NCBI RefSeq assembly: GCF_900141875.1
Contig: NZ_FQZE01000004.1
Location: 124,001-188,000 of the forward strand
DNA length: 64,000 nucleotides
Source: Tangfeifania diversioriginum
Lineage (GTDB): Bacteria > Bacteroidota > Bacteroidia > Bacteroidales > Prolixibacteraceae
Reading direction: 5' to 3'
Shown: piece by piece, positions 1-64,000 of the stretch
Numbering within the stretch: the stretch's first letter is position 1
Layout of the letters: each line of letters begins with the position of its first letter
Position numbers and translations under genes: made by a program
Notes under the pieces: generated by a model
The model's input: only the letters and a program-made list of their open reading frames with translations
The model's database searches: none
What the model was told of the DNA's origin: nothing

Positions 1-429
1 TGCCAGCACTAGAAAAAATAGGACAAAACCTGCCTTAATTGCCTGCAACGAGTTTGAAAACAATTGCGAAGAAATGTCCGAAAGACTAAAATTATCTTTT
101 CCCTCTTTTATGTAGGCTTCGAGATAGGTGTAGTAGGCTCCTACAAAAAGGGACTGCACAAAAATGGTAAACAGCGAGGCAAGGAAGAAATGCATATAAA
201 CCGGTCCAAAATTGGCCATCAGGGCTTCAGTGTCTTGAATGTCTATTTTTTCAAGGATATTGCGCTGCACATGCACCTGCAAAAATGCATTCACAATAAT
301 AAAAGGTAAAACGTATGTGCTTATGAGCCTGAAAACGGTTTTATATTCCTGTTTAATAAATTCAACCGAATCGCTGAATATTTCGGCGATTTCCCTTTTT
401 TTTCGAAACTGAATTTCTCTTTCGGTCAT
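1..429 (-). CDS. Multi-pass membrane protein of unknown function, 3' part beyond the window
   Basis: An open minus-strand frame starts with ATG at 429 and stays open for 143 codons to the window edge, so the C-terminus is missing. It begins with a charged stretch (MTEREIQFRKK), followed by an amphipathic part and hydrophobic segments at about residues 36-50, 75-95 and 128-143, which suggests an inner-membrane protein. I do not recognise a named family. It lies 13 bases downstream of the glycosyltransferase gene, in a minus-strand run with that gene and the DUF4199 gene, so co-transcription is likely. Plus-strand frames here are overlapping shadows. Confidence 0.7.
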   Translation of the reverse strand, partial: MTEREIQFRKKREIAEIFSDSVEFIKQEYKTVFRLISTYVLPFIIVNAFLQVHVQRNILEKIDIQDTEALMANFGPVYMHFFLASLFTIFVQSLFVGAYYTYLEAYIKEGKDNFSLSDISSQLFSNSLQAIKAGFVLFFLVLA

Positions 430-442
430 TGAGGTTTTTGCT

Positions 443-1399
443 TTACTCTGAAGTGGTTTGATCTACCTGGTATTTATTGCGGTCGGTGGCGCTGCGCGAA
501 ACAAGTTCGCCCAAAAAGCCGGCCAGGAAAAACTGTGCTCCAATAATCATTGCCGTTAAAGCGATATAAAAATAGGGACTGTTGGTTAATAAGTTGCCCA
601 CAATTCCGTGCTTCAGCTGAATAATTTTTTCAACCCCCAGCCAGATGGCGGCAGCCAGACCAACCATAATCATCAGAATGCCGAGCACGCCAAAAAAGTG
701 CATGGGGCGTTTTACAAACCGCGATATGAACATTACCGACAACAAATCGAGCGGCCCCCTGATAAAGCGTTCTACCCCGAATTTTGTTACACCATATTTT
801 CGTTCGCTGTGCTGAACCACTTTTTCGCCAATGTTGTTGTAACCTGCCCATTTGGCCAAAACGGGAATGTAGCGGTGCATTTCGCCATAAACTTCAATGC
901 TTTTTACCACATTTTTGCGGTACGCTTTCAGGCCACAGTTCATATCGTGCAATTTTATTCCCGTCATGCGGCGCACTGTCCAGTTATAAAATTTACTGGG
1001 CAAATTTTTGGTTAATACCGGATCTTTTCTTTTTTTCTTCCAGCCTGATACCAGGTCGTAGCCATCTTCCTTTACCATGCGGAAAAGTCCGGGGATTTCA
1101 TCCGGGTTGTCCTGCAGGTCGGCATCCATGGTTATTACCACATCGCCCTGCACAATGTCAAATCCACAGAAAAGGGCAGCCGATTTTCCGTAATTCCGCC
1201 TGAACTTGATTCCTTTAATGTTTGAATTTTCTTTTTGAAGATTTTGGACCACCTTCCATGAATTGTCGTTGCTGCCATCGTCAATCATTATGATTTCGTA
1301 TGAAAACCGGTTTTCATCCATCACGTTTTTAACCCACGAGGCCAGTTCCGGCAACGATTCCTCTTCATTAAACAAAGGTACAACTACGGAAATATCCAT
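443..1399 (-). CDS. Glycosyltransferase family 2, GtrB/DPM1-like
   Basis: The 318-residue protein has a GT-A fold of the dolichyl/undecaprenyl-phosphate sugar transferase type. Visible motifs are VPLFNEEESL at about residues 7-16, DDGSNDNS at 40-47 (nucleotide-sugar binding) and DADLQDNPDE at about 92-101, whose DxD-like aspartates bind the metal. Two transmembrane segments follow at about 232-256 and 275-297, as in GtrB/ArnC-type enzymes that transfer a sugar from a nucleotide donor to a polyprenyl phosphate on the cytoplasmic membrane face. Length is normal for the family. The gene is 18 bases from the DUF4199 gene upstream and 13 bases from the membrane protein downstream. The actual sugar cannot be told from the sequence. 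Confidence 0.9.
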   Translation of the reverse strand: MDISVVVPLFNEEESLPELASWVKNVMDENRFSYEIIMIDDGSNDNSWKVVQNLQKENSNIKGIKFRRNYGKSAALFCGFDIVQGDVVITMDADLQDNPDEIPGLFRMVKEDGYDLVSGWKKKRKDPVLTKNLPSKFYNWTVRRMTGIKLHDMNCGLKAYRKNVVKSIEVYGEMHRYIPVLAKWAGYNNIGEKVVQHSERKYGVTKFGVERFIRGPLDLLSVMFISRFVKRPMHFFGVLGILMIMVGLAAAIWLGVEKIIQLKHGIVGNLLTNSPYFYIALTAMIIGAQFFLAGFLGELVSRSATDRNKYQVDQTTSE

Positions 1400-1417
1400 T
1401 CTTTTAATCGGTACTTT

Positions 1418-1945
1418 TTATTCTACAATATCTTCTGAGGGATTCTTTTTAGTAAAAATGGAGGTAATCAGAGAAATAATTAATCCAGCAAAAGTGCCAA
1501 CCAAAATCCCTGAAAGAGCCATAATCCATGGTTTTTGAAACCGGCTGGCCATTTCTATTGCCATATCCATTTGCGCTTCAGGTACATTGCCCTGTTTTAC
1601 AATTTGTTCTTCGGTGAAAAGTCGCAATTGCTCCTGCAACGAAGGATCGATTACAGTGTAGAGCAGGTAGGTGTAAATTGAAGATAACACAGATGCAAAG
1701 AGGACGGTTAATACGCCCACTCCCAGCGCCTGGCCGTAATTCATTGTGCCACCGAGCGTTTTTCGGTAGGCAAGCTGGGCTACAGCAACGCCGGCAATCA
1801 TGATAGCGTAACTAACCCATTGTGAGGATTTTGAAAATGTATTTCCGGTTACATAGTAAACAACCGAAAGCAAAATAACAGCCACACCCAAATAAATTCC
1901 ATAAGTAAGTGATGTTGACCAGATTGATGAAGATTTTTGTTCCAT
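1418..1945 (-). CDS. DUF4199 family membrane protein
   Basis: This 175-residue protein has four hydrophobic segments at about residues 12-33, 43-60, 70-97 and 138-163, a soluble loop between the last two, and a short charged tail. This layout, and its place directly before a GtrB-like glycosyltransferase, fit the Bacteroidota DUF4199 family, whose role is unknown. A TATATTTG box matching the Bacteroidota -7 consensus lies upstream on the minus strand at 1983-1976, so this gene probably heads the operon. I see no good -33 box. Function is not assigned. Confidence 0.8.
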   Translation of the reverse strand: MEQKSSSIWSTSLTYGIYLGVAVILLSVVYYVTGNTFSKSSQWVSYAIMIAGVAVAQLAYRKTLGGTMNYGQALGVGVLTVLFASVLSSIYTYLLYTVIDPSLQEQLRLFTEEQIVKQGNVPEAQMDMAIEMASRFQKPWIMALSGILVGTFAGLIISLITSIFTKKNPSEDIVE

Positions 1946-2107
1946 GATTATTTGTTTTTAAGGTAAAGTATCTTGCAAATATAGGCTATTTTTTTTCGGA
2001 TGATAAATACAGTACCTAAAATATGTTGCAAAAGAACCTATTCAAAAACGCTGCAGGCGGCATTTACTATTGCTTTAAAATATTTTTAGTGAAACTTTCA
2101 GGTTTAA

Positions 2108-2138
2108 TTTGTGGGATATATAAAATTTTCTACTTTTG
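2108..2138 (+). promoter_or_regulatory. Bacteroidota-type promoter of the SRP RNA
   Basis: TTTG at 2108-2111 and TACTTTTG at 2131-2138 are separated by 19 bases, matching the Bacteroidota primary sigma consensus TTTG-N19-21-TAnnTTTG. The predicted start falls about 5-7 bases after the -7 box, at the 5' end of the SRP RNA. Confidence 0.8.
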
Positions 2139-2143
2139 TCGCC

Positions 2144-2240
2144 GGGTAAGTCCTGTGCGACCAGCTCCTGCTGAATTCCCCCAGAGTCGGAAGGCAGCAA
2201 GGGTAGGCGGTTGTAGCGGTGCGACACAGGTAGCTTACCC
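2144..2240 (+). ncRNA. ffs: Signal recognition particle RNA, small bacterial type (4.5S)
   Basis: The roughly 97-base RNA folds into one long hairpin. GGGTAAG at 2144-2150 pairs with CTTACCC at 2234-2240, and CCTGTG near 2152 pairs with CACAGG near 2225. The apical part holds the conserved SRP domain IV: a GGAA tetraloop flanked by the asymmetric GGCAGCA internal loop at about 2190-2200. It binds Ffh and acts in co-translational targeting of membrane and secreted proteins. A T-run directly after the closing helix (2243-2249) would end transcription. A consensus promoter lies just upstream. Exact ends are inferred from pairing. Confidence 0.92.
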
Positions 2241-2285
2241 ACTTTTTTTGACAGAAAAAAAAGGTATTGAAAGTTTGAAAAAAGG

Positions 2286-2317
2286 TTTGCAGATTAAAAA
2301 ATAAATTCCTTACTTTG
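2286..2317 (+). promoter_or_regulatory. Promoter of the tRNA-Thr/tRNA-Tyr operon
   Basis: TTTG at 2286-2289 and TTACTTTG at 2310-2317 are 20 bases apart, one mismatch from the Bacteroidota TTTG-N19-21-TAnnTTTG consensus. Transcription would start about 2323, leaving a leader of about 70 bases before tRNA-Thr. Confidence 0.6.
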
Positions 2318-2395
2318 CGCCGCTGTTTTTAAAAAGCAAACGTTCTGAAAGTACTGAAAAGAAAGGCCGGATATAAAAACGGTTTGAAATAAGAT

Positions 2396-2469
2396 GCCGG
2401 ATTAGCTCAGTTGGCCAGAGCACGTGATTTGTAATCTCGGGGTCGTCAGTTCGAATCTGACATCCGGCT
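2396..2469 (+). tRNA. tRNA-Thr (anticodon UGU)
   Basis: A complete cloverleaf can be drawn. Acceptor GCCGGAT (2396-2402) pairs with ATCCGGC (2462-2468). The D-arm is GCTC...GAGC, the anticodon loop is TTTGTAA giving anticodon TGT, and the T-arm is GTCAG-TTCGAAT-CTGAC. The anticodon stem has one T-T mismatch (CGTGA/TCTCG). The discriminator base is T2469 and CCA is not encoded. It is followed 12 bases later by tRNA-Tyr, and the two are probably processed from one transcript. Confidence 0.93.
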
Positions 2470-2481
2470 CAAAAAATATCC

Positions 2482-2563
2482 GGGGAGATACCGAAGCGGT
2501 CAAACGGGGCAGACTGTAAATCTGTTGGCTAAGCCTTCGTAGGTTCGAATCCTGCTCTCCCCA
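2482..2563 (+). tRNA. tRNA-Tyr (anticodon GUA)
   Basis: This is a class II tRNA with a long variable arm. Acceptor GGGGAGA (2482-2488) pairs with TCTCCCC (2556-2562). The anticodon stem-loop is GCAGA-CTGTAAA-TCTGT with anticodon GTA, and the T-loop is TTCGAAT. The discriminator is A2563 and CCA is not encoded. It is the only intact tyrosine tRNA here; three damaged copies of its 3' nine-tenths follow in tandem. Confidence 0.94.
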
Positions 2564-2568
2564 CAATC

Positions 2569-2609
2569 AAAAGGGTTAAGTTGTTGAAATACAGTTTAAT
2601 CCTTTTTTT
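2569..2609 (+). terminator. Intrinsic terminator of the tRNA operon
   Basis: AAAAGGGTTAA at 2569-2579 can pair with TTTAATCCTTTT at 2595-2606, followed by a T-run to 2609. The same hairpin recurs in the two downstream spacers (about 2765-2804 and 2983-3023). After the last tRNA-like copy it is only partly preserved. Confidence 0.75.
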
Positions 2610-2655
2610 ATGTTCCGACATTTCCCAACTTTATTCAAATAAAATATTTAAAACA

Positions 2656-2759
2656 CCGAAACGGTCAAACGGGGTCCCGAGTGCTCGGGATAAATCTGTT
2701 GGCTAAGCCTTCATAGGTTCCCCCAGAGGGAAGCCTTCGGCAGAATCCTGCTCTCCCCA
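2656..2759 (+). pseudogene. tRNA-Tyr-like decayed copy 1
   Basis: The copy matches tRNA-Tyr from base 10 to the end but lacks the 5' acceptor strand. The 5' half of the anticodon stem-loop is replaced by a self-complementary stretch, TCCCGAG-TG-CTCGGGA, which removes the GTA anticodon. The T-loop is opened by about 22 extra bases containing AGAGGGA and GCCTTCGGC. It cannot form a normal tRNA. Confidence 0.85.
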
Positions 2760-2851
2760 CATTTAAAAGGGTTAAGTTGTTGAAATACAGTTTAATCCTT
2801 TTTTCATGTTCCGACATTTTCCAACTTTATCCAAATAAAATATTTAAAACA

Positions 2852-2977
2852 CCGAAGCGGTCAAACGGGGTTCCGAGCACTCGAGATAAATCTGTTGGCT
2901 AAGCCTTCGTAGGTTCTCCCAGAGGGATCACTTCGTGGTCCCAGAGGGATGCCTTCGGCAGAATCCTGCTCTCCCCA
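2852..2977 (+). pseudogene. tRNA-Tyr-like decayed copy 2
   Basis: This copy has the same architecture as copy 1, with the anticodon-arm palindrome slightly decayed (TTCCGAG-CA-CTCGAGA). The T-loop insert is enlarged by about 22 bases to two linked hairpins, ATCAC-TTC-GTGGT and TGCC-TTC-GGCA, each preceded by CCCAGAGGG. The 3' acceptor strand TCTCCCC is kept but has no partner. Confidence 0.85.
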
Positions 2978-3069
2978 CAATCAAAAGGGTTAAGTTGTTG
3001 AAATACAGTTTAATCCTTTTTTTATGTTCCGACATTTCCCAACTTTATTCAAATAAAATATTTAAAACA

Positions 3070-3195
3070 CCGAAACGGTCAAACGGGGTCCCGAGCACTC
3101 GGGATAAATCTGTTGGCTAAGCCTTCGTAGGTTCTCCCAGAGGGATCACTTCGTGGTCCCAGAGGGATGCCTTCGGCAGGATCCTGCTCTCCCCA
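3070..3195 (+). pseudogene. tRNA-Tyr-like decayed copy 3
   Basis: It has the same length and inserts as copy 2, from which it differs at about four positions. The anticodon-arm palindrome is perfect here (TCCCGAG-CA-CTCGGGA). After this copy the spacer diverges within about 25 bases and the array ends. Confidence 0.85.
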
Positions 3196-3400
3196 CAATC
3201 AAAAGGGTTAAGTTGTTTAATATCAGCGTAATCTTTTTTTATTGCACAACATTCTGAAAAACTCATTAGTTTAGGGGGGCTTTCAGGCTAAAAATAGCTG
3301 AGGCTTTTCGCATCATTATTTTCCTGTGTTATGTTTCCTTCTTCCTGGTTTTTTATTGAAAATTTCTCGTTATGATTGCTCGCTGGCGGCCAATTATTAG

Positions 3401-4558
3401 TTATTTGTATAACCACGCCTTATCAAGAAGGGTAATGTCAGTAACAGATAATCCCGTTCCTGCCGTTCTGTCCCCGGCGCAGTTTCCCAATAAAATATGC
3501 TCATTGTCAGCAAAATGAATAGCGATATAACAATACCACCCATCAGGATCGGTATTTATATTTTTAATGTAATCCCATGTTTTTCCCTCGTCTTTCGAGA
3601 TTGCTGTGGTAAGGGGCGTTCTTTTTCCTTTTATGTCAGGATTTGTTCCGTCATTATTATTCCACACCAGCAACCAGTCATTTGATCCCGGAATTTTTTC
3701 AATTGTGGCAGGAGATACAGGCGAGGGAATATTGCTTATTTCTATATGACTCCAGGTCTCTCCGCGATCGGAAGAAAAAGATAATTGCTGAAATCCTCCG
3801 CTCGCACGGATATACATCATAACACTTCCGTCCTTCATTTCAATCAATCCGGGTTCCTGGGTAATGATATCGGTAGTGTTGGGGACTTTTTCACTTGAGT
3901 GCCACGTTTCCCCATTGTCGTCAGAATAATAACTAAATAAATCTGCCTGATTTTTCCATTCTCCATCCGGTGTATTATGCAATGCCACCGGCATAACCAA
4001 CCTTCCGTCTTCCAGTTGGATTACCCGGTCGTTATTGAGTACAAAATAGCCTTCTTTATCTGTAATGCAAGGAACAGCATCGCTCCATGATTTTGCTTCA
4101 TCTTTGGAAATACGCATCATCGGGATACAATCTTCTGTTGAATTTTTTTTCAAATAAAACAGGGCAATATCGTTGTTTTGCAACCGCAATAACGAAACGG
4201 ACATCACATTCATTTCCCCTTCATTGGCTACAATAACTTCATCCTCCTCTGTCCAGGTTTTTCCACCGTCATCCGAATAGCGACCCGCAAGAAAAGCGGG
4301 ATCATGATCGTCACCAGCCCCCGCGGTATAGTGGCTATAAACAAACAAAACTCTCCCGTCTTTTAGATTTATAAAATCTCCCTCGCTGTTGCGGGGATTG
4401 TTCTCTGAAGGGGATAGTTTTAAAACTGTTGTAGGTTCAGTAATTTTTACATTTTCTTTTTTTTTACTTGAACAGGATGCAAATAAAAAAATCGTAGTCA
4501 GAGCAAAAAATCCCAAATGCTTTAGGTGCCAATGTTTTAAAAATTTTACTTCTTTCAT
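3401..4558 (-). CDS. Sialidase-like (BNR/Asp-box) lipoprotein
   Basis: The protein has a lipoprotein signal ending in LFASC at about residues 25-29, so it should be exported and lipid-anchored. Four Asp-box motifs of the form SxDxGxTW are visible: YSDDGGKTW, YSDDNGETW, SSDRGETW and SKDEGKTW. They mark a six-bladed beta-propeller of the exo-alpha-sialidase/BNR superfamily (GH33-related). About 385 residues is normal for single-domain members. I use the ATG at 4558 because it puts the signal at the N-terminus; an in-frame ATG at 4588 is possible. The substrate may be a sialic-acid-like or other terminal sugar, as many Bacteroidota members are not proven sialidases. The gene stands alone. Confidence 0.82.
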   Translation of the reverse strand: MKEVKFLKHWHLKHLGFFALTTIFLFASCSSKKKENVKITEPTTVLKLSPSENNPRNSEGDFINLKDGRVLFVYSHYTAGAGDDHDPAFLAGRYSDDGGKTWTEEDEVIVANEGEMNVMSVSLLRLQNNDIALFYLKKNSTEDCIPMMRISKDEAKSWSDAVPCITDKEGYFVLNNDRVIQLEDGRLVMPVALHNTPDGEWKNQADLFSYYSDDNGETWHSSEKVPNTTDIITQEPGLIEMKDGSVMMYIRASGGFQQLSFSSDRGETWSHIEISNIPSPVSPATIEKIPGSNDWLLVWNNNDGTNPDIKGKRTPLTTAISKDEGKTWDYIKNINTDPDGWYCYIAIHFADNEHILLGNCAGDRTAGTGLSVTDITLLDKAWLYK

Positions 4559-4837
4559 CTCATTTAATTTTCTATCGGCATTAACCATTGTAATTTCAGA
4601 GTTGCGCTTTAAGGCTCACTTTGAAAAAAAATTGATATAATAAGTTTTCTGAACCTACAAAAAGTAATGCAATATCGCAATGCCATTCCTTACGAAAAGA
4701 TATCGCATGAATATGACGATTGCAAAGTAGTTAGATTTAATAATATGAATATAGTCAAAGTGTTTAAATACCATTTTTATAAACAGATGATGTTTCCTGT
4801 AAAATTATCATATTTGCATTCAGTTTACCTGGAGAAA

Positions 4838-5179
4838 ATGAAAGATAATTGGCCGCTTTTTACTGGACTCGCACTGTTGGCAGCAGGAATAATTTTCAGA
4901 ATTATTTTTGATGCTGCCCCTTTCTCCACTATTTTAATTGGGGGCGGGATTTTTTTAAAAGTGTATTTTGTATTTTACCGGATTAAAAGCACCAAATACC
5001 GGCCAGGGGTTGAGCTGTTATTCCTGATTTTAGGTTTAGCTTTTTTCTTTTCAGGAATGTATTTTGATAAATCATTCACGGTTATTGAACCGGTAATTTT
5101 AAAAGTTACAGGAATCATTTTGAAAGTGATTTTTGTACTTTTGTTCATTCAGAAAACCAAGATTAAATTAAAAAAATGA
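4838..5179 (+). CDS. Small multi-pass membrane protein, function unknown
   Basis: From ATG 4838 the frame encodes about 113 residues with hydrophobic segments near residues 6-22, 27-44, 57-72 and 82-101, and a Lys-rich tail. The ATG at 4838 is preceded by GGAG five bases upstream, rare for this genome. The frame is open back to ATG 4667, but that extra part looks like translated AT-rich spacer. The stop overlaps the start of the next gene as ATGA, indicating translational coupling. Family not recognised. Confidence 0.6.
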   Translation: MKDNWPLFTGLALLAAGIIFRIIFDAAPFSTILIGGGIFLKVYFVFYRIKSTKYRPGVELLFLILGLAFFFSGMYFDKSFTVIEPVILKVTGIILKVIFVLLFIQKTKIKLKK

Positions 5180-5685
5180 TTAAAAAAGTTTTTGTAAGCC
5201 AAATAATCTTGTCCATTATGCTATTAATCCCATGCACATCAGCATTGGCACAGCATAATCACAGTCATGATTATGACCACCACGATGAGCATAAATTTCA
5301 CATCGGAGTAGGAGCAGGAGCTGCATCTTTTTCGGGAGAAAGTGGTTTGGAACCAGCTCTGCATTTGCATTTACTACGGAAATTAAATGCCGAAAGCAAT
5401 TGGAGTCTCGGGATAGGTTATGAGGGAATTATAGGTGAAGAATGGCACAATGGCGTGAATTTTTTGGTGAATTACCGGCCGTTTCATTTTCTTTCTTTTA
5501 ACGCGGGCCCGGGGATAGTTTTCGAAAAAGAGCAGAACGAAACTGAAGTTTTGCCGGCTTTCCACGCTGAGAGTGTTTTTGAATTTACCATTTCCGGCAT
5601 TCACCTTGGACCAATGCTGGGAGTTGGTTTTAACAAAGAACACACCCACTTTTCGGCCGGAATTCATTTGGGATTCGGATTTTAA
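5176..5685 (+). CDS. Exported His-rich outer-membrane-type beta-barrel protein
   Basis: A signal peptide covers about residues 1-26 (cleavage after ALAQ). The mature protein starts with a His/Asp-rich segment, HNHSHDYDHHDEHKFH, followed by alternating short beta-strands rich in Gly and aromatic residues (GVGAGAASF, SLGIGYEGI, LSFNAGPGIVF, GIHLGPMLGVGF), ending GIHLGFGF. An aromatic C-terminal residue is typical of outer-membrane barrels. With about 143 mature residues it would form a small, roughly eight-stranded barrel. The His-rich start suggests divalent metal binding, which is inference. It is coupled to the preceding membrane protein gene by a 4-base overlap. Confidence 0.65.
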   Translation: MIKKVFVSQIILSIMLLIPCTSALAQHNHSHDYDHHDEHKFHIGVGAGAASFSGESGLEPALHLHLLRKLNAESNWSLGIGYEGIIGEEWHNGVNFLVNYRPFHFLSFNAGPGIVFEKEQNETEVLPAFHAESVFEFTISGIHLGPMLGVGFNKEHTHFSAGIHLGFGF

Positions 5686-5728
5686 GGCGCAATTTCGTTA
5701 TTTTTATCGTGCTAACAAATAATGAGTA

Positions 5729-6214
5729 ATGTCGCACAGAATAAATCAATTCAGCAATGGCGGTTTTATTGAATTTGACACCGGCAGTTTTGATGAATGG
5801 TGTGTATTTGTAACACGTTCAAATGGGAAACGCTTTGCCCCCACAGATATTCAGTATTTTTCGCGGCTTAAAAAACTTGGCGAGAAATATGGTTCATCGA
5901 AAATTTATGATGATTTTGTAGTTGTTTTTAACCGCACCCAACCCGGTGTAGATCCCAACACCCTGAAGTTAATCCATTTTCTCAGCCGGTTTTATGAAAA
6001 AGATGCGCTTGAAGTTGAAATCTGGTTTAACGTATTGTACGCAGGGATGATTGCCGAAGAGAACAAGGAAAAGGCCATTTTGGGCAAACGAATAAAAAGA
6101 TTGGGGATGTACCAGGTTTTAATTGAGAATTTTAACCCCGAAGAGGCGGCTGTATTTAGCAAAGGAAAAAAGTGGAAGGAACTGCACCAGTTGATGAAAA
6201 AACGAGGCTTTTAA
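5729..6214 (+). CDS. Uncharacterised conserved Bacteroidota protein (possibly DUF7004)
   Basis: This 161-residue soluble protein has no signal peptide. It starts with a GGFIEFDTGSFDEWCVFVT-like segment, continues with the pattern YFxRLKKLGEKYG and is helical and charged in its second half (residues 95-160). The N-terminal pattern resembles a small family I associate with DUF7004, from memory only. No catalytic motif is apparent. It stands 43 bases after the barrel gene and converges with the UspA gene, leaving only nine bases between stops. Confidence 0.6.
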   Translation: MSHRINQFSNGGFIEFDTGSFDEWCVFVTRSNGKRFAPTDIQYFSRLKKLGEKYGSSKIYDDFVVVFNRTQPGVDPNTLKLIHFLSRFYEKDALEVEIWFNVLYAGMIAEENKEKAILGKRIKRLGMYQVLIENFNPEEAAVFSKGKKWKELHQLMKKRGF

Positions 6215-6223
6215 CGTTCAAAA

Positions 6224-7090
6224 TTACAACTCAAAATCGACAGGCATAGGATTTAAAAAACGGTTAACTGTAAATACAGGTATCTGGCTTCCGTGCACAA
6301 TTTCAGAAACAAATTTTCCAATTTGTGTACCTGCCATGTTTGATTCCTGGTGGGTACGCAAAATTATCAACCCCGGATTTTCTTTTTTAATGTAATCGAG
6401 AATGACTTCATGTTTTTCCTTCCCCTTGGCTTTTAAAATATCCACATCGCATTTAATGTTCCTTTCAAGCAATATTTGCTTCAATTTTTCGGCATTTTTC
6501 CATGCCAGGCTTTTTTTTGCTGAAATATTTAAACTCAGGGAGGATACAATTTTTATGGTTGCTCCATATTTTTTTGCAAAATAGGTGGCCCACAACAGTT
6601 TCTTTTTTGTTGATTGTGAAATATCTACCGGGATGACAATTTTTTTAATTTCACCTACATAATAATTCTTGTTTACGCTTAACACAGGACATTCCGACCG
6701 GCTGATTATTTTATCAGTTTCCTCACGGGTTAAACCTCCTTCGGGTTCACTTTTATCGATAATCATAAATTCATAACCCCCCATTTTAGCTTGCCGTAAC
6801 AACACTTTCCCGGGATTTCCCATTTTTACCCTGTAGGTTAAATTATCGCGTACTTTTCCTTGTATGGATTGTTCTACGACCTCCTGCAGGTGCCTAAGTG
6901 CTTCTTTCTGCAAATATTCGCTTATTTTGGGATTAAACAATCGTTTAAAAAAAGAGGGTTCATCAATAATGTTGTAAATAAAAATACGCATTCCCAATGC
7001 TTCCTGGAAAAACAGAGTTTGCTTTAGTACTCCTTCTCCTTCTTTATTGGGACGTACAAGTGCTAATATATTATTTGTTCTGTATCGCAT
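6224..7090 (-). CDS. Universal stress protein, tandem UspA domains
   Basis: The 288 residues form two UspA alpha/beta domains (about 1-140 and 145-288). The first begins ILALVRPNKEGEG and the second KKIVIPVDISQSTKKKL, with the usual D-x-S of the ATP-binding strand. The end (GTQIGKFVSEIVHGSQIPVFTVNR, paraphrased as G-x2-G-x9-S/H-x-P-V) carries the phosphate-binding pattern in partly changed form, so nucleotide binding in domain 2 is possible. Double-domain Usp proteins are common in Bacteroidota and act in the cytoplasm in stress survival. It is a single gene, convergent with the upstream plus-strand gene. Confidence 0.87.
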   Translation of the reverse strand: MRYRTNNILALVRPNKEGEGVLKQTLFFQEALGMRIFIYNIIDEPSFFKRLFNPKISEYLQKEALRHLQEVVEQSIQGKVRDNLTYRVKMGNPGKVLLRQAKMGGYEFMIIDKSEPEGGLTREETDKIISRSECPVLSVNKNYYVGEIKKIVIPVDISQSTKKKLLWATYFAKKYGATIKIVSSLSLNISAKKSLAWKNAEKLKQILLERNIKCDVDILKAKGKEKHEVILDYIKKENPGLIILRTHQESNMAGTQIGKFVSEIVHGSQIPVFTVNRFLNPMPVDFEL

Positions 7091-7216
7091 TCAAAACTAA
7101 TCTTTCGTTCATCCACAATATACGAAATTAAGTTGATGCTGGTTTACATATATTTTGTAAAACATATTTTCTTTTCAAAAAAAGCACTCAAATAATTTAT
7201 CAGAATGGAAATAAAA

Positions 7217-8230
7217 CTACTGCAGCCGCTTCGATACCTGGAATGCTTTTGCAGGATTTGTTACAAAGAGCTGGTGGACATCCTGCTGGCTGAGACCGGC
7301 ATCGCGCAATGCGGGAATCAATATATTTTCGATGTCGGTAAATCCCCTGAAACTTCCGCCACCGGGCTCGCCGGGTTTGTACCAACCTGCATCGTGCGAG
7401 AAAAGCATATTTTTCAGAAATCCGTGCTTTTTCATTTGTTGTGCAAAATCGACAAAACGTTCTGTACGGTCTGGATTGAAATTATCGAAAGCAATCCAGG
7501 ATCCAAGCGCTGCTGCTTCAAAATGTTTGTCGATATCTTTTTCGTTGTGGGCATGCGTCCAGATAAATGCTGACGGATGAATGCCATACTCTTCCAGAAT
7601 TTTAATTTGTTCAAATGCAGGTTCTGCCAGCCCGGTATGCGACATAATGGTGAGGCCCGTTTCTTTGTGCGCCATGCAGGCGGCTTCCACAACTTTCCGG
7701 TTGATCTCTTCCAGTGGACCGCGCTCCACGGCAATTTTTATGAACCCGGGATAAACTCCAGTTTCTTCAATTCCGTTGCGGGCCTCGTCAATCCAGCGCT
7801 CGGCCAGTTGGGAGGCGGTTTCGGTAAACGCGTGTTCGGGCAGAAACTTAGCATTCACCGCACTGTAATAGCCTGTATTTGTAATAAGTTGAATACCCGA
7901 TTTTTTACTGAGTATTTTTAGCAATTCCGGGTCGCGCCCCAAATATGCCGGTGTGCATTCTATTAGTGTTTTGTAGCCCATCTCTTTAATTTCAATGAGA
8001 TAGGGGAGGACTTTCTCCACCACGCTGTCGCGATTCCAGCGATGGTATCCCGTACTGTCAGCCCCAATGAAATCAACCAGCAAATGTTCATGATGCAAGG
8101 TTTTGCCCATTGCTCCCGAAGGAATTTCTCCATTCACAGTTATCACTTTAGGTTCACGAATGTTGCATGATGTAAATATTGCAACCACAAAAAGTCCGAT
8201 AAGTAGCTGATTTGCACTCATTATTTTCAA
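7217..8230 (-). CDS. Phosphotriesterase-family lipoprotein (amidohydrolase fold)
   Basis: The 337-residue protein carries a lipoprotein signal with IFTSC at residues 18-22. The metal ligands of the phosphotriesterase group are visible: H47-E-H49, K165 in FIKIAVE (the carboxylated lysine), H198 in SHTG, H226 or H228 in THAH, and D280 in SHDAGWY. The C-terminal NPAKAF motif is also typical. It should be a binuclear-metal hydrolase at the cell envelope; such PTE homologues are often lactonases or phosphodiesterases, and substrate cannot be told. It is followed downstream only by the UspA gene, with 126 bases between. The start could be ATG 8221. Confidence 0.88.
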   Translation of the reverse strand: MKIMSANQLLIGLFVVAIFTSCNIREPKVITVNGEIPSGAMGKTLHHEHLLVDFIGADSTGYHRWNRDSVVEKVLPYLIEIKEMGYKTLIECTPAYLGRDPELLKILSKKSGIQLITNTGYYSAVNAKFLPEHAFTETASQLAERWIDEARNGIEETGVYPGFIKIAVERGPLEEINRKVVEAACMAHKETGLTIMSHTGLAEPAFEQIKILEEYGIHPSAFIWTHAHNEKDIDKHFEAAALGSWIAFDNFNPDRTERFVDFAQQMKKHGFLKNMLFSHDAGWYKPGEPGGGSFRGFTDIENILIPALRDAGLSQQDVHQLFVTNPAKAFQVSKRLQ

Positions 8231-8289
8231 AATTTTGAAACAAGATACAAAATCGACGGAATTCAGAAAAATGAAAAGTGGGAGTAGGA

Positions 8290-9225
8290 TTATTTAATTC
8301 TGCGGGCTTTTCTTTTTCTAACAACCAGAAAAGCTCCCGAAATGACGAGTACAGCACCCAAAATGGTAGTTAGCGAAAATCGTTCGTGGCTGATCCAACT
8401 CACTTCGAGCGAAGTCAGGATTCCCATGGTAATGAAGGTGATAATCGGGTTCAGAAAAATAATGACGCTTACTTTATTGGCTTCGATAAATTTCAGTGCC
8501 TGTGCCAGCGAGCTGTAGGCGATGAAAGTGTTTGCACCGAGAAACAGAATCAGCAACCACCAGGTCCAGTGAAGTTGGAGAACAGGCGCAAGATTAATAA
8601 AAGGCAGGTAAATAACTGCCGGAAAACCGAAAAGAAACAGGTTGAGCATTTGTCCGGGATGAACCGTTACCAGCTTTTTTTGCATGGTAGCATAAGCAGC
8701 CCAGGCCAGTGCACCACTCAGTGTAAACAAAACGCCGAGGTTATACTGCTCTTTTCCATCGAAAAATGCCAACAGCTGATCGCGGTAAAAAAAGGCAAAT
8801 CCTGCCAGCGCCACAAAGAAACCAATCATTTGCCGGCGCGAGAGTTTTTCTTTGAAAATCAGGAACCCGGCCAGTGCCAGGGTAAGCGGACCAAACTGAA
8901 TAAATAGCTGAGCGTTGCTCGGAGTGGTATAATTTATCCCCAACATAAAACCGAGGTAATTCCACGACAGTGCAATGGCTGCCAAAACCAGCAGAAAGGG
9001 TGGTTTTATCAGAATCTTCAGGCTGGAAGGAGAGCGATATAACTGCCAGCCTAGCAGAATGACAAAAGCAATAAAAAAGCGAAACCAAACAATAGTAATC
9101 GGTTCAATCTCCTGAACCGCCACTTTTAACGCGATGGCCAGAAAGCCCCAGAAGAAGGCGGTTACACAAGCATAAATAATACCTTTTGTTTGGTTTTGCA
9201 TATTTGAATTTCTTGAATCAGGCAA
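8290..9225 (-). CDS. EamA/DMT-superfamily permease
   Basis: The 311-residue protein has ten hydrophobic segments in two EamA repeats (about residues 9-140 and 155-300) and a basic C-terminus (RKRKARR). The first repeat shows AFFWGFLAIALK and PSNAQLFIQFGPL, the second GALAWAAYATMQKK and NPIITFITMG, as in DMT exporters of metabolites. The direction and substrate are unknown. An ATG at 9201 (MQNQTKG) is an alternative start. It lies 15 bases after the toxin gene on the same strand. Confidence 0.88.
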   Translation of the reverse strand: MPDSRNSNMQNQTKGIIYACVTAFFWGFLAIALKVAVQEIEPITIVWFRFFIAFVILLGWQLYRSPSSLKILIKPPFLLVLAAIALSWNYLGFMLGINYTTPSNAQLFIQFGPLTLALAGFLIFKEKLSRRQMIGFFVALAGFAFFYRDQLLAFFDGKEQYNLGVLFTLSGALAWAAYATMQKKLVTVHPGQMLNLFLFGFPAVIYLPFINLAPVLQLHWTWWLLILFLGANTFIAYSSLAQALKFIEANKVSVIIFLNPIITFITMGILTSLEVSWISHERFSLTTILGAVLVISGAFLVVRKRKARRIK

Positions 9226-9240
9226 ATAAAATCTGCCGTA

Positions 9241-9564
9241 TTATTTCTGAAGCTGCAGAATCCGAATCAGATTTTTGTTAATTTCTTTTACAACACTTTC
9301 TTCCAGTGTTCCTAATCTTCCAAGAACAATTTCTTTATCTAAAGTGGCGATTTTATTTAAGCGAATTACTGAGTCTTTTTTTAATCCATTTCCGAAAGTT
9401 GGTTTTACCACGATGTCAGATATACTTTTTCTTTCAAATTTAGTTGTAATAAAGCAGACAGTAACATCTTCCGGTGAACTAATCAGCACAAGTGCCGGAC
9501 GTTTCTTATTCCCCATTAAATCAGTAAATGGGAAAGGAACGAGAATAATATCACCTTTTTTCAC
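9241..9564 (-). CDS. PemK/MazF-type toxin (endoribonuclease)
   Basis: The 107-residue protein shows the MazF/PemK fold: GDIILVPFPFTDLMGNKKRPALVL at the N-terminus (with the conserved R-P-A-L-V), TVCFITTK in the middle and DSVIRLNKIATLD near the end, holding the conserved Arg and Thr of the active site. Members cleave mRNA. It overlaps the upstream gene by four bases in the order antitoxin then toxin, as in type II modules. No sign of decay. Confidence 0.85.
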   Translation of the reverse strand: MKKGDIILVPFPFTDLMGNKKRPALVLISSPEDVTVCFITTKFERKSISDIVVKPTFGNGLKKDSVIRLNKIATLDKEIVLGRLGTLEESVVKEINKNLIRILQLQK

Positions 9565-9791
9565 TTATATTTTTCCTTTAAGTCATTAACGGTATAAAGG
9601 TCTTCCTCATCATTTAAATATTCAAATGATTTGGATTCGCTTGTCAATTCCTGTATACCTTCAGTGAGTAATTTGTCTTCAGTCCTTTTTAGAAGAAAAT
9701 CAACAAAATCTTTAACCTCTATCAGCCTTTCTTCTGAAAGCTGGTTCAAATTTTTTACCGTCTTTTTTATAATAGCCTCGCGCTGTTCCAT
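9561..9791 (-). CDS. Antitoxin partner of the PemK/MazF toxin
   Basis: This small 76-residue protein is acidic and mostly helical. Its N-terminal part (residues 1-40, with LSEERLIEVKDFVDFLLKR) resembles the DUF2281-like helix found in many antitoxins, and the acidic C-terminal half (SFEYLNDEEDLYTVNDLK) would wrap the toxin. The assignment rests mainly on the 4-base overlap with the toxin gene and on its size. The pair sits 35 bases after the pheT stop on the same strand, so transcripts from upstream could reach it. Confidence 0.75.
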   Translation of the reverse strand: MEQREAIIKKTVKNLNQLSEERLIEVKDFVDFLLKRTEDKLLTEGIQELTSESKSFEYLNDEEDLYTVNDLKEKYK

Positions 9792-9826
9792 ATTAATACA
9801 TTTTTTATAAAGATAAAAAGAATCAG

Positions 9827-12280
9827 CTAGCCACGCAATTGTGCACCCAGGTCGCGTTCAAATGCTGCCAGCAGTTTTTTCATCGTTTTGTCAATCTGCT
9901 TATCTTTTAACGTGCGGTTTTCGTCGCGGAGTGTAAATTTCACAGCATACGATTTCTTATCCTCCGGAATTCCTTTTCCTTCATATACATCGAACAGGCC
10001 AACATCCTTCAGTATTTTCCGCTCGGTTTTGAAAGCTGCATCTTTAATCTGCTGGAAGGTGACATTTTTATCAATCAGCAGGGCCAAATCGCGGCGTACG
10101 GATGGAAATTTTGGCAACTCGCTAAAAGTAACTGCATGTTTTTTCTGATGGTCGAGTAAGGTTTCAAACCAGAAATCGGCATAATAAACCGGGTTGTCGA
10201 TTTCAAATTTGGTCTGGAACTTTTTCGACACAATCCCCATTTCAAGCACAGTCTTGTTGTTGTTCTGGTAATTCAGCCCTTCAGCAAACAATTCATTTTC
10301 TGTGCCTGAAATTTGAAGCTGCTCCAAATTAAATCCAAAGCGTTTCAGTAAATTTTCGGCGATGGATTTCAACTGGAAAAAGCTGCTCTGTTTTTGTTCC
10401 TCTTCCCAGCTTTCGGCCGATTGGGCACCGGTAATAAACAGACCGAGGTGCTCCTCTTCGTGGTAGTTACTCACCGGGTTGTTTTTCTTTTCGGTGCCTT
10501 TAAAGAAGTAGCAGTTCCCGAATTCGTAGAGTTTCAAATCCTTATTCTGGCGGTTGGCGTTGTACGAAATGCATTCCAGTCCGCCAAACAGCAGTGTCTG
10601 CCGCATTCCGTTCAGGTCGGCGCTGAGCGGGTTCAGCAAGTTCACTGTATTTTCACGCTTGTAATTTTCCAGCCCTTCGTAATACATTTCTTTGGTAAGC
10701 GAATTCGACCATATTTCGTTAAAACCCTGTGCGGTCAGCATTTCGGCAGCCAGGTTGCGCAACTGGTCGGGATCGGGTTTCTGCGCATATTGCAATGATG
10801 CTCTTATCTGTGAGGGAGTTTCCACATTATTGTACCCGTAAATACGCAGGATTTCTTCAATCACATCGGCTTCTCGTTTCACATCCACGCGGTAGGGCGG
10901 TACTTTCAAATCGAGGCCTTTTTCGTTCTCGCCTTCAATGTCTATTTCGAGTGAAGCAAGAATCGTCTTCACTTGTTCTTTTTCCAGTTCTTTTCCAATC
11001 AACCGTGTGAGGTTGAACCATGAGAGATGCACCGGGAAATGTTCGGCTTTTTCAGGGTACACATCTACAATCTCGGAAGTAATGGTTCCGCCAGCGAGCT
11101 CTTTCATCAGCAGGGCCGCTCTTTTGAGGGCGTAAATTACACCGTTGGGATCGGTACCGCGTTCGAAGCGAAACGATGCATCCGTGTTGAGTCCGTGGCG
11201 GCGCGCAGTTTTGCGGATGTAAACAGGGTTGAACCAGGCACTTTCCAGAAAAATACTTTTGGTCGTTTCTTTTACGCCCGACTGGATGCCGCCGAAAACA
11301 CCGCCAATGCACATCGGTGCTTCGGTATTGCAAATCATCAGGTCGTCGGCGTGGAGTTTGCGCTCCACTTCGTCGAGGGTGGTAAATTTTGTGCCTTCAT
11401 TTAGCGTGCTCACCACCACTTTGTTGCCGGTAATTTCGTCGGCATCGAATGCGTGCAGCGGCTGACCGGTTTCAAAAAGCACGTAGTTGGTAATGTCAAC
11501 CACATTGTTAATCGGTGTGTGCCCAATGGCTTTCAACCGGTTTTTGAGCCAGTCGGGCGACTCTTTTATTTCGAGGTTGGAGATGGTAACTCCTGCATAA
11601 CGCGGACAGGCATCCGGGGTTTTTACTTCTACCGGGATCTCCAAATTATGGTTGTCTGTTTTAAAATTTGCTACTGAAGGGCGAGTGTATTTTGTAGGTA
11701 TTTGCTGGTTCAGGAAGGCTGCCAAATCGCGGGCCACGCCAATGTGCGACGCGCCATCGATGCGGTTGGGTGTGAGGTCGATTTCAATCACCCAGTCCGA
11801 TTTCACGTTAAAAATTTCTTTGGCCGGCTGGCCCACTTCGGTATTTTCATCGAGCACAATGATTCCTTCGTGATTGGTGCCGATGCCGATTTCATCTTCG
11901 GCGCAAATCATTCCCTGGGAAACCTCGCCTCTGATTTTCATTTTTTTCAGTGTCAGTTCCTGGTCGCCCATATAGAGCGTGGTACCCACCGGTGCCACCA
12001 CCACTTTCTGGCCGGCAGCCACGTTGGGTGCCCCGCACACAATACGCAGCTCTTCGCCGGTGCCGATGTCAACCGTTGTTTTGCTCAGGTGATCTGAATT
12101 GGGATGCGGCGCGCAGGAGAGTACTTTGCCTGTTACCAGGCCTTTCATACCCCCTTTTACGGTTTCCACTTCTTCCAGGCTCCCCACTTCCAGACCAGTT
12201 TGGGTGAGTATTTCGCAAATTTCTTCAGGTGATTGATCCAGTTTGATGTAATCTTTTAACCAGGAATACGATATCTTCAT
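9827..12280 (-). CDS. pheT: Phenylalanine-tRNA ligase beta subunit
   Basis: The full-length 817-residue protein starts MKISYSWLKDYIKLD. An EMAP-type tRNA-binding domain is at about 40-150 (KVLSCAPHPNSDHL, VCGAPN), the B3/B4 editing domain at about 210-385, and the B5 domain at about 410-480. A ferredoxin-fold anticodon-binding domain is at the C-terminus (about 725-816, PSVRRDLALLID and FTLRDENRTL). With PheS it forms the alpha2-beta2 enzyme that charges tRNA-Phe; pheS is not in the window. Length is normal for Bacteroidota. No attenuator is visible upstream. Confidence 0.97.
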   Translation of the reverse strand: MKISYSWLKDYIKLDQSPEEICEILTQTGLEVGSLEEVETVKGGMKGLVTGKVLSCAPHPNSDHLSKTTVDIGTGEELRIVCGAPNVAAGQKVVVAPVGTTLYMGDQELTLKKMKIRGEVSQGMICAEDEIGIGTNHEGIIVLDENTEVGQPAKEIFNVKSDWVIEIDLTPNRIDGASHIGVARDLAAFLNQQIPTKYTRPSVANFKTDNHNLEIPVEVKTPDACPRYAGVTISNLEIKESPDWLKNRLKAIGHTPINNVVDITNYVLFETGQPLHAFDADEITGNKVVVSTLNEGTKFTTLDEVERKLHADDLMICNTEAPMCIGGVFGGIQSGVKETTKSIFLESAWFNPVYIRKTARRHGLNTDASFRFERGTDPNGVIYALKRAALLMKELAGGTITSEIVDVYPEKAEHFPVHLSWFNLTRLIGKELEKEQVKTILASLEIDIEGENEKGLDLKVPPYRVDVKREADVIEEILRIYGYNNVETPSQIRASLQYAQKPDPDQLRNLAAEMLTAQGFNEIWSNSLTKEMYYEGLENYKRENTVNLLNPLSADLNGMRQTLLFGGLECISYNANRQNKDLKLYEFGNCYFFKGTEKKNNPVSNYHEEEHLGLFITGAQSAESWEEEQKQSSFFQLKSIAENLLKRFGFNLEQLQISGTENELFAEGLNYQNNNKTVLEMGIVSKKFQTKFEIDNPVYYADFWFETLLDHQKKHAVTFSELPKFPSVRRDLALLIDKNVTFQQIKDAAFKTERKILKDVGLFDVYEGKGIPEDKKSYAVKFTLRDENRTLKDKQIDKTMKKLLAAFERDLGAQLRG

Positions 12281-12471
12281 TTTTAATGGTTTTTGCTCAA
12301 TTTTTATGAATCCGACAAAAGTAAATATTTTTTATTTGAATGCCACGAATCTGGAATGATTAGGGGAATGCGTGCAAAATGATTTAAAGTTCTGCATACA
12401 TAAAATTCTTAACGGAATGGCCGCCAGCGGGTCGTTAAAATGTTGTCAGATGGCCGATTATAAAACAGAGA

Positions 12472-12507
12472 GAGCCGTTAATCGAAGAGAAGCCTCCGTA
12501 ACGGCTC
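12472..12507 (-). terminator. Hairpin downstream of fabF-like gene, possible terminator
   Basis: GAGCCGTTA at 12472-12480 is perfectly complementary to TAACGGCTC at 12499-12507, with an 18-base loop. It sits 31 bases beyond the fabF-like stop. On the minus strand it is followed by TCTCTCTGTTTT, only a weak T-run, so termination is likely but not certain. Confidence 0.5.
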
Positions 12508-12538
12508 ACCTGTTATCTGCTCGATTACATGTTGCCTT

Positions 12539-13783
12539 TTATTCAGAATACTTTTTGAAAATTGTTGTCGCGATGTGACCGCCAAATCCAAAGGTGTTAC
12601 TCATAGCATAATCCACTTGTCTTTTTTGTGCAGTTCCTAATGTCAGATTAAAATTGTCTTTAAAATCGGGTTCTATGTCCACTGCGTTAATGGTAGGCGG
12701 AACAATATCGTTTTGAATAGCTTTGATACAAGCAATTGCTTCGACTGCTCCTGCCGCACCTAACAAATGCCCTGTCATTGACTTTGTCGCACTAATGTTT
12801 AATTTATTTTGTCTGCCGAAAACTCTTTCTATAGCTTTCATTTCACTAATGTCGCCCGGGGGTGTTGATGTGGCGTGAGTGTTTAAATAGTCGATGTCTT
12901 CTGTTGATATATTTGCATCTTCCAGGGCTGCAATCATTCCTAAATATGCTCCTTCGCCCTCCGGGTGTGTGCCTGTAAGATGGTATGCGTCGGCTGCCAT
13001 ACCTCCGCCAACAATTTCGGCAATGATTGGTGCATTGCGTTTAACAGCGTGTTCGTAGCTTTCCAGGATAATTGCACCTGCACCTTCGCCCATTACAAAA
13101 CCGTCCCGATTTATGTCAAAAGGCCTTGAAGCAATTTTAGGATTCTCATTGTATGTAGATAAGGCTCTTGAAGCATTGAAACCGCCAATACTGCCTTCTG
13201 TTATAGGTGCTTCTGAACCACCTGTTATTATCATATCTGCTTTTCCCCACTTGATATAATTAAAAACGTCAATAATGGCAGTATTGGAAGTAGCACAAGC
13301 GGAAACGGTTGTGAAATTTACTCCCCGCAGGCCGTATTTAATTGATATAACCCCCGATGCAATATCAACAATCATTTTTGGAATAAAGAAAGGGTTAAAC
13401 CGCGGAGTGCCATCTCCTTGTGCAAATTCAGTTATTTGTTGTTCAAAGGTGCCAATGCCTCCATTACCCGACCCCCAAATAACACCAATGCGATTTTTGT
13501 TTAGGTTTTCGAGATTGGTGTTGCTGTTCTTTATGGCTTCTTCCACAGCAATTAAAGCATACTGTGTAAATAAATCATATTTTCTTGCTTCAGCTTTTGG
13601 GATATAATTCAACGGGTCAAAGTTTTTAAGTTCGCATGCAAACTTTGTTTTGAATTTTTCCGGGTTAAATTTTGTAATCGGTGCTGCTCCACTGACACCA
13701 TTTTTAAGCGATTCCCAAAAATCATTCACATTATTTCCAATAGGAGTTAACGCACCCATTCCGGTTATAACTACTCGTTTCAT
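12539..13783 (-). CDS. Beta-ketoacyl-[acyl-carrier-protein] synthase, FabF type
   Basis: The 414-residue thiolase-fold protein has the complete KAS II active site: C163 (SACATS), H303 (NTHATSTPPGD), K334 (ATKSMTGH) and H339. It starts MKRVVITGMGALTPIGN and is normal in length. It should condense malonyl-ACP with an acyl-ACP in the cytoplasm. It is not beside acpP or other fab genes but four bases downstream of a TetR regulator, so it is probably an accessory synthase under dedicated control rather than the housekeeping enzyme. I therefore give no gene symbol. Confidence 0.92.
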   Translation of the reverse strand: MKRVVITGMGALTPIGNNVNDFWESLKNGVSGAAPITKFNPEKFKTKFACELKNFDPLNYIPKAEARKYDLFTQYALIAVEEAIKNSNTNLENLNKNRIGVIWGSGNGGIGTFEQQITEFAQGDGTPRFNPFFIPKMIVDIASGVISIKYGLRGVNFTTVSACATSNTAIIDVFNYIKWGKADMIITGGSEAPITEGSIGGFNASRALSTYNENPKIASRPFDINRDGFVMGEGAGAIILESYEHAVKRNAPIIAEIVGGGMAADAYHLTGTHPEGEGAYLGMIAALEDANISTEDIDYLNTHATSTPPGDISEMKAIERVFGRQNKLNISATKSMTGHLLGAAGAVEAIACIKAIQNDIVPPTINAVDIEPDFKDNFNLTLGTAQKRQVDYAMSNTFGFGGHIATTIFKKYSE

Positions 13784-13787
13784 ACTA

Positions 13788-14339
13788 TTACTGGATTAAA
13801 TCGTTTATAATTGTCTCTTTTATTTGCTGAAAATCCTGGTTATAAGTTAATCTTGACAGTTGCTCCGCTCCAAGAATATTGGTAATTATCATTAAGGCTT
13901 TATTCCTGTCATCAATCGTATAATTAAAAACACCTTTACCCTTTCCTTCTTCAAGAGTTTTGGTCAACCATCTCAAGGTATTGTCAGTAAGTTTTTTAAG
14001 TTCATTTTGGATTGCTAATTCAAAAGTGAGGTAATCATTTGTCAGCGAGCCTAAAATACTAATCTTATCTTCTGATTTTGCCACAGAATAAACCGTAAAA
14101 AACATCTTTATCTTATTCAATGGAGAGTAATTTTTGACCTTTAGCTCGAATTTTTCTAATTGCTTTAAATGTTTTTGGATAATGGCAATTATCAAATCCG
14201 ATTTCGACGGGAAATGGTAATGAATAGAGGCATTTTTTATTCCCAGATGTTTAGATATATCGCTAAAACTAAATGCATTGCATCCTTTTTGCCGGATGTG
14301 TATATCTGCTATTTGTATAATTTTCTCCTTTGTATTCAT
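13788..14339 (-). CDS. TetR/AcrR-family transcriptional regulator
   Basis: The 183-residue protein has an N-terminal TetR helix-turn-helix at about residues 8-50: FSFSDISKHLGIKNASIHYHFPSK is the recognition part with the hallmark YHFPSK. The remaining helical domain would bind a ligand. It precedes the FabF-type gene by four bases on the same strand and is most likely co-transcribed. A palindrome within its own promoter suggests it represses the operon and responds to an acyl compound or similar; the ligand is inference. The ATG is almost at the predicted transcription start, so the mRNA may be leaderless. Confidence 0.9.
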   Translation of the reverse strand: MNTKEKIIQIADIHIRQKGCNAFSFSDISKHLGIKNASIHYHFPSKSDLIIAIIQKHLKQLEKFELKVKNYSPLNKIKMFFTVYSVAKSEDKISILGSLTNDYLTFELAIQNELKKLTDNTLRWLTKTLEEGKGKGVFNYTIDDRNKALMIITNILGAEQLSRLTYNQDFQQIKETIINDLIQ

Positions 14340-14343
14340 TACA

Positions 14344-14375
14344 CAAATATATCTACCTATTAGTTGGTAGGCAAA
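14344..14375 (-). promoter_or_regulatory. Promoter with embedded operator for tetR-fabF
   Basis: Read on the minus strand, TTTG (14375-14372) and TATATTTG (14351-14344) are 20 bases apart, a full match to the Bacteroidota promoter. The spacer contains an imperfect palindrome at 14353-14370, CTACCTATT/AGTTGGTAG on the plus strand, with 7 of 9 arm positions symmetric. This size and position fit a TetR operator for autorepression. The predicted start falls at or next to the tetR ATG (14339). Confidence 0.75.
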
Positions 14376-14544
14376 TATTTTAAAAAGAAATTTAAAACTT
14401 TTCAGTTCAATGTGGTTTTTTATTCTGCCGGTTGAAAACAGTTAATTTTTGATTACCGAAAAAATGTTCAGGATAAAGTAGAATCTGATTTATTTATTTT
14501 GGGCAGTGCGAAGGGGAATTAGAAATGGAGGTTAGCACATCATA

Positions 14545-14979
14545 TTACTTTTTTCTATCTTTAAAAGTATCTGTTGAAAGCTCTTTCTGGAACTCATCTA
14601 ACACATCGCGTGCTTCACGACGGCTTGATTCGTAACGTTTTTTACTGAATATCCCGGTTGACATATCTTGCAGTTCATCATGGACGTTTTCCAGCGACTC
14701 GATGATAGTATTCTGAAAGAGAGCTGCACATTTCAGGCAGGGATATTCCTTCAGTTCAATGGTTTTATCTAATGCATCTTTTAATGCAGCAATCGATTCT
14801 TTATAATCCTTTCTGTGCCGGTATTCCTGAAATTTCAAATAGTTTTCATTAATGACAGAAAGATGTTCTTTACACTTTTCACCTCCAAACTGGCAATCCT
14901 GTAATTCAATTTTATTGGGGCTTGAACTATCATCTCCTTTGGCAGTTCCAGAAAACAACCCACGTCTCGATTTTCCCAT
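14545..14979 (-). CDS. Hypothetical protein, Cys-containing, helical
   Basis: The frame encodes 144 residues with a Ser/Gly-rich start (MGKSRRGLFSGTAKGDDSSS), then CQFGGEKC near residue 29, a long charged helix, CLKC at about 79-82 and a Lys/Glu-rich helical tail. The two CxxC-like pairs (C-x6-C and CxxC) might bind a metal. No signal peptide or known domain is recognised. It follows the DUF4185-like pseudogene at 53 bases on the same strand and ends 205 bases before tetR. Confidence 0.55.
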   Translation of the reverse strand: MGKSRRGLFSGTAKGDDSSSPNKIELQDCQFGGEKCKEHLSVINENYLKFQEYRHRKDYKESIAALKDALDKTIELKEYPCLKCAALFQNTIIESLENVHDELQDMSTGIFSKKRYESSRREARDVLDEFQKELSTDTFKDRKK

Positions 14980-15031
14980 ATTAAAAGATTATCCCTCAAA
15001 TAAAACAATTAATTTTTTAATCTTCAACATT

Positions 15032-15410
15032 TCAGTGTTTTTTCATTTCGTCCTTAAATATTTGGAAGGTTTCAATATTGTTATTCAGGTTAATTTTGAT
15101 GATTTTCGGGAAGTAGATTTCTTCGTCGTTCACCAACCTTTCAAAATCAAAATTATTTATGTTGTATGTGATAATAAGTTCATCCGATTTGAATCCATCC
15201 TTTTCCCGTTCCATCCTGGTCAATGAATGTGTCGCTGAACAACCAGAGAATTTTGCCCTGTCCGAGTTCAATGGTTGCAGCGCCATCAGCACCCCGCCAG
15301 TACTTGTCCTTTTTGAAAATTGAATTATCAATTTCTGTCACATTAATATTCTTCTTCTGTGCCGTTAAAAAGGATGGTAACAAACAAAGTATCAGTAGTA
15401 TTTTTTGCAT
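15032..15410 (-). pseudogene. Remnant of a secreted DUF4185/DUF5005-like protein with internal deletion
   Basis: A minus-strand frame from ATG 15410 encodes a signal peptide (LLILCLLPSFLTAQ) and a conserved start (KYWRGADGAATIELGQGKILWLFSDTF, in short KYWRGADGA and LFSDTF). It ends at 15180 after 76 residues. In another frame, from about 15195 to 15032, a C-terminus follows (ELIITYNINNFDFERLV, then YFPKIIKI). In whole proteins of this type, as I recall them, these parts are separated by roughly 300 residues. The junction near 15190-15205 therefore marks a large internal deletion with a frame change. The family name is from memory. Confidence 0.65.
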
Positions 15411-15436
15411 GATTTCAGAAATTTATGGCAATGTAT

Positions 15437-16552
15437 TTAGTTTTGCTTCCACAACGTGTTCATCAGCCCAAAGCACAAATCATCAATTTTGCCGGTTTTC
15501 TGATGAAAAGCAGAAACGTTCGACAATATAATTATTCCGTGTTTGTTTTCGGTGTCCAACGCCATTGACGAGGTATATCCGCCGGTTCCGCCATTGTGCC
15601 AAAATATTTCGTTTTTCCCGTTATTGGCTTTTATGATGTGCCATCCCAGGCCCATTTGCATTTGGTCGCTTACAGTAAAAGTGGGTTGCCTGGTTAAGTT
15701 CAGTTCAGTATTGTTCGTGTCAAACTGTGCGAGGGCAAACCTGGCCAGGTCATTGGCCGAAGATAGAATTCCGCCGGCGCCAACCAGCACATTCAAATCC
15801 CAGTTGGAAGTTTCATCTCCTTTGCCGTCAAGCCCTTTAATTAATCTATTTTTCACTTCATCGCGGTTAGTTGTTGACGATGCCATTTCATATCTTGAAA
15901 AAATATGCTCATTCAGCAATTCCTCATAAGTTTTATTTGAAATGTGGGCCAAGAGGTATCCCAAAAGTCCTGCTCCCAGGTTTGAATATTCAAACCCGTC
16001 ACCTGGCGACCGCTGGAGTTTCATCTCTTCGGTTAAATATTCCTTTAGTTTCTTTTGGTCGTAGTTTTTATAAGGATTGGAGGGATCGACAAAAAGTAAA
16101 TTTAAATTGGACGGCAGCCTGGGGAGTCCGGAAGTATGATTGGCCAGTTGTTTAAAAGTTATTTTTTCGCCAATATTCATTTCAATGTCGGTGAAATCCT
16201 GAATGGGGTCGTTCAGTTCAAGTTTGCCGTTTTCCACAAAACTTGCCAGCAGGGTAGATGTAAATACTTTGCTGATGGAACCAATCTCAAATATTTTATG
16301 GCGATTGTTAATTTGTTGAATAGTATCATTGTTTCGCTTAATCCCGAAAAATTTAACAACGCCGCTGTTGATAATGGCAACTGAGAGTTGGGTGTTTTCA
16401 GGAAACGATTTTGATTTTTCGTAAATGAGTTCAGTTTGTTGGCGGGAAATTCCGGGACTGGCATTTGGTAGTCCGTTTACGGCTGCCGGAGTTTGGCAGC
16501 AGGTATATCCAACTATGAATAAACCAATAATTGTGGCTACTAATTTTCTCAT
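15437..16552 (-). CDS. Serine hydrolase, class C beta-lactamase-like
   Basis: The 371-residue protein has an export signal at residues 1-20 (IIGLFIVGYTCCQ). All three catalytic motifs of the beta-lactamase/PBP4-like group are present: S92-I-S-K95, Y189-S-N191 and H319-N-G321. Such envelope hydrolases include AmpC, esterases and D-aminopeptidases; the HNG instead of KTG points to the esterase/peptidase branch rather than a resistance enzyme. Its ATG overlaps the stop of the pentapeptide gene (ATGA), so the two are translationally coupled. Confidence 0.88.
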   Translation of the reverse strand: MRKLVATIIGLFIVGYTCCQTPAAVNGLPNASPGISRQQTELIYEKSKSFPENTQLSVAIINSGVVKFFGIKRNNDTIQQINNRHKIFEIGSISKVFTSTLLASFVENGKLELNDPIQDFTDIEMNIGEKITFKQLANHTSGLPRLPSNLNLLFVDPSNPYKNYDQKKLKEYLTEEMKLQRSPGDGFEYSNLGAGLLGYLLAHISNKTYEELLNEHIFSRYEMASSTTNRDEVKNRLIKGLDGKGDETSNWDLNVLVGAGGILSSANDLARFALAQFDTNNTELNLTRQPTFTVSDQMQMGLGWHIIKANNGKNEIFWHNGGTGGYTSSMALDTENKHGIIILSNVSAFHQKTGKIDDLCFGLMNTLWKQN

Positions 16553-17124
16553 TTTTCTATGGTAATATTGTATTTTTCTAAAAGGCCTGAAATGCCCAAA
16601 ATTGAAAATTTTGCTTTCGCAACACGGTTAATTTCGGGGTCAATGGAATAGTTGTACGAAGACCTGAAGTCAGCCTTTTCGATATTCGTATTTTCAAAAA
16701 GAGCACCCGATAAATCACAATTCTCAAAAACTGAATTTGTGAGATCACACGCTGCAAATTCTACTTCCTGCAGTTGCGAATTTTTGAAAACTGTCTTTTT
16801 AATTTTTGTGTTGTAAAACGAGGAGTGATTCAGCTGACAACCGTCAAACGAAAAGGAAAGGCCAAATTCATTGCAGGCATCGAACCGGAGTCCCAGCATT
16901 TTGCAGCCGCGGAATAGGCAGTCCCGAAATGCTGTTTTTGTCAGTTGCGCCAAACTCAAATCGCAACTGTTAAATGTGCAGTCGGTGAAAATAAAACCGG
17001 ATAGATCGCTGCTTGCGAAGTTGCAATTTTCGAATGTGCAATTTTCATATTCGCCTATTGTTAGCGAGCCTTGTACAAAATCGTTCTGGCTGACTATTTT
17101 ATCGTGGATGTATGTTTCCTGCAT
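16549..17124 (-). CDS. Pentapeptide-repeat protein, Qnr-like
   Basis: The protein consists of consecutive A/C(D/N)LxF-type pentapeptides, such as CTFEN-CNFAS-SDLSG-FIFTD-CTFNS-CDLSL, interrupted near residue 90 and continuing CQLNH-SSFYN-TKIKK. It ends with the Qnr-type tail SYNYSIDPEINRVAKAKFS and GLLEKY. This right-handed beta-helix mimics DNA and in Qnr/MfpA binds gyrase. I chose ATG 17124 (MQETYIHD), giving 191 residues; the frame extends to 17205, but that would overlap the HD gene by 38 bases. Whether it confers quinolone tolerance cannot be told. It is coupled to the serine hydrolase downstream. Confidence 0.82.
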   Translation of the reverse strand: MQETYIHDKIVSQNDFVQGSLTIGEYENCTFENCNFASSDLSGFIFTDCTFNSCDLSLAQLTKTAFRDCLFRGCKMLGLRFDACNEFGLSFSFDGCQLNHSSFYNTKIKKTVFKNSQLQEVEFAACDLTNSVFENCDLSGALFENTNIEKADFRSSYNYSIDPEINRVAKAKFSILGISGLLEKYNITIEK

Positions 17125-17167
17125 TTTCTGAATTATTAATTGTGGTGTTTTTTTATTTTCGGTTGAT

Positions 17168-17821
17168 TTATGATTGCCCATTCCATTCGTTATAAAATTC
17201 TTCAAGAAACTGCTCCATGAATCGATGCCGGTGCTCTGCTATTGATTTTCCGGTGTTGGTATTCATCCTATCTTTGAGCAGAAACAGTTTTTCATAAAAA
17301 TGGTTGATCGTTGGTGCGTTGCTGTTTTTATATTCTTTGCGGGTCATATTAAAATTGGGTTTAATCTCAGGATTATACATTTCATTCCCTCTGTAACCAC
17401 CGTAATTGAATGTCCGCGCAACTCCAATCGCGCCCATGGCATCCAGTCTGTCAGCATCCTGTACCACATCAAGTTCGGGTGATTTGAACTTTTGAGTGGT
17501 ATTTCCTCCTTTGAAAGAAATATTTGAAATAATATTTTCACCATGGGTAATTATTTCTTCTTCAATGCTTAATGAGGTCAAAAAGCCTCTTGCCTTGCGT
17601 GGCCCTATCATTTCGTCTCCATCATGAAATTTAGAATCGGCAATGTCGTGCAGCAAAGCGCCAAGTTCAACAACAAAATTGTTAACATTTTCAGTTTGAG
17701 CGATATGTTTAGACAGTTTCCAAACACGGTAAACGTGCCACCAGTCATGCCCTCCTTCCGCATTCGATAACGTTGCTTTTGTAAAATCTATGGTTTTTTG
17801 AATTACTGTTTCCTTATCCAT
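17168..17821 (-). CDS. HD-domain phosphohydrolase, YedJ-like
   Basis: The 217-residue cytoplasmic protein has the HD metal site: H29 within GHDWWHVYRVW, H58-D59 in ALLHDIAD and D122 in VVQDADRLDAMGAIG. The DADRLDAMGAIG signature and length match the YedJ-type group of uncharacterised HD hydrolases. It is the first gene of the minus-strand run with the pentapeptide protein and serine hydrolase. Substrate unknown. Confidence 0.88.
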   Translation of the reverse strand: MDKETVIQKTIDFTKATLSNAEGGHDWWHVYRVWKLSKHIAQTENVNNFVVELGALLHDIADSKFHDGDEMIGPRKARGFLTSLSIEEEIITHGENIISNISFKGGNTTQKFKSPELDVVQDADRLDAMGAIGVARTFNYGGYRGNEMYNPEIKPNFNMTRKEYKNSNAPTINHFYEKLFLLKDRMNTNTGKSIAEHRHRFMEQFLEEFYNEWNGQS

Positions 17822-18197
17822 ATTATTGGCAGATTAAAAGAATTTGGTAAATATAACCACTGGCAAAGAAAAATTAGTAATGAATTGCAGCTATTTCTCG
17901 GTGATTTTTAGTCCCAGACGTATAATAATTGGGTGACTGGTTGAGAAGAATTTTTTTGATTGGAAAGGAAGCTGAACGGCAAGGAGAAGATTCCGGTTCT
18001 GCTTTGTTCATCAAGCAATTGTTTCTGGGGTGGGGTTTGTGATGGATTAATTCTGTTTTTACTCGGCCTTGTTGTCATTGCCGAGAAATTACTCCGGCTC
18101 CATAAATAATAGAACCATTCTATTCTGTTGCGTGCCCGGTTTTTATTAACTTTACTATGATTTTAGTAAAGTATCAGAAAAGATAGAACCTGTCAAA
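17822..18197 (+). other. Divergent intergenic region with a palindrome before the 281-residue gene
   Basis: No gene is visible in these 376 bases. CTTTACT at 18150-18156 and AGTAAAG at 18165-18171 form a perfect inverted repeat with an 8-base spacer, 27 bases before the start codon of the plus-strand gene; this could be an operator. A 6-base-pair stem, CTCGGC (18062-18067) with GCCGAG (18080-18085), lies further upstream. No convincing -33/-7 pair is seen. Confidence 0.4.
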
Positions 18198-19043
18198 ATG
18201 AGAAAAAAAGCAGACGATTATTACGACAAGAAAATTGATAATGACCTAAAAAAGAAGGAGCTTGAAAAAAAGTACGGAGCTTATTTTTCTGAGGATAGTG
18301 AACTTCCCCCGGAAATGGAAAATCAATGGCTGAATTCAATCGACGAGTTTGAAAAACAGTTTGATAATGCAAAAACTATCACTGTTTGGGAATATATGGA
18401 TAAGCCTTCTTTCAAAACGAAAGATGAACTAAAGTCACATGAAATTTCAAATGAGTTGGAACGGTTATTTGAATTGATGGGGGAAAGTAATATAACATTA
18501 AGTACCCTTTGTGATGTTGAAGATGCTGAATTATACCGCTTTATTACTGAAGAACTATTTCAACATGAAATGGATGACATTCGGATACCAGGGATGATGA
18601 GTTGTTTTACCTATGAAGAATTTCATCCCAACGCGAAGCTGGACATTGAACAGTCCATTGATTATTTTTTTAGAATGACAATGGCAAAGATGGAAAATAT
18701 TGGTGGAACAGGCTACGATATGCTATATGTAGATATCGAGGATCACAGGGATTCAAATGGCAATAAAATTGATAAACAAAAAATTATTGACAGCATCAAT
18801 AATTTTTTAGGCTCGTTCGATTCATTTGAAATTGTTACATACAACGAAAAAACTTTTGAAATCAATCAGGAAGAAACCGATGCCAAAGTAACTTTTACCA
18901 TTTATTTTAAAGGTTTATACGAAAACAGTAATGAAACATGCGATTTCAGAGGTGACGGATGTTTCAAGCTAAAGCCGAGTGAATATGGTGGATGGGAAAT
19001 GTACCATATTGATTTACCGGGGGGAAGCATTGTTTATTTGTAA
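18198..19043 (+). CDS. Hypothetical charged cytoplasmic protein
   Basis: The 281-residue protein starts with a Lys/Asp-rich helix (RKKADDYYDKKIDNDLKKKELEKKYG) and has no signal peptide or membrane segment. The middle (DVEDAELYRFITEELFQHEMDD) is acidic and helical. The end (CDFRGDGCFKLKPSEYGGWEMYHIDLPGGSIVYL, in short GDGxFKLxPSEYGGW) looks like a small beta domain of the NTF2-like kind, but this is only an impression. An IS1380 element is inserted five bases after its stop codon, cutting off its original downstream context. Confidence 0.6.
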   Translation: MRKKADDYYDKKIDNDLKKKELEKKYGAYFSEDSELPPEMENQWLNSIDEFEKQFDNAKTITVWEYMDKPSFKTKDELKSHEISNELERLFELMGESNITLSTLCDVEDAELYRFITEELFQHEMDDIRIPGMMSCFTYEEFHPNAKLDIEQSIDYFFRMTMAKMENIGGTGYDMLYVDIEDHRDSNGNKIDKQKIIDSINNFLGSFDSFEIVTYNEKTFEINQEETDAKVTFTIYFKGLYENSNETCDFRGDGCFKLKPSEYGGWEMYHIDLPGGSIVYL

Positions 19044-19047
19044 ATTT

Positions 19048-19059
19048 CTCAAATCCGCA
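19048..19059 (+). repeat. Left terminal inverted repeat of the IS1380 element
   Basis: CTCAAATCCGCA, identical to the reverse complement of the right end at 20686-20697. Confidence 0.75.
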
Positions 19060-19302
19060 ATTAAAAAATTTGGTTTGAAAAGTAACAACTATTAGGTTTA
19101 CGTTGGTGTTTTTTGTGCTTTTTTGTATTGCTGGCACGCTACATACACATAAACTTGATTACAAAATATTTTTTTGGAGCAGTTGTTCCTGGCTGATCTA
19201 TGAATCATATTTTCTATATTTCAGTAAACCGCACATGATCAATGAGTTGTCTTTGTGTTTTAAGCATAGATTTCCGTTTGTCTGTTAACCTGCTCATGAA
19301 AT

Positions 19303-20583
19303 TTACTCTAATAAAAGGTGATAATTCTTCGATGTAAACAGCTTTAGCACACATTGCCTGCCTTGTTTTACCCATTTTGAAGGGACAACCATGAAGCGGA
19401 AGATAAATTTTTTCAATCTGAAGTTTGGCCTGATAAAATCAAGTTTCTTGCTGACAAATTCGGTGAGAAAATGAAACAGGTTGCGGCAAATAGCCATCAT
19501 TACAAGGAATACGGTGTTTTCATGCAAAAATGAAAAAGGCATTTTCTTCCACAGGAAATCATTGTTCATTTCATCGAACAGGCGTTCGCTATCGCCCCTG
19601 TCGTTATAAAATTCAACAACTACTTTGTCTATCATTTCATAGTTGTTGGTCATGATTGCCCTGTAAGTAAAGCTGTCACCGGTAAAAAGGTCACCCTGCC
19701 CGTCTGCTTTTTTCTCACGGCTAATCACGTAACGGTAAGTCTTATCCCACCCGAACGGTGCATATTCGATAGAGGCCACTTGATATTCTTTAAAACCAAT
19801 AGTAGCTGTTTCTCAATCGGTTATTTTCCTGATATCGTCATACAGGTTGCCACAGCGTTGTGCCCTGATGTAAAAACAGGTACTGTTGGCTTCCACTACC
19901 GGGATTATTGTTTTGTCAAACAAACCGCAGTCCATACGGCTGTGTTTTGGTCTAATACCGGACTCTTCCAGCAGATCGTATGCCCGTTTCAGCGTTTCTG
20001 CCTGTTTGTACTTTACATTGCTGTTCCCGTTCCGGTTTTCAATGCAAACAGGATAGTTGCCGATTGATGCGATGCCCGGAAAGTACCCATCGGCATGTTT
20101 GTAACTGCGTCTGGAATCATTTTTTTCTGTGGGTATAAACTGGTTATCGTAATCAAAAATATAATCCCCATATTCAGACGACAACTGGCCCGTTTGCACC
20201 AACAGCTTAATCATAAGCCTGTTCATGACAATATTAATATTGAAATCGTGCCGGATATTTGTTTCTGAAACAATGGTTTCTTTTTCCGTTGCCAACTCTT
20301 TTTGCATCCTCAGTAAAGTATCGGCAGAACAAACATCAAAGTTTTTCACCTGGCCTAACTCCCGGCGCAGGTGTTCGGTGATGTCCTCGGCACATTCCCC
20401 ACCGCAAAGGGTCATCAATAAATACGACCGAAAAAGGTCACTGTAACGATATTGCGCCCTAACACCGCAACTACCAAGCATTTGGTCAATTATGCTAAAA
20501 ACTTGTGTGTTATCAATTATTGAATCTGCGAAATTTATCCCGCCAAAAGAATTGATTTTTGAAGTAGAATATGTAATTTTCAT
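19303..20583 (-). pseudogene. IS1380-family transposase with an in-frame stop
   Basis: Two frames in the same register (20583-19813 and 19812-19303) together encode about 426 residues, normal for IS1380. The first ends KITD-stop at 19815-19813 and the next codons read ETATIGFKEYQVAS; the family has a tryptophan here (ITDWE, from memory), so TGG to TGA is the likely change. The N-terminal half contains the DDE-domain part (DYDNQFIPTEK, GYFPGIASIG, RMDCGLFD) and the rest contains SREKKADGQGDLFTG and YNDRGDSERLFDEMNNDF. Apart from the stop the gene is intact, so inactivation looks recent. Confidence 0.85.
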
Positions 20584-20685
20584 CCGCGACGATGTTTTTC
20601 ACCTAAATAAGTGAAAAATATTTAATCGGGCAAGCTTTGTAAACATTGACTTTACAGGGCTTCCCGATTTTTTAAGATACTAACG

Positions 20686-20697
20686 TGCGGATTTGAG
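20686..20697 (-). repeat. Right terminal inverted repeat of the IS1380 element
   Basis: TGCGGATTTGAG on the plus strand, the reverse complement of the left end. It is followed by GG and then the AATTT target repeat. Confidence 0.75.
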
Positions 20698-20852
20698 GGA
20701 ATTTGGAACAAGGATTTATTTATAACTTACAGGAAGTACAGTTTGGCTATGATCTTGAATGTTTCTTCGATTTTTATAAGGTGATTAGTTGTGAGAGAGT
20801 CTGGTTTAAATTAGCCGATTATTTGTAAATTTAAAGCCTTAAACATTATGTC

Positions 20853-21233
20853 ATGAATCTGTATTTAGTAGGTGATAGCGAATTTGTCGAACATTTATCC
20901 AAAATTATTATTGACAACCTGGGCAATAATAATTTTGGGGTAAACGAATTCATAACAGCCACGGGCCTAAATCGTAATTACGTAAGCCGAAGAATAAAAT
21001 CGATTAAGAAAACTACTATCAACCAGTTTATGACAGAAATCAGGCTGGAAAAAGCACGTGAATTTCTTCTCAAAGGAACATACACGGCTGCTGAGGTTTC
21101 GTACAATACAGGATTCAGAACTCCTTCCTATTTTAACCGATGCTTTCATGAGTATTTTGGTTATACGCCCGGGGATATTAAAAAAGAACAACCAATATAT
21201 CTGAAAGCACGATTTCTGACAGTGAAACGGTGA
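20853..21233 (+). CDS. AraC-type DNA-binding domain, detached from its sensor part
   Basis: The 126 residues contain the two helix-turn-helix units of an AraC/XylS domain: NEFITATGLNRNYVSRRIK at about residues 31-49 and AAEVSYNTGFRTPSYFNRCFHEYFGYTPGDIKK at about 77-109. In the Bacteroidota type I recognise, this domain is followed directly by a membrane helix, a TolB-like domain and TPRs in a single protein, and exactly these parts follow in the next frame. The frame leaves the natural course after an A6 run at 21180-21185. Adding one A there would continue as KKRTTNISESTISDSETV into the next gene. Confidence 0.8.
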   Translation: MNLYLVGDSEFVEHLSKIIIDNLGNNNFGVNEFITATGLNRNYVSRRIKSIKKTTINQFMTEIRLEKAREFLLKGTYTAAEVSYNTGFRTPSYFNRCFHEYFGYTPGDIKKEQPIYLKARFLTVKR

Positions 21234-22750
21234 TTATTCCCAACAGTACAGCGAGCTCTGGAGAATTATTTAAATCAAAAAAGGTAAGACTCATATCCTT
21301 CGTTGCTCTGTTTTTTGTTCTTGCCGGATCAATTTTCTTGTCCATTTATTTATTTCAAAACCCGCCGTTACGTAAACAAAAATCCATTGCTGTATTACCA
21401 TTTAAAAACCTGAGCGAAAATGAAGAAAACAGGTATTTTGCCGATGGGGTTGTGGAAGATATTCTCGACCGGCTGACGAAAATCGGCGAACTCAAAGTGG
21501 TATCCCGGACATCAGTAGAGCAATTCAGGGAAAGCAAGGAGAGTGCACCTGAAATAGGTAAAAAACTGGGGGTAAATTATCTGCTGGAAGGCAGTGTGCA
21601 ACGTCATGAGGGCAAAGTAAGAATAACCATTCAGCTGATTGATGCAAAAAATGACCGGCATATTCTTTCTGAAAAGATTGATCGGGATATGCAGGATATT
21701 TTCTTAATGGAAAGTGAGATCGCCAAATTAATTGCAGACAAGTTACAGGCAGCCATTTCCCCTGAAGAAAAACAAATGATTGAAAAAGTGCACACCCACA
21801 ATTCAGCGGCTTACGATTATTATTTAATGGGACGTTATTACTGGAATAACCGTTCTCTGGAATCAATAAATAAAAGCCAGGAGTTTTTTGAGAAAGCCAT
21901 TAAAGCAGATTCAACCTATGCGCTGGCCTACGCGGGACTTGCCGATGCGTATTACTCTCAAACCAGGTTTAGCGAGACTCCGGTGGAAGGGTATAACAAA
22001 GCAGTTAATCTGGCAAATAAAGCGCTGAAACTTGATGCAAACCTTCCGGAAGGGTATATTATTCTTGGCGTCGTTTATTCGAATGGCTACTGGCAATGGG
22101 TTGAGTCACGAAAGTATTTCGAAAAAGCAATGAACCTGGATAGTAATAATGTGGTAACCCTGCATTACTATTCCGATTTGCTCAGCAACATTGGTGAATT
22201 TGAAGCGTCACGGAAATATATTGACCGTGCCATTGAAATCGCTCCATATTCGGCAATAAACAGAATATTGAGCGCTTACTTTTATTATCAGGAGCAAAAA
22301 GCAGAAGAAGCACTTCAGGAAGTATTAATTTTGGAGGAACTGCTGGGAGATCAGGCAGATCACCAGGGTGAGTTGTTTGTGTGTTATCTGTATGCAGGCG
22401 ATACTGTGTCTGCATTGCAGATGATGAAGAAATATTTTGAAACAAGTCCCGATTACAGCGAATTCAAAGCGTACGCTAATCAGATTTTACCGGTTTACAA
22501 TGCATACGGGTTAAGCGGTTTGTATAAAATGATGTATAAAAATCCACCCGGCTACTGGTATGCGGTAAATATGGATTCGCTCAATACAGCAATGAATTTC
22601 CTTGATGAAGCGTACAAAAACCGATCGCCCCGGTTGGCACACATGTTACTTGACCGCCAGTATGAAAAACTACATGATAACCCCCGCTTTATGGAGATAG
22701 TTGAGAAAACTCATTTAACTCCGTATTATAGTTTACGTTACAAAAAATAA
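21230..22750 (+). CDS. Membrane-anchored TolB-like/TPR protein, sensor part of a split regulator
   Basis: The frame, read from GTG 21230, encodes 506 residues. One transmembrane helix lies at about residues 21-44. A TolB/FlgO-like domain follows at about 52-180 (KSIAVLPFKNLSENEENRYFADGVVEDI, in short VLPFxNxSxxxEnxYFadG). At least six TPR units then run to about 480 (AAYDYYLMGRYYWN, ALAYAGLADAYYS, PEGYIILGVVYSN). The GTG overlaps the AraC stop as GTGA. Either the two proteins are made by coupled translation or they were one 620-residue protein split by an indel. A regulator of this design would sense something at the envelope and control nearby genes. Confidence 0.78.
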   Translation: MIIPNSTASSGELFKSKKVRLISFVALFFVLAGSIFLSIYLFQNPPLRKQKSIAVLPFKNLSENEENRYFADGVVEDILDRLTKIGELKVVSRTSVEQFRESKESAPEIGKKLGVNYLLEGSVQRHEGKVRITIQLIDAKNDRHILSEKIDRDMQDIFLMESEIAKLIADKLQAAISPEEKQMIEKVHTHNSAAYDYYLMGRYYWNNRSLESINKSQEFFEKAIKADSTYALAYAGLADAYYSQTRFSETPVEGYNKAVNLANKALKLDANLPEGYIILGVVYSNGYWQWVESRKYFEKAMNLDSNNVVTLHYYSDLLSNIGEFEASRKYIDRAIEIAPYSAINRILSAYFYYQEQKAEEALQEVLILEELLGDQADHQGELFVCYLYAGDTVSALQMMKKYFETSPDYSEFKAYANQILPVYNAYGLSGLYKMMYKNPPGYWYAVNMDSLNTAMNFLDEAYKNRSPRLAHMLLDRQYEKLHDNPRFMEIVEKTHLTPYYSLRYKK

Positions 22751-22950
22751 TTGAATCAGGCATTTAATAAACACACATATTATTTTCATTCAGAACCACC
22801 AAAATTCAAATTTTACAAGTTTCTCGAAAATTCTGCAAGAAATCATCAGAAATTGAAAGTTAATCTCCATTTTTTATCACTACTCCGGGCATTTTTTTCC
22901 CGAAATTAAAATAGTGAATATGTGTTTTTTATTTTAAATAAAACAAAGTT

Positions 22951-25900
22951 ATGAAAACGCTGAGGTACTTTATTCCGGTAATAATCTGTCTTTTCGCAGG
23001 TGGAATACTGAAGGCACAGGTTGCCGTTGATCCCATCCAAAAAACCTACAAAATTGGTGGTTCATCAGAACTGTTCAAGATCTGGACCACAAATACCCTA
23101 ACAATTTCGGGCGATGCAGTCCTGGATGTTGACACTTCGCTGAATAAAATCACCAATTTAGACGGATCCGGAGCACTGACGAAATATTTGGACCGAAAAA
23201 AAACGGCCTGTGCTGTGGGCGATTTCGATGGAGACGGAGACGATGATGTGGTCACTGTTGTAAATAATTCGGAGGAAATATGGATTCGGATACCGCTGAT
23301 AGGCGATGATCTCAAAATTAAAGGAGCCAGGGAATTTAATTTAAACGTCAAAGAGAATGATTATACCCGGATGAGGATGATTGCCGGAAATTTTGACGGC
23401 GATCCGCAGGATGAGTTTGCCATCTGCTATTATTATGATTATGGTACTATTGAGCCCTGGTTAAGGCTTTTTAAAACAGATTCAGCATTAAATATTCAGG
23501 AAATTGCCGCTTTGCAGCCGGGTGATGGACGTAAAATGGCTGACATAGCTGCAGGGGATACGGATGGCGACGGAATGGATGAGATTGTAGTAGTGACAAA
23601 CAAAGCAATACCAACCCGGAAAGAAGGTTCAGAATATCCGATATTTATTTCAACATACGATTTGAATATACTTAAACTTGTAAATGGACAACTGACAGGA
23701 AATAAAAAAGAGTGTAAACCTCAAAATTATGGGGCTGACTATGGGAGTTATTATCCCGACCGGGGAAGTGTCATCAATGAAATGAGAATTGCCTGCGGAG
23801 ATCTGAACAATGATGGCAAGGATGAGGTTTTTGTGGGATGGTCATTCTATTATTGTCACAATCGCTTTGAAGAATGTGCTTCCTGGAATTTTTTAGGCAA
23901 CTGCACGAAAACAGAATGGAGAAATGAATTTAGCAACAGAACATATTTGAATGCATTTAAAATAAACGGGAATTCTTTTGAGAATTGGTTCAACATAGAG
24001 CCAGGACTTGCTTTTGGGTTTGAACAGAGAAATACATCGTCAGATCAGCACATTGCCATGACACTTAAATGTGAACCACTGGAAAACCTGGGCAGGGATG
24101 TGATTCTGATAAACGATCATCATTTCATTTATGCTTTTTGGCTTGATGGTAATAGCCAATTGAAAGCAAGAACTTTAGCTCCCTCAATTGGCTATCATCT
24201 GAATCTTCAGGGCAACGAAGTTTTTACAGTGGCCGATCTGAATCCCGACCCGGCAAATTTAAACTTCAACAAAGAGGTGATCATGCTGCAATCGGATAAA
24301 AGTGCACCAGAACAATTAAATGCCAGGTACAACGGATTAGTCAGGATGGGAATCGCCACTATCGATCAAATTACCACTGAAAATATTACATTTAAACCTA
24401 CCGGGCCTGCGCTCACTTTCAGTTCCGGTGAATCTTTTGAAGTTCCCTGTTTTGTTGCCGGTGATTTTGATTGCAATGATGCAGAGGTTTACATTGTGAA
24501 ACCTCCATTTAGAAAAAAGGTAGAAGACCTTCAGCAGCCCATTGTAATTCTGAATACCCCCCCAATGCATTTTGATATAATTGGCAGGAATACAATTAAT
24601 CTTAGCAATGCCTATAATGGAAAACCTTCTAATTGTTCTGCTATATATAAAACAGTCGTCAGTGATAATCAAACCACAACTGTTAAGATTGACAAAGGAA
24701 TGGGAATTTCATCTGAACTGAGTGCATACGCAATGGCCGGGGGGAGTGGTTTTGAAGCTAAAGTAAACGGAAACTTTGAAAAAAACAGCTCGTATTTCAA
24801 TACAAATAGTGAAGTGTTGACCTTTGAACAGTCAACTCAATATGAAAAGGGGGACTATGTCTTATATTCATACCTGGATTACGATTATTACAGTTATCCT
24901 GTCTATACCAGGAAAGGTAAAAAACTGGGTAATATTGTTGTTATGAATCCTGTTTCAGAATATAAGTCTGGATGGATAAATACAAATGAATGGAACCACC
25001 CTTGCTTTGTGCCTAATCACGATCCGGGAAACATTCTTTCTTATAAACAGGATACAACGATAAATGGTTTCAGTAGAATAGAGGCGGATTTCAAATATTA
25101 TAAATTTCAATCCATCAATGTGTCAAATAATCTTACAAACGGAGATTTTAAATTTACTTTTAAAAATATTTCTTCAAGTGGAACTACAAGTTCCTTTTCA
25201 GCCGGAGTTGGAGCCGACCTGTTTGTTAAAATAGGGACAGAAACAGGTGTAACAGCCAATTTGTCCCCTCTGGGTATTGGAACAACCTTATCCTCTCAAG
25301 TCAAAATCGGAGTTTCAGCCAATCTTTCAGCCAATTATCATACTTCAAAGTTAAGCACGCAAACCATTAGCTTAAGTGAGAATTTTTCGATTGAAGGGGA
25401 AATAGGGCAAGTGAAAGATATACACGGTGATCAGTATACGGTAACTCCTTATATCTATCGTTCCCGGAGCGGTGCTTTGGTACTTGACTACTTAGTGAAC
25501 GTCGACACACTTGACAATGGTTTTTGGAAAAAGAATTATGGTCAAAATTTTGACCTGGCGTTTATTTTGCCGTGGAGGTATGCAACGGAAAAGGGAACTT
25601 TAAAGGTGCCGGTTTCTCAAAAACAAAAGACCAGCGATATCCAGTTCTATCCACCAATTGCCAGTCCCGGCGATACAGTCGCAATTATTGCACGGGTAAA
25701 TAACTTTAGCCTGAAGGAATTTAAAGACTTTGTAAAAATTGAATTTTATATCGGTGAACCTGGTGTTGAAAACGGAGGAGTAAAGCTCACAGATATTGAC
25801 GGTGAAACAACAAGCTCGAAATACAGCAAAATGAAGTATGGAGAAGATGAGCGCGAAGAGTATTTAACTTTTGTATGGGAAGTACCGGATACGGTAACCT

Positions 25901-26313
25901 GTTCTCCACGCATTTATGCGGTTATCGACCCTGACAGTGTTTATACGGAAATACATGAGAACAATAATGTGGGATGGAATTTACTGAATATCTATGGTTG
26001 TGCCCCGTGTAAGTACAAAGAAATAATCACCCAAACCAAAAATATTATTGCTGAGCAGCAAAGTTTCAAAGCCTGGCCCAATCCGTTCAGCACTGATTGT
26101 AAGGTCAGTTTTTCATTGTTGCAGACCGAAAATGTTCAGATTGATCTCTATAACCTGGCAGGCCATAAAATCTCCACAGTGGTAAAAGGAGTCTACAATT
26201 CGGGCGAACACGTGGTGAGCCTGAGCAGCGGAAACCTCGGCAACGGCATCTATATCTGTAAAATCTGTGCCGGAACGTACAGTGAGGCCATCAAGCTAAT
26301 CGTGCTGCGGTAA
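22951..26313 (+). CDS. Large secreted FG-GAP/VCBS-repeat protein with T9SS sorting domain
   Basis: The 1120-residue protein has a signal peptide at 1-22 (ending LKAQ). FG-GAP-like repeats carry calcium-binding DxDGDGxDD loops: VGDFDGDGDDDVV, AGDTDGDGMDEIV and CGDLNNDGKDEVF. Then comes a Ser/Gly-rich region of alternating beta-strands at about 735-800 (SFSAGVGADLFVKIG, QVKIGVSANLSANY). A CARDB-like Ig domain is at about 895-1020 (PIASPGDTVAIIARVNNFS). The C-terminal 80 residues are a T9SS type A sorting domain (AWPNPF, VQIDLYNLAGHKI, LGNGIYICKI). It should pass the outer membrane by T9SS and be surface-bound or released. It lies 200 bases after the split regulator, its possible controller. Function unknown. 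Confidence 0.85.
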   Translation: MKTLRYFIPVIICLFAGGILKAQVAVDPIQKTYKIGGSSELFKIWTTNTLTISGDAVLDVDTSLNKITNLDGSGALTKYLDRKKTACAVGDFDGDGDDDVVTVVNNSEEIWIRIPLIGDDLKIKGAREFNLNVKENDYTRMRMIAGNFDGDPQDEFAICYYYDYGTIEPWLRLFKTDSALNIQEIAALQPGDGRKMADIAAGDTDGDGMDEIVVVTNKAIPTRKEGSEYPIFISTYDLNILKLVNGQLTGNKKECKPQNYGADYGSYYPDRGSVINEMRIACGDLNNDGKDEVFVGWSFYYCHNRFEECASWNFLGNCTKTEWRNEFSNRTYLNAFKINGNSFENWFNIEPGLAFGFEQRNTSSDQHIAMTLKCEPLENLGRDVILINDHHFIYAFWLDGNSQLKARTLAPSIGYHLNLQGNEVFTVADLNPDPANLNFNKEVIMLQSDKSAPEQLNARYNGLVRMGIATIDQITTENITFKPTGPALTFSSGESFEVPCFVAGDFDCNDAEVYIVKPPFRKKVEDLQQPIVILNTPPMHFDIIGRNTINLSNAYNGKPSNCSAIYKTVVSDNQTTTVKIDKGMGISSELSAYAMAGGSGFEAKVNGNFEKNSSYFNTNSEVLTFEQSTQYEKGDYVLYSYLDYDYYSYPVYTRKGKKLGNIVVMNPVSEYKSGWINTNEWNHPCFVPNHDPGNILSYKQDTTINGFSRIEADFKYYKFQSINVSNNLTNGDFKFTFKNISSSGTTSSFSAGVGADLFVKIGTETGVTANLSPLGIGTTLSSQVKIGVSANLSANYHTSKLSTQTISLSENFSIEGEIGQVKDIHGDQYTVTPYIYRSRSGALVLDYLVNVDTLDNGFWKKNYGQNFDLAFILPWRYATEKGTLKVPVSQKQKTSDIQFYPPIASPGDTVAIIARVNNFSLKEFKDFVKIEFYIGEPGVENGGVKLTDIDGETTSSKYSKMKYGEDEREEYLTFVWEVPDTVTCSPRIYAVIDPDSVYTEIHENNNVGWNLLNIYGCAPCKYKEIITQTKNIIAEQQSFKAWPNPFSTDCKVSFSLLQTENVQIDLYNLAGHKISTVVKGVYNSGEHVVSLSSGNLGNGIYICKICAGTYSEAIKLIVLR

Positions 26314-26503
26314 AGAGTGTTTTCAGCCGGGGATTGGGTAACCCGGGATTTTTCACTGTAAGAATGGGATTTTGACTGATATTTGTACGTAATTGGGAGT
26401 CATGAAGCTCGCTTGGGATGCCTGTCCGACTACTGGCCGGAAATTCGACAAACTTTTTTCAGTTTGTTATATTCCTCAAAAGATGGTTGCAAAATTTGAT
26501 GGG

Positions 26504-26575
26504 ATCCCGCTATCGCTGCGCTCATCGGGATGAATTCGACTAAGTCAATTCAATGCACTTCGTTTTTGAATTGAC
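26504..26575. repeat. Intergenic double hairpin
   Basis: ATCCCG (26504-26509) pairs with CGGGAT (26526-26531) around CTATCGCTGCGCTC, and GTCAATTCAA (26544-26553) pairs perfectly with TTGAATTGAC (26566-26575). They lie between the converging FG-GAP gene and mnmE. The first resembles dispersed palindromes of Bacteroidota intergenic DNA (from memory). The second could act as a terminator despite a poor T-run. Confidence 0.55.
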
Positions 26576-26583
26576 AGTCTCAT

Positions 26584-27981
26584 TCACTTTCCGATACAGA
26601 AATTCTTAAAAATATGCCCAAGAACTTCATCGGTCGATATTTCTCCCGTAATTTCGCCGAGGTAGTGCAGGCATTCGCGGATGTCCTGGGAGAGGAAATC
26701 GCCTGAGAGGCCGGAGTCGAGGCCATTCAAAATACGCACAGTAGCCTCGTGGGCACTTTTTAGTATTTCGTAATGACGGGCGTTGGTGACAATAATATCT
26801 TCTTTTTCAACATTGCTGATATTAATGGCTTGTGTCATCCGCGAAATCAGCTCCTCCAGGTTGCGTTTCTCTTTGGCGGCCATAAAAACCAGATTTTCGT
26901 TATCGGCCAGTTTTACTTTTTTGAGCGATTCAATAGTTTCGGTTTTTCCCGAATCAATTTTATTGGCCACAATTATAAGTTGTTGCTCATCGGCCATCCG
27001 TTTACGGATTTTTTCAATCCGTCGGGAAACAACTTCACATGGATTTTCAGTGTCCACAACAAGCAACACAATCGAGGCTTCGATCAGTTTGTGGTATGTG
27101 CGCTCAATGCCCAGGCTTTCAATGCGATCTTCCGTATCACGTATCCCTGCCGTATCGAAAAACCGGAATGCTGTGCCGTGGATATTCACCACGTCCTCTA
27201 TAACATCGCGGGTAGTGCCGTGAATTTCCGAAACAATGGCTTTATCTTCATTCAGCAATGCGTTGAGCAAGGTCGATTTTCCCACGTTGGTTTCCCCCAC
27301 AATGGCTACAGGAATCCCGTTTTTGATGACATTTCCCAGTTGAAATGAATTCTTTAGCTTTCGCAGTAGCTGTTCCACTTTTTCGGCCAGTTTTCGCAAT
27401 TCCGTCCGGTCGGCAAATTCAACATCTTCTTCCGCAAAGTCGAGTTCCAGCTCCACCATGGCTGTAAAATGCAAAAGCTGGTCGCGGAGCTGGCCAATTT
27501 CTTTTGAAAAACCGCCCCGCATCTGGCTCACGGCAAGTTTGTGCGCTGCTGCATTCGACGATGCAATCACATCGGCCACTGCTTCGGCCTGCGACAAATC
27601 CATTTTACCGTTCAGGAAAGCACGCTGGGTAAATTCGCCGGGGCGAGCCAGCCGGGCGCCACTTTCAACCAAAATTTCCAGCAGTTTTTGCTGAATGTAA
27701 ACCGAACCGTGGCAGGAAATTTCAACCACATCTTCGCCTGTAAATGAGTGGGGCGCACGAAACAAGGCAACAACCACTTCATCAATTACTTCGTTATCGT
27801 AAATTACCTGGCCAAAATGAAGTGTATTCGCTTTTTGTGCCGTGAGCGACTTGTTTTTTTGAGGACTTCGAAAAAGTTTATTTGTAATGAAAACAGCATT
27901 TTCACCTGACAAACGGATAACTGCAATGGCCCCCATTCCGGGTGATGTTGAAATAGCACATATCGTGGACTGGTCGAGCAT
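26584..27981 (-). CDS. mnmE: tRNA uridine-5-carboxymethylaminomethyl(34) synthesis GTPase MnmE
   Basis: The 465-residue protein has an N-terminal folate-binding domain at 1-120 (ICAISTSPGMGAIAVIRLSG) and a helical domain with an embedded Ras-like GTPase. GTPase motifs are GETNVGKST (P-loop), GTTRD, DTAGIRDTED and NKID. It ends with the hallmark FCIGK, whose cysteine is essential. With MnmG it modifies the wobble uridine of several tRNAs. I start at ATG 27981 (MLDQSTICAI); the frame extends to 28011, but the extra ten residues are not typical. It is divergent from the Sir2 gene, with 71 bases between starts. Confidence 0.96.
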   Translation of the reverse strand: MLDQSTICAISTSPGMGAIAVIRLSGENAVFITNKLFRSPQKNKSLTAQKANTLHFGQVIYDNEVIDEVVVALFRAPHSFTGEDVVEISCHGSVYIQQKLLEILVESGARLARPGEFTQRAFLNGKMDLSQAEAVADVIASSNAAAHKLAVSQMRGGFSKEIGQLRDQLLHFTAMVELELDFAEEDVEFADRTELRKLAEKVEQLLRKLKNSFQLGNVIKNGIPVAIVGETNVGKSTLLNALLNEDKAIVSEIHGTTRDVIEDVVNIHGTAFRFFDTAGIRDTEDRIESLGIERTYHKLIEASIVLLVVDTENPCEVVSRRIEKIRKRMADEQQLIIVANKIDSGKTETIESLKKVKLADNENLVFMAAKEKRNLEELISRMTQAINISNVEKEDIIVTNARHYEILKSAHEATVRILNGLDSGLSGDFLSQDIRECLHYLGEITGEISTDEVLGHIFKNFCIGK

Positions 27982-28052
27982 AATCTGTAATTTTACGCAA
28001 AGATAAACCATTTATTTTGATTAGTTTTAGGCTTAAAATTGAAAGAAAAAAT

Positions 28053-28796
28053 ATGGAGTTATTGATTGAAGAAGCTGCTAAAATTATACGTGATTCAAAA
28101 TTTACGATTGCTTTTACAGGTGCCGGAATTTCGGTGGAAAGCGGCATCCCGCCATTCAGGGGGAAACACGGGTTGTGGAACAGGTACAATCCCGAAGTGC
28201 TCGATTTGAGTTTTTACCTCGAAGATCCGGCACATTGCTGGAAATACATCCGGGAGATTTTTTACGATTTTTTTGCCGATGCCAATCCAAACGATGCTCA
28301 CCTTGTTTTGGCCCGAATGCAGGAAAAAGGGTTGCTTCAGTCGGTAGTCACCCAAAATATTGACAATTTACATCAGGAGGCGGGAAGTAAAACAGTGCAT
28401 GAGTTTCACGGTAATTCAAAAAAACTGAAATGCATGAAATGCGGCAAAATATTTCATGCAAAAGATATCAATTTTGAAAATATTCCTCCAAAATGCGATG
28501 AGGACGGGGAAGTATTAAAACCCGATTTCATCTTTTTCGGGGAAGGAATTCCACGAACGGCCTACGAAAATTCATTTGCCGATGCCGAAAAAGCAGAAGT
28601 CTGTATTATTGTGGGTTCTACTGGCGAAGTTACGCCTGCATCTTTTGTCCCGCGTGCGGCAAAACAAAACGGTGCAACCATAATTGAAATCAATCCGCAG
28701 GAATCGATGTTTACAAACTATATTACTGATATTCATCTGAAGGGAAAAGCCAGCGATACATTGACCCAACTTGAAAAACACTTGTTTGACGATTAG
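28053..28796 (+). CDS. Sir2-family NAD-dependent deacylase with altered zinc site
   Basis: The 247-residue protein has the sirtuin core: GAGISVESGIPPFRG at residues 23-37 binds NAD, TQNIDNLH at 100-107 forms the active site, and H119 in HEFHGN is the catalytic histidine. FGEGIP and VGSTGEVTPA complete the Rossmann part. Of the four zinc cysteines three are visible, C127, C130 and C148; the fourth position is D151 (KCDEDG instead of CxxC). The ATG at 28053 is the first methionine; the frame continues upstream only with TTG. It should deacylate lysines in the cytoplasm. Confidence 0.93.
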   Translation: MELLIEEAAKIIRDSKFTIAFTGAGISVESGIPPFRGKHGLWNRYNPEVLDLSFYLEDPAHCWKYIREIFYDFFADANPNDAHLVLARMQEKGLLQSVVTQNIDNLHQEAGSKTVHEFHGNSKKLKCMKCGKIFHAKDINFENIPPKCDEDGEVLKPDFIFFGEGIPRTAYENSFADAEKAEVCIIVGSTGEVTPASFVPRAAKQNGATIIEINPQESMFTNYITDIHLKGKASDTLTQLEKHLFDD

Positions 28797-28834
28797 CTGA
28801 ATGATATATCACGCATTCAAAAACAAATCACTTT

Positions 28835-28864
28835 TTTGAAACCGGATTAAACCGATTATATTTG
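28835..28864 (+). promoter_or_regulatory. Promoter of fabG
   Basis: TTTG at 28835-28838 and TATATTTG at 28857-28864 are 18 bases apart, one short of the usual Bacteroidota spacing. The start would be about 28870, giving a leader of about 12 bases before ATG 28882. Confidence 0.6.
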
Positions 28865-28881
28865 CGGTGTTAATATAAAGT

Positions 28882-29637
28882 ATGAATAAAATGAAGCTAC
28901 TTGAAGGAAAAACAGCAATTATTACTGGTGCTTCCAGGGGAATTGGAAAAGCCATTGCTCTGAAATTCGCTCAAGAAGGTTGCAATATTGCCTTTACCGA
29001 TTTGTTTGAAGACGAAAATATGAAAGCCACCGAAGCCGAATTGGAGGCGCTGGGTGTTAAAGCCAAAGGTTATGCATCGGATGCAAGTAAGTTCGATGAT
29101 ACTGAGCGCGTTGTAAACCAAATTGTGAAGGATTTTGGCCGCATTGATGCACTGGTAAACAATGCCGGGATCACAAAAGATACGCTTCTGCTTCGCATGA
29201 CTGAAGAGCAGTGGGATGCGGTGATCAATGTCAACCTGAAATCAGTTTTTAATTTTACCAAAGCGGTACAGAAAACAATGTTGGTACAACGTTCGGGTTC
29301 CATTATTAACATGAGTTCGGTGGTTGGAGTGAGCGGTAATGCCGGCCAGACCAACTACTCGGCTTCCAAAGCCGGAATCATTGGATTCACCAAATCTGTA
29401 GCCCGCGAACTGGGGGCTCGCGGAGTTCGCTCAAACGCCATCGCACCGGGATTCATCATTACCGAAATGACGGCCAAAATACCGGAAGATGCCCGAAAAG
29501 CCTGGGAAGCATCTATTCCGTTGAAACGCGGAGGGACTCCCGAAGAAGTAGCAGGGGTGGCCACTTTCCTGGCTTCCGACCTGTCTTCTTATGTGAGCGG
29601 ACAAGTTATCCAGGTGTGCGGTGCAATGAATACGTAA
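28882..29637 (+). CDS. fabG: 3-oxoacyl-[acyl-carrier-protein] reductase
   Basis: The 251-residue short-chain dehydrogenase has the NADPH site TGASRGIG (residues 15-22), NNAG at 93-96 and the catalytic N118, S146 (NMSSVVG), Y159 and K163 (YSASK). The GITKDTLLLRM and VSGNAGQTNYSASKAG segments are typical of FabG, which reduces beta-ketoacyl-ACP in the fatty-acid elongation cycle. It has its own promoter. ATG 28891 is an alternative start. No other fab genes are adjacent. Confidence 0.93.
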   Translation: MNKMKLLEGKTAIITGASRGIGKAIALKFAQEGCNIAFTDLFEDENMKATEAELEALGVKAKGYASDASKFDDTERVVNQIVKDFGRIDALVNNAGITKDTLLLRMTEEQWDAVINVNLKSVFNFTKAVQKTMLVQRSGSIINMSSVVGVSGNAGQTNYSASKAGIIGFTKSVARELGARGVRSNAIAPGFIITEMTAKIPEDARKAWEASIPLKRGGTPEEVAGVATFLASDLSSYVSGQVIQVCGAMNT

Positions 29638-29712
29638 TCTGTTTGAAAAATTACATCTGGTAATTACTAAATAAGTTGAGCAGGTTTCCACGGAAGCTTG
29701 CTCAATTACAAT

Positions 29713-30540
29713 ATGAGTAATTCGAATAATATAAGAATATACAGCTTCTACTACAAAGACACCGTAATTCCTGTTGATGATGAACTGTATTGCCCTGTAA
29801 TGGCTGGCAATGCACTGAAATCCAATCATGTTAATATTCAGGGCGATGATTCTGGCGATTCAATATCCGAAAAAAATAAATATTTCAGCGAATTAACCGG
29901 CATTTACTGGGTGTGGAAAAATACCCGGCATGATATTACCGGAAGCTGTCACTATCGTCGTTATTTTACGGCTCAAAATGAACCGCTTGATTTGAAAATT
30001 AAGCGGGCGCTTTACTTGCCGCTCGGATTAAATAAAAAAAGGCACGGTTTAGTTTATACTTCGAACGTTGATCGGTTTCGGCACCGAATACTGAACAAAA
30101 CAGAAATTGAAGAAATCTTTCAGGACTACGATGCTATTCTTCCACAATCCCGAAAACTGAAATACACAGTTAAAAAACACTACAGCCGTTACCACAATCT
30201 CGCAGATTTGGAAGTTATTGAACAGATTATCAAAACAATGCACCCTGAATATTTGTCTTCGTATTATGAGGTACTAAATGGGACACTATTATATGCAAAC
30301 AATATGTTTATACTTCCCGAGGTTCATTTTAAAAATTTTATGCAGTGGTGGTTTTCCATTATTTTCGATTTTGAAAAGCAAATTAACCCGGAAAATTACA
30401 CCGGTTACCAGCAACGCATAATAGGCTTTTTGGCAGAAAGATTATTAACCGTTTGGTTCACGCACCATAAACTCAAGGTTAAAGAGTTGCCCGTAATTTA
30501 TTTCAAAAAAATTAAATTTAGTAATGTTCAACAGAAATAA
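29713..30540 (+). CDS. DUF4422 glycosyltransferase-like protein
   Basis: From ATG 29713 the frame encodes 275 residues. The pattern ELTGIYWVWKN, then GSCHYRRYF at about residues 80-88, LPQSRKL in the middle and YANNMFILP near 200 are characteristic of DUF4422, a family in capsule and exopolysaccharide loci thought to be glycosyltransferases. There is no signal peptide or membrane helix, so it acts in the cytoplasm. Its end overlaps the sulfotransferase gene by 17 bases, which ties the two together in glycan synthesis. Confidence 0.85.
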   Translation: MSNSNNIRIYSFYYKDTVIPVDDELYCPVMAGNALKSNHVNIQGDDSGDSISEKNKYFSELTGIYWVWKNTRHDITGSCHYRRYFTAQNEPLDLKIKRALYLPLGLNKKRHGLVYTSNVDRFRHRILNKTEIEEIFQDYDAILPQSRKLKYTVKKHYSRYHNLADLEVIEQIIKTMHPEYLSSYYEVLNGTLLYANNMFILPEVHFKNFMQWWFSIIFDFEKQINPENYTGYQQRIIGFLAERLLTVWFTHHKLKVKELPVIYFKKIKFSNVQQK

Positions 30541-31126
30541 AAAGAATGTATATTTTGTTCATATTCCGAAAAACGCTGGCAATAGCATTCGCCAGGCGTG
30601 CATGGCGCAAAATATAAAGGTTGTGTCGCACAACATCAGAAAAAGGAATAAACGCCTGCTGGCTGCCCACCGCCGTAATAATGATTTACATGCTTTTTGT
30701 ATCTCCCGTAATCCTTATGATCGCATTGTTTCGGCATACAATTATTTATTGAATGACGGCAAAAACAAAACGAAAGAGGATAATATTGAACGGGATATTT
30801 TTTTAAAACCGTATGCTGATTTTACTGATTTTGTACAAAATGGCCTGGCACACGCAGCTAAAAACCAGTTGCACTTTTTGCCCCAGGTTTTCTGGATAAA
30901 AAACCACAACGGAGAACCTGAAGTTGAAACTGTGCTTAAGATGGAAAACCTGCAGGATGAGCTCAATGCATTTTGCCATCAAATGGGTTTGCCTTCCCAA
31001 AAACTTGCCATTACCAACACTTCTAATAGAAACAACTCGTGGAAAGAATATTATACTCTTGAAACCCAAAAAATTGTGGCCGATATTTACTTTGCTGATT
31101 TTGATTTTTTTGATTACGAAAAATAA
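30524..31126 (+). CDS. PAPS-dependent sulfotransferase family protein
   Basis: The 200-residue protein has the 5'-phosphosulfate loop HIPKNAGNSIR at about residues 13-23 and the 3'-phosphate motif SRNPYDRIVSAYNYL at about 62-76, as in sulfotransferase family 2 enzymes acting on carbohydrates. HFLPQVFWI further on is also typical. It is compact but complete. It overlaps the DUF4422 gene by 17 bases, so the likely acceptor is a glycan made with that protein. PAPS synthesis genes are not in the window. Confidence 0.85.
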   Translation: MFNRNKKNVYFVHIPKNAGNSIRQACMAQNIKVVSHNIRKRNKRLLAAHRRNNDLHAFCISRNPYDRIVSAYNYLLNDGKNKTKEDNIERDIFLKPYADFTDFVQNGLAHAAKNQLHFLPQVFWIKNHNGEPEVETVLKMENLQDELNAFCHQMGLPSQKLAITNTSNRNNSWKEYYTLETQKIVADIYFADFDFFDYEK

Positions 31127-31138
31127 CAGACTGGGTTT

Positions 31139-32011
31139 ATGAATGAATATACCGGCCTTTTCGTTGGCTTAACAACCATCGATATTCAATATTTTGTTGA
31201 TTCGTTTCCCACATCCAACAGAAAGGTAAAAACAGTACCACCCGCTATTTTAACCGGTGGGCCGGCAACCAACGCGGCCGTTGCATTTTCCTTCCTTAAT
31301 AATCAGGCCTGTTTGGCCACTGCTGTTGGAAGCAATTCATTTTCAGCATTCATAAAAAATGACCTAAAAAAATGCAGTGTTCATCATTTCGATTTAGTTG
31401 AAAATCAATCAAAAAATGTTGTACTTGCCTCGGTTGTTACTTCACTTGGAAATGGCGACCGTACGATTTTTACCCATCATCCTGAGAAAATTAAGCCGGA
31501 AATTACACCTGCCAAACTTTTGGCAGATACCAATCCGAAAATCCTGATGATAGACGGATTTTACCCGGAATTCAGCATCCAGTGTGCCCAAATAGCAAAA
31601 GGAAAAGGGATTACTGTTGTGTTGGATTGTGGGAGCTGGAAGCCACAGTTTTCTCAACTTATTCCACTTGCCGATGTGGCCATTTGTTCTTCCGATTTTT
31701 TTCCACCAAATTGCAGCAGCACAATTCAGGTGTTTGATTATTTACATAAAAATGGAATTAAAAATGCTGCTGTTTCGCGGGGAGGCAAGAGCCTGCTATA
31801 TTCCGACGGGCAGGAGAGGGGAGGAATGGCAGTTGAAAAAGTAGCTGTTAAAGACACGCTCGGAGCCGGTGATTTCCTTCATGGAGCATTTTGTTATTAT
31901 TATCTCGACACTGATTTTAATTTTAAAAATGCGCTGAAACATGCGTCAAAACTGGCAAGTTTCACCTGCCGGTACCCGGGAACAAGAGATTGGTTAAAAT
32001 TTGGCAATTAA
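31139..32011 (+). CDS. PfkB-family carbohydrate or nucleoside kinase
   Basis: The 290-residue ribokinase-fold protein has GGPATNAAVAFSFL near residue 38 (first PfkB signature) and DTLGAGDFLHGAF near residue 240 (second signature, with the catalytic Asp and anion hole). FVGLTTIDIQYFVD at the N-terminus is typical of the group that includes sugar kinases such as those for fructosamine or ketohexose. The substrate is unknown. It starts 12 bases after the sulfotransferase gene and 32 bases before the phosphatase gene, so all four genes may form one operon. Confidence 0.88.
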   Translation: MNEYTGLFVGLTTIDIQYFVDSFPTSNRKVKTVPPAILTGGPATNAAVAFSFLNNQACLATAVGSNSFSAFIKNDLKKCSVHHFDLVENQSKNVVLASVVTSLGNGDRTIFTHHPEKIKPEITPAKLLADTNPKILMIDGFYPEFSIQCAQIAKGKGITVVLDCGSWKPQFSQLIPLADVAICSSDFFPPNCSSTIQVFDYLHKNGIKNAAVSRGGKSLLYSDGQERGGMAVEKVAVKDTLGAGDFLHGAFCYYYLDTDFNFKNALKHASKLASFTCRYPGTRDWLKFGN

Positions 32012-32043
32012 ACGCTATTATGAAAAATTTTACTTAAATTGTA

Positions 32044-33978
32044 ATGGAGAATAATTTAAAGTTTGAAGGAAGGGTAATGTTCAATAAATCCATTGCATAC
32101 CGGTTAAGCATTTATATTTCGCTTGCTGTTATTGGTGTTTTCGTAATATTTATACTGGCCTCGTATTTTTTTAACCAGAAACTGCTTCGCGAAAACATTG
32201 AAAATAAAGCCATTAGTTTAAGCTCAGAAATTAACGGACAACTCAGCAGAAACACCTCGGTTACCCGCGAAATAACCTTGAATATTGCTGACCAGGTAAT
32301 TTATTACGGCAGGAATAACGATACTGAGAAACTGCTTTCTATCATAATGAATAAGTATCCGTTCATTAATGCCATTCATGTTAAACTCGATTCGGTAATT
32401 TCTGTTTCGGAACATAATTTTTTAATGGGAAGGGCAGGAGACAGCCTGGTGTTTGAAAGCGGGGAAAGTGAAATTTACAATTGCAAAAAAGAAAACGAAA
32501 TTTTTAAAACGATAGGCCAGAATGAAAGTGGCTGGACCGAGCCGTATAAATGTAAGGAAACCAATAATTTTATTGTGTCATTTCATTGCCCCGTTACGGT
32601 TGAAGAAGAGAACAACCGGAAACGTTCGGCAGGTTTTGTATTTTGCGAATTGTCGCTTTCTGAACTGAATGAAATTATCAACAGCATTAAAATTGATGGT
32701 AATGGTTATGCTTTTTTAACCACCAAAAATGGGGAATACATTACCCACCCTGACGAAGAAAGAATCCTGAACCAGAATTTATTTTCGCTGCCATCAAAAG
32801 TTATCGATCAAAACAGAATTAATATTTCAGAAATTCTCAGTAATAACCAGAGTGGTTCGGCAATCGTTTATCCCGAAATACTGGATTATGAAAAAAGCTG
32901 GGTTTATTTTACCCCAACCAACGAGAACAGGTGGTTTTTAATTTTTGTAACGCCTTACAATCAACTCTTCAGTGAGCTTTATTTTCTCACTTTACGAATG
33001 CTGTTTTTTGCGGTGCTCGGCATCATCATCATCTATTTCATTATTACTTTTATTTCAAACAGGCTGATTGAACCCTTGAGCGCAGTAACGTCTCAGCTCA
33101 CTAAGTTCAGTAGGTCGGGCGAAAAAGGTACACCAAAATCATTAAACGAAATTCAGCAATTGTCAGACAGCCTTACTTACCTGAAATCGTGGTTTGAAAA
33201 ATATCGGCTTAGCCAGGATCAGGAAGAAATCAGGAGCTCCCGCCGAAAACAGGACCTGATGCAGGCATATGAAATTCAGCAAAGTCTAATAAAAACCGAT
33301 TTTCCCGCATTCCCGGAAAGAGACGATATTGATTTGTACGCCATTTACAAACCGGCCAGGAGCATTGGGGGCGATTTGTTCGACTATTTTTTCATTGATG
33401 AAAACAGACTGCTATTCACTATTGGTGATGTTTCAGGAAAAGGTATCCCGGCCGCAATTTTTATGAGTATCGCACAAACTGTTATTAAAACAAATACGTC
33501 GTACAAAAAAGCGAAAAATATTGTTTCGCGGGTGAACAACGATTTATCAACCAATAATCAGCACCAGTATTTTTTAACCCTGTTCCTGGGTATTTTAAAC
33601 ATGGAAAATGGAGAGTTGAATTATTGCAACGCCGCTCATACTCCCGCATTTATTCTTAAAAAAAACGGAGAAATAACAGAACTTGGACAATCGCACGGTT
33701 TACCACTTGGCATTTATCCTGATAAAAAATATAAAGACGACAAGATAAAACTCGATTCGGGAGATAAAATAATTCTATATACTGATGGCTTAAATGAACT
33801 TACCAATATTGACAAAAAACAATTTGGAATTGAACGTCTTAAATCGCAGGTAGCCGAATTGAAAAATTTATCGCCAGCGCAAATGCTTGCCGAAATTGAA
33901 AGAAACCTTGACTTGTTTCAGAGAGGAACAACTCAAAACGATGATATTTGCGTGTTTGTTATTGAATACAAAGCATAA
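32044..33978 (+). CDS. Cache-HAMP-SpoIIE protein phosphatase (PP2C, RsbU type)
   Basis: The 644-residue protein has a membrane helix at about residues 20-42 and an extracytoplasmic double-Cache-like sensor to about 305 (GNGYAFLTTKNGEYITHPDE is the typical Cache strand). A second helix at about 318-338, a HAMP-like linker and a SpoIIE/PP2C domain at about 425-644 follow. Metal-binding aspartates are in GGDLFDYF, GDVSGKG, YTDGLNE and QNDDICVFV. It should dephosphorylate an anti-anti-sigma-type partner, or another serine phosphoprotein, in response to an outside signal. No partner STAS or kinase gene is adjacent. ATG 32077 is an alternative start. Confidence 0.88.
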   Translation: MENNLKFEGRVMFNKSIAYRLSIYISLAVIGVFVIFILASYFFNQKLLRENIENKAISLSSEINGQLSRNTSVTREITLNIADQVIYYGRNNDTEKLLSIIMNKYPFINAIHVKLDSVISVSEHNFLMGRAGDSLVFESGESEIYNCKKENEIFKTIGQNESGWTEPYKCKETNNFIVSFHCPVTVEEENNRKRSAGFVFCELSLSELNEIINSIKIDGNGYAFLTTKNGEYITHPDEERILNQNLFSLPSKVIDQNRINISEILSNNQSGSAIVYPEILDYEKSWVYFTPTNENRWFLIFVTPYNQLFSELYFLTLRMLFFAVLGIIIIYFIITFISNRLIEPLSAVTSQLTKFSRSGEKGTPKSLNEIQQLSDSLTYLKSWFEKYRLSQDQEEIRSSRRKQDLMQAYEIQQSLIKTDFPAFPERDDIDLYAIYKPARSIGGDLFDYFFIDENRLLFTIGDVSGKGIPAAIFMSIAQTVIKTNTSYKKAKNIVSRVNNDLSTNNQHQYFLTLFLGILNMENGELNYCNAAHTPAFILKKNGEITELGQSHGLPLGIYPDKKYKDDKIKLDSGDKIILYTDGLNELTNIDKKQFGIERLKSQVAELKNLSPAQMLAEIERNLDLFQRGTTQNDDICVFVIEYKA

Positions 33979-33982
33979 AAAA

Positions 33983-34001
33983 AGCCTGGCAAAACCAGGC
34001 T
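33983..34001. terminator. Bidirectional terminator between the phosphatase gene and clpC
   Basis: AGCCTGG (33983-33989) pairs with CCAGGCT (33995-34001). On the minus strand the hairpin is followed by a run of seven T, an excellent terminator for clpC; on the plus strand a weaker T-run follows after ATTAA. Confidence 0.85.
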
Positions 34002-34006
34002 CTCAA

Positions 34007-36538
34007 TTAATTTTTGCTTACTTCTTTTTTATTCGATAAAATTCGTATCAACAATTTTTCATGCTTTTTGTCAAAACCAACCGAAATGGTATCGCCTTCT
34101 GTAACTGAGGCTTTAATGATTATTTCTGCCATTTCATCCTCAAGGTATTTTTGAATGGCCCGTTTTAACGGTCTTGCACCAAACTGTGGATCAAAACCTT
34201 TTTCAGCAAGGAAATCCTTGGCAGCGGGCGAGATTTTCAGTTTGTAATTTAATGATTCTACCCGGCTGTAAAGGTCTTTCAGCTCAATATCAATAATCTG
34301 ATGAATGTGTTTTTGATCCAGTTGATTGAAAGTTACCACATCGTCAATTCGGTTAAGGAATTCGGGCGCGAAGGCCTTTTTTAGTGCTTTTTGCACAATG
34401 TACTTCGCATGCTCGTTATCCGACTGAGCTCCCTTATTGACAGCAAACCCAACTCCCCGGCCAAAATCTTTTAATTGGCGGGTACCAATATTTGAGGTCA
34501 TTATTATTATGGTATTTCTGAAATCCACACTTCTTCCCAGGCTGTCAGTCAAACGTCCTTCATCAAGCAACTGCAGCAGAATGTGAAATACATCAGGGTG
34601 TGCTTTTTCCATTTCGTCGAGCAGTACAACCGAATAAGGTTTGCGGCGCACTTTTTCGGTTAATTGTCCGCCTTCTTCGTAGCCAACATATCCGGGAGGC
34701 GCACCAACCAAACGTGATACGGAGAATTTCTCCATGTATTCACTCATGTCAATTCTGATTAACGAATCAAGGCTGTCGAAAAGATAAGTGGCCAGCACTT
34801 TTGCAAGCTGTGTTTTACCTACTCCTGTTGGCCCCAGGAAAATGAAGGAGCCAATTGGCCGGTTCGGATCTTTCAATCCTGCGCGGTTACGCTGAATTGC
34901 TTTTACAATTTTCTGGATGGCATCATCCTGACCAACAACCCGTTTTTTAATGTCTTTGCCCATATTCATCAGGCGTTTGCCTTCGGCCTGGGCAATGCGC
35001 TGGACAGGTACTCCTGACATCATTGCAACTACTTCTGCAACTTTGTCGTCGTTAACCGTTTCGCGGTGGTTTATTAATTCTTTTTCCCAGTTTTCTTTTT
35101 CTTCATCGAGAAGTTGAAGCAGGTTCTTTTCTTTATCCCTGAAATTGGCAGCCAATTCAAAGTTTTGGCTTTTTACAGCTGAAATTTTTTCTTCTTTGGT
35201 TTTTTCAATTTTTTCTTCCAGCTTCACAATTCGGTCGGGGACATTAATATTGGCAATATGCACGCGAGAACCAGCTTCGTCTAATGCATCAATGGCTTTA
35301 TCGGGTAAGTACCTGTCAGAAATATAACGTTCAGTGAGTTTTACACAGGCATTAATTGCTTCCGGAGTATAGTTAACGTTGTGATGGTCTTCGTACCGGC
35401 TTTTAATATTATTCAGGATTTCAATGGTTTCGTCAACTGTGGTGGCTTCAACCATTACTTTCTGAAAACGACGCTCCAGGGCACCGTCTTTTTCAATGTG
35501 TTGCCTGTATTCGTCGAGTGTAGTGGCACCAATGCATTGAATATCGCCGCGTGCCAGTGCGGGTTTGAGCATATTGGCGGCATCGAGCGAACCAGTTGCA
35601 CCGCCGGCTCCAACTATGGTGTGTATCTCGTCGATAAACAGAATGACGTTGTTCACTTTTGTCAGCTCATTTAATATGGCTTTCATGCGTTCTTCAAATT
35701 GCCCACGGTATTTTGTTCCGGCAACAATAGAAGCGATATCAAGACTAACCACACGCTTGTCAAAAAGAATCCGTGACACTTTTTTACCCACAATGCGCAG
35801 GGCAAGTCCTTCGGCAATAGCTGATTTACCAACGCCGGGCTCGCCAATTAATATGGGATTGTTTTTCTTTCGGCGGCTGAGTATTTGTGCCAGTCGTTCA
35901 ATTTCTCTTTCACGGCCAACGATGGGGTCCAGGCTGTTTTCTTCGGCCAGTTTGGTAATGTCAATCCCAAAATTATCGAGTACCGGAGTATCTGATTTGG
36001 GGCCTCCGCCGGCGCTCTTTTTACCTCCTTGTCCTCCGGGGCCTCTCGAAAAAGCTCCTGCGGGCTCATCATCTTCACTATCCGGAAAATCTGACTTTGC
36101 CTCCGGGCTTTTATAATCTTTCATCTGCGATTTAACAATGTAATAATTCACGCCAAATTCAACTAAAATCTGAGTTGCAATATTACTGCTGTCTTTTAGG
36201 ATAGCCAGAAGTAAATGTCCGCTGTTTGCAGTCGGGCTTTTGAAAGAGCGTGCTTCCAGGTATATCAGTTTAAGTGTTTTTTCGGCAGCTTTCAACATGG
36301 TTAAATCAGCTTTCCCGTCAATCGATTTTTCAAATTTTATCTTTTTTTCAACCAGCTGTTTAATTTCTGCCAAATTAACACCTAAATTTTCAAGTATGTC
36401 AGTTGCTACACCTTCACCGTCACGCAAAATACCAAGGAACAAATGCTCTTGTCCAATGTAATCATTCCCCAGTCGTATTGCTTCCTCCCGGCTGTAACCT
36501 ATAATGTCTTTTATTCTTGGTGAAAATTGAGAATCCAT
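34007..36538 (-). CDS. clpC: ATP-dependent Clp protease ATP-binding subunit ClpC
   Basis: The 843-residue AAA+ unfoldase has an N-terminal double Clp-N domain at 1-145 ([31 protein letters not shown]). NBD1 has Walker A GEPGVGKS and FIDEIHT. A short coiled coil carries a UVR motif ([12 protein letters not shown]), marking ClpC rather than ClpB. NBD2 has Walker [21 protein letters not shown] and the C-terminal [10 protein letters not shown]. It works with ClpP in protein quality control; clpP is not in the window. It is divergent from gyrA, with 262 bases between starts; CAAATTTA at 36616-36623 is a possible minus-strand -7 box. Confidence 0.95.
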
Positions 36539-36800
36539 ATTTATTTAAAATTTTACTTTATTCAACAAATACTATTCCTAAAAGTTGAATTACTAAATTA
36601 CTCAAAATCGAACTGCAAATTTAATAATACGCTGCAAAGTTTTAAAGATTTAATATGAATGAACGCCCGCCCACAGTTAATTTGTTAATATCTTAAAAGT
36701 ACCCGATGCTTAAATCCAGCCATTTTATGCCCTTTTGACAGATGATTTTACTATTTTTGTGGGTCGTTTTTAAAACGATGATATTTTTTCATAAAAGAGA

Positions 36801-39335
36801 ATGAGCGAAATGAACGAAGGAGAAAGAATTATTAAGATAAACATTGAAGAGCAGATGAAATCTGCTTACATCGACTATTCAATGTCGGTTATTGTTTCGC
36901 GTGCATTGCCCGATGTGCGCGATGGTTTTAAACCGGTACACCGCAGGGTACTTTACGGTATGTTTGATTTAGGAATACTCTCAAACCGGTCGTATAAAAA
37001 ATCCGCAAGAATTGTAGGTGAAGTTTTAGGTAAATACCATCCTCATGGAGATTCGTCAGTGTATTTTACAATGGTAAGGATGGCCCAGACATGGTCGCTG
37101 CGTTACCCGTTAGTTGACGGACAGGGAAACTTTGGCTCTGTTGACGGTGACAGCCCCGCTGCTATGCGTTACACCGAGGCAAGAATGGCAAAAATAGCTG
37201 AAGCAACACTTGCTGACCTCGATAAAAATACTGTTGATTTTCAACCCAACTTCGATGAATCGTTAACTGAACCAACTGTGCTGCCCACACGCATTCCGCA
37301 GCTGTTGATCAATGGTTCGTCAGGTATTGCGGTTGGAATGGCTACTAATATGCCACCGCACAATTTAACCGATTCAATTAACGCCATTGCTGCCTATATT
37401 GACGATCCTGAAATTTCTATTGATGAACTGGTTGAAATAATCAAAGCTCCGGATTTTCCTACCGGCGGTATTATTTATGGCTACCAGGGGGTGAAAGATG
37501 CTTATGAAACAGGACGAGGCAGAATTGTAGTAAGGGCTAAGGCACACATTGAAAATGAAGGTGGAAGAGAAAAAATAGTAGTTACTGAAATTCCGTACCT
37601 GGTTAACAGGGCCGAAATGATTCAAAAAACTGCTGACCTTGTTAACGAGAAAAAAATTGAAGGCATTTCAAATGTCAACGATGAATCGGGCAGGGACGGT
37701 ATGCGCGTGGTTTACGATTTAAAAAGGGACGCAATGAGTAATGTGGTCCTGAATAAGTTGTATAAATATACCCAGTTGCAGAATTCATTTAGTGTGAATA
37801 GCATTGCACTGGTGAACGGCAGGCCAGAAATGCTGAACCTCAAAGATATTATCAAACACTTTGTAAATCACAGGCACGAAGTAGTTGTGCGCCGGACCGA
37901 ATATGAACTTGACCAGGCTCAAAAACGGGCACATATTCTGGAAGGACTAATTATTGCCAGTGACAATATTGATGAAGTTATCGCAATAATTCGTGGTTCC
38001 TCAACACCCGACGAAGCAAGGGGAAAACTCATCGAACGATTTGAGCTTTCTGAACTTCAGGCAAGGGCTATTGTTGAAATGAGACTACGTCAGTTAACTG
38101 GTCTCGAGCAGGATAAGCTCCGGAAAGAGTTTAATGAGATTATGGAACAGATTGAATATTACAAGAAAGTTCTTGCTGATGTAGATCTGCGCATGGAGAT
38201 CATTAAAGAGGAGCTCGAGGAAATAAAAGAAAAATTTGGAGACGAACGCCGTACTGAACTGATTCCCAATGCAGAAGAGTTTAACCCCGAAGATTTTTAT
38301 GCTGATGAAGACATGGTAATTACCATCTCTCACATGGGATACATTAAGCGCACACCGCTTTCCGAATTCCGCACACAGGGAAGGGGAGGAGTTGGCGCAA
38401 AAGCCGGAACCACCCGCGATGAAGATTTCCTACAGCATATCTTTATTGCCTCAATGCACAACACTTTGCTGTTGTTTACCGAATCAGGAAAATGCTATTG
38501 GCTGAAAGTTTATGAAATCCCGGAAGGAACCAGGACTTCGCGCGGCAGGGCAATGCAAAATATATTGAATATAAGTTCCGAGGATAATGTGCTTACCTAC
38601 ATAAGGGTTAAAACACTCGCTGATGAAGAGTTTATCAACAACAATTACATTTTGCTGGCCACTAAAAAAGGTGTCATCAAAAAGACCAAACTGGAAGCAT
38701 ATTCAAGACCACGTCAGAACGGAGTAAATGCCATTTCTATCAGGGAAGGGGATGAGCTGCTGGAAGCCCGCCTCACCAACGGCGAGAGCGAAATAATGCT
38801 TGCCGGACGGTCAGGAAAAGCTATTCGCTTCCCCGAATCGAAAGTACGGGCAATGGGCCGGACAGCTTCCGGAGTAAGAGGAATTACCCTTGCCAGCGAA
38901 AATGACGAAGTTATTGGAATGGTGTGTGTGCAAAACGGCCACGAAGATATCCTTGTGATTTCTGAAAATGGTTATGGAAAACGCTCAAAAATAGATGATT
39001 ACAGGGTTACTAACCGAGGAGGGAAAGGTGTTAAAACAATTAACATAACTCCAAAAACCGGTGACCTTATCACAATAAAAAGTGTTTCTGACGATAACGA
39101 TTTGATGATCATTACAGAACACGGTCTCACTATCAGGCTGGCTGTGAACACTATTTCAATGTTGGGACGTGCTACCCAGGGAGTTCGACTGATAAACCTG
39201 AAAGAAGAAGATAGTATCGCATCAGTTGCCAGGGTAGTTAATGAAGCAAAAGAAGAAATCGGTGATGAGGAAATCGAAGGTGGTGATGAGAATAGTGAGT
39301 CTCCGGATGAACCTAACGAAAACAACGATAATTAA
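36801..39335 (+). CDS. gyrA: DNA gyrase subunit A
   Basis: The full-length 844-residue protein has the catalytic Y124 in AMRYTEARM, the quinolone-determining segment [10 protein letters not shown] at 80-89 (S85 corresponds to E. coli S83, F89 to D87), and the GyrA-box QGRGGVGAK in the C-terminal DNA-wrapping pinwheel. The tail is very acidic ([14 protein letters not shown]), as is common. It makes the double-strand break in negative supercoiling, with GyrB encoded elsewhere. TATTTTTG at 36772-36779... is not exact; the -7-like box lies at 36752-36759, with no -33 at normal spacing. F89 would be worth considering when predicting quinolone response. Confidence 0.97.
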
Positions 39336-39424
39336 TTAGAAAAAGAATAAATTAAAATAATTTTATTTTGTAATTTGAATTAAACTATTATTCGTAATAT
39401 TTTTGTGAAAATTAAATTTTAAAA

Positions 39425-40615
39425 ATGAATACAATGAAAAGAACTATTATTCTGTTGAACCTGGCAATCTTAATTGTTCTGGCTAGCTGTTCTCCCAGGA
39501 CAAAAGTTACCAGTTCTCAAAACCTGAAAGATACAGGAAAGTTAAGTGAAGCGGTTGAAACTATTGAACAGGCCATCGATCCAAACCAGGAAAAAGCGGA
39601 CAAAACATTGACCTGGCCAAAAACCTGGGAGGTGAGAGGTGAAATTTACCAGGCCATCTACCAATCGGAAGATGAAAGTGTTAAAAAATTATCAGAAGAC
39701 CCTTTAACTGAGGCTTTTGAATCGTATAAAAAAGCACTTGATCTGGATGAAAAAGATAGGTTTGCGAACAGCGTAAAAGTAAAACTTACATTGCTGAGCA
39801 ACGACCTTACCAACCAGGCTGTTGAAGCTTTTAACGAAGAAAATTACGAAAAAGCACTGAAATCATTTGAGCAAATACTGGCCATTAACGAGATGGATGT
39901 GATTAAGCAAGACAATCCTGAAGCTGTTGATACGGTTATTATTTTCAATGCCGGATTAGCTGCGTATAACTCACAAAACTACGACAAAGCAGTTGAATAT
40001 TACGAGGAAGCTGCCAAGCATGGTTATAACGGAGCCCGTACATACAGCCTGATTGCCAATGCACACCAGTTAAATAAAGATACAGTTGCAGCTCTTGAGT
40101 CGTTGCAGGAAGGCTTCGAAAAATACCCCAACAATAACGACATTCTCACTAGTATGATTCAGTTGTACCTGGACATGGAACAAACTGAAGAAGCAATGAA
40201 ATACCTGGATATGGCAATTAAACAGGATCCCAATAATGCAACTTTCCATTTTGCACAGGGTACATTGCATGAAAAGGTTGAAAATAAAGAAAAAGCGATT
40301 GAAGCTTATAAAAAAGCAATTGAGATCGATTCTGATATGTTTAATGCCAATTATAACCTGGGGGCGCTTTATTATAATGAAGGCGTAGAACAAATTGAGT
40401 TTGCCAATACTATTCCAACCAGCGAAAATGAACGCTACCAGGAGGAATTGGCAAAAGCCGACAAATGGTTTAAACTGGCACTTCCGTACATGGAAAAATG
40501 CCATGAAATTCAGCCAGATGATAACATGACCATGGAATCACTAAAAAACTTGTATTACCGTTTGAAAATGATGGATAAATACAATGAAATGCTCGAAAAA
40601 TTAGGACAATCATAA
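39425..40615 (+). CDS. TPR-repeat lipoprotein
   Basis: The 396-residue protein has a lipoprotein signal (LNLAILIVLASC) with the cysteine at about residue 23. At least seven tetratricopeptide repeats follow, for example ALKSFEQILAINE, KAVEYYEEAAKHGYNGARTY, EAMKYLDMAIKQDPNNATF and KAIEAYKKAIEIDSDMFNANYNLGALYY (shown in parts). It is exported and membrane-anchored and probably a scaffold for protein interactions. It stands 89 bases after gyrA, a neighbourhood common in Bacteroidota, and ends in a strong terminator. ATG 39434 may be the true start. Confidence 0.87.
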   Translation: MNTMKRTIILLNLAILIVLASCSPRTKVTSSQNLKDTGKLSEAVETIEQAIDPNQEKADKTLTWPKTWEVRGEIYQAIYQSEDESVKKLSEDPLTEAFESYKKALDLDEKDRFANSVKVKLTLLSNDLTNQAVEAFNEENYEKALKSFEQILAINEMDVIKQDNPEAVDTVIIFNAGLAAYNSQNYDKAVEYYEEAAKHGYNGARTYSLIANAHQLNKDTVAALESLQEGFEKYPNNNDILTSMIQLYLDMEQTEEAMKYLDMAIKQDPNNATFHFAQGTLHEKVENKEKAIEAYKKAIEIDSDMFNANYNLGALYYNEGVEQIEFANTIPTSENERYQEELAKADKWFKLALPYMEKCHEIQPDDNMTMESLKNLYYRLKMMDKYNEMLEKLGQS

Positions 40616-40626
40616 TTTTAGAATAG

Positions 40627-40656
40627 AAAGGAGAGACTAAATAACTCTCCTTTTTT
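40627..40656 (+). terminator. Intrinsic terminator of gyrA-TPR unit
   Basis: AAAGGAGAG (40627-40635) pairs with CTCTCCTTT (40645-40653), followed by T to 40656. It lies 12 bases after the TPR gene stop. Confidence 0.9.
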
Positions 40657-40738
40657 AATACATATTCTATTTAACTTAATATCAATTATAGGACAAAGGT
40701 GTTTATTTGATATTTTTGGAATACCACACAGAATACGT

Positions 40739-40812
40739 CCAGCTTCTGCTGGTTTGCATAAAATCAGTTATCGCGACTGGTAAGTCCGATAACGGCAAAG
40801 ATTTTATGTAAA
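40739..40812 (+). other. Strongly structured intergenic element, candidate RNA or mobile palindrome
   Basis: A perfect hairpin CCAGC-TTCT-GCTGG (40739-40752) is followed at once by a 13-base-pair stem, TTTGCATAAAATC (40753-40765) with GATTTTATGTAAA (40800-40812), with a single G-T pair. Inside, GTTATCG (40767-40773) pairs with CGATAAC (40787-40793) around a 13-base loop, leaving a small asymmetric internal loop (A on one side, GGCAAA on the other). No reading frame covers it. A TATTTTTG box at 40711-40718 could be a -7 element but lacks a -33. Strand is unknown because the structure is nearly symmetric. It matches no RNA family I can name. Confidence 0.55.
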
Positions 40813-41108
40813 AGTTTGCACAGTGTTTTTTACGAAATGTTTTTCCTATAAATTACTGGGCCTTGTTATAATCAATTCAAGCAAATTAAACGCACAAAAC
40901 CCACGCTTTAAAATCTGATATTCTTAACAACCGGGCAAAAATTATTTTTTACGCCATTCTCAGGAAGTTAAAACCTGATTGTTCATAACTTCTGTTTTCA
41001 TCTACTAATTGATATTAACCCGTTGTATAATATTCGTTATTTTTGTCGTTAATAATATTTATGACTGAAGTTCGTTTTGTTTAAAATTAAAAGGAAATCT
41101 AAAATCTC
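40813..41108 (+). other. AT-rich leader region before the ExbB-like gene
   Basis: No gene or strong hairpin is seen. TATTTTTG at 41038-41045 matches the Bacteroidota -7 box and would start transcription about 60 bases before the ATG at 41109; no TTTG lies at the right distance upstream. Confidence 0.4.
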
Positions 41109-41801
41109 ATGTTGAAACTTTTATTGATCCAGGCAGATATTACCAATGAATTGGATACACTTGCCACAGAACCTGAAGGAATTTCTACCAAGTTTATCGA
41201 CCTTGCTTTAAAAGGCGGATGGATAATGATTCCGATAATTTTGCTGTCGGTTATCGCAGTATATATTTTTTTCGACCGCTATTTTGCCATTAAAAAAGCC
41301 GGAAAATTTGATACCCAGTTACTGGAAAAAATTAAAATTTACATTACCAGTGGCAAAATTGACGAAGCAACAACAATTTGCCGTAACAATTCCAATCCGG
41401 CATCGCGCATGATCGAAAAAGGAATCAGCCGCATTGGAAGGCCGCTAACCGATGTAAATTCAGCCATTGAAAACGTGGGAAACCTCGAAATTTCAAAGCT
41501 TGAAAAAGGATTGCCAGTCCTGGCGTCAGTTGCCGGAGGTGCGCCCATGATTGGCTTTTTGGGTACAGTTATGGGGATGATTCAGGCATTTTACGATATG
41601 GCCAATGCCGGCAATAATATTGATGTAACTCTTTTATCGTCAGGTATTTACCAGGCTATGGTAACTACTGTTGCCGGACTTATTGTGGGGATTATTGCCT
41701 ACTTCGCCTATAACATTCTGGTTACCAATGTGGAAAAAGTAATTTTCAAAATGGAAGCTGCCACTTCCGAGTTCCTGGATTTATTGAACGAACCAGCATA
41801 A
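41109..41801 (+). CDS. MotA/TolQ/ExbB proton-channel family protein
   Basis: The 230-residue protein has three membrane segments, at about residues 36-54, 139-160 and 185-208. The conserved family core reads ASVAGGAPMIGFLGTVMGMIQAF (in short GFLGTVxGM), and SGIYQAMVTTVAGLIVGI carries the channel threonine. It forms the proton channel with the next protein and energises a TonB/TolA-like component. The operon order ExbB-ExbD-TonB is complete here, with 10 and 0 bases between genes. TolQ and ExbB cannot be separated from sequence alone. Confidence 0.93.
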   Translation: MLKLLLIQADITNELDTLATEPEGISTKFIDLALKGGWIMIPIILLSVIAVYIFFDRYFAIKKAGKFDTQLLEKIKIYITSGKIDEATTICRNNSNPASRMIEKGISRIGRPLTDVNSAIENVGNLEISKLEKGLPVLASVAGGAPMIGFLGTVMGMIQAFYDMANAGNNIDVTLLSSGIYQAMVTTVAGLIVGIIAYFAYNILVTNVEKVIFKMEAATSEFLDLLNEPA

Positions 41802-41811
41802 AACAGATAAT

Positions 41812-42222
41812 ATGGCATTAAAACGAAGAAACAAAGTGAATTCAACATTCAGCATGTCATCAATGACTGATATTGTTTTTTTGTTGTTGATTTTTTTCAT
41901 GGTGACTTCTACACTGGTGGCACCCAATGCGTTAAAATTATTGCTGCCGCAAAGCAATAACCAAACCGCGGCAAAGCCAATTACAACCATATCAATAACA
42001 AAAGATATTAAATATTATATTAATGATGATGGTGCATTAAAACGTGTATCGTTTCAGGAAATCGAACCATTTCTGCGTGAAAGGTACGGCGTTGGAAACG
42101 ACGATATTTACATTTCGTTGTATGCCGAAAAATCAGTTCCGTGGGACGAAGTGGTAAAAATTATGAACATTGCACGCCGGAATAAGTATAAAATGATAGC
42201 AGCAACTGCGCCGGAGAATTAA
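41812..42222 (+). CDS. ExbD/TolR biopolymer transport protein
   Basis: The 136-residue protein has one transmembrane helix at about residues 17-37, starting MSSMTDIVFLLLIFFMVTSTL; the Asp in this helix is the proton-carrying residue of ExbD/TolR. A periplasmic domain of about 95 residues follows. The stop codon is directly followed by the ATG of the TonB-like gene, so translation is coupled. Confidence 0.94.
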   Translation: MALKRRNKVNSTFSMSSMTDIVFLLLIFFMVTSTLVAPNALKLLLPQSNNQTAAKPITTISITKDIKYYINDDGALKRVSFQEIEPFLRERYGVGNDDIYISLYAEKSVPWDEVVKIMNIARRNKYKMIAATAPEN

Positions 42223-43251
42223 ATGAGTTTTTATAAAAAACATAAAAAAGGTATTATCGGAACAATTATTTTTCATGTAATTGTTCTGCTCTTACTAACA
42301 TTATTTGGTTTTTTTACGCCGTTTCCATTGCCGGGTGAAGAAGGAATCCTGGTTAATTTTGGCGACAGCGAGCAGGGCCTTGGCCAAATGGAACCGCGCC
42401 CGCAGCAACGTCAGCCTGAACCGGCAGAACCTGTACAGCAACAGGAAGAAACAACTCCCCCACCTCCGCCCCCGGCAACAACTCCACCGGCAACCCAACC
42501 CGAGCAGGCCGAAGAGGAAGCCATGACACAGGATTACGAAGAAACAGCCGCCATTGATGCCGCAGAAAAACGCAGGCAGGAAGAAGAAGAAAGACAACAG
42601 CGGATTGAGGAAGAGCGCCGGAGGCAACAGGAGCTGGAAGAACAGCGCCAACGCGAACAGGAAAGAGAGCGTCAGGCTGAAATTGAACGGCAGCGACAGG
42701 AAGAGCTGGAAAGACAACGACAAGCCGAACTGGAACGCCAGCGTAAGCTGGAAGCCGAACGCAAACGCCGTGAAGAAGAACAAAGGCGGATTGAAGAAAT
42801 TAATGCCCGGGCACAGGGTGCTTTTGGCGGAAGTGAAGAAGGAACTACCGGCCAGGGCACCAGCGACAGCCAAAGCCAGGGCGCTACATTCCCGGGTGGA
42901 AACCAGGGCGTACCAACCGGTGATGCCAATGCCGAAAACTACGGGCCGGGAGGAAGCGGCTCGGGTGACCAGGGAACCGGCATTTCATATAGCCTGAGCG
43001 GACGCACCGCAAATTCGCTCCCAAAACCCCGCTACCCCGGAAACGATGAAGGCCTTGTGGTAGTGAAAGTTACAGTTGATAAATATGGTACCGTTACAGC
43101 GGCAGAACCCGGAGCAAGGGGAACAACCATTATGGATCAAAGTTTCTGGAACGAAGCCAAACAAGCAGCAATGAAAGCCAAATTCAATATTGATGAAGAT
43201 GCTCCTGCATTTCAGCAGGGTACAATTTCATACCGCTTCAGGCTCGATTAA
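42223..43251 (+). CDS. TonB/TolA-like energy transducer with long charged coiled coil
   Basis: The 342-residue protein has an N-terminal membrane anchor at about 11-30 (IIGTIIFHVIVLLLLTLFGFF), a Pro/Gln-rich stretch to about 95 (PPPPPATTPPATQ) and an Arg/Glu/Gln coiled coil at about 108-195 (EERRRQQELEEQ repeated). A Gly-rich linker and a TonB-type C-terminal domain at about 260-342 follow (KPRYPGNDEGLVVVKVTVDKYG in short RYPxxxEGxVxVxVxVxxxG). The helical middle is TolA-like; the C-terminus is TonB-like. It should span the periplasm and couple proton flow to an outer-membrane partner. Confidence 0.88.
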   Translation: MSFYKKHKKGIIGTIIFHVIVLLLLTLFGFFTPFPLPGEEGILVNFGDSEQGLGQMEPRPQQRQPEPAEPVQQQEETTPPPPPPATTPPATQPEQAEEEAMTQDYEETAAIDAAEKRRQEEEERQQRIEEERRRQQELEEQRQREQERERQAEIERQRQEELERQRQAELERQRKLEAERKRREEEQRRIEEINARAQGAFGGSEEGTTGQGTSDSQSQGATFPGGNQGVPTGDANAENYGPGGSGSGDQGTGISYSLSGRTANSLPKPRYPGNDEGLVVVKVTVDKYGTVTAAEPGARGTTIMDQSFWNEAKQAAMKAKFNIDEDAPAFQQGTISYRFRLD

Positions 43252-43356
43252 TACTGAAATTTTTCCAAAATCATGTATTTCTCCTTCATTAAAACCAAAA
43301 GTTTCTTCTATTTTTGGGGACACAAATTTTTTAATGAATAAACCGAAAATTAAGGC

Positions 43357-45657
43357 ATGAGAGCATCATCAATTTTTATTTTATTAGCCGCAGTTTTATT
43401 TTCTGCTTGTGAGCAAACCTCTACAACAACAAACAGTTTTTTGAAAGATCCTGTTGAACTGGTTAACCCGCTTATGGGTACCGATTCGGAGTTCAGCCTG
43501 AGTAACGGAAATACCTACCCGGCAATTGCACGTCCATGGGGAATGAATTTTTGGGCGCCACAAACCAATACCATGGGCAATGGCTGGATGTACCAGTACG
43601 ATGCCTACAAATTACGAGGTTTTAAACAAACACACCAACCGAGCCCGTGGATTAACGATTACGGCCAGTTTTCAGTTTTTGCCACCACCGGCAAACCTGT
43701 TTTTAACGAAAAGGAACGAGCCAGCTGGTTTTCGCACAAGGCTGAAACTGTTAAACCCTACCACTACGAAGTTTATCTTGCTGATTATGATATAGAAACA
43801 GCTTTTACAGCAACCGACCGGGCTGCCATGTTCCAGTTCAATTTTCCGGAAAACGACAGTTCACAAATCATTGTGGATGCTTTTGATGGCGGTTCTTACA
43901 TAAAAGTAATTCCTGAAGAAAATAAAGTGGTTGGCTACACAACCAAAAACAGCGGAGGCGTTCCGGCAAATTTCAAAAACTGGTTTGTGGTGCAATTCAG
44001 CAAGCCTTTCGAAACGTATTACACCACCGACAATAAAAAGCTTTATCAGAATAAAACTGAACAGGACGTTTACCATGCCGGAGCAATTCTTCAGTTTGAA
44101 ACAGAGAGTGATGAAAAAATCCAGCTCAATATTGCATCGTCATTCATTAGCCTCGAGCAGGCAGAACTGAACCTGGAACGCGAAATCGGTTCAAAATCAT
44201 TTGATGAACTTTTAGTTGAAGGGAAAGAAGTTTGGAACAAAGAACTTGAAAAAATTAAAGTTCAGACCAGCAATATCGATAACGCGAAAACCTTTTACAG
44301 CAGCCTGTACCGGGTTTTGTTGTTTCCCCGCAAGTTTTACGAATACAACGCTGATAATGAAATTGTTCATTACAGTCCTTACAACGGAGAAGTGTTGCCC
44401 GGTTACATGTTCACCGACAATGGATTCTGGGACACATTCAGGGCGGTTTTTCCGTTTTTTACATTCATGTATCCTGAACTGAACAGCCAGATTATGCAGG
44501 GGCTGGTAAACACCTATAAAGAAAGCGGGTGGTTGCCCGAGTGGGCCAGTCCGGGACACCGCGATTGCATGATCGGTTCCAACTCGGCATCGCTCATTGC
44601 CGATTCGTATTTGAAAGGAATTCGTGGCTACGATATAGAAACGCTTTACGAAGCCATCCTGAAAAATACGCAGGCTGAAGGCCCTGTTTCTTCAGTTGGC
44701 CGCCTTGGTGCCGAATATTACAATGATTTGGGATATATTCCCTACGATGTTGGAATTCGTGAAAACACAGCACGCACCCTCGAATATGGATACGCCGATT
44801 ATTGCATTGCAGAGCTTGCAAAAGCACTTGACAAACCAGAGGATGAAATTGAAAAGTTTGAAAAAAGGGCCCAAAACTACCGCAATGTTTTCGATCCGGA
44901 AACCAACCTGATGCGCGGGAAAAATGAGGACGGAACATTCCAGTCGCCTTTCAATCCATATAAATGGGGCGATGCATTTACCGAAGGCAACAGCTGGCAC
45001 TACACATGGAGTGTCTTTCATGATGTGGAAGGCCTTGCACAACTCATGGGCGGACACGACGGTTTTGTGGCCATGCTCGATTCTGTATTCGAAGTCCCAC
45101 CAATTTTCGACAACTCTTATTACGGCATTACAATTCACGAAATCAGGGAGATGCAGGTTGTTAATATGGGAAATTATGCACACGGCAACCAACCTGTTCA
45201 GCACATGATTTACCTCTATAATTATGCCGGGCAATCCTGGAAAACGCAGCAGCACATCCGCGAGGTACTCACAAAACTTTATCAGCCAACACCTGACGGT
45301 TATTGTGGCGATGAAGACAACGGCCAAACTTCGGCCTGGCACGTGTTTTCCTCACTCGGATTTTACCCCGTGTGCCCCGGAAATCCTGAATATGTAATAG
45401 GCTCTCCCCTGTTCGAAAAAGTACAGATTGACTTGCCCAGCGGTAAATCACTTACCATTGAGGCACCCGGAGCCGACGAACATTTTTATATCCAGAATGC
45501 CAGTTTTCAGGGTGAAAAACTGGACAAGTCTTATTTGACACATGAAGAACTGCTGGATGGAGGAACACTCTATTTTGAAATGGGAAAATCACCACAGAAA
45601 AATTTATGGACAAAACCTGAAAATTTTCCAACATCGGTGACAAAAATCAATGAATAA
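43357..45657 (+). CDS. GH92 family alpha-mannosidase lipoprotein
   Basis: The 766-residue protein has a lipoprotein signal (VLFSAC, cysteine at about 18). The GH92 body begins VNPLMGTDSEFSLSNGNTYPAIARPWGM; further motifs are GFKQTHQPSPWINDYGQF, DNGFWDTFRAVFPF, GHRDCMIGSNSASL, GNSWHYTWSVFHD and GNQPVQHMIYLYNYAG, and YCGDEDNGQTSAWHVFSSLGFYP holds the acidic catalytic pair (all quoted in short). The family comprises calcium-dependent exo-alpha-mannosidases that trim N-glycan or yeast mannan. No SusC/SusD pair is adjacent, so this is not in a visible utilisation locus. TATTTTTG at 43309-43316 is a possible -7 box. Confidence 0.93.
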   Translation: MRASSIFILLAAVLFSACEQTSTTTNSFLKDPVELVNPLMGTDSEFSLSNGNTYPAIARPWGMNFWAPQTNTMGNGWMYQYDAYKLRGFKQTHQPSPWINDYGQFSVFATTGKPVFNEKERASWFSHKAETVKPYHYEVYLADYDIETAFTATDRAAMFQFNFPENDSSQIIVDAFDGGSYIKVIPEENKVVGYTTKNSGGVPANFKNWFVVQFSKPFETYYTTDNKKLYQNKTEQDVYHAGAILQFETESDEKIQLNIASSFISLEQAELNLEREIGSKSFDELLVEGKEVWNKELEKIKVQTSNIDNAKTFYSSLYRVLLFPRKFYEYNADNEIVHYSPYNGEVLPGYMFTDNGFWDTFRAVFPFFTFMYPELNSQIMQGLVNTYKESGWLPEWASPGHRDCMIGSNSASLIADSYLKGIRGYDIETLYEAILKNTQAEGPVSSVGRLGAEYYNDLGYIPYDVGIRENTARTLEYGYADYCIAELAKALDKPEDEIEKFEKRAQNYRNVFDPETNLMRGKNEDGTFQSPFNPYKWGDAFTEGNSWHYTWSVFHDVEGLAQLMGGHDGFVAMLDSVFEVPPIFDNSYYGITIHEIREMQVVNMGNYAHGNQPVQHMIYLYNYAGQSWKTQQHIREVLTKLYQPTPDGYCGDEDNGQTSAWHVFSSLGFYPVCPGNPEYVIGSPLFEKVQIDLPSGKSLTIEAPGADEHFYIQNASFQGEKLDKSYLTHEELLDGGTLYFEMGKSPQKNLWTKPENFPTSVTKINE

Positions 45658-45695
45658 TTCCGCTGGTTTACTGTCATTTGTACTAAAAACATAAA

Positions 45696-46622
45696 ATGGC
45701 ATTCTTACCTAAGCAAAAGTTATTCAGCAGGCAATGGTTTATTGACTATTCCCTCATTCTTTTTGGCTCAATCGTTCTTGCGGCGGGATATGTATATTTT
45801 ATTTCGCCGCATAAAATTGTGCCTGGTGGGGTTTACGGGATTGCAATTGTGGTTCACTACATGACCGAAGGTGTCTTCCCTTTTTGGCCTGAAGGAATTC
45901 CCATTGGTTTATTTGGCCTGGTGCTCAATATTCCGCTTACCATTGCAGGTATTAAAATTCTGGGGCCGCGCTTTGGTATAAAAACCATTGTTGGATTTGT
46001 GCTGGCTTCGGTTTTTATCGATTTTATTACATGGCTGCGCCCCGACGGTTATGCGCCGCTGGTTACTGACGTGCTGCTCTCGTGTGTATTTGGCGGAGTG
46101 CTCATTGGAGTTGGTCTAGGACTGATTTTCAAGTCGAGAGCAACCTCGGGTGGCTCCGATATTATTGCCATGATTATTGCAAAATATACGCAGCTTCAAC
46201 TCGGGAAACTAATGATTTATGTCGATTCGGTTATTGTATTGCTGGGACTGGCCGTTTTTCAGGACTGGCACATTCCACTCTACTCGCTCATTGTAATTTA
46301 CATTACCGGCCGGGCCATCGATTTGATTCTTGAAGGTGCGGACTACAACAAAGCATTGTTAATTGTTTCGAACAAACACATGGAAATTAAGCAGAAGATT
46401 TTGAAGGACCTGGAGCGTGGCGGTACATTTCTGAAAGGAGAAGGCATGTTTACCGGTGAGGATAAGCATATTATTTACACAGTGGTGAGCCGACGCGAAG
46501 TTGCTATACTGGAAGAATACATCAGCAGAATTGATCCTGATGCATTTATTACTGTAATGGACGCCCGAGAAATTCTGGGCGAAGGATTTCAAAACCTAAG
46601 CAAGAAAATTGAAGATAAATAG
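45696..46622 (+). CDS. YitT family membrane protein (DUF161-DUF2179)
   Basis: The 308-residue protein has five or six membrane segments in residues 15-210 with the YitT pattern SPHKIVPGGVYGIAIV and KSRATSGGSDIIAMI. A cytoplasmic DUF2179 domain follows at about 225-300 (ALLIVSNKHMEIKQKIL, then RGGTFLKGEGMFTG and VTVMDAREILGEGF-like end). The family is widespread and of uncertain transport function. It begins 38 bases after the GH92 gene and could share its transcript. Confidence 0.9.
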   Translation: MAFLPKQKLFSRQWFIDYSLILFGSIVLAAGYVYFISPHKIVPGGVYGIAIVVHYMTEGVFPFWPEGIPIGLFGLVLNIPLTIAGIKILGPRFGIKTIVGFVLASVFIDFITWLRPDGYAPLVTDVLLSCVFGGVLIGVGLGLIFKSRATSGGSDIIAMIIAKYTQLQLGKLMIYVDSVIVLLGLAVFQDWHIPLYSLIVIYITGRAIDLILEGADYNKALLIVSNKHMEIKQKILKDLERGGTFLKGEGMFTGEDKHIIYTVVSRREVAILEEYISRIDPDAFITVMDAREILGEGFQNLSKKIEDK

Positions 46623-46876
46623 TGTTTTCACTATGTTGAGGGGGCGCTTTGTCGTTCAAATTTGGTAGTGTTCGCAATTCACATGTAAATTTCGACTATT
46701 CGCCGGAAAAATTCTATGAAATCCTTAAAACAGAATTCAGGAAACATTATATTTTGTAAATTTGGTGAGGTTCAGAAACATCAAAAAAAGCTATGATGAA
46801 ACGCCCATATAAAATTTTTTCTCAAGGAAATAACTAATCAGGGAGTTTCGTCTGTTTTGCAAATAAGAGAATACAG

Positions 46877-49165
46877 ATGAAAAGATTTCTCCTTTTATTA
46901 ATATTGATTTTTGCCACCTGGTCATTATCTGCTCAGTCAGTTGGGCTGGTGCTTAGCGGAGGTGGTGCCAAAGGAATTGCCCACATAGGCGTTATCCGCG
47001 TTTTGGAAGAAAACAATATTCCAATCGATTACATTTCAGGAACTTCTATTGGCGCTATTGTAGGTGGCTTATATGCAGCCGGTTATACCCCCGATGAAAT
47101 GGAAGAGCTTTTCCGTTCTGATGATTTTTATTTTTGGTCAACCGGCCGAATTCAGGAAGAATACAGGTATTATTTTAACCAGCCTGAACAAGATCCTTCT
47201 TGGATTGAGTTAAGAGTTGAAAAACAGGAAGATAAACTAAAGTTACTGCCCCCAACAAGTATTATTCCGGAAAAGCAAATGGATTTTGCATTTATGGAGC
47301 TGCTTGCTTCAACAAATGCCGCCTGCAAAAATAACTTTGACAGCCTGATGATTCCCTTCTTTTGTATTGCCACCGATGTGTATAACAACAAGCCGGTTGT
47401 TTTAAGGAAAGGCGACCTGGGCGAAGCAATCCGGGCGTCCATGACCGTACCTTTGTATTTTAAACCCATAAAAATTAACGATACGCTTTTATTTGACGGA
47501 GGAATTGTAAATAATTTCCCGCACGATTTTATGCAGAAATTTCATGAACCTGATATTATAATCGGTCATAAAGTGGCAGATGATTCGAAGGCTCCTGAAT
47601 CAGATAATGTTGTGGCACAAATTGCCAATATGGTTATGCGCCCTACCAACTATAAAATTCCGGAGGAAAAAGGCATGTTAATGGAAACCAAATTTGAAAA
47701 TGTGGGCCTTCTCGATTTTCAAAAATTTGAACTCATTAACCAAATGGGAACAGAAACGGCAGAACAATTTATTGATAGTATAAAACAGCGAATTGAGCGC
47801 CGGGTTTCGCCTACTGAGCTCAAACGTAAAAGGCAGGAATTCAACCTTCAAAAACCGGATCTTTATTTTCAAAACATTCAGGTTGAAGGTGTTGAAGACC
47901 CCATGCAACGTAAATTTATCATCCAGTCGATAAAACACCGTTACAATGTGGTTTCGCTGAGCTCGCTTAAAAAAGAATATTTCAAATTGATTGCCGATGA
48001 CCATTTGCGTTCGATAAGGCCAATTGCCCATTACAACAGGGCAACAGGTTATTTTGATTTGCACCTGAAAGTTGTGCCCGAGAAAAAATTCAGGGTAAAT
48101 ATTGGAGGAAATATTTCAACAAAACCCATAAACCAGGGATTTGCAAGCATTGACTACCGCACTTACCAGGGGCGGGCCTACACGCTTAGCTCAAATATCT
48201 ATTTCGGGCGGTTTTACAGCTCATTCAAAGTGGGCGGGCGAATTGATTTTCCCACTTCCCTGCCCTTTTACCTGTCAGGGTATTCAACCCTCAACAGATG
48301 GGATTTTTTCTCTTCCAGCTCCGAGCCGTTTTTTGAAGACGTCAGGCCGCCGTATATTATCCAAAATGATTATAACTTCCGCACCGAAGCGGGCATTCCG
48401 CTTGGACTTCATTCAAAATTATATGGTAATGTAATTTTTGCCAATTCAGATGACGAGTATTACCAGACAGAAAAATTCAGAAAAGAAGATGAACCTGATA
48501 AAACAAAGTTTACTGCTTTTGTTTCCAGACTCGGAATCGAAAATAACTCCCTGAATTACAAACAGTTTGCCACGGAGGGGGAATTTAACTGCATTTCGCT
48601 AAATTACATTACCGGAAAAGAAACCCATGAGCCGGGCACAACCTCTTCAACTTCAATATCAAAAGAACAAAACCACCGCTATTTTCTGGGGAAAGCCTCC
48701 TCATTAAAATATTGGGACATTGGAAGTAAATTTACAGTTGGCACGCAGGCAGAAGCCGTATTCAGCAATAAAAACCATTTTCAGAATTACCGTTCAACGC
48801 TTTTGGCTGCCCCGGGGTATTATCCAACGCCAAACAGCAAAACAATGTTTATTGAAAATTTTCATGCCAACAATTACCTCGCCGGAGGATTGAAACTGCT
48901 CTGGCATTTTACTTCGTCCTTACATTTGCGGGTAGAAGGTCATGGATTTGTTCCGCTGAAAGAAGAACAGAAAAACGATGATCTGACAGCTTTTAATAAT
49001 TCGAAGATTTTCAACCGTTATTATTTACAGGGAATGGCCGCCATGGTTTATCATACGGGGCTTGGTCCAATTAGTCTGTCATTTAATTATTACGAAAAAC
49101 CCAATACAAAATTTTACCTGTCGCTGAATTTCGGATATACCATTTTCAACAAACGCGGGATATAA
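46877..49165 (+). CDS. Patatin-like phospholipase with POTRA and outer-membrane barrel
   Basis: The 762-residue protein has a signal peptide (1-19, ending LSAQ). Its patatin domain carries the oxyanion loop SGGGAKGIAH (27-36), nucleophile S57 in GTSIG and the dyad aspartate D207 in DGG. A POTRA-like domain at about 335-400 (YFQNIQVEGVEDP) and a C-terminal beta-barrel at about 400-762 ending in NFGYTIFNKRGI follow. This is the type V-d/BamA-like design: the barrel sits in the outer membrane and holds the lipase in place. It is complete and stands alone. Confidence 0.92.
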   Translation: MKRFLLLLILIFATWSLSAQSVGLVLSGGGAKGIAHIGVIRVLEENNIPIDYISGTSIGAIVGGLYAAGYTPDEMEELFRSDDFYFWSTGRIQEEYRYYFNQPEQDPSWIELRVEKQEDKLKLLPPTSIIPEKQMDFAFMELLASTNAACKNNFDSLMIPFFCIATDVYNNKPVVLRKGDLGEAIRASMTVPLYFKPIKINDTLLFDGGIVNNFPHDFMQKFHEPDIIIGHKVADDSKAPESDNVVAQIANMVMRPTNYKIPEEKGMLMETKFENVGLLDFQKFELINQMGTETAEQFIDSIKQRIERRVSPTELKRKRQEFNLQKPDLYFQNIQVEGVEDPMQRKFIIQSIKHRYNVVSLSSLKKEYFKLIADDHLRSIRPIAHYNRATGYFDLHLKVVPEKKFRVNIGGNISTKPINQGFASIDYRTYQGRAYTLSSNIYFGRFYSSFKVGGRIDFPTSLPFYLSGYSTLNRWDFFSSSSEPFFEDVRPPYIIQNDYNFRTEAGIPLGLHSKLYGNVIFANSDDEYYQTEKFRKEDEPDKTKFTAFVSRLGIENNSLNYKQFATEGEFNCISLNYITGKETHEPGTTSSTSISKEQNHRYFLGKASSLKYWDIGSKFTVGTQAEAVFSNKNHFQNYRSTLLAAPGYYPTPNSKTMFIENFHANNYLAGGLKLLWHFTSSLHLRVEGHGFVPLKEEQKNDDLTAFNNSKIFNRYYLQGMAAMVYHTGLGPISLSFNYYEKPNTKFYLSLNFGYTIFNKRGI

Positions 49166-49181
49166 TTATATTGGTGTGTTT

Positions 49182-51008
49182 TCATTTTTTTCGGTAACAT
49201 TTTACCCAGTCGGTTTCGAAACGGACAGGAAGTTTTGAACCCGGAACATCAAAAATAACCAGGCTGAACATGTTAATATGCATTTTGAAGTTAACCAACG
49301 AATTGTTCATTTGTAAGACCTCTGTATCATTGATTTTCCAGGTAAGTGTGGATCCGGATTTAACGAAGGTGAAAATATACCACTTGTTCTTTTTCAGATT
49401 TGAAATATCGAGACCTTCCACGGTTAATTTTCCGTTTTCGCTGCTGCTGGCTACTCCCAGGCGGTTTTTTGTGCCCATTTCAAGCAAGTTAATCCGTGGC
49501 GAATTCTTTTCGCCCTGCAATAAAAACGAACTGACCACCTCTTTCACAGGATTAAATTTTATTTTTGCTTCAAAAATCCCGTCTTCCTGCCAGAAACTTT
49601 TCCCTGAAGAAACAATTCCGGATGTAAAATCGAATTCAGTGGGGACAAAACCAGCCGGCATCTGCCATACCAGTCCATCTGATTTTTCGCGGCGGGTTTC
49701 AATAACCAGCTTGTTGCTTATTTCCACATTTTTGCCTTCGGTAAAAACCTGCAAATCGCCCGGCATGGAATAATTTCCGCCGGGCAATCCTTCGGCCCAC
49801 AACGATTTCACCGACCATTTTTGTTCATCCAGCCTTCCACTTGTAAAATTATCCTCGAAACTCACCTGCCACTCTTTAAAAAACCGGAAAGCATCCGTAT
49901 CTTTATAGTTGAAATACTTAATCAGGTGGGGCATTTTTTTCATTTCGAGGTACTGCTGCTCTTTGGCAAAATCATCCGTTTTTTCCCACTTTTTATCGTC
50001 TTCTAGGTACGCTTTCCGCTTTTTAAATTCATCGGAGGTTACAATGGCATCAAGCTCCATGAAACGTTTTAAATCCATGGAATCTTTTACATCATAATAA
50101 TTTTTGAGGGCTGCTGATTTTTCAAACTTCAGGAAAAATTTCACATCGCTGTCAGCGGCAAGCTCTTTAAAACGTTTGTACTTTTTATACGCTTCGGTTT
50201 TTTCAAACTTTTTCTTGTCTTTCAGGTATTCAACACGTTTTTGAAAAGCCTCACTTTCAACTTCTGTTTTTAGCTCATTTAACCGTTTAAGATTATAGCT
50301 GTCAGCCGTTTCATGATATAATTTCAACTTTTTCGAATGCTCGAATTTCAGGTACGATTTAATTTCCGAGTCCTTTTTGAGCTTTTTAAACTCTTCATGT
50401 TTCTGTTTTTCGCTGTTGGGCAGGTTTTTCAGTTCAAAATATCTTTTCAGCTTTTCCGACTCATAAAACGAATTGTGCTGTTCCAGTTGTTTCGAACCAT
50501 GTAATTCGAAATAGGCTTTTATTCCCGGTAGTTTCTGCAACTTGTTGTACTCCTTCAGCTTTCGCTGTTCGGTTGAATTCTTAAATACATCGAGCGCAAC
50601 TTCGTCTTTTTCCTTTTTATATTCCCCTTTTTCAATAAAATCGAGCAACAACCGGTATTCTTTTATTTTATCAGATTCTTTCAAGGCCTGAAAACGCCTG
50701 AAATCTTCCGAACCATTAACATAGAAATAGTCTTTAAATGGTTTGGAATTTTTCAGCTTTTCATACTCGTGAAGTTGGTTGTGCTCTTTGCTGTTTTTAA
50801 AATGAAGCGCCTGGATTTCAGCTTTGCGCTTTTTGAATTCATCTGATTCAATAATTTTTTTCAATTCAATAAAATCAGATAATTCCTTCGATCCAGCAAC
50901 TTTATTGAACTCTTTGAAATCGTTATACAGCAATTCGCGCTGCATTTCAATTTTTTCAACGGGCTTGATTTTACCCAGGAGCTGAAGGGAAAATATTTTA
51001 AAAGACAT
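49182..51008 (-). CDS. Cytoplasmic S/LK-repeat protein fused to a degenerate GH16-like domain
   Basis: From ATG 51008 the frame encodes 608 residues; an ATG at 51080 would add 24. Residues 36-380 hold five copies of a 53-73 residue helical unit, each starting (V/L/F)xxS and ending in (F/Y)xx: anchor Ser/Thr are S40, S100, S172, S225, S298 and T371. Units are rich in Lys, Glu and Phe (SEKLKRYFELKNL, SDEFKKRKAYLED). From about 385 a GH16/LamG-like jelly roll follows (FEDNFTSGRLDEQKW, GGNYS, KSFWQEDGIFEAKIKF). The catalytic ExDxxE is changed to R505-I-N507-L-L-E510, so hydrolysis is unlikely. There is no signal peptide. I know no described family for the repeat. Confidence 0.72.
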   Translation of the reverse strand: MSFKIFSLQLLGKIKPVEKIEMQRELLYNDFKEFNKVAGSKELSDFIELKKIIESDEFKKRKAEIQALHFKNSKEHNQLHEYEKLKNSKPFKDYFYVNGSEDFRRFQALKESDKIKEYRLLLDFIEKGEYKKEKDEVALDVFKNSTEQRKLKEYNKLQKLPGIKAYFELHGSKQLEQHNSFYESEKLKRYFELKNLPNSEKQKHEEFKKLKKDSEIKSYLKFEHSKKLKLYHETADSYNLKRLNELKTEVESEAFQKRVEYLKDKKKFEKTEAYKKYKRFKELAADSDVKFFLKFEKSAALKNYYDVKDSMDLKRFMELDAIVTSDEFKKRKAYLEDDKKWEKTDDFAKEQQYLEMKKMPHLIKYFNYKDTDAFRFFKEWQVSFEDNFTSGRLDEQKWSVKSLWAEGLPGGNYSMPGDLQVFTEGKNVEISNKLVIETRREKSDGLVWQMPAGFVPTEFDFTSGIVSSGKSFWQEDGIFEAKIKFNPVKEVVSSFLLQGEKNSPRINLLEMGTKNRLGVASSSENGKLTVEGLDISNLKKNKWYIFTFVKSGSTLTWKINDTEVLQMNNSLVNFKMHINMFSLVIFDVPGSKLPVRFETDWVKCYRKK

Positions 51009-51190
51009 GGGCTGGTTTTTATTGTTTATGTGTTCAAAAATAGAAATTAAAAGAAACATTCGGCTGAAAGTTTTAAACAATTTCGGCTGATTAAAAGAAA
51101 AATATCCGATTTAACTGTTTATATGTTTTGAGATTATCCATTGGCAGGGAACCTTATTTTAAATAATTTTATCTGCTCAAAATAATTAAA

Positions 51191-52060
51191 ATGATTGAAG
51201 CATCTGAACTTATATTAAATAGCGATGGCTCGGTTTTCCATTTGCACCTGAAACCAGAAAATCTTGCAGACCAGGTTATTCTGGTAGGCGATCAGGCACG
51301 GGTTGAAACCATCTCCGGTTTTTTCGACAAAATTGATTTTACCACTCAAAATCGTGAATTTAAAACAGTTACGGGCTGGTATAACAATAAACGAATGAGT
51401 GTCCTTTCCACCGGAATTGGAACCGATAATATTGATATTGTACTGAACGAACTGGATGCCCTGGCAAATATTGATTTTGAAAAGAGGGAGATAAAAACGG
51501 ATAAAAGGTCGCTGAATATCGTGCGGATTGGTACTTCCGGCGGCCTGCAATCCAATTTGCCGGTGAATTCGTTTGTAGTTTCCCGGAAATCAATTGGATT
51601 TGACGGAATGCTTGCTTTTTATGCCAATCACGAAAGTTACTGCGATGGCGCTTTCGAAAAAGCGTTCAGGCAGTTTACCGGTTGGAAAAGCTCACTCCCC
51701 TCTCCTTACGTGGTTGATGCTTCCGAAGTTTTGCTTTCAAAGTTTAACACGCCGGATTTCAAAACCGGGGTAACCATTTCGGCTCCGGGTTTTTATGGCC
51801 CGCAAGGCAGAGTTTTACGATTAGGCCTGGCCATGCCCGAATTAAACCGGATTATTGAGCAATTTTCTTATAACAATTTGAAAATTACCAATTTTGAAAT
51901 GGAAAGCTCAGCCATTTACGGGCTTTCAAAAATGCTGGGACATAACGCGTTAACAATATGTTTGATTATTGCAAACAGGGTTACCCGCGAGGCCAATGAA
52001 AATTACCGCGCTGAAATGAAGAAACTGATCAAAAAAGTGCTCGACGTCTTAACAAAATAG
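51191..52060 (+). CDS. Nucleoside phosphorylase (uridine phosphorylase-like)
   Basis: The 289-residue protein has the PNP/UDP family fold: VILVGDQARV at about 29-38 (phosphate site), GIGTDNIDIVLNEL, RIGTSGGLQSNL and FEMESSAIYGLSKMLGH, whose M-E-S binds ribose. It should split a pyrimidine or purine nucleoside with phosphate in the cytoplasm. The next gene follows after five bases, an operon pair. The substrate (uridine or other) cannot be fixed from sequence. Confidence 0.9.
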   Translation: MIEASELILNSDGSVFHLHLKPENLADQVILVGDQARVETISGFFDKIDFTTQNREFKTVTGWYNNKRMSVLSTGIGTDNIDIVLNELDALANIDFEKREIKTDKRSLNIVRIGTSGGLQSNLPVNSFVVSRKSIGFDGMLAFYANHESYCDGAFEKAFRQFTGWKSSLPSPYVVDASEVLLSKFNTPDFKTGVTISAPGFYGPQGRVLRLGLAMPELNRIIEQFSYNNLKITNFEMESSAIYGLSKMLGHNALTICLIIANRVTREANENYRAEMKKLIKKVLDVLTK

Positions 52061-52065
52061 ACATT

Positions 52066-52938
52066 ATGAACAAAAAAAAGCTAAATGCTTTAATCAATTT
52101 GCTGGACGACCCCGATCAAATGGTTTTTGAAGCCGCAGAAAAAGAGCTGCTAAAAGAAAACAACAGTATTATTTCAGATTTGGAAGAAAAATGGGAATCC
52201 AGTTATGATGAAATGTACCAGGAACGCATTGAAAACCTGATTCAGGATTTGCAGTTCAGGGAAACTAAAAAGCTGATGAACAAGTGGATTCATTCTGAAA
52301 AAAATGATTTGCTTGAAGGCTTTCTTGCCGTTGATCGTTTTCAGTATCCTGACATTAATTTACTGGGGATTTATAAGAAAATTGAAAAGATTGAAAAAAC
52401 AATTTGGCTGGAGCTGAATAATTCACTTACACTGCTTGAAAAAACTACCATTATCAATCATTTTATTTTCAATATTAATGGATTCTCAGTCAATCACAAC
52501 AACCTGTTCTCGCCGCAAAACTGTTTTTTAAATCAGTTGCTCGACACTAAAAACGGCAACCCGGTTTCTATCGGGATTTTCTATACGCTGATTGCCCGCA
52601 GACTGGGCTTATCCGCGCATTTTGCCGATTTCCCGAAAAACCCGCTGGTGGCAATTGTGGATCGCGAACTGGCCAAAAAAGTGCATGGGGACGACACAAA
52701 AACCAACGTGCTTTTTTATATTAACCCGTCAAATAAAGGCTCCATTACCAGCCGCAAGGAAATTGATTATCACCTGAAGAAAAACAATTACAGCCCAACC
52801 GATTATTTTGCCGAGCCAAAACACGATTTATATTTCATAAGACGTCTGTTGGAGTCGCTTCTGGAATCGTACCAGTCAATTGGATACACCGAAAAAATGG
52901 AAAAAATCCGGGAACTCATTTGGCTGTTCCCGGAATAA
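52066..52938 (+). CDS. SirB1/transglutaminase-like protein
   Basis: The 290-residue protein has an N-terminal helical part and, at about residues 85-215, a Transglut_core2 domain: NHFIFNINGFSVNHNNLFSPQNCFLNQLLDTKNGNPVSIGIFYTLIARRLGL (quoted in pieces: FSPQNCFLN, GNPVSIGIFY). A cysteine is present at the NCFLN position where many SirB1 proteins have Ser/Asn, so activity is possible but not shown. It is a soluble protein of unknown role. It lies five bases after the phosphorylase gene and converges with the Tat-exported gene, with four bases between stops. Confidence 0.85.
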   Translation: MNKKKLNALINLLDDPDQMVFEAAEKELLKENNSIISDLEEKWESSYDEMYQERIENLIQDLQFRETKKLMNKWIHSEKNDLLEGFLAVDRFQYPDINLLGIYKKIEKIEKTIWLELNNSLTLLEKTTIINHFIFNINGFSVNHNNLFSPQNCFLNQLLDTKNGNPVSIGIFYTLIARRLGLSAHFADFPKNPLVAIVDRELAKKVHGDDTKTNVLFYINPSNKGSITSRKEIDYHLKKNNYSPTDYFAEPKHDLYFIRRLLESLLESYQSIGYTEKMEKIRELIWLFPE

Positions 52939-52942
52939 CAAA

Positions 52943-53941
52943 TCATACCAAAATATTTTTGCAGTAATTCACGCACTTTATTATTTCTTTTTGCGCATCG
53001 GAATTAGCAGGAACATTGTATTCCAGCTCAATGTCGCAGTAAATGGGCCATTCGTTTTCCTGTATCAGGTTCAAAATATCGGCAATGGGCGTGTCGCCTT
53101 CTCCCCAGGGCATATTGGTATTAGCCGGATTTGCATTTTTCCCGGTTTTGTCTTTCATATGAATGCTGAAAATCTGGTCGTGCAGCCTTTCAATTAATTC
53201 GTTGGGGTGTTTGCCCGTTGCCCCAAAATAGTGGCCAGCATCAAAGTTCAGCATATTTTTGGGTGAGTAGGCTAAAAATTCATCGAAGTTGAAATCGGGG
53301 TTCCCGGGCTGGGCGTGATTGTGGTAAATGGCGTACATGTTATGCTTTTCGGCAAATTTTCCTAACCGCTTGCAGGCGTCATGGCCAATTTCGTTTGTAA
53401 TTCCCTTGGCACCTAAAGCTTTGGCGGCTTCAAAGGCATAATCGGTTTCTTCATCGCTCCAGTTGGCCGGCGAAAACTTCACAATATGAATATTCACTCC
53501 GGCTTTCTTGTACAATTTTCGTAACTCTTTATACTTTTTCATGGAAACCGACAAGCGCCATTCGCGTTGTCTTTCAGCTGCTGCTTCAGCTTTTTTTCGA
53601 TATTCATCACGCTCTTCATCAGAAAGTTGAGCGTCACGGGGTGGTCGTGGTGGCATTGGCGGAATACCGGCAAACTCTTCGGCCACATTGCCCATCAATT
53701 CGATAGAACTGATGCCTGCCTCGACACAATAATTTAAAATATCCTGGGCGGAACCGGGCATGCTACGCCAGCTGTAAGTGATAGCTCCAATTTGTACACC
53801 GCCAAATTTTGAATCAGGCTTGCTTTTCATCAGCGAATTTCCGTAACTGAGCGGCGTAAAAGCAATTGCTGCCGTTGCCGCTGCTGTTGTACCAATAAAT
53901 TTGCGGCGGGAAATGCTGTTGTTTTTGTCATTTTTGTTCAT
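52943..53941 (-). CDS. Tat-exported TIM-barrel protein (sugar phosphate isomerase/epimerase family)
   Basis: From ATG 53941 the frame encodes 332 residues. The N-terminus carries a twin-arginine signal, SRRKFIGTTAAATAAIAFTPLSYG (in short SRRKF plus an Ala-rich helix). An AP endonuclease 2-like xylose isomerase TIM barrel follows: GAITYSWRSMP, GISSIELMG, NIHIVKFSP, YAIYHNHAQPG with a metal-binding HNH, LNFDAGHYF and IHMKDKTG with further metal ligands. Such periplasmic members are common in Bacteroidota and act on sugars. An insert at about 90-125 (PPMPPRPPRD, then Glu/Arg-rich) is unusual. The frame upstream of 53941 is hydrophobic but not credible. Confidence 0.87.
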   Translation of the reverse strand: MNKNDKNNSISRRKFIGTTAAATAAIAFTPLSYGNSLMKSKPDSKFGGVQIGAITYSWRSMPGSAQDILNYCVEAGISSIELMGNVAEEFAGIPPMPPRPPRDAQLSDEERDEYRKKAEAAAERQREWRLSVSMKKYKELRKLYKKAGVNIHIVKFSPANWSDEETDYAFEAAKALGAKGITNEIGHDACKRLGKFAEKHNMYAIYHNHAQPGNPDFNFDEFLAYSPKNMLNFDAGHYFGATGKHPNELIERLHDQIFSIHMKDKTGKNANPANTNMPWGEGDTPIADILNLIQENEWPIYCDIELEYNVPANSDAQKEIIKCVNYCKNILV

Positions 53942-54064
53942 AATCGATATTTTAGTTGATTTAAGTAGAAGTAACTTTAAAAATAGAAAATTAACCGGAA
54001 AAGCGTTAATAATGATGAATAACAAATCCTCACACATTCATTTTTTTTAAGAGCTGCGGTGCTA

Positions 54065-55762
54065 TTATTCAGTAATTTTTTCTTCAACAGTTCGCAAAAT
54101 TTCTTTCTCCATTTTTCTTGCATTTTCCAGCAATTCGTCCGCCTTTTTCATTGTTCTTGTCAGCCAGGTTTTATCCTCGTAACCGGCAGCATTAATTTTA
54201 ACATTAAGCAGTGCTCCTTCAACCGCAGTGCGTGCGCAAAGCGCTCCCACGCCGGCATCCGACACTGAATTAGGATTACCGGTTTCGGCCATCGCCTGCA
54301 TAGCTTCCATCGAATCATGCGCCAGTTGCATCACTTTCAACGGCACTTCAATGGCGTTTTTGGTGGCTTGCTGAATGGCTTTTTGCCGTTCCGCTTTTTC
54401 TTTTTCGCTCGATTTGGGCATGCCAAATGCTGCCATAATTTTATTGAAAACGGCTGTATCTTCATCCACACATTTCAGCAATGCATCATGGTATTCCTTG
54501 CCTTTCTCAGCCCAATTCGAAAATTCTTCCCAGCGATGATCCCAACCACGCTTGTGCGCCGAGAGGTTGGCTACCATTGTTCCCAGTGCTGCGCCCAGTG
54601 CTCCCACATACGCCGAAATAGAACCACCGCCCGGTGCGGGAGATTCGGATGCCGTGTTGTACATGAAATCAGCCAACGTTTTATCCACCAGCTTTTCAGC
54701 CGAATCATCAGCAATCATGTATTCAATGATTTTCTTTTTCGGATCAAATGGTTTCAGCTCGTCGAGACCCAGCGATTTGATGGCGATTTTGATGATTTCA
54801 TCGTCCGAGATTCCGGTGGAACGCTGCTGCTTGCGCAGGAAATATTTTCCGGCATCGAGCATGGCCTGCAACGGAACCAAACCTACCAGTTCTGAGCCGG
54901 TAACGCGAATACCCCGCTCACGCGCTTTTTCAGAAATTTCATCAAAAGCCACATGAATGGGCGTTACAGTTATATCGGTCAGGTTGATGGAGATTTGTGC
55001 AATCCCGTATTCCTCGATGTACCAGCCAATGGCACGCGTTTTTTTCAATGTTCCCGGAATACGCACAGGCTCGCCGTTTTCATCTTTAATTATTTTCCCG
55101 GTAAGTTTGTTCCCTTCTCGTTTAACACGTCCGGCTTCGCGCACATCAAATGCAATGGAATTGGCTCGCCGGGTGGAAGTGGTGTTCAGATTCACATTGT
55201 AGGCCACCAGGAAATTTCGTGCTCCTATTGCCGTTGCTCCGGATTTTGCCACCTTGGCAGACCATTCTCCCGGGCCAAAATCAGGCTTCCATTTTTCTGA
55301 CGAAATGCGATCTTTCAATGCTTCGTACTCTCCCGTGCGGCAACTGGCCAGGCTTTTACGTTTATCGTTAAATGCTGCAAATTCATAACAGTAAACCGGA
55401 ATATCAAGCTCCTTCCCTACTCTTTCGGCCAGTTTGCGGGCATATTCCACCGCTTCTTCCATGCTCACATTGGCAACCGGAACCAGCGGACAAACATCGG
55501 TAGCGCCAAAACGGGGATGTTCGCCTTTGTGAACCGACATATCAATTATTTCCGAGGCTTTTTTTATGCCCCTGAAAGCAGCCTCAGCAACATCATTCGG
55601 ATGGCCAACAAAAGTCACTACTGTACGGTTGGTCGCTTTCCCCGGATCCACATCAAGCAATTTTACGCCTTCCACAGTTTCAATGGCATCGGTGATTTCT
55701 TTTATTTTAGCCAAATCACGTCCTTCAGAAAAATTGGGAACGCACTCAATTATTTTATCCAT
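54065..55762 (-). CDS. ftcD: Glutamate formimidoyltransferase/formimidoyl-THF cyclodeaminase, fused
   Basis: The 565-residue protein joins two enzymes of histidine breakdown. Residues 1-300 are the formiminotransferase N- and C-domains (IIECVPNFSEGRDL, PHFGATDVCPLVPV-like HPRFGATDVCPLVP). Residues 350-565 are the cyclodeaminase (SPAPGGGSISAYVGALGAALGTMVANLS in short PAPGGGS). Together they move the formimino group to THF and release ammonia, giving methenyl-THF and glutamate. The fused form is the animal-type arrangement, also found in Bacteroidota. hutI lies 105 bases upstream on the same strand. Confidence 0.93.
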   Translation of the reverse strand: MDKIIECVPNFSEGRDLAKIKEITDAIETVEGVKLLDVDPGKATNRTVVTFVGHPNDVAEAAFRGIKKASEIIDMSVHKGEHPRFGATDVCPLVPVANVSMEEAVEYARKLAERVGKELDIPVYCYEFAAFNDKRKSLASCRTGEYEALKDRISSEKWKPDFGPGEWSAKVAKSGATAIGARNFLVAYNVNLNTTSTRRANSIAFDVREAGRVKREGNKLTGKIIKDENGEPVRIPGTLKKTRAIGWYIEEYGIAQISINLTDITVTPIHVAFDEISEKARERGIRVTGSELVGLVPLQAMLDAGKYFLRKQQRSTGISDDEIIKIAIKSLGLDELKPFDPKKKIIEYMIADDSAEKLVDKTLADFMYNTASESPAPGGGSISAYVGALGAALGTMVANLSAHKRGWDHRWEEFSNWAEKGKEYHDALLKCVDEDTAVFNKIMAAFGMPKSSEKEKAERQKAIQQATKNAIEVPLKVMQLAHDSMEAMQAMAETGNPNSVSDAGVGALCARTAVEGALLNVKINAAGYEDKTWLTRTMKKADELLENARKMEKEILRTVEEKITE

Positions 55763-55867
55763 AAGTTTCTATTTTTTAGCCACAATATTTTACAACTATT
55801 TTCACAAAGAAAAATCATGAAAATAATTGCATTCATTCAAAAATAGAATGATAATTTTCATCAGGAA

Positions 55868-57121
55868 TCAGAAATTCTGGATTTCGCCGTTTAAAATGAC
55901 GGTTTCGATTAAATCGGCTGCGAACCGGTAAGGTAAATATTCTATTCCCGGCATGTCGGATGTCACGAATAAGTTGGCCGTTTTGCCGCGTGCAATTGTG
56001 CCTAACCGGTCGCTGATTCCCATTGCATAGGCAGAGTTGAGTGTAGTGGCATTTATAACTTCTTCGGGAAGCATATTGTATTTTATGCACCCCAGCGAGG
56101 ATATAAAATTCATATTTCCACTTGGCGACGAGCCGGGATTATAATCAGAAGCCATTGCAACAGGCAACCCTGCCTCAATCATTTCGCGGACCGGTGAAAG
56201 TTTCATATTCAGAAAAAAAGCGGCTCCCGGTAAAACAGTTGGCATGGTTTCGGTTCCTTTCAGGGCCTTAAATTCTGCCTCTCCCATGTGTTCAAGATGA
56301 TCGACAGAAAGGGCATTGTATTTTACCCCGGCCTGAACTCCACCGGTGAGGCCCAGTTCATTGGCATGAATTTTTGGGCGAAGTCCGTGTTTGATTCCGG
56401 CCATTAAAATGCGCTCCGTGTCTTCCACGGAAAAAAAGCCCTGGTCGCAAAATACATCGATAAAGTCGGCCAGTTCTTCAGCCGCCACCTGCGGAATCAT
56501 TTCGTTAATAACCAAATCTACATATTTTGAAGGGTTGTTTTTATATTCAGCAGGAATGGCATGAGCCCCCAAAAATGTGGAACGTACGCAAACAGGAGCT
56601 GTTTCTTTTATCCATTTGATGACCTTCAGCATTTTGATTTCGCTTTCGGTGGTTAATCCATAACCACTTTTAATTTCCACAGCGCCGGTACCACTTTTCA
56701 TGATTTCCAGAATCCTGTTCATGGCATCGTTGTATAGTTCTTCTTCTGTTTTTTCCTGCATCAGTTTTGCCGAATTCAGGATTCCCCCGCCACGCCGGGC
56801 AATTTCTTCATACGATAATCCTTTTATGCGGTCAACAAACTCTTTTTCGCGTGAACCCGGAAATACAATATGCGTGTGTGAATCGCAGTAACTGGGATAC
56901 ACCATGCGGTTTGAGCAGTCGATTTCAACCAGCAGATCGTCGTCGCAATAGGCATCTTTTAAATTCTCCATCGGGCCAAATTCCTGAATCAGTTCATCGC
57001 TGATTATCAGAAAAGCATTTTTGATGGTATTTACTTTCGCCATTTCTTTTCCGGCCCTGAACGCCACTGGTTCGTCCTCAACCTGAACCAGTTCTTTTAT
57101 ATTCTCGAGTAGTAACTTCAT
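55868..57121 (-). CDS. hutI: Imidazolonepropionase
   Basis: The 417-residue amidohydrolase has the metal-binding pair in CDSHTHIVFPGSR at about residues 78-90, GIKSGYGL-like EIKSGYGLTTESE, the HANELGLTGG ligand region and ASDYNPGSSPS with the catalytic aspartate near 320. It opens 4-imidazolone-5-propanoate to N-formimino-glutamate, which FtcD then uses. hutH and hutU are not in the window. It is divergent from the YfcC transporter gene. Confidence 0.94.
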   Translation of the reverse strand: MKLLLENIKELVQVEDEPVAFRAGKEMAKVNTIKNAFLIISDELIQEFGPMENLKDAYCDDDLLVEIDCSNRMVYPSYCDSHTHIVFPGSREKEFVDRIKGLSYEEIARRGGGILNSAKLMQEKTEEELYNDAMNRILEIMKSGTGAVEIKSGYGLTTESEIKMLKVIKWIKETAPVCVRSTFLGAHAIPAEYKNNPSKYVDLVINEMIPQVAAEELADFIDVFCDQGFFSVEDTERILMAGIKHGLRPKIHANELGLTGGVQAGVKYNALSVDHLEHMGEAEFKALKGTETMPTVLPGAAFFLNMKLSPVREMIEAGLPVAMASDYNPGSSPSGNMNFISSLGCIKYNMLPEEVINATTLNSAYAMGISDRLGTIARGKTANLFVTSDMPGIEYLPYRFAADLIETVILNGEIQNF

Positions 57122-57188
57122 TTTTTCTATTTTATCTGATAAGGTACAAAATTGATTTCAAAAATCATAAAGTATGTTAGATCCAATA

Positions 57189-57200
57189 AAAAGATCTTTT
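57189..57200. promoter_or_regulatory. 12-base palindrome in the hutI/yfcC divergent region
   Basis: AAAAGATCTTTT is a perfect palindrome placed between the divergent starts of hutI (57121) and the transporter (57276). It could be an operator for a shared regulator, but AT-rich palindromes of this length also occur by chance. Confidence 0.3.
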
Positions 57201-57275
57201 CGATTTTAACTGCTGCCAAAAATCATGGGAAACACGCCAAATTTATTATTTTCGGGATTCTAAAAATAAAAAGAC

Positions 57276-58871
57276 ATGCTGAAAAAGGTACCGCACACCT
57301 ATGTAATTATTTTTTCGCTTATTGTTTTTTGCGCTGTTTTAACCTGGTTTATCCCCGGAGGTGAATTTGAACGGGAGCAAACAGTTGTGAATGGAGTGGA
57401 ACGGGAAGTAATAAAACCGGGATCGTTTCAGTACATTGAAAGCGATCGCCAAACCTGGCAGTCTTTTTCAGCGTTTTTTGACGGGTTTGTGAATACGGCC
57501 AACATTATCGCTTTCATTATTATGATTGGCGGGGCCTTTTGGATTTTAAACGAAAGCAAAGCCATTGATATTGGCATTTATTCTTTTTTGAAATTTGCCA
57601 AAAAATGGGAGCGCAACAAATTGCTGCGTAAGCTGGGAGTAAACAACATCATTTTGACAGGCATTATGCTTATTTTCAGCTTGTTTGGCGCTGTTTTTGG
57701 CATGAGTGAAGAAACCATTGCATTTACCATTATTTTTGTTCCGCTGGCCATTTCAATGGGCTACGATTCCATTGTGGGTGTGTCACTCTGTTTTGTTGCT
57801 GCCGCGCTTGGTTTTGCAGGTGCTTTTTTAAATCCTTTTACCGTTGGAATTGCGCAGGGATTATCTGATATTCCGCTGTTCTCAGGAATTGAATACCGCA
57901 TTTTCATGTGGATTGTAATTAACATTGTAGGATTCACATTTATTTTACGATACGCCTCGCGCATTCATAAAAATCCCAAAAAATCGTTGGTTTACAAAGA
58001 AGATGAATACTGGCGCCACAGAAATGAAAATTCGGAAACTAGCTTTAAATTTAAAGTTCCACGCGGGGCATGGATTGCATTTGCATCGCTTTCAGTTTTT
58101 TTGATACTTTTTTCGGTGTTTTTTCCCATAAGCATTCTAAAAATCGGAAACAGCGAAATTTCATTTCCGGCCGTGCCTGTAGCCACAGCTCTTTTTATTG
58201 TATCGGGCATTTTGACGTTACGCAAAACTGTTCACTACTTTATATTGAGCCTGCTCACATTTACCATAATTTTTCTGATAATTGGCGTAATGGGCTACGG
58301 ATGGTATGTAATGGAAATCGCCACACTTTTCCTGGCCCTGGGTATTTTTTCAGGAATTGCAGCAGGAAAAACGCCAAACAAAATTACCAATCTGTTTATT
58401 GAAGGCGCACAGGATATTTTGCCGGCGGCGCTGGTAGTTGGGCTGGCTGGCGGCATTGTTGTAATTCTTGAAGACGGAAAAATTATTGATACCATTTTAT
58501 ATTCCGTTTCGCAATCGATGCAGGATTTGGGTAAAGTGGGTTCAGTGAGCATCATGTATGTTATTCAATCGTTTCTGAATATTTTTATTCCATCGGGATC
58601 GGGAAAGGCGGCACTTACCATGCCCATGATGTCGCAGTTTTCTGATTTAATTGGCATTTCGCGACAGGCCACTGTGGTGGCTTTTCAGTTTGGCGACGGG
58701 TTTACCAACATGATAACCCCCACCTCGGGTGTACTGATCGGAGTGCTTGGAATTGCCCGTATTCCCTACGAGAAATGGTTTAAATGGGTAGCGCCGTTTG
58801 TGGTGATTTTAACTGTGCTCGGATTTCTTTTGTTGCTGCCAACAGTTTTAATGGATTTGAACGGATTTTAA
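57276..58871 (+). CDS. YfcC/DcuC-family membrane transporter
   Basis: The 531-residue protein has about twelve membrane segments, starting PHTYVIIFSLIVFCAVLTWFIPGGEFE (in short a first helix ending in WFIPGGEF), typical of the YfcC family. Later motifs are GMSEETIAFTIIFVPLA, AGAFLNPFTVGIAQ, NIFIPSGSGKAALTMPMM and GDGFTNMITPTSGV. Members move amino acids, peptides or dicarboxylates with ions; some are annotated as arginine/ornithine carriers. Its divergent position to hutI suggests histidine or urocanate as a possible substrate, an inference only. Confidence 0.87.
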   Translation: MLKKVPHTYVIIFSLIVFCAVLTWFIPGGEFEREQTVVNGVEREVIKPGSFQYIESDRQTWQSFSAFFDGFVNTANIIAFIIMIGGAFWILNESKAIDIGIYSFLKFAKKWERNKLLRKLGVNNIILTGIMLIFSLFGAVFGMSEETIAFTIIFVPLAISMGYDSIVGVSLCFVAAALGFAGAFLNPFTVGIAQGLSDIPLFSGIEYRIFMWIVINIVGFTFILRYASRIHKNPKKSLVYKEDEYWRHRNENSETSFKFKVPRGAWIAFASLSVFLILFSVFFPISILKIGNSEISFPAVPVATALFIVSGILTLRKTVHYFILSLLTFTIIFLIIGVMGYGWYVMEIATLFLALGIFSGIAAGKTPNKITNLFIEGAQDILPAALVVGLAGGIVVILEDGKIIDTILYSVSQSMQDLGKVGSVSIMYVIQSFLNIFIPSGSGKAALTMPMMSQFSDLIGISRQATVVAFQFGDGFTNMITPTSGVLIGVLGIARIPYEKWFKWVAPFVVILTVLGFLLLLPTVLMDLNGF

Positions 58872-58881
58872 GCATGAAAAA

Positions 58882-58906
58882 AGCCTGACACATTTTGAGC
58901 CAGGCT
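58882..58906. terminator. Bidirectional terminator between yfcC-like gene and ferredoxin gene
   Basis: AGCCTG (58882-58887) pairs with CAGGCT (58901-58906). T-runs follow on both sides: TTTTTT on the minus strand directly, and ATTTTTTA after TGTC on the plus strand. Confidence 0.8.
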
Positions 58907-58930
58907 TGTCATTTTTTATTTCGTCCGGTA

Positions 58931-59182
<252 letters not shown>

Positions 59183-59269
59183 TCATTAATTTCTTTGCTT
59201 GCGAAAATTTTGCTCCATGACGCGTTTCACCATCTTTTTGTTAATTTTGGGAACAAAACCGAATTATAT

Positions 59270-60100
59270 ATGGACACAAGCAACATTTTGTACGCACTGC
59301 TGTTAACGGCATTTGCCGGTCTCTCAACCGGAATTGGAAGCGCCATTGCGTTTTTGGCCCGAAGCACCAATACAAAACTATTGACAGTATCACTTGGTTT
59401 CTCAGCAGGCGTTATGATTTATATTTCGTTTGTCGAAATTTTTGCTGAAGCAAAAGAAAGCTTCATTGGCAATTTTGGTGATTTTTACGGAACCCTTTAT
59501 ACCATCAGTGGTTTTTTTGGAGGAATGCTGCTTATTGCACTAATTGATAAATTTATTCCAACGATAGAAAACCCTCACGAAATGCACTCGATTGAAGAGA
59601 TGCAGGGAAAAAATCCTAAGGACAGTGCACGCTACAAAAAACTTTACCGGATGGGAATTTTAACTGCACTGGCTGTTGCAATCCATAACTTCCCGGAAGG
59701 CATTGCCACATTTATGACAGCACTGAATGATCCAACCGTGGGTATTGCCATTGCTATTGCCATAGCTATTCACAATATTCCTGAAGGGATAGCTGTTTCG
59801 GTGCCCATATATTATGCTACCGGCAACCGTAAAAAAGCATTTTTGTATTCGTTTCTTTCAGGGTTGGCTGAACCTGTGGGTGCTGTATTAGCTTATCTTT
59901 TGCTCTTTCCTTTTTTAACTACCGGGAATTCTCAAATAGTATTTGCTTCCACAATGGCAGCAGTGGCTGGTATTATGGTTTTTATCTCGCTTGATGAACT
60001 GCTTCCTTCAGCTGAAGAATATGGCGAGCACCACTGGGGGATTTACGGGTTAATAGGCGGAATGGTAGTGATGGCAGTCAGCCTGCTACTTCTCAATTGA
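59270..60100 (+). CDS. zupT: ZIP-family metal transporter (ZupT-like)
   Basis: From ATG 59270 the frame encodes 276 residues with eight membrane segments. The metal-binding helix motifs of ZIP proteins are HNFPEGIATF and HNIPEGIAVSVP, as in ZupT; STGIGSAIAFL at the start and FVEIFAEA are also typical. It should import zinc or other divalent metals. The in-frame ATG at 59195 lies upstream of a -7-like box (59242-59249), so I reject it. The stop lies inside the end of nth on the other strand (15-base tail overlap). Confidence 0.92.
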   Translation: MDTSNILYALLLTAFAGLSTGIGSAIAFLARSTNTKLLTVSLGFSAGVMIYISFVEIFAEAKESFIGNFGDFYGTLYTISGFFGGMLLIALIDKFIPTIENPHEMHSIEEMQGKNPKDSARYKKLYRMGILTALAVAIHNFPEGIATFMTALNDPTVGIAIAIAIAIHNIPEGIAVSVPIYYATGNRKKAFLYSFLSGLAEPVGAVLAYLLLFPFLTTGNSQIVFASTMAAVAGIMVFISLDELLPSAEEYGEHHWGIYGLIGGMVVMAVSLLLLN

Positions 60101-60739
60101 CTTTACATTTTTGATAAAGTAGTTACACACCTCCTGTAATCCGCACTTTTCGCATTTCGGGCTTCGGGCTGTGCACACATACCGACCGTGCAAAATAAGC
60201 CAGTGGTGGGCCTGCGGCACCAAATCCAGAGGGATGTATTTCATCAGTTGCATTTCGGTGGCCAGCGGAGTTTTTGCATTTTGGCTCAACCCAATGCGTG
60301 CAGCTACCCTGAAAACATGCGTGTCAACTGCCAAAGTCGGTTTCTGATACACAACAGAGGCAATTACATTTGCTGTTTTTCGTCCAACTCCCGGCAATTT
60401 TTGCAAATCGTTAACATCATCGGGCACTTTTCCGTCAAAAAGCTCGAGCAGTTTGCGTGACATGCCCACCAGGTGCTTGGCTTTATTGTTAGGGTACGAA
60501 CAGCTTTTTATGTATTCGAACACCTCAGCCGGTTCGGACTGTGCCATTTCTTTGGGGCCCGGATAACGTTTCAGCAGTTCAGGAGTTATCAGGTTCACCC
60601 GTTTGTCTGTGCATTGAGCCGAAAGTATGACAGCAACAATAAGATGAAACGGGTTTTTATATTCAAGCTCGGTTTCTGCTACCGGCATTGTTTCCTGAAA
60701 ATAACGGATAACAAATTCAAACAATTCCTTTTTTCGCAT
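60086..60739 (-). CDS. nth: Endonuclease III
   Basis: From ATG 60739 the protein has 217 residues; ATG 60757 would add six. The helix-hairpin-helix LPGVGRKTAN carries the catalytic K121, and D139 lies in AVDTHVFRV. The C-terminal cluster C-x6-C-x2-C-x5-C (CTARSPKCEKCGLQEVC) binds [4Fe-4S]. It removes oxidised pyrimidines in base excision repair. The 3' end overlaps the 3' end of zupT by 15 bases. Confidence 0.95.
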   Translation of the reverse strand: MRKKELFEFVIRYFQETMPVAETELEYKNPFHLIVAVILSAQCTDKRVNLITPELLKRYPGPKEMAQSEPAEVFEYIKSCSYPNNKAKHLVGMSRKLLELFDGKVPDDVNDLQKLPGVGRKTANVIASVVYQKPTLAVDTHVFRVAARIGLSQNAKTPLATEMQLMKYIPLDLVPQAHHWLILHGRYVCTARSPKCEKCGLQEVCNYFIKNVKSIEK

Positions 60740-60801
60740 AAAATTTATTTTTTTCAAAAATAGTCGAAAAATTATTCAAAAAAAGTGTAACAAAATCACA
60801 A

Positions 60802-60831
60802 ATGTTGAGTCATACGAACAGAAGTTACTAA
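60802..60831 (+). other. Possible nine-residue leader peptide before the ABC-F gene
   Basis: ATG at 60802 opens a ten-codon frame, MLSHTNRSY then stop, in the 190-base gap before the ABC-F ATPase. It is followed by a stem CCATTTCT/AGAAATGG (60836-60843 with 60854-60861) and an intrinsic terminator. The frame may be chance; support is only the layout. Confidence 0.25.
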
Positions 60832-60890
60832 TAACCCATTTCTCCCCCTCTATAGAAATGGTTTTAAATTAGTTAATTAAACAGACGTGA

Positions 60891-60915
60891 AAAGCCGGTT
60901 AACGCCGGCTTTTTT
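60891..60915 (+). terminator. Terminator upstream of the ABC-F gene
   Basis: AAAGCCGG (60891-60898) pairs with CCGGCTTT (60905-60912), followed by T to 60915. No plus-strand gene lies directly before it, so it may end read-through from zupT or act as an attenuator. A -7-like TATTTTTG at 60929-60936 after it favours the first view. Confidence 0.75.
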
Positions 60916-60950
60916 AGTTTGTATTTTCTATTTTTGCCAAAAATTTATTG

Positions 60951-62849
60951 ATGAAACCATATCTGCAAGCAGAAAATCTTTCGAAGCGTTGGGGCGAGCT
61001 CATGCTTTTCGAAAATATATCGTTTACCCTGTTCGAGGGGCAGAAAGTTGCTTTAATTGCCCGCAACGGCACCGGTAAATCCACATTGCTCGATTTGCTG
61101 GCCGGCAAAGATTCGCCCGATTCAGGAACTATTACCATTTCAAATAATATTGAAATGGGCTATTTCGAACAAATTCCACGGTTAGACCCGGAACATACAG
61201 TTCATCAGGAAATCTTCAAAGCCGACAATGAAAAAATGAAAACCGTGAAGGAATTCGAACTGGCAATGGAACAAAATAACCAGGAAAGAATCACCGAATT
61301 ATCGGCTAAAATGGATGAGCTTGGTGCCTGGGACATTGAAGTTGAAATTAAACAGGTACTCACCCAGCTTAAAATAAACCACCTGGATCAACCGGTTAAA
61401 CAACTTTCAGGGGGACAGCAAAAACGGCTTGGCCTGGCAAAAGTACTCATCAATAAACCCGATCTCCTGATTTTGGATGAACCAACCAACCATCTCGATT
61501 TGGAGATGATTGAATGGCTGGAAACCTATCTTGGGAAATCCAAATCAACACTGCTCATGGTTACGCACGACCGGTATTTTCTGGACCGTGTTTGCAACGA
61601 AATTATAGAAATGGACGATAACCAAATTTATAATTACCAGGGAAATTACTCTTTGTTTCTGCAAAAACGTAACGAGCGGATTGAAATGCAACAGGCATCG
61701 GTTGCCAAAGCACAAAACCTGCTACGCACCGAGCTCGACTGGATGCGGCGCATGCCCAAAGCACGTGGGACCAAAGCAAAATACAGGGTCGATTCATTTT
61801 ATAATTTAAAAGAAAAAGCCTCAAAAAAAATTGGCGAAGAAAGTATTGATTTGAATGTAAAATCGGCACGACTGGGAAAAAAAATTGTGGAGACCGAACA
61901 TCTTTCCAAATCATTTCCGGGAGTGAAGCTAATCGAAGATTTTACCTACAAATTTTCGCGTTTCGAGAAAGTGGGCATTGTGGGGAAAAACGGTACCGGG
62001 AAAACCACATTTTTAAACCTGATAACCGGAAAAATAAAGCCTGACAGCGGGAAAATTGAAATTGGTCAAACCATTAAATTTGGCCATTACCGTCAGAAAG
62101 GAATTACGTTCGATCCCAAAGAAAGGGTAATTGACGCTGTAAATAAGATTGCGGAAGTCATTCATTTTGAGGACGGTTCGCAAATGACGAGTGCGCAGCT
62201 GCTGACCCGTTTTCTTTTCCCTCCCGAAATGCAGTATAATTTCATAGAGAAATTGAGTGGCGGCGAACAGCGACGGCTCTATTTATGCACTGTGCTGATG
62301 CAAAATCCAAATTTCCTGATTCTGGATGAGCCCACCAACGATCTCGATATTATGACACTGAATGTGCTGGAAGAGTATATCAGGCTGTTCGAAGGTTGCG
62401 TGGTTGTGGTTTCGCACGACCGCTTTTTCATGGACAAAATTGTGGATCACCTTTTCATTTTTGAAGGCAACGGAAAAATCACCGATTTCCCCGGAGATTA
62501 TACTACCTACCGTAAATCGGTGGAAGCGCAACAAAAAGAAGAAAGCTTAAAAACTGCTTCCGAAAAAAAAGCTGAAAAAAATGAGCAAAAGCATACTTTG
62601 AAAAAAGGTCCCAAAAAGAAACTCACATTTAAAGAAAAGCAGGAAATGGAGGCGCTCGAAAAAGAGATTGCAACCCTTGAAGAGAAAAAAAATGAGCTGG
62701 AAACATTGCTGAATTCAGGCGATTTGTCGCATGATAAGTTGTTTGAAAAATCAAAACAACTGGGGCAAATAAAATCAGCCATCGACGAAAAAGAATTCCG
62801 CTGGCTCGAGTTAAGCGAACTGGACAGTCAGTTGAAAAACAATAAATAA
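60951..62849 (+). CDS. ABC-F family ATPase (Uup/EttA-like)
   Basis: The 632-residue protein has two ABC cassettes and no membrane segments. Walker A motifs are ARNGTGKST and VGKNGTGKTT, signatures LSGGQQKR and LSGGEQRR, and Walker B motifs LILDEPTNHLD and LILDEPTNDLD. An ABC-F linker lies at about 240-310 (RTELDWMRRMPKARGTKAKYR in short WMRRMPKARGTK), and the C-terminal coiled coil at about 530-630 (KKLTFKEKQEMEALE) is of Uup type. Such proteins act on the ribosome or DNA branch structures. ATG 60951 is used; upstream TTG only. It ends in a strong terminator. Confidence 0.92.
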   Translation: MKPYLQAENLSKRWGELMLFENISFTLFEGQKVALIARNGTGKSTLLDLLAGKDSPDSGTITISNNIEMGYFEQIPRLDPEHTVHQEIFKADNEKMKTVKEFELAMEQNNQERITELSAKMDELGAWDIEVEIKQVLTQLKINHLDQPVKQLSGGQQKRLGLAKVLINKPDLLILDEPTNHLDLEMIEWLETYLGKSKSTLLMVTHDRYFLDRVCNEIIEMDDNQIYNYQGNYSLFLQKRNERIEMQQASVAKAQNLLRTELDWMRRMPKARGTKAKYRVDSFYNLKEKASKKIGEESIDLNVKSARLGKKIVETEHLSKSFPGVKLIEDFTYKFSRFEKVGIVGKNGTGKTTFLNLITGKIKPDSGKIEIGQTIKFGHYRQKGITFDPKERVIDAVNKIAEVIHFEDGSQMTSAQLLTRFLFPPEMQYNFIEKLSGGEQRRLYLCTVLMQNPNFLILDEPTNDLDIMTLNVLEEYIRLFEGCVVVVSHDRFFMDKIVDHLFIFEGNGKITDFPGDYTTYRKSVEAQQKEESLKTASEKKAEKNEQKHTLKKGPKKKLTFKEKQEMEALEKEIATLEEKKNELETLLNSGDLSHDKLFEKSKQLGQIKSAIDEKEFRWLELSELDSQLKNNK

Positions 62850-62867
62850 ACATTAGCAATTAAACTA

Positions 62868-62899
62868 AAAAGCCGGACTAATCAAGCCCGGCTTTTTTG
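62868..62899. terminator. Terminator between ABC-F gene and decarboxylase beta gene
   Basis: AAAAGCCGG (62868-62876) pairs with CCGGCTTTT (62888-62896), with T-runs on both sides. It serves the converging genes on both strands. Confidence 0.85.
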
Positions 62900-62920
62900 T
62901 AAAATATGTCTTTCATCTTT

Positions 62921-64000
62921 TTAAACCAGCGAAATAAGCACACCCGCAGCAACTGCCGACCCAATAACACCAGAGATGTTACTTGCCATGCAGTATTGCA
63001 AAATGTGATTCCCCGAATTGTATTTCAGTGCCAGTTCGTTAGCTACACGCGAGGCCATGGGCACCGCACTCAGTCCGGTGGCTCCAATCAGCGGGTTAAT
63101 CTTTTTGGTTACAAAAAGGTTATACCCCTTCACAGCCAGAATTCCCCCGGTAATTGAAAAAGCAAAAGCGATAAAACCTCCAACAATAATCCCCAGTGTT
63201 TTGGGTGTCAGGAATACTTCCGCCGTCATGGTTGCTCCTACTGTAAGGCCAAGGAAAATTGTTGCGGTATTCATTATTGGCCCCGAAGCAGCATCGGCCA
63301 GGCGGCTGGTGGCAGTTCCTACCTCTTTCACAAGGTTGCCGAACAGCAACATTCCCAACAACGGCACAGACGAAGGCACAAAAATGGCCACAATGGTTCC
63401 CAGCAAAATTGGGAACATGATTTTAACGGCTTTCAGGTTCTTGATTTTCCGTTTCGACGGATATTTTTTATCCATCTCTTTCATATTGATTTTAAACTCT
63501 TTCGGGGTAATCAATAGCTTAGACACCAGCGGTATAATAACCGGTACCAAAGCCATGTACGAATAGGCCGCAATGGCAATTGGTCCCAAAAGATGCGGAG
63601 CCAGTTTAATGGTGGTGTAAATGGCTGTAGGGCCATCTGCACCACCAATAATACCAAGTGATGCCGCTTCGTTCAGGTTAAATCCCAGCAGAATTGCACC
63701 AATTAGCACACTGAAAATTCCGATTTGGGCAGCTGCCCCAAAAAAGGCCAGTCGCAGATTGCGGAGCATCGGGCCAAAGTCGGTAAGCGCCCCCACCCCC
63801 ATAAAAATGATGGGTGGCAGAAACCCTGTTTTGATAAGCGAATAGTACAGGAAATTAAGAATCCCAAATTCGTTCGCAATTTCAAACAGGTTTTTGTAGC
63901 GCCCTTCCCCCAGTTCTATATTCGATGCATCGACAATACCCATTTCGGCTCCCGGAAAATTGGCTACTAAAACGCCAAACCCAATGGGAATGAGCAATAG
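62921..64000 (-). CDS. Sodium-pumping decarboxylase subunit beta, N-terminus beyond the window
   Basis: The open frame of 360 codons continues past the window end, so the N-terminal part is missing. It has many membrane segments and the family motifs GGADGPTAIYTT (sodium-binding Asp), TATIFLGLTVGATM and GATGLSAVPMASRVANELALKY, ending GSAVAAGVLISLV. This is the beta subunit of oxaloacetate/glutaconyl-CoA/methylmalonyl-CoA decarboxylase, which couples decarboxylation of carboxybiotin to sodium export. Which carboxyl donor is used depends on the alpha subunit, which is not in the window. Confidence 0.95.
   Translation of the reverse strand, partial: LLLIPIGFGVLVANFPGAEMGIVDASNIELGEGRYKNLFEIANEFGILNFLYYSLIKTGFLPPIIFMGVGALTDFGPMLRNLRLAFFGAAAQIGIFSVLIGAILLGFNLNEAASLGIIGGADGPTAIYTTIKLAPHLLGPIAIAAYSYMALVPVIIPLVSKLLITPKEFKINMKEMDKKYPSKRKIKNLKAVKIMFPILLGTIVAIFVPSSVPLLGMLLFGNLVKEVGTATSRLADAASGPIMNTATIFLGLTVGATMTAEVFLTPKTLGIIVGGFIAFAFSITGGILAVKGYNLFVTKKINPLIGATGLSAVPMASRVANELALKYNSGNHILQYCMASNISGVIGSAVAAGVLISLV

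Follow-up and report, generated by a model that had tools for sequence, protein, structure and literature searches.

Hairpin-bearing partial tRNA copies in Tangfeifania diversioriginum and a putative phylum-wide class linked to small GIY-YIG nuclease genes

Introduction

Several systems are known in which tRNA genes, short hairpins or small nuclease genes form repeated or dispersed arrangements. In Escherichia coli, the tyrT repeats (rtT RNA) stand in tandem 3' of tRNA-Tyr, and each includes part of the 3' end of this tRNA; the recurring tRNA stretch is just 19 nt long, and neither hairpin inserts nor nuclease genes are known from these repeats. REP elements, which go together with RAYT transposases, are short palindromes dispersed in the genome. 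The double-hairpin or repetitive hairpin elements of mitochondria are very short hairpin units that are thought to be mobile. Lastly, SegB is a GIY-YIG homing endonuclease that has been implicated in cutting tRNA-containing DNA and whose nuclease activity is needed, in phage T6, for the tandem amplification of a tRNA-Tyr segment (PMC13096335). Neither hairpin-bearing partial tRNA copies nor chromosomal cassettes of a GIY-YIG gene and a tRNA are described in the open-access titles and abstract openings that we searched.

Here we analyze an array of partial tRNA-Tyr copies in a stretch of 64,000 nucleotides (the window) from Tangfeifania diversioriginum, a member of the Bacteroidales. All coordinates given without a locus name are those of the window. 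We find that similar tRNA arrays, often with a small nuclease gene, lie beside many tRNA genes in relatives. The array is, as far as sequence comparison can tell, one member of a phylum-wide class that is coupled to GIY-YIG genes, a conclusion that goes beyond an earlier note on this DNA, whose interpretation is partly supported overall.

Results

A tRNA-Tyr array with inserts at two fixed places

The intact parent gene of the array, tRNA-Tyr(gta), is located at 2482-2564 on the + strand, as are the neighboring tRNA-Thr and the copies, spacers, and inserts of the array, and is called by both ARAGORN and Rfam (59.1 bits). Its upstream neighbor is an intact tRNA-Thr(tgt) at 2396-2470 (ARAGORN, Rfam), and a Bacteroidales small SRP RNA (RF04183; 2137-2244) lies just 5' of this pair. 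Consistent with the earlier note, the tRNA-Tyr gene is followed by three partial copies, at 2655-2760, 2851-2978, and 3069-3196. Each is preceded by a spacer (2565-2654, 2761-2850, and 2979-3068) that measures 90 nt, not the 92 bases claimed before, and that contains a terminator-like stem-loop (2569-2606, 2765-2802, and 2983-3020). The claim that two spacers are identical holds for spacers 1 and 3, over all 90 nt; spacer 2 departs from them at 5 of its 90 positions. The final tail 3' of copy 3 (3197-3243) at its start resembles spacers 1-3 and then diverges. Across the array region there are four terminator-like stem-loops, against 1.5 expected in shuffles. All three copies run from base 9 of the tRNA, rather than from base 10 as had been stated, to its end; the 5' acceptor strand is absent and the acceptor stem therefore cannot form.

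The copies share the same two insertion points, as had been noticed. In 3/3 copies, the bases CAGACTG (the 5' anticodon strand and the first bases of the loop) are swapped for a 16-nt palindrome, at 2675-2690, 2871-2886, and 3089-3104. The palindrome of copy 1 is the reverse complement of that of copy 3, and the palindrome of copy 2 is imperfect. The second insertion point is in the T-loop, between TTC and GAA (GGA in copy 3). The insert here had been described as a hairpin that is doubled in copies 2 and 3; we find that it is indeed doubled there but that the unit is two 4-bp hairpins, not one. Specifically, each 22-nt unit consists of two 11-nt hairpins, both with a 4-bp stem and a 3-nt loop (for example, TCCC-AGA-GGGA and then TCAC-TTC-GTGG or TGCC-TTC-GGCA). 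One unit follows the TTC of the T-loop in copy 1 (2721-2742), while two tandem units are present in copy 2 (2917-2960, made up of 2917-2938 and 2939-2960) and in copy 3 (3135-3178, made up of 3135-3156 and 3157-3178). Within the window, four sites fit the 22-nt pattern with up to two mismatches, and all of them belong to copies 2 and 3 (0.08 expected from shuffles); the unit of copy 1 deviates more from it than the others do.

The copies are not recognized as tRNAs. In this region ARAGORN and Rfam call only the intact Thr and Tyr genes, and these two are also the only ones in the window to reach the RF00005 cut-off, below which the copies fall. The copies fold only 1.6 to 2.2 sd below shuffles. 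The stretch 2482-3245 contains no ORF that reaches 80 aa, none of the ten GIY-YIG matches of this genome lies in the array, and the nine neighboring ORFs at 443-9225 contain no integrase or phage family according to Pfam.

Partial copies beside other tRNA genes of the genome

A scan of the genome gave 44 tRNA matches. The 36 stretches covering them hold 43 ARAGORN genes, 42 of them distinct, and one further stretch held only a tRNA-Pro tail. Partial copies flank at least 11 of the 42 distinct tRNA genes: Tyr and Val(tac) with three copies each, Asp(gtc) with five, Ser(gga) and Gly(ccc) with two each, and Ser(gct), Val(gac), Ala(tgc), Met(cat), Gln(ttg), and Thr(cgt) with one each. The total is at least 21 partial copies in addition to the tRNA-Pro tail, which is on contig C17 and free of inserts. 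These counts are minima, and the Asp array was found through its palindromes, not by the copy scan. In 19 of the 22 copies a palindrome or double hairpin occupies the T-arm and/or the anticodon arm; the exceptions are the Gln and Thr copies, which have another, longer insert, and the Pro tail. At seven loci (13 copies) the insert is directly 3' of the TTC of the T-loop, and in the Val(tac) copies the 22-nt unit is reversed in orientation. The tRNA parts that adjoin the hairpins are often unchanged.

Two further observations concern inserts of other kinds. The Gln copy (L149, about 2145-2180) and the Thr copy (L117, about 1915-1960) have their different insert in common, starting with GGGCGAGAAGTTTATCC / GGGACGAGAAGTTTATCC. 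On contig C73, a tRNA-Lys(ctt)-like gene (L126, 1995-2091) has a long extra stretch in its anticodon region; a normal tRNA-Lys(ctt) is also present, on contig C45.

The 22-nt unit and short palindromes genome-wide

The unit, TCCCNNNGGGATNNCTTCGNNG, has 45 matches with up to two mismatches in the 4.78-Mb genome (43 places, two of which were read on both strands), while a reversed-pattern control has none. Its stems vary yet remain paired through compensatory changes, with CCC/GGG, GCC/GGC, TCC/GGA, and CAC/GTG as variants in hairpin 1 and CA/TG, GC/GC, CG/CG, CC/GG, and CT/AG in hairpin 2. The units occur in both orientations, and in 12 of 17 distinct contexts (up to one mismatch) a larger stem, as judged by eye, encloses the unit in its loop. 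In one instance the palindrome GCGGATTC|CGATCCGC exists both filled with the 22-nt unit and empty. The same family of inserts is thus found in further tRNA copies and also in the loops of other hairpins. Together with the two orientations and the palindrome seen filled and empty, this fits the earlier suggestion of a mobile mini-hairpin that targets tRNA loops, in the wider form of an element that enters hairpin loops. Of 18 close unit matches, nine are in tRNA copies, a share that is inflated by tandem amplification, and the remainder are elsewhere or unchecked. Twice, in the Ala copy and at L043, a unit is nested in another unit at position 13. The 16-19-nt palindromes of the form TCCCGAN(1-8)TCGGGA are found at 35 places in the genome (control, 0), of which seven are in the Tyr and Asp arrays; at least these seven lie in tRNA copies, and the remainder are elsewhere or unchecked.

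On contig C28, GCGGATTC[22-nt unit]CGATCCGC palindromes stand on either side of an interrupted ORF (L022, 2414-3164) that by eye is like a REP-associated tyrosine transposase; Pfam gives no match at 0.001 for its part at 2562-3164. Mobilization by a RAYT/REP system was considered and rejected: the genome has eight Y1_Tnp matches, a scan of seven of these loci gave three weak structural matches and no consensus 22-nt unit, and the RAYT-like remnant is without a Pfam match. In a separate observation, TCCCGATAGTCATCGGGA and close forms sit in a longer, dispersed MITE-like element (L258, L260, L261, and L262) with the layout CTTAGTCG[palindrome]GAGATAGGG on one strand.

Coupling to small GIY-YIG nuclease genes

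At some loci the partial copies come with a nuclease gene. The Ser(gga) repeats each hold an 81-aa ORF, and another such ORF precedes the Met copy; both match PF01541, the second with a query that was only approximate at the N-terminus. The tRNA-Asp array has four nuclease-less units and then one GIY-YIG unit, all with the same kind of T-arm palindrome. By mixing both unit types, this array links the nuclease-less and nuclease-bearing forms. Eight of the 11 tRNA loci with copies in this genome have no nuclease gene nearby.

The protein of the Ser cassette was matched in 33 of 61 genomes (T. diversioriginum and 60 relatives). We studied the surroundings of 70 GIY-YIG loci, a non-random sample of 30 taken as the best per genome and 40 chosen by hand, which represent 68 distinct places. 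In 30 of the 68, ARAGORN calls a same-strand tRNA no more than 900 bp upstream, though in a few cases (L159, L171) the tRNA so called may be a degenerate copy. Five other places have a tRNA only downstream, two only on the opposite strand, and 31 none, including one (L178) where the GIY-YIG match was not recovered on a re-scan. At these 30, the usual order is tRNA, nuclease, and hairpin-bearing tRNA fragment. Using blastn, we find a piece of the upstream tRNA behind the GIY-YIG gene in 23 of the 30, and by eye such a piece is also behind the gene at L183, L189, and L203. A GC-rich inverted repeat is present in the 170 nt behind the gene at 23/30 loci, compared to 9/30 before the tRNA and 5% of shuffles; the test failed at the other seven, and the 23 loci with the repeat and the 23 with the tRNA piece are not all the same. 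Examples of these loci include a tRNA-Asn with seven GIY-YIG units in G026 (L220), Val(tac) in G060, G007, G003, and G031, Gly(gcc) in G008 and G034, Met in G025 and G013, and Thr in G048. The palindrome cores vary among genomes and stay palindromic, for instance TCCCGATGTCCATCGGGA versus TCCCGACGTACGTCGGGA in two Asn arrays. At L160 (G038), many tandem tRNA-Val-like copies surround two GIY-YIG genes.

We compared the nuclease genes in pairs. The Ser cassettes of T. diversioriginum and Draconibacterium differ with pS 0.82 and pN 0.13, and the Asn pair has a dN/dS of 0.12. Constraint is weaker in the Asp pairs, with dN/dS of 0.31 and 0.49 and masked bases in one row. Purifying selection is strong on the Ser and Asn nuclease genes and less so on those of Asp. 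In a nuclease tree with few columns and many open forks (26 labeled rows, 15 tRNA kinds), there are 16 changes of tRNA label compared to a shuffle mean of 19.2, and 1 of 300 shuffles is as low; nuclease lineage follows tRNA kind more than expected by chance.

The class in relatives and across the phylum

A scan of genome contigs with the exact pattern of the T-loop insert identified five stretches. Four are at tRNAs: Ser(gga) with two GIY-YIG units in Draconibacterium, Val(gac) in Mariniphaga, Ser(cga) with a GIY-YIG gene and four copies (both by eye) in a Bacteroidales MAG, and Ser(cga) in a Neomarinimicrobiota MAG. In the Draconibacterium Ser(gga) array, hairpin 2 is CAC/GTG versus CCC/GGG in Tangfeifania. 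The Val locus of G028 matches Mariniphaga sp. KA03 with 100% identity across 3022 bp, which, given the kinship of G028, puts T. diversioriginum in one family with Mariniphaga. The fifth stretch (L115, Lachnospiraceae) has no tRNA call and its surroundings are not tRNA-like by eye, and we regard it as a chance match; lone matches to the 22-nt unit in most relatives also look like chance.

A pattern joining the D-stem end AGAGCN to TCCCGA..TCGGGA has 84 matches, false positives included, in 48 of 395 phylum genomes, compared to two matches for the reversed pattern and 11 matches in 10 of 395 genomes for a shuffled flank. There are no matches in T. diversioriginum itself because the D-arm of its tRNA-Tyr differs. 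Among 30 loci inspected, 13 have an intact tRNA upstream on the same strand and 10 have a GIY-YIG gene. No tRNA is called at the match in L236, L238, L239, L240, and L246, and L241 was discarded as a false positive, since it is an ordinary, complete tRNA-Ala in which the anticodon arm by nature matches the pattern. At several Ala(ggc) loci the copies are upstream of the intact gene. Upstream tRNA-Ala copies end at GGTTC| in L243 and elsewhere than TTC in L224 and L228.

For tRNA-Tyr, the query was matched in 115 of 120 family genomes, among the matches listed, and partial Tyr matches are present at 6 of the 29 loci that we read. In G028 and G496, 5'-partial Tyr copies lie upstream, carry a palindrome at the same spot as in the window array, GGGG[..]TAAATCTG (GGAG in one of the two G496 copies), and end at GTTC| of the T-loop. 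A downstream Tyr copy with a T-arm palindrome is found in G025 and G496, imperfect in the latter. Only short 3' pieces of tRNA-Tyr are present in G516, G522, and G534.

Discussion

The full cassettes described above comprise an intact tRNA, a small GIY-YIG gene, a partial tRNA whose anticodon arm and/or T-arm carries hairpins, and a terminator. This anatomy recurs, its inserts are at fixed places, and it is coupled to conserved nuclease genes. The explanation that we favor, tentatively and with somewhat less than even confidence, is that these loci are a chromosomal family of SegB-like tRNA-homing cassettes in Bacteroidota, that the Tyr array is a nuclease-less member, and that the hairpins mark or destroy the cut site. 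The nuclease would cut tRNA genes, and repair via the tRNA's own sequence would duplicate part of the tRNA plus the spacer or nuclease gene, with the partial copy acting as a homology arm. Palindromic hairpins in the T-loop and anticodon arm would keep the extra copy from being cut, and from working as a tRNA, and would in this way protect it; the cassettes would be mobile, and unequal exchange would expand the units in tandem. In the window array, only units of tRNA fragment and terminator would remain, either moved in trans or left behind.

The homing-cassette explanation is supported by the recurrence of copies beside 11 of 42 tRNA genes, the mixed Asp array, the coupling to GIY-YIG genes, the purifying selection, and the agreement of nuclease lineage with tRNA kind, and also by the SegB precedent and the Tyr copies of two other genomes, with their palindrome at the same spot and their stop at GTTC|. 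Counting against it are the lack of a nuclease gene in the window array and near 8 of the 11 loci of this genome, and the intact tRNA, which retains its T-loop and anticodon arm yet would have to escape cutting. So do the units and palindromes at non-tRNA places, the inverted-repeat test (7/30 loci fail and 9/30 upstream controls pass), the 31 of 68 GIY-YIG places with no tRNA near, the weaker constraint in the Asp pairs together with the sparse tree, and the Ala copies of L224 and L228 that do not end at TTC. A more specific version, which we consider rather unlikely, is that of a widespread chromosomal class of selfish tRNA cassettes in which a minimal GIY-YIG nuclease lands at the conserved T-loop and the anticodon arm, exchangeable mini-palindromes in the displaced copy are its resistance marks and ends, and the nuclease-less arrays are non-autonomous satellites. 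In general, these tRNA “shadow arrays” point to selfish DNA of a tRNA-linked kind that has not been described.

A credible though doubtful alternative is that the copies are neutral tRNA fragments, that generic mini-palindromes enter hairpin loops, and that the nuclease genes are passengers. Ordinary recombination would tandemly duplicate tRNA ends, the palindromes would be short mobile or template-switched sequences, and partial copies would tolerate palindromes that working tRNAs do not. The unit's presence in the GCGGATTC|CGATCCGC loop, for which the empty form exists, in other stem-loops, and nested twice in itself agrees with this view, as do its two orientations and compensatory stem changes and the placement of only 7 of 35 TCCCGA..TCGGGA palindromes in the Tyr and Asp arrays. 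However, copies and GIY-YIG genes go together in a tRNA-gene-copy order, 9 of the 18 close unit matches are in tRNA copies, which make up a tiny share of the genome (tandem amplification inflates this number), and the tRNA parts beside the hairpins are often unchanged. Both main readings may hold together, with palindromes as the mutational raw material and the nuclease as the reason for the copies. Plain decay, by comparison, is rejected, in keeping with the earlier note, as arrays that are independent of each other have their hairpins at the same two fixed places.

It is improbable that read-through transcripts of the array are functional RNAs, that is, tRNA-like decoys or regulators barred from translation by their hairpins. 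Decoy or regulator roles have reportedly been proposed for rtT RNA and some pseudo-tRNAs, the hairpins here are preserved by compensatory changes, and a terminator-like stem is retained with each spacer; however, the copies barely fold better than shuffles (1.6 to 2.2 sd), an acceptor stem is impossible, and every unit sits 3' of a terminator-like stem. The duplicated tRNA 3' ends that adjoin the tRNA could also suggest attachment-site remnants of islands or prophages integrated at tRNA 3' ends, and the earlier note had listed a failed integration site among its readings. This is very improbable given that the nine ORFs at 443-9225 are without an integrase or phage family in Pfam, that the copies contain the terminator and start near base 9, and that several genomes have upstream 5'-partial copies. 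Finally, the sequence comes from a contig assembly, and a short repeat could be assembled wrongly, but an artefact of this kind is hardly believable when the copies differ mutually (one versus two units, a flipped palindrome, point changes) and many genomes that were assembled separately show the class as well.

If the homing-cassette explanation is true, the tRNA-homing nucleases of phages have a counterpart on bacterial chromosomes, one that generates pseudo-tRNA arrays and lengthens them, with very short palindromes returning at set positions of the tRNA. This would offer a direct test bed for the spread of 16-22-nt palindromes. The explanation also suggests that cassettes are where many of the small GIY-YIG proteins annotated behind tRNA genes belong.

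Comparison with known systems

The Tyr array is like E. coli tyrT in having tandem repeats 3' of tRNA-Tyr and unlike it in its hairpin inserts and in belonging to a class linked to nucleases. The organellar double-hairpin elements and the 22-nt unit are both very short and made of hairpins. The two hairpins of the 22-nt unit covary, one of its sites is seen both filled and empty, and it may be mobile; unlike in the organellar elements, its sites are loops of tRNA copies and other hairpins of a bacterial chromosome. A nuclease gene is absent from the window array and present inside related arrays (PF01541), and the class is associated with tRNAs (30 of 68 places with a same-strand tRNA just upstream). 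In SegB and the SegB-like free-standing nucleases, the setting is phage and the amplified segment holds a full-length tRNA gene (PMC13096335), whereas the bacterial arrays are truncated copies with palindromes on chromosomes, and that of the window is without a nuclease. Two likenesses stand beside these differences: a small GIY-YIG gene located next to tRNAs of many kinds, and the tandem amplification of a tRNA-containing segment (PMC13096335). The nearest precedent of the proposed cassette family is SegB of phage T6.
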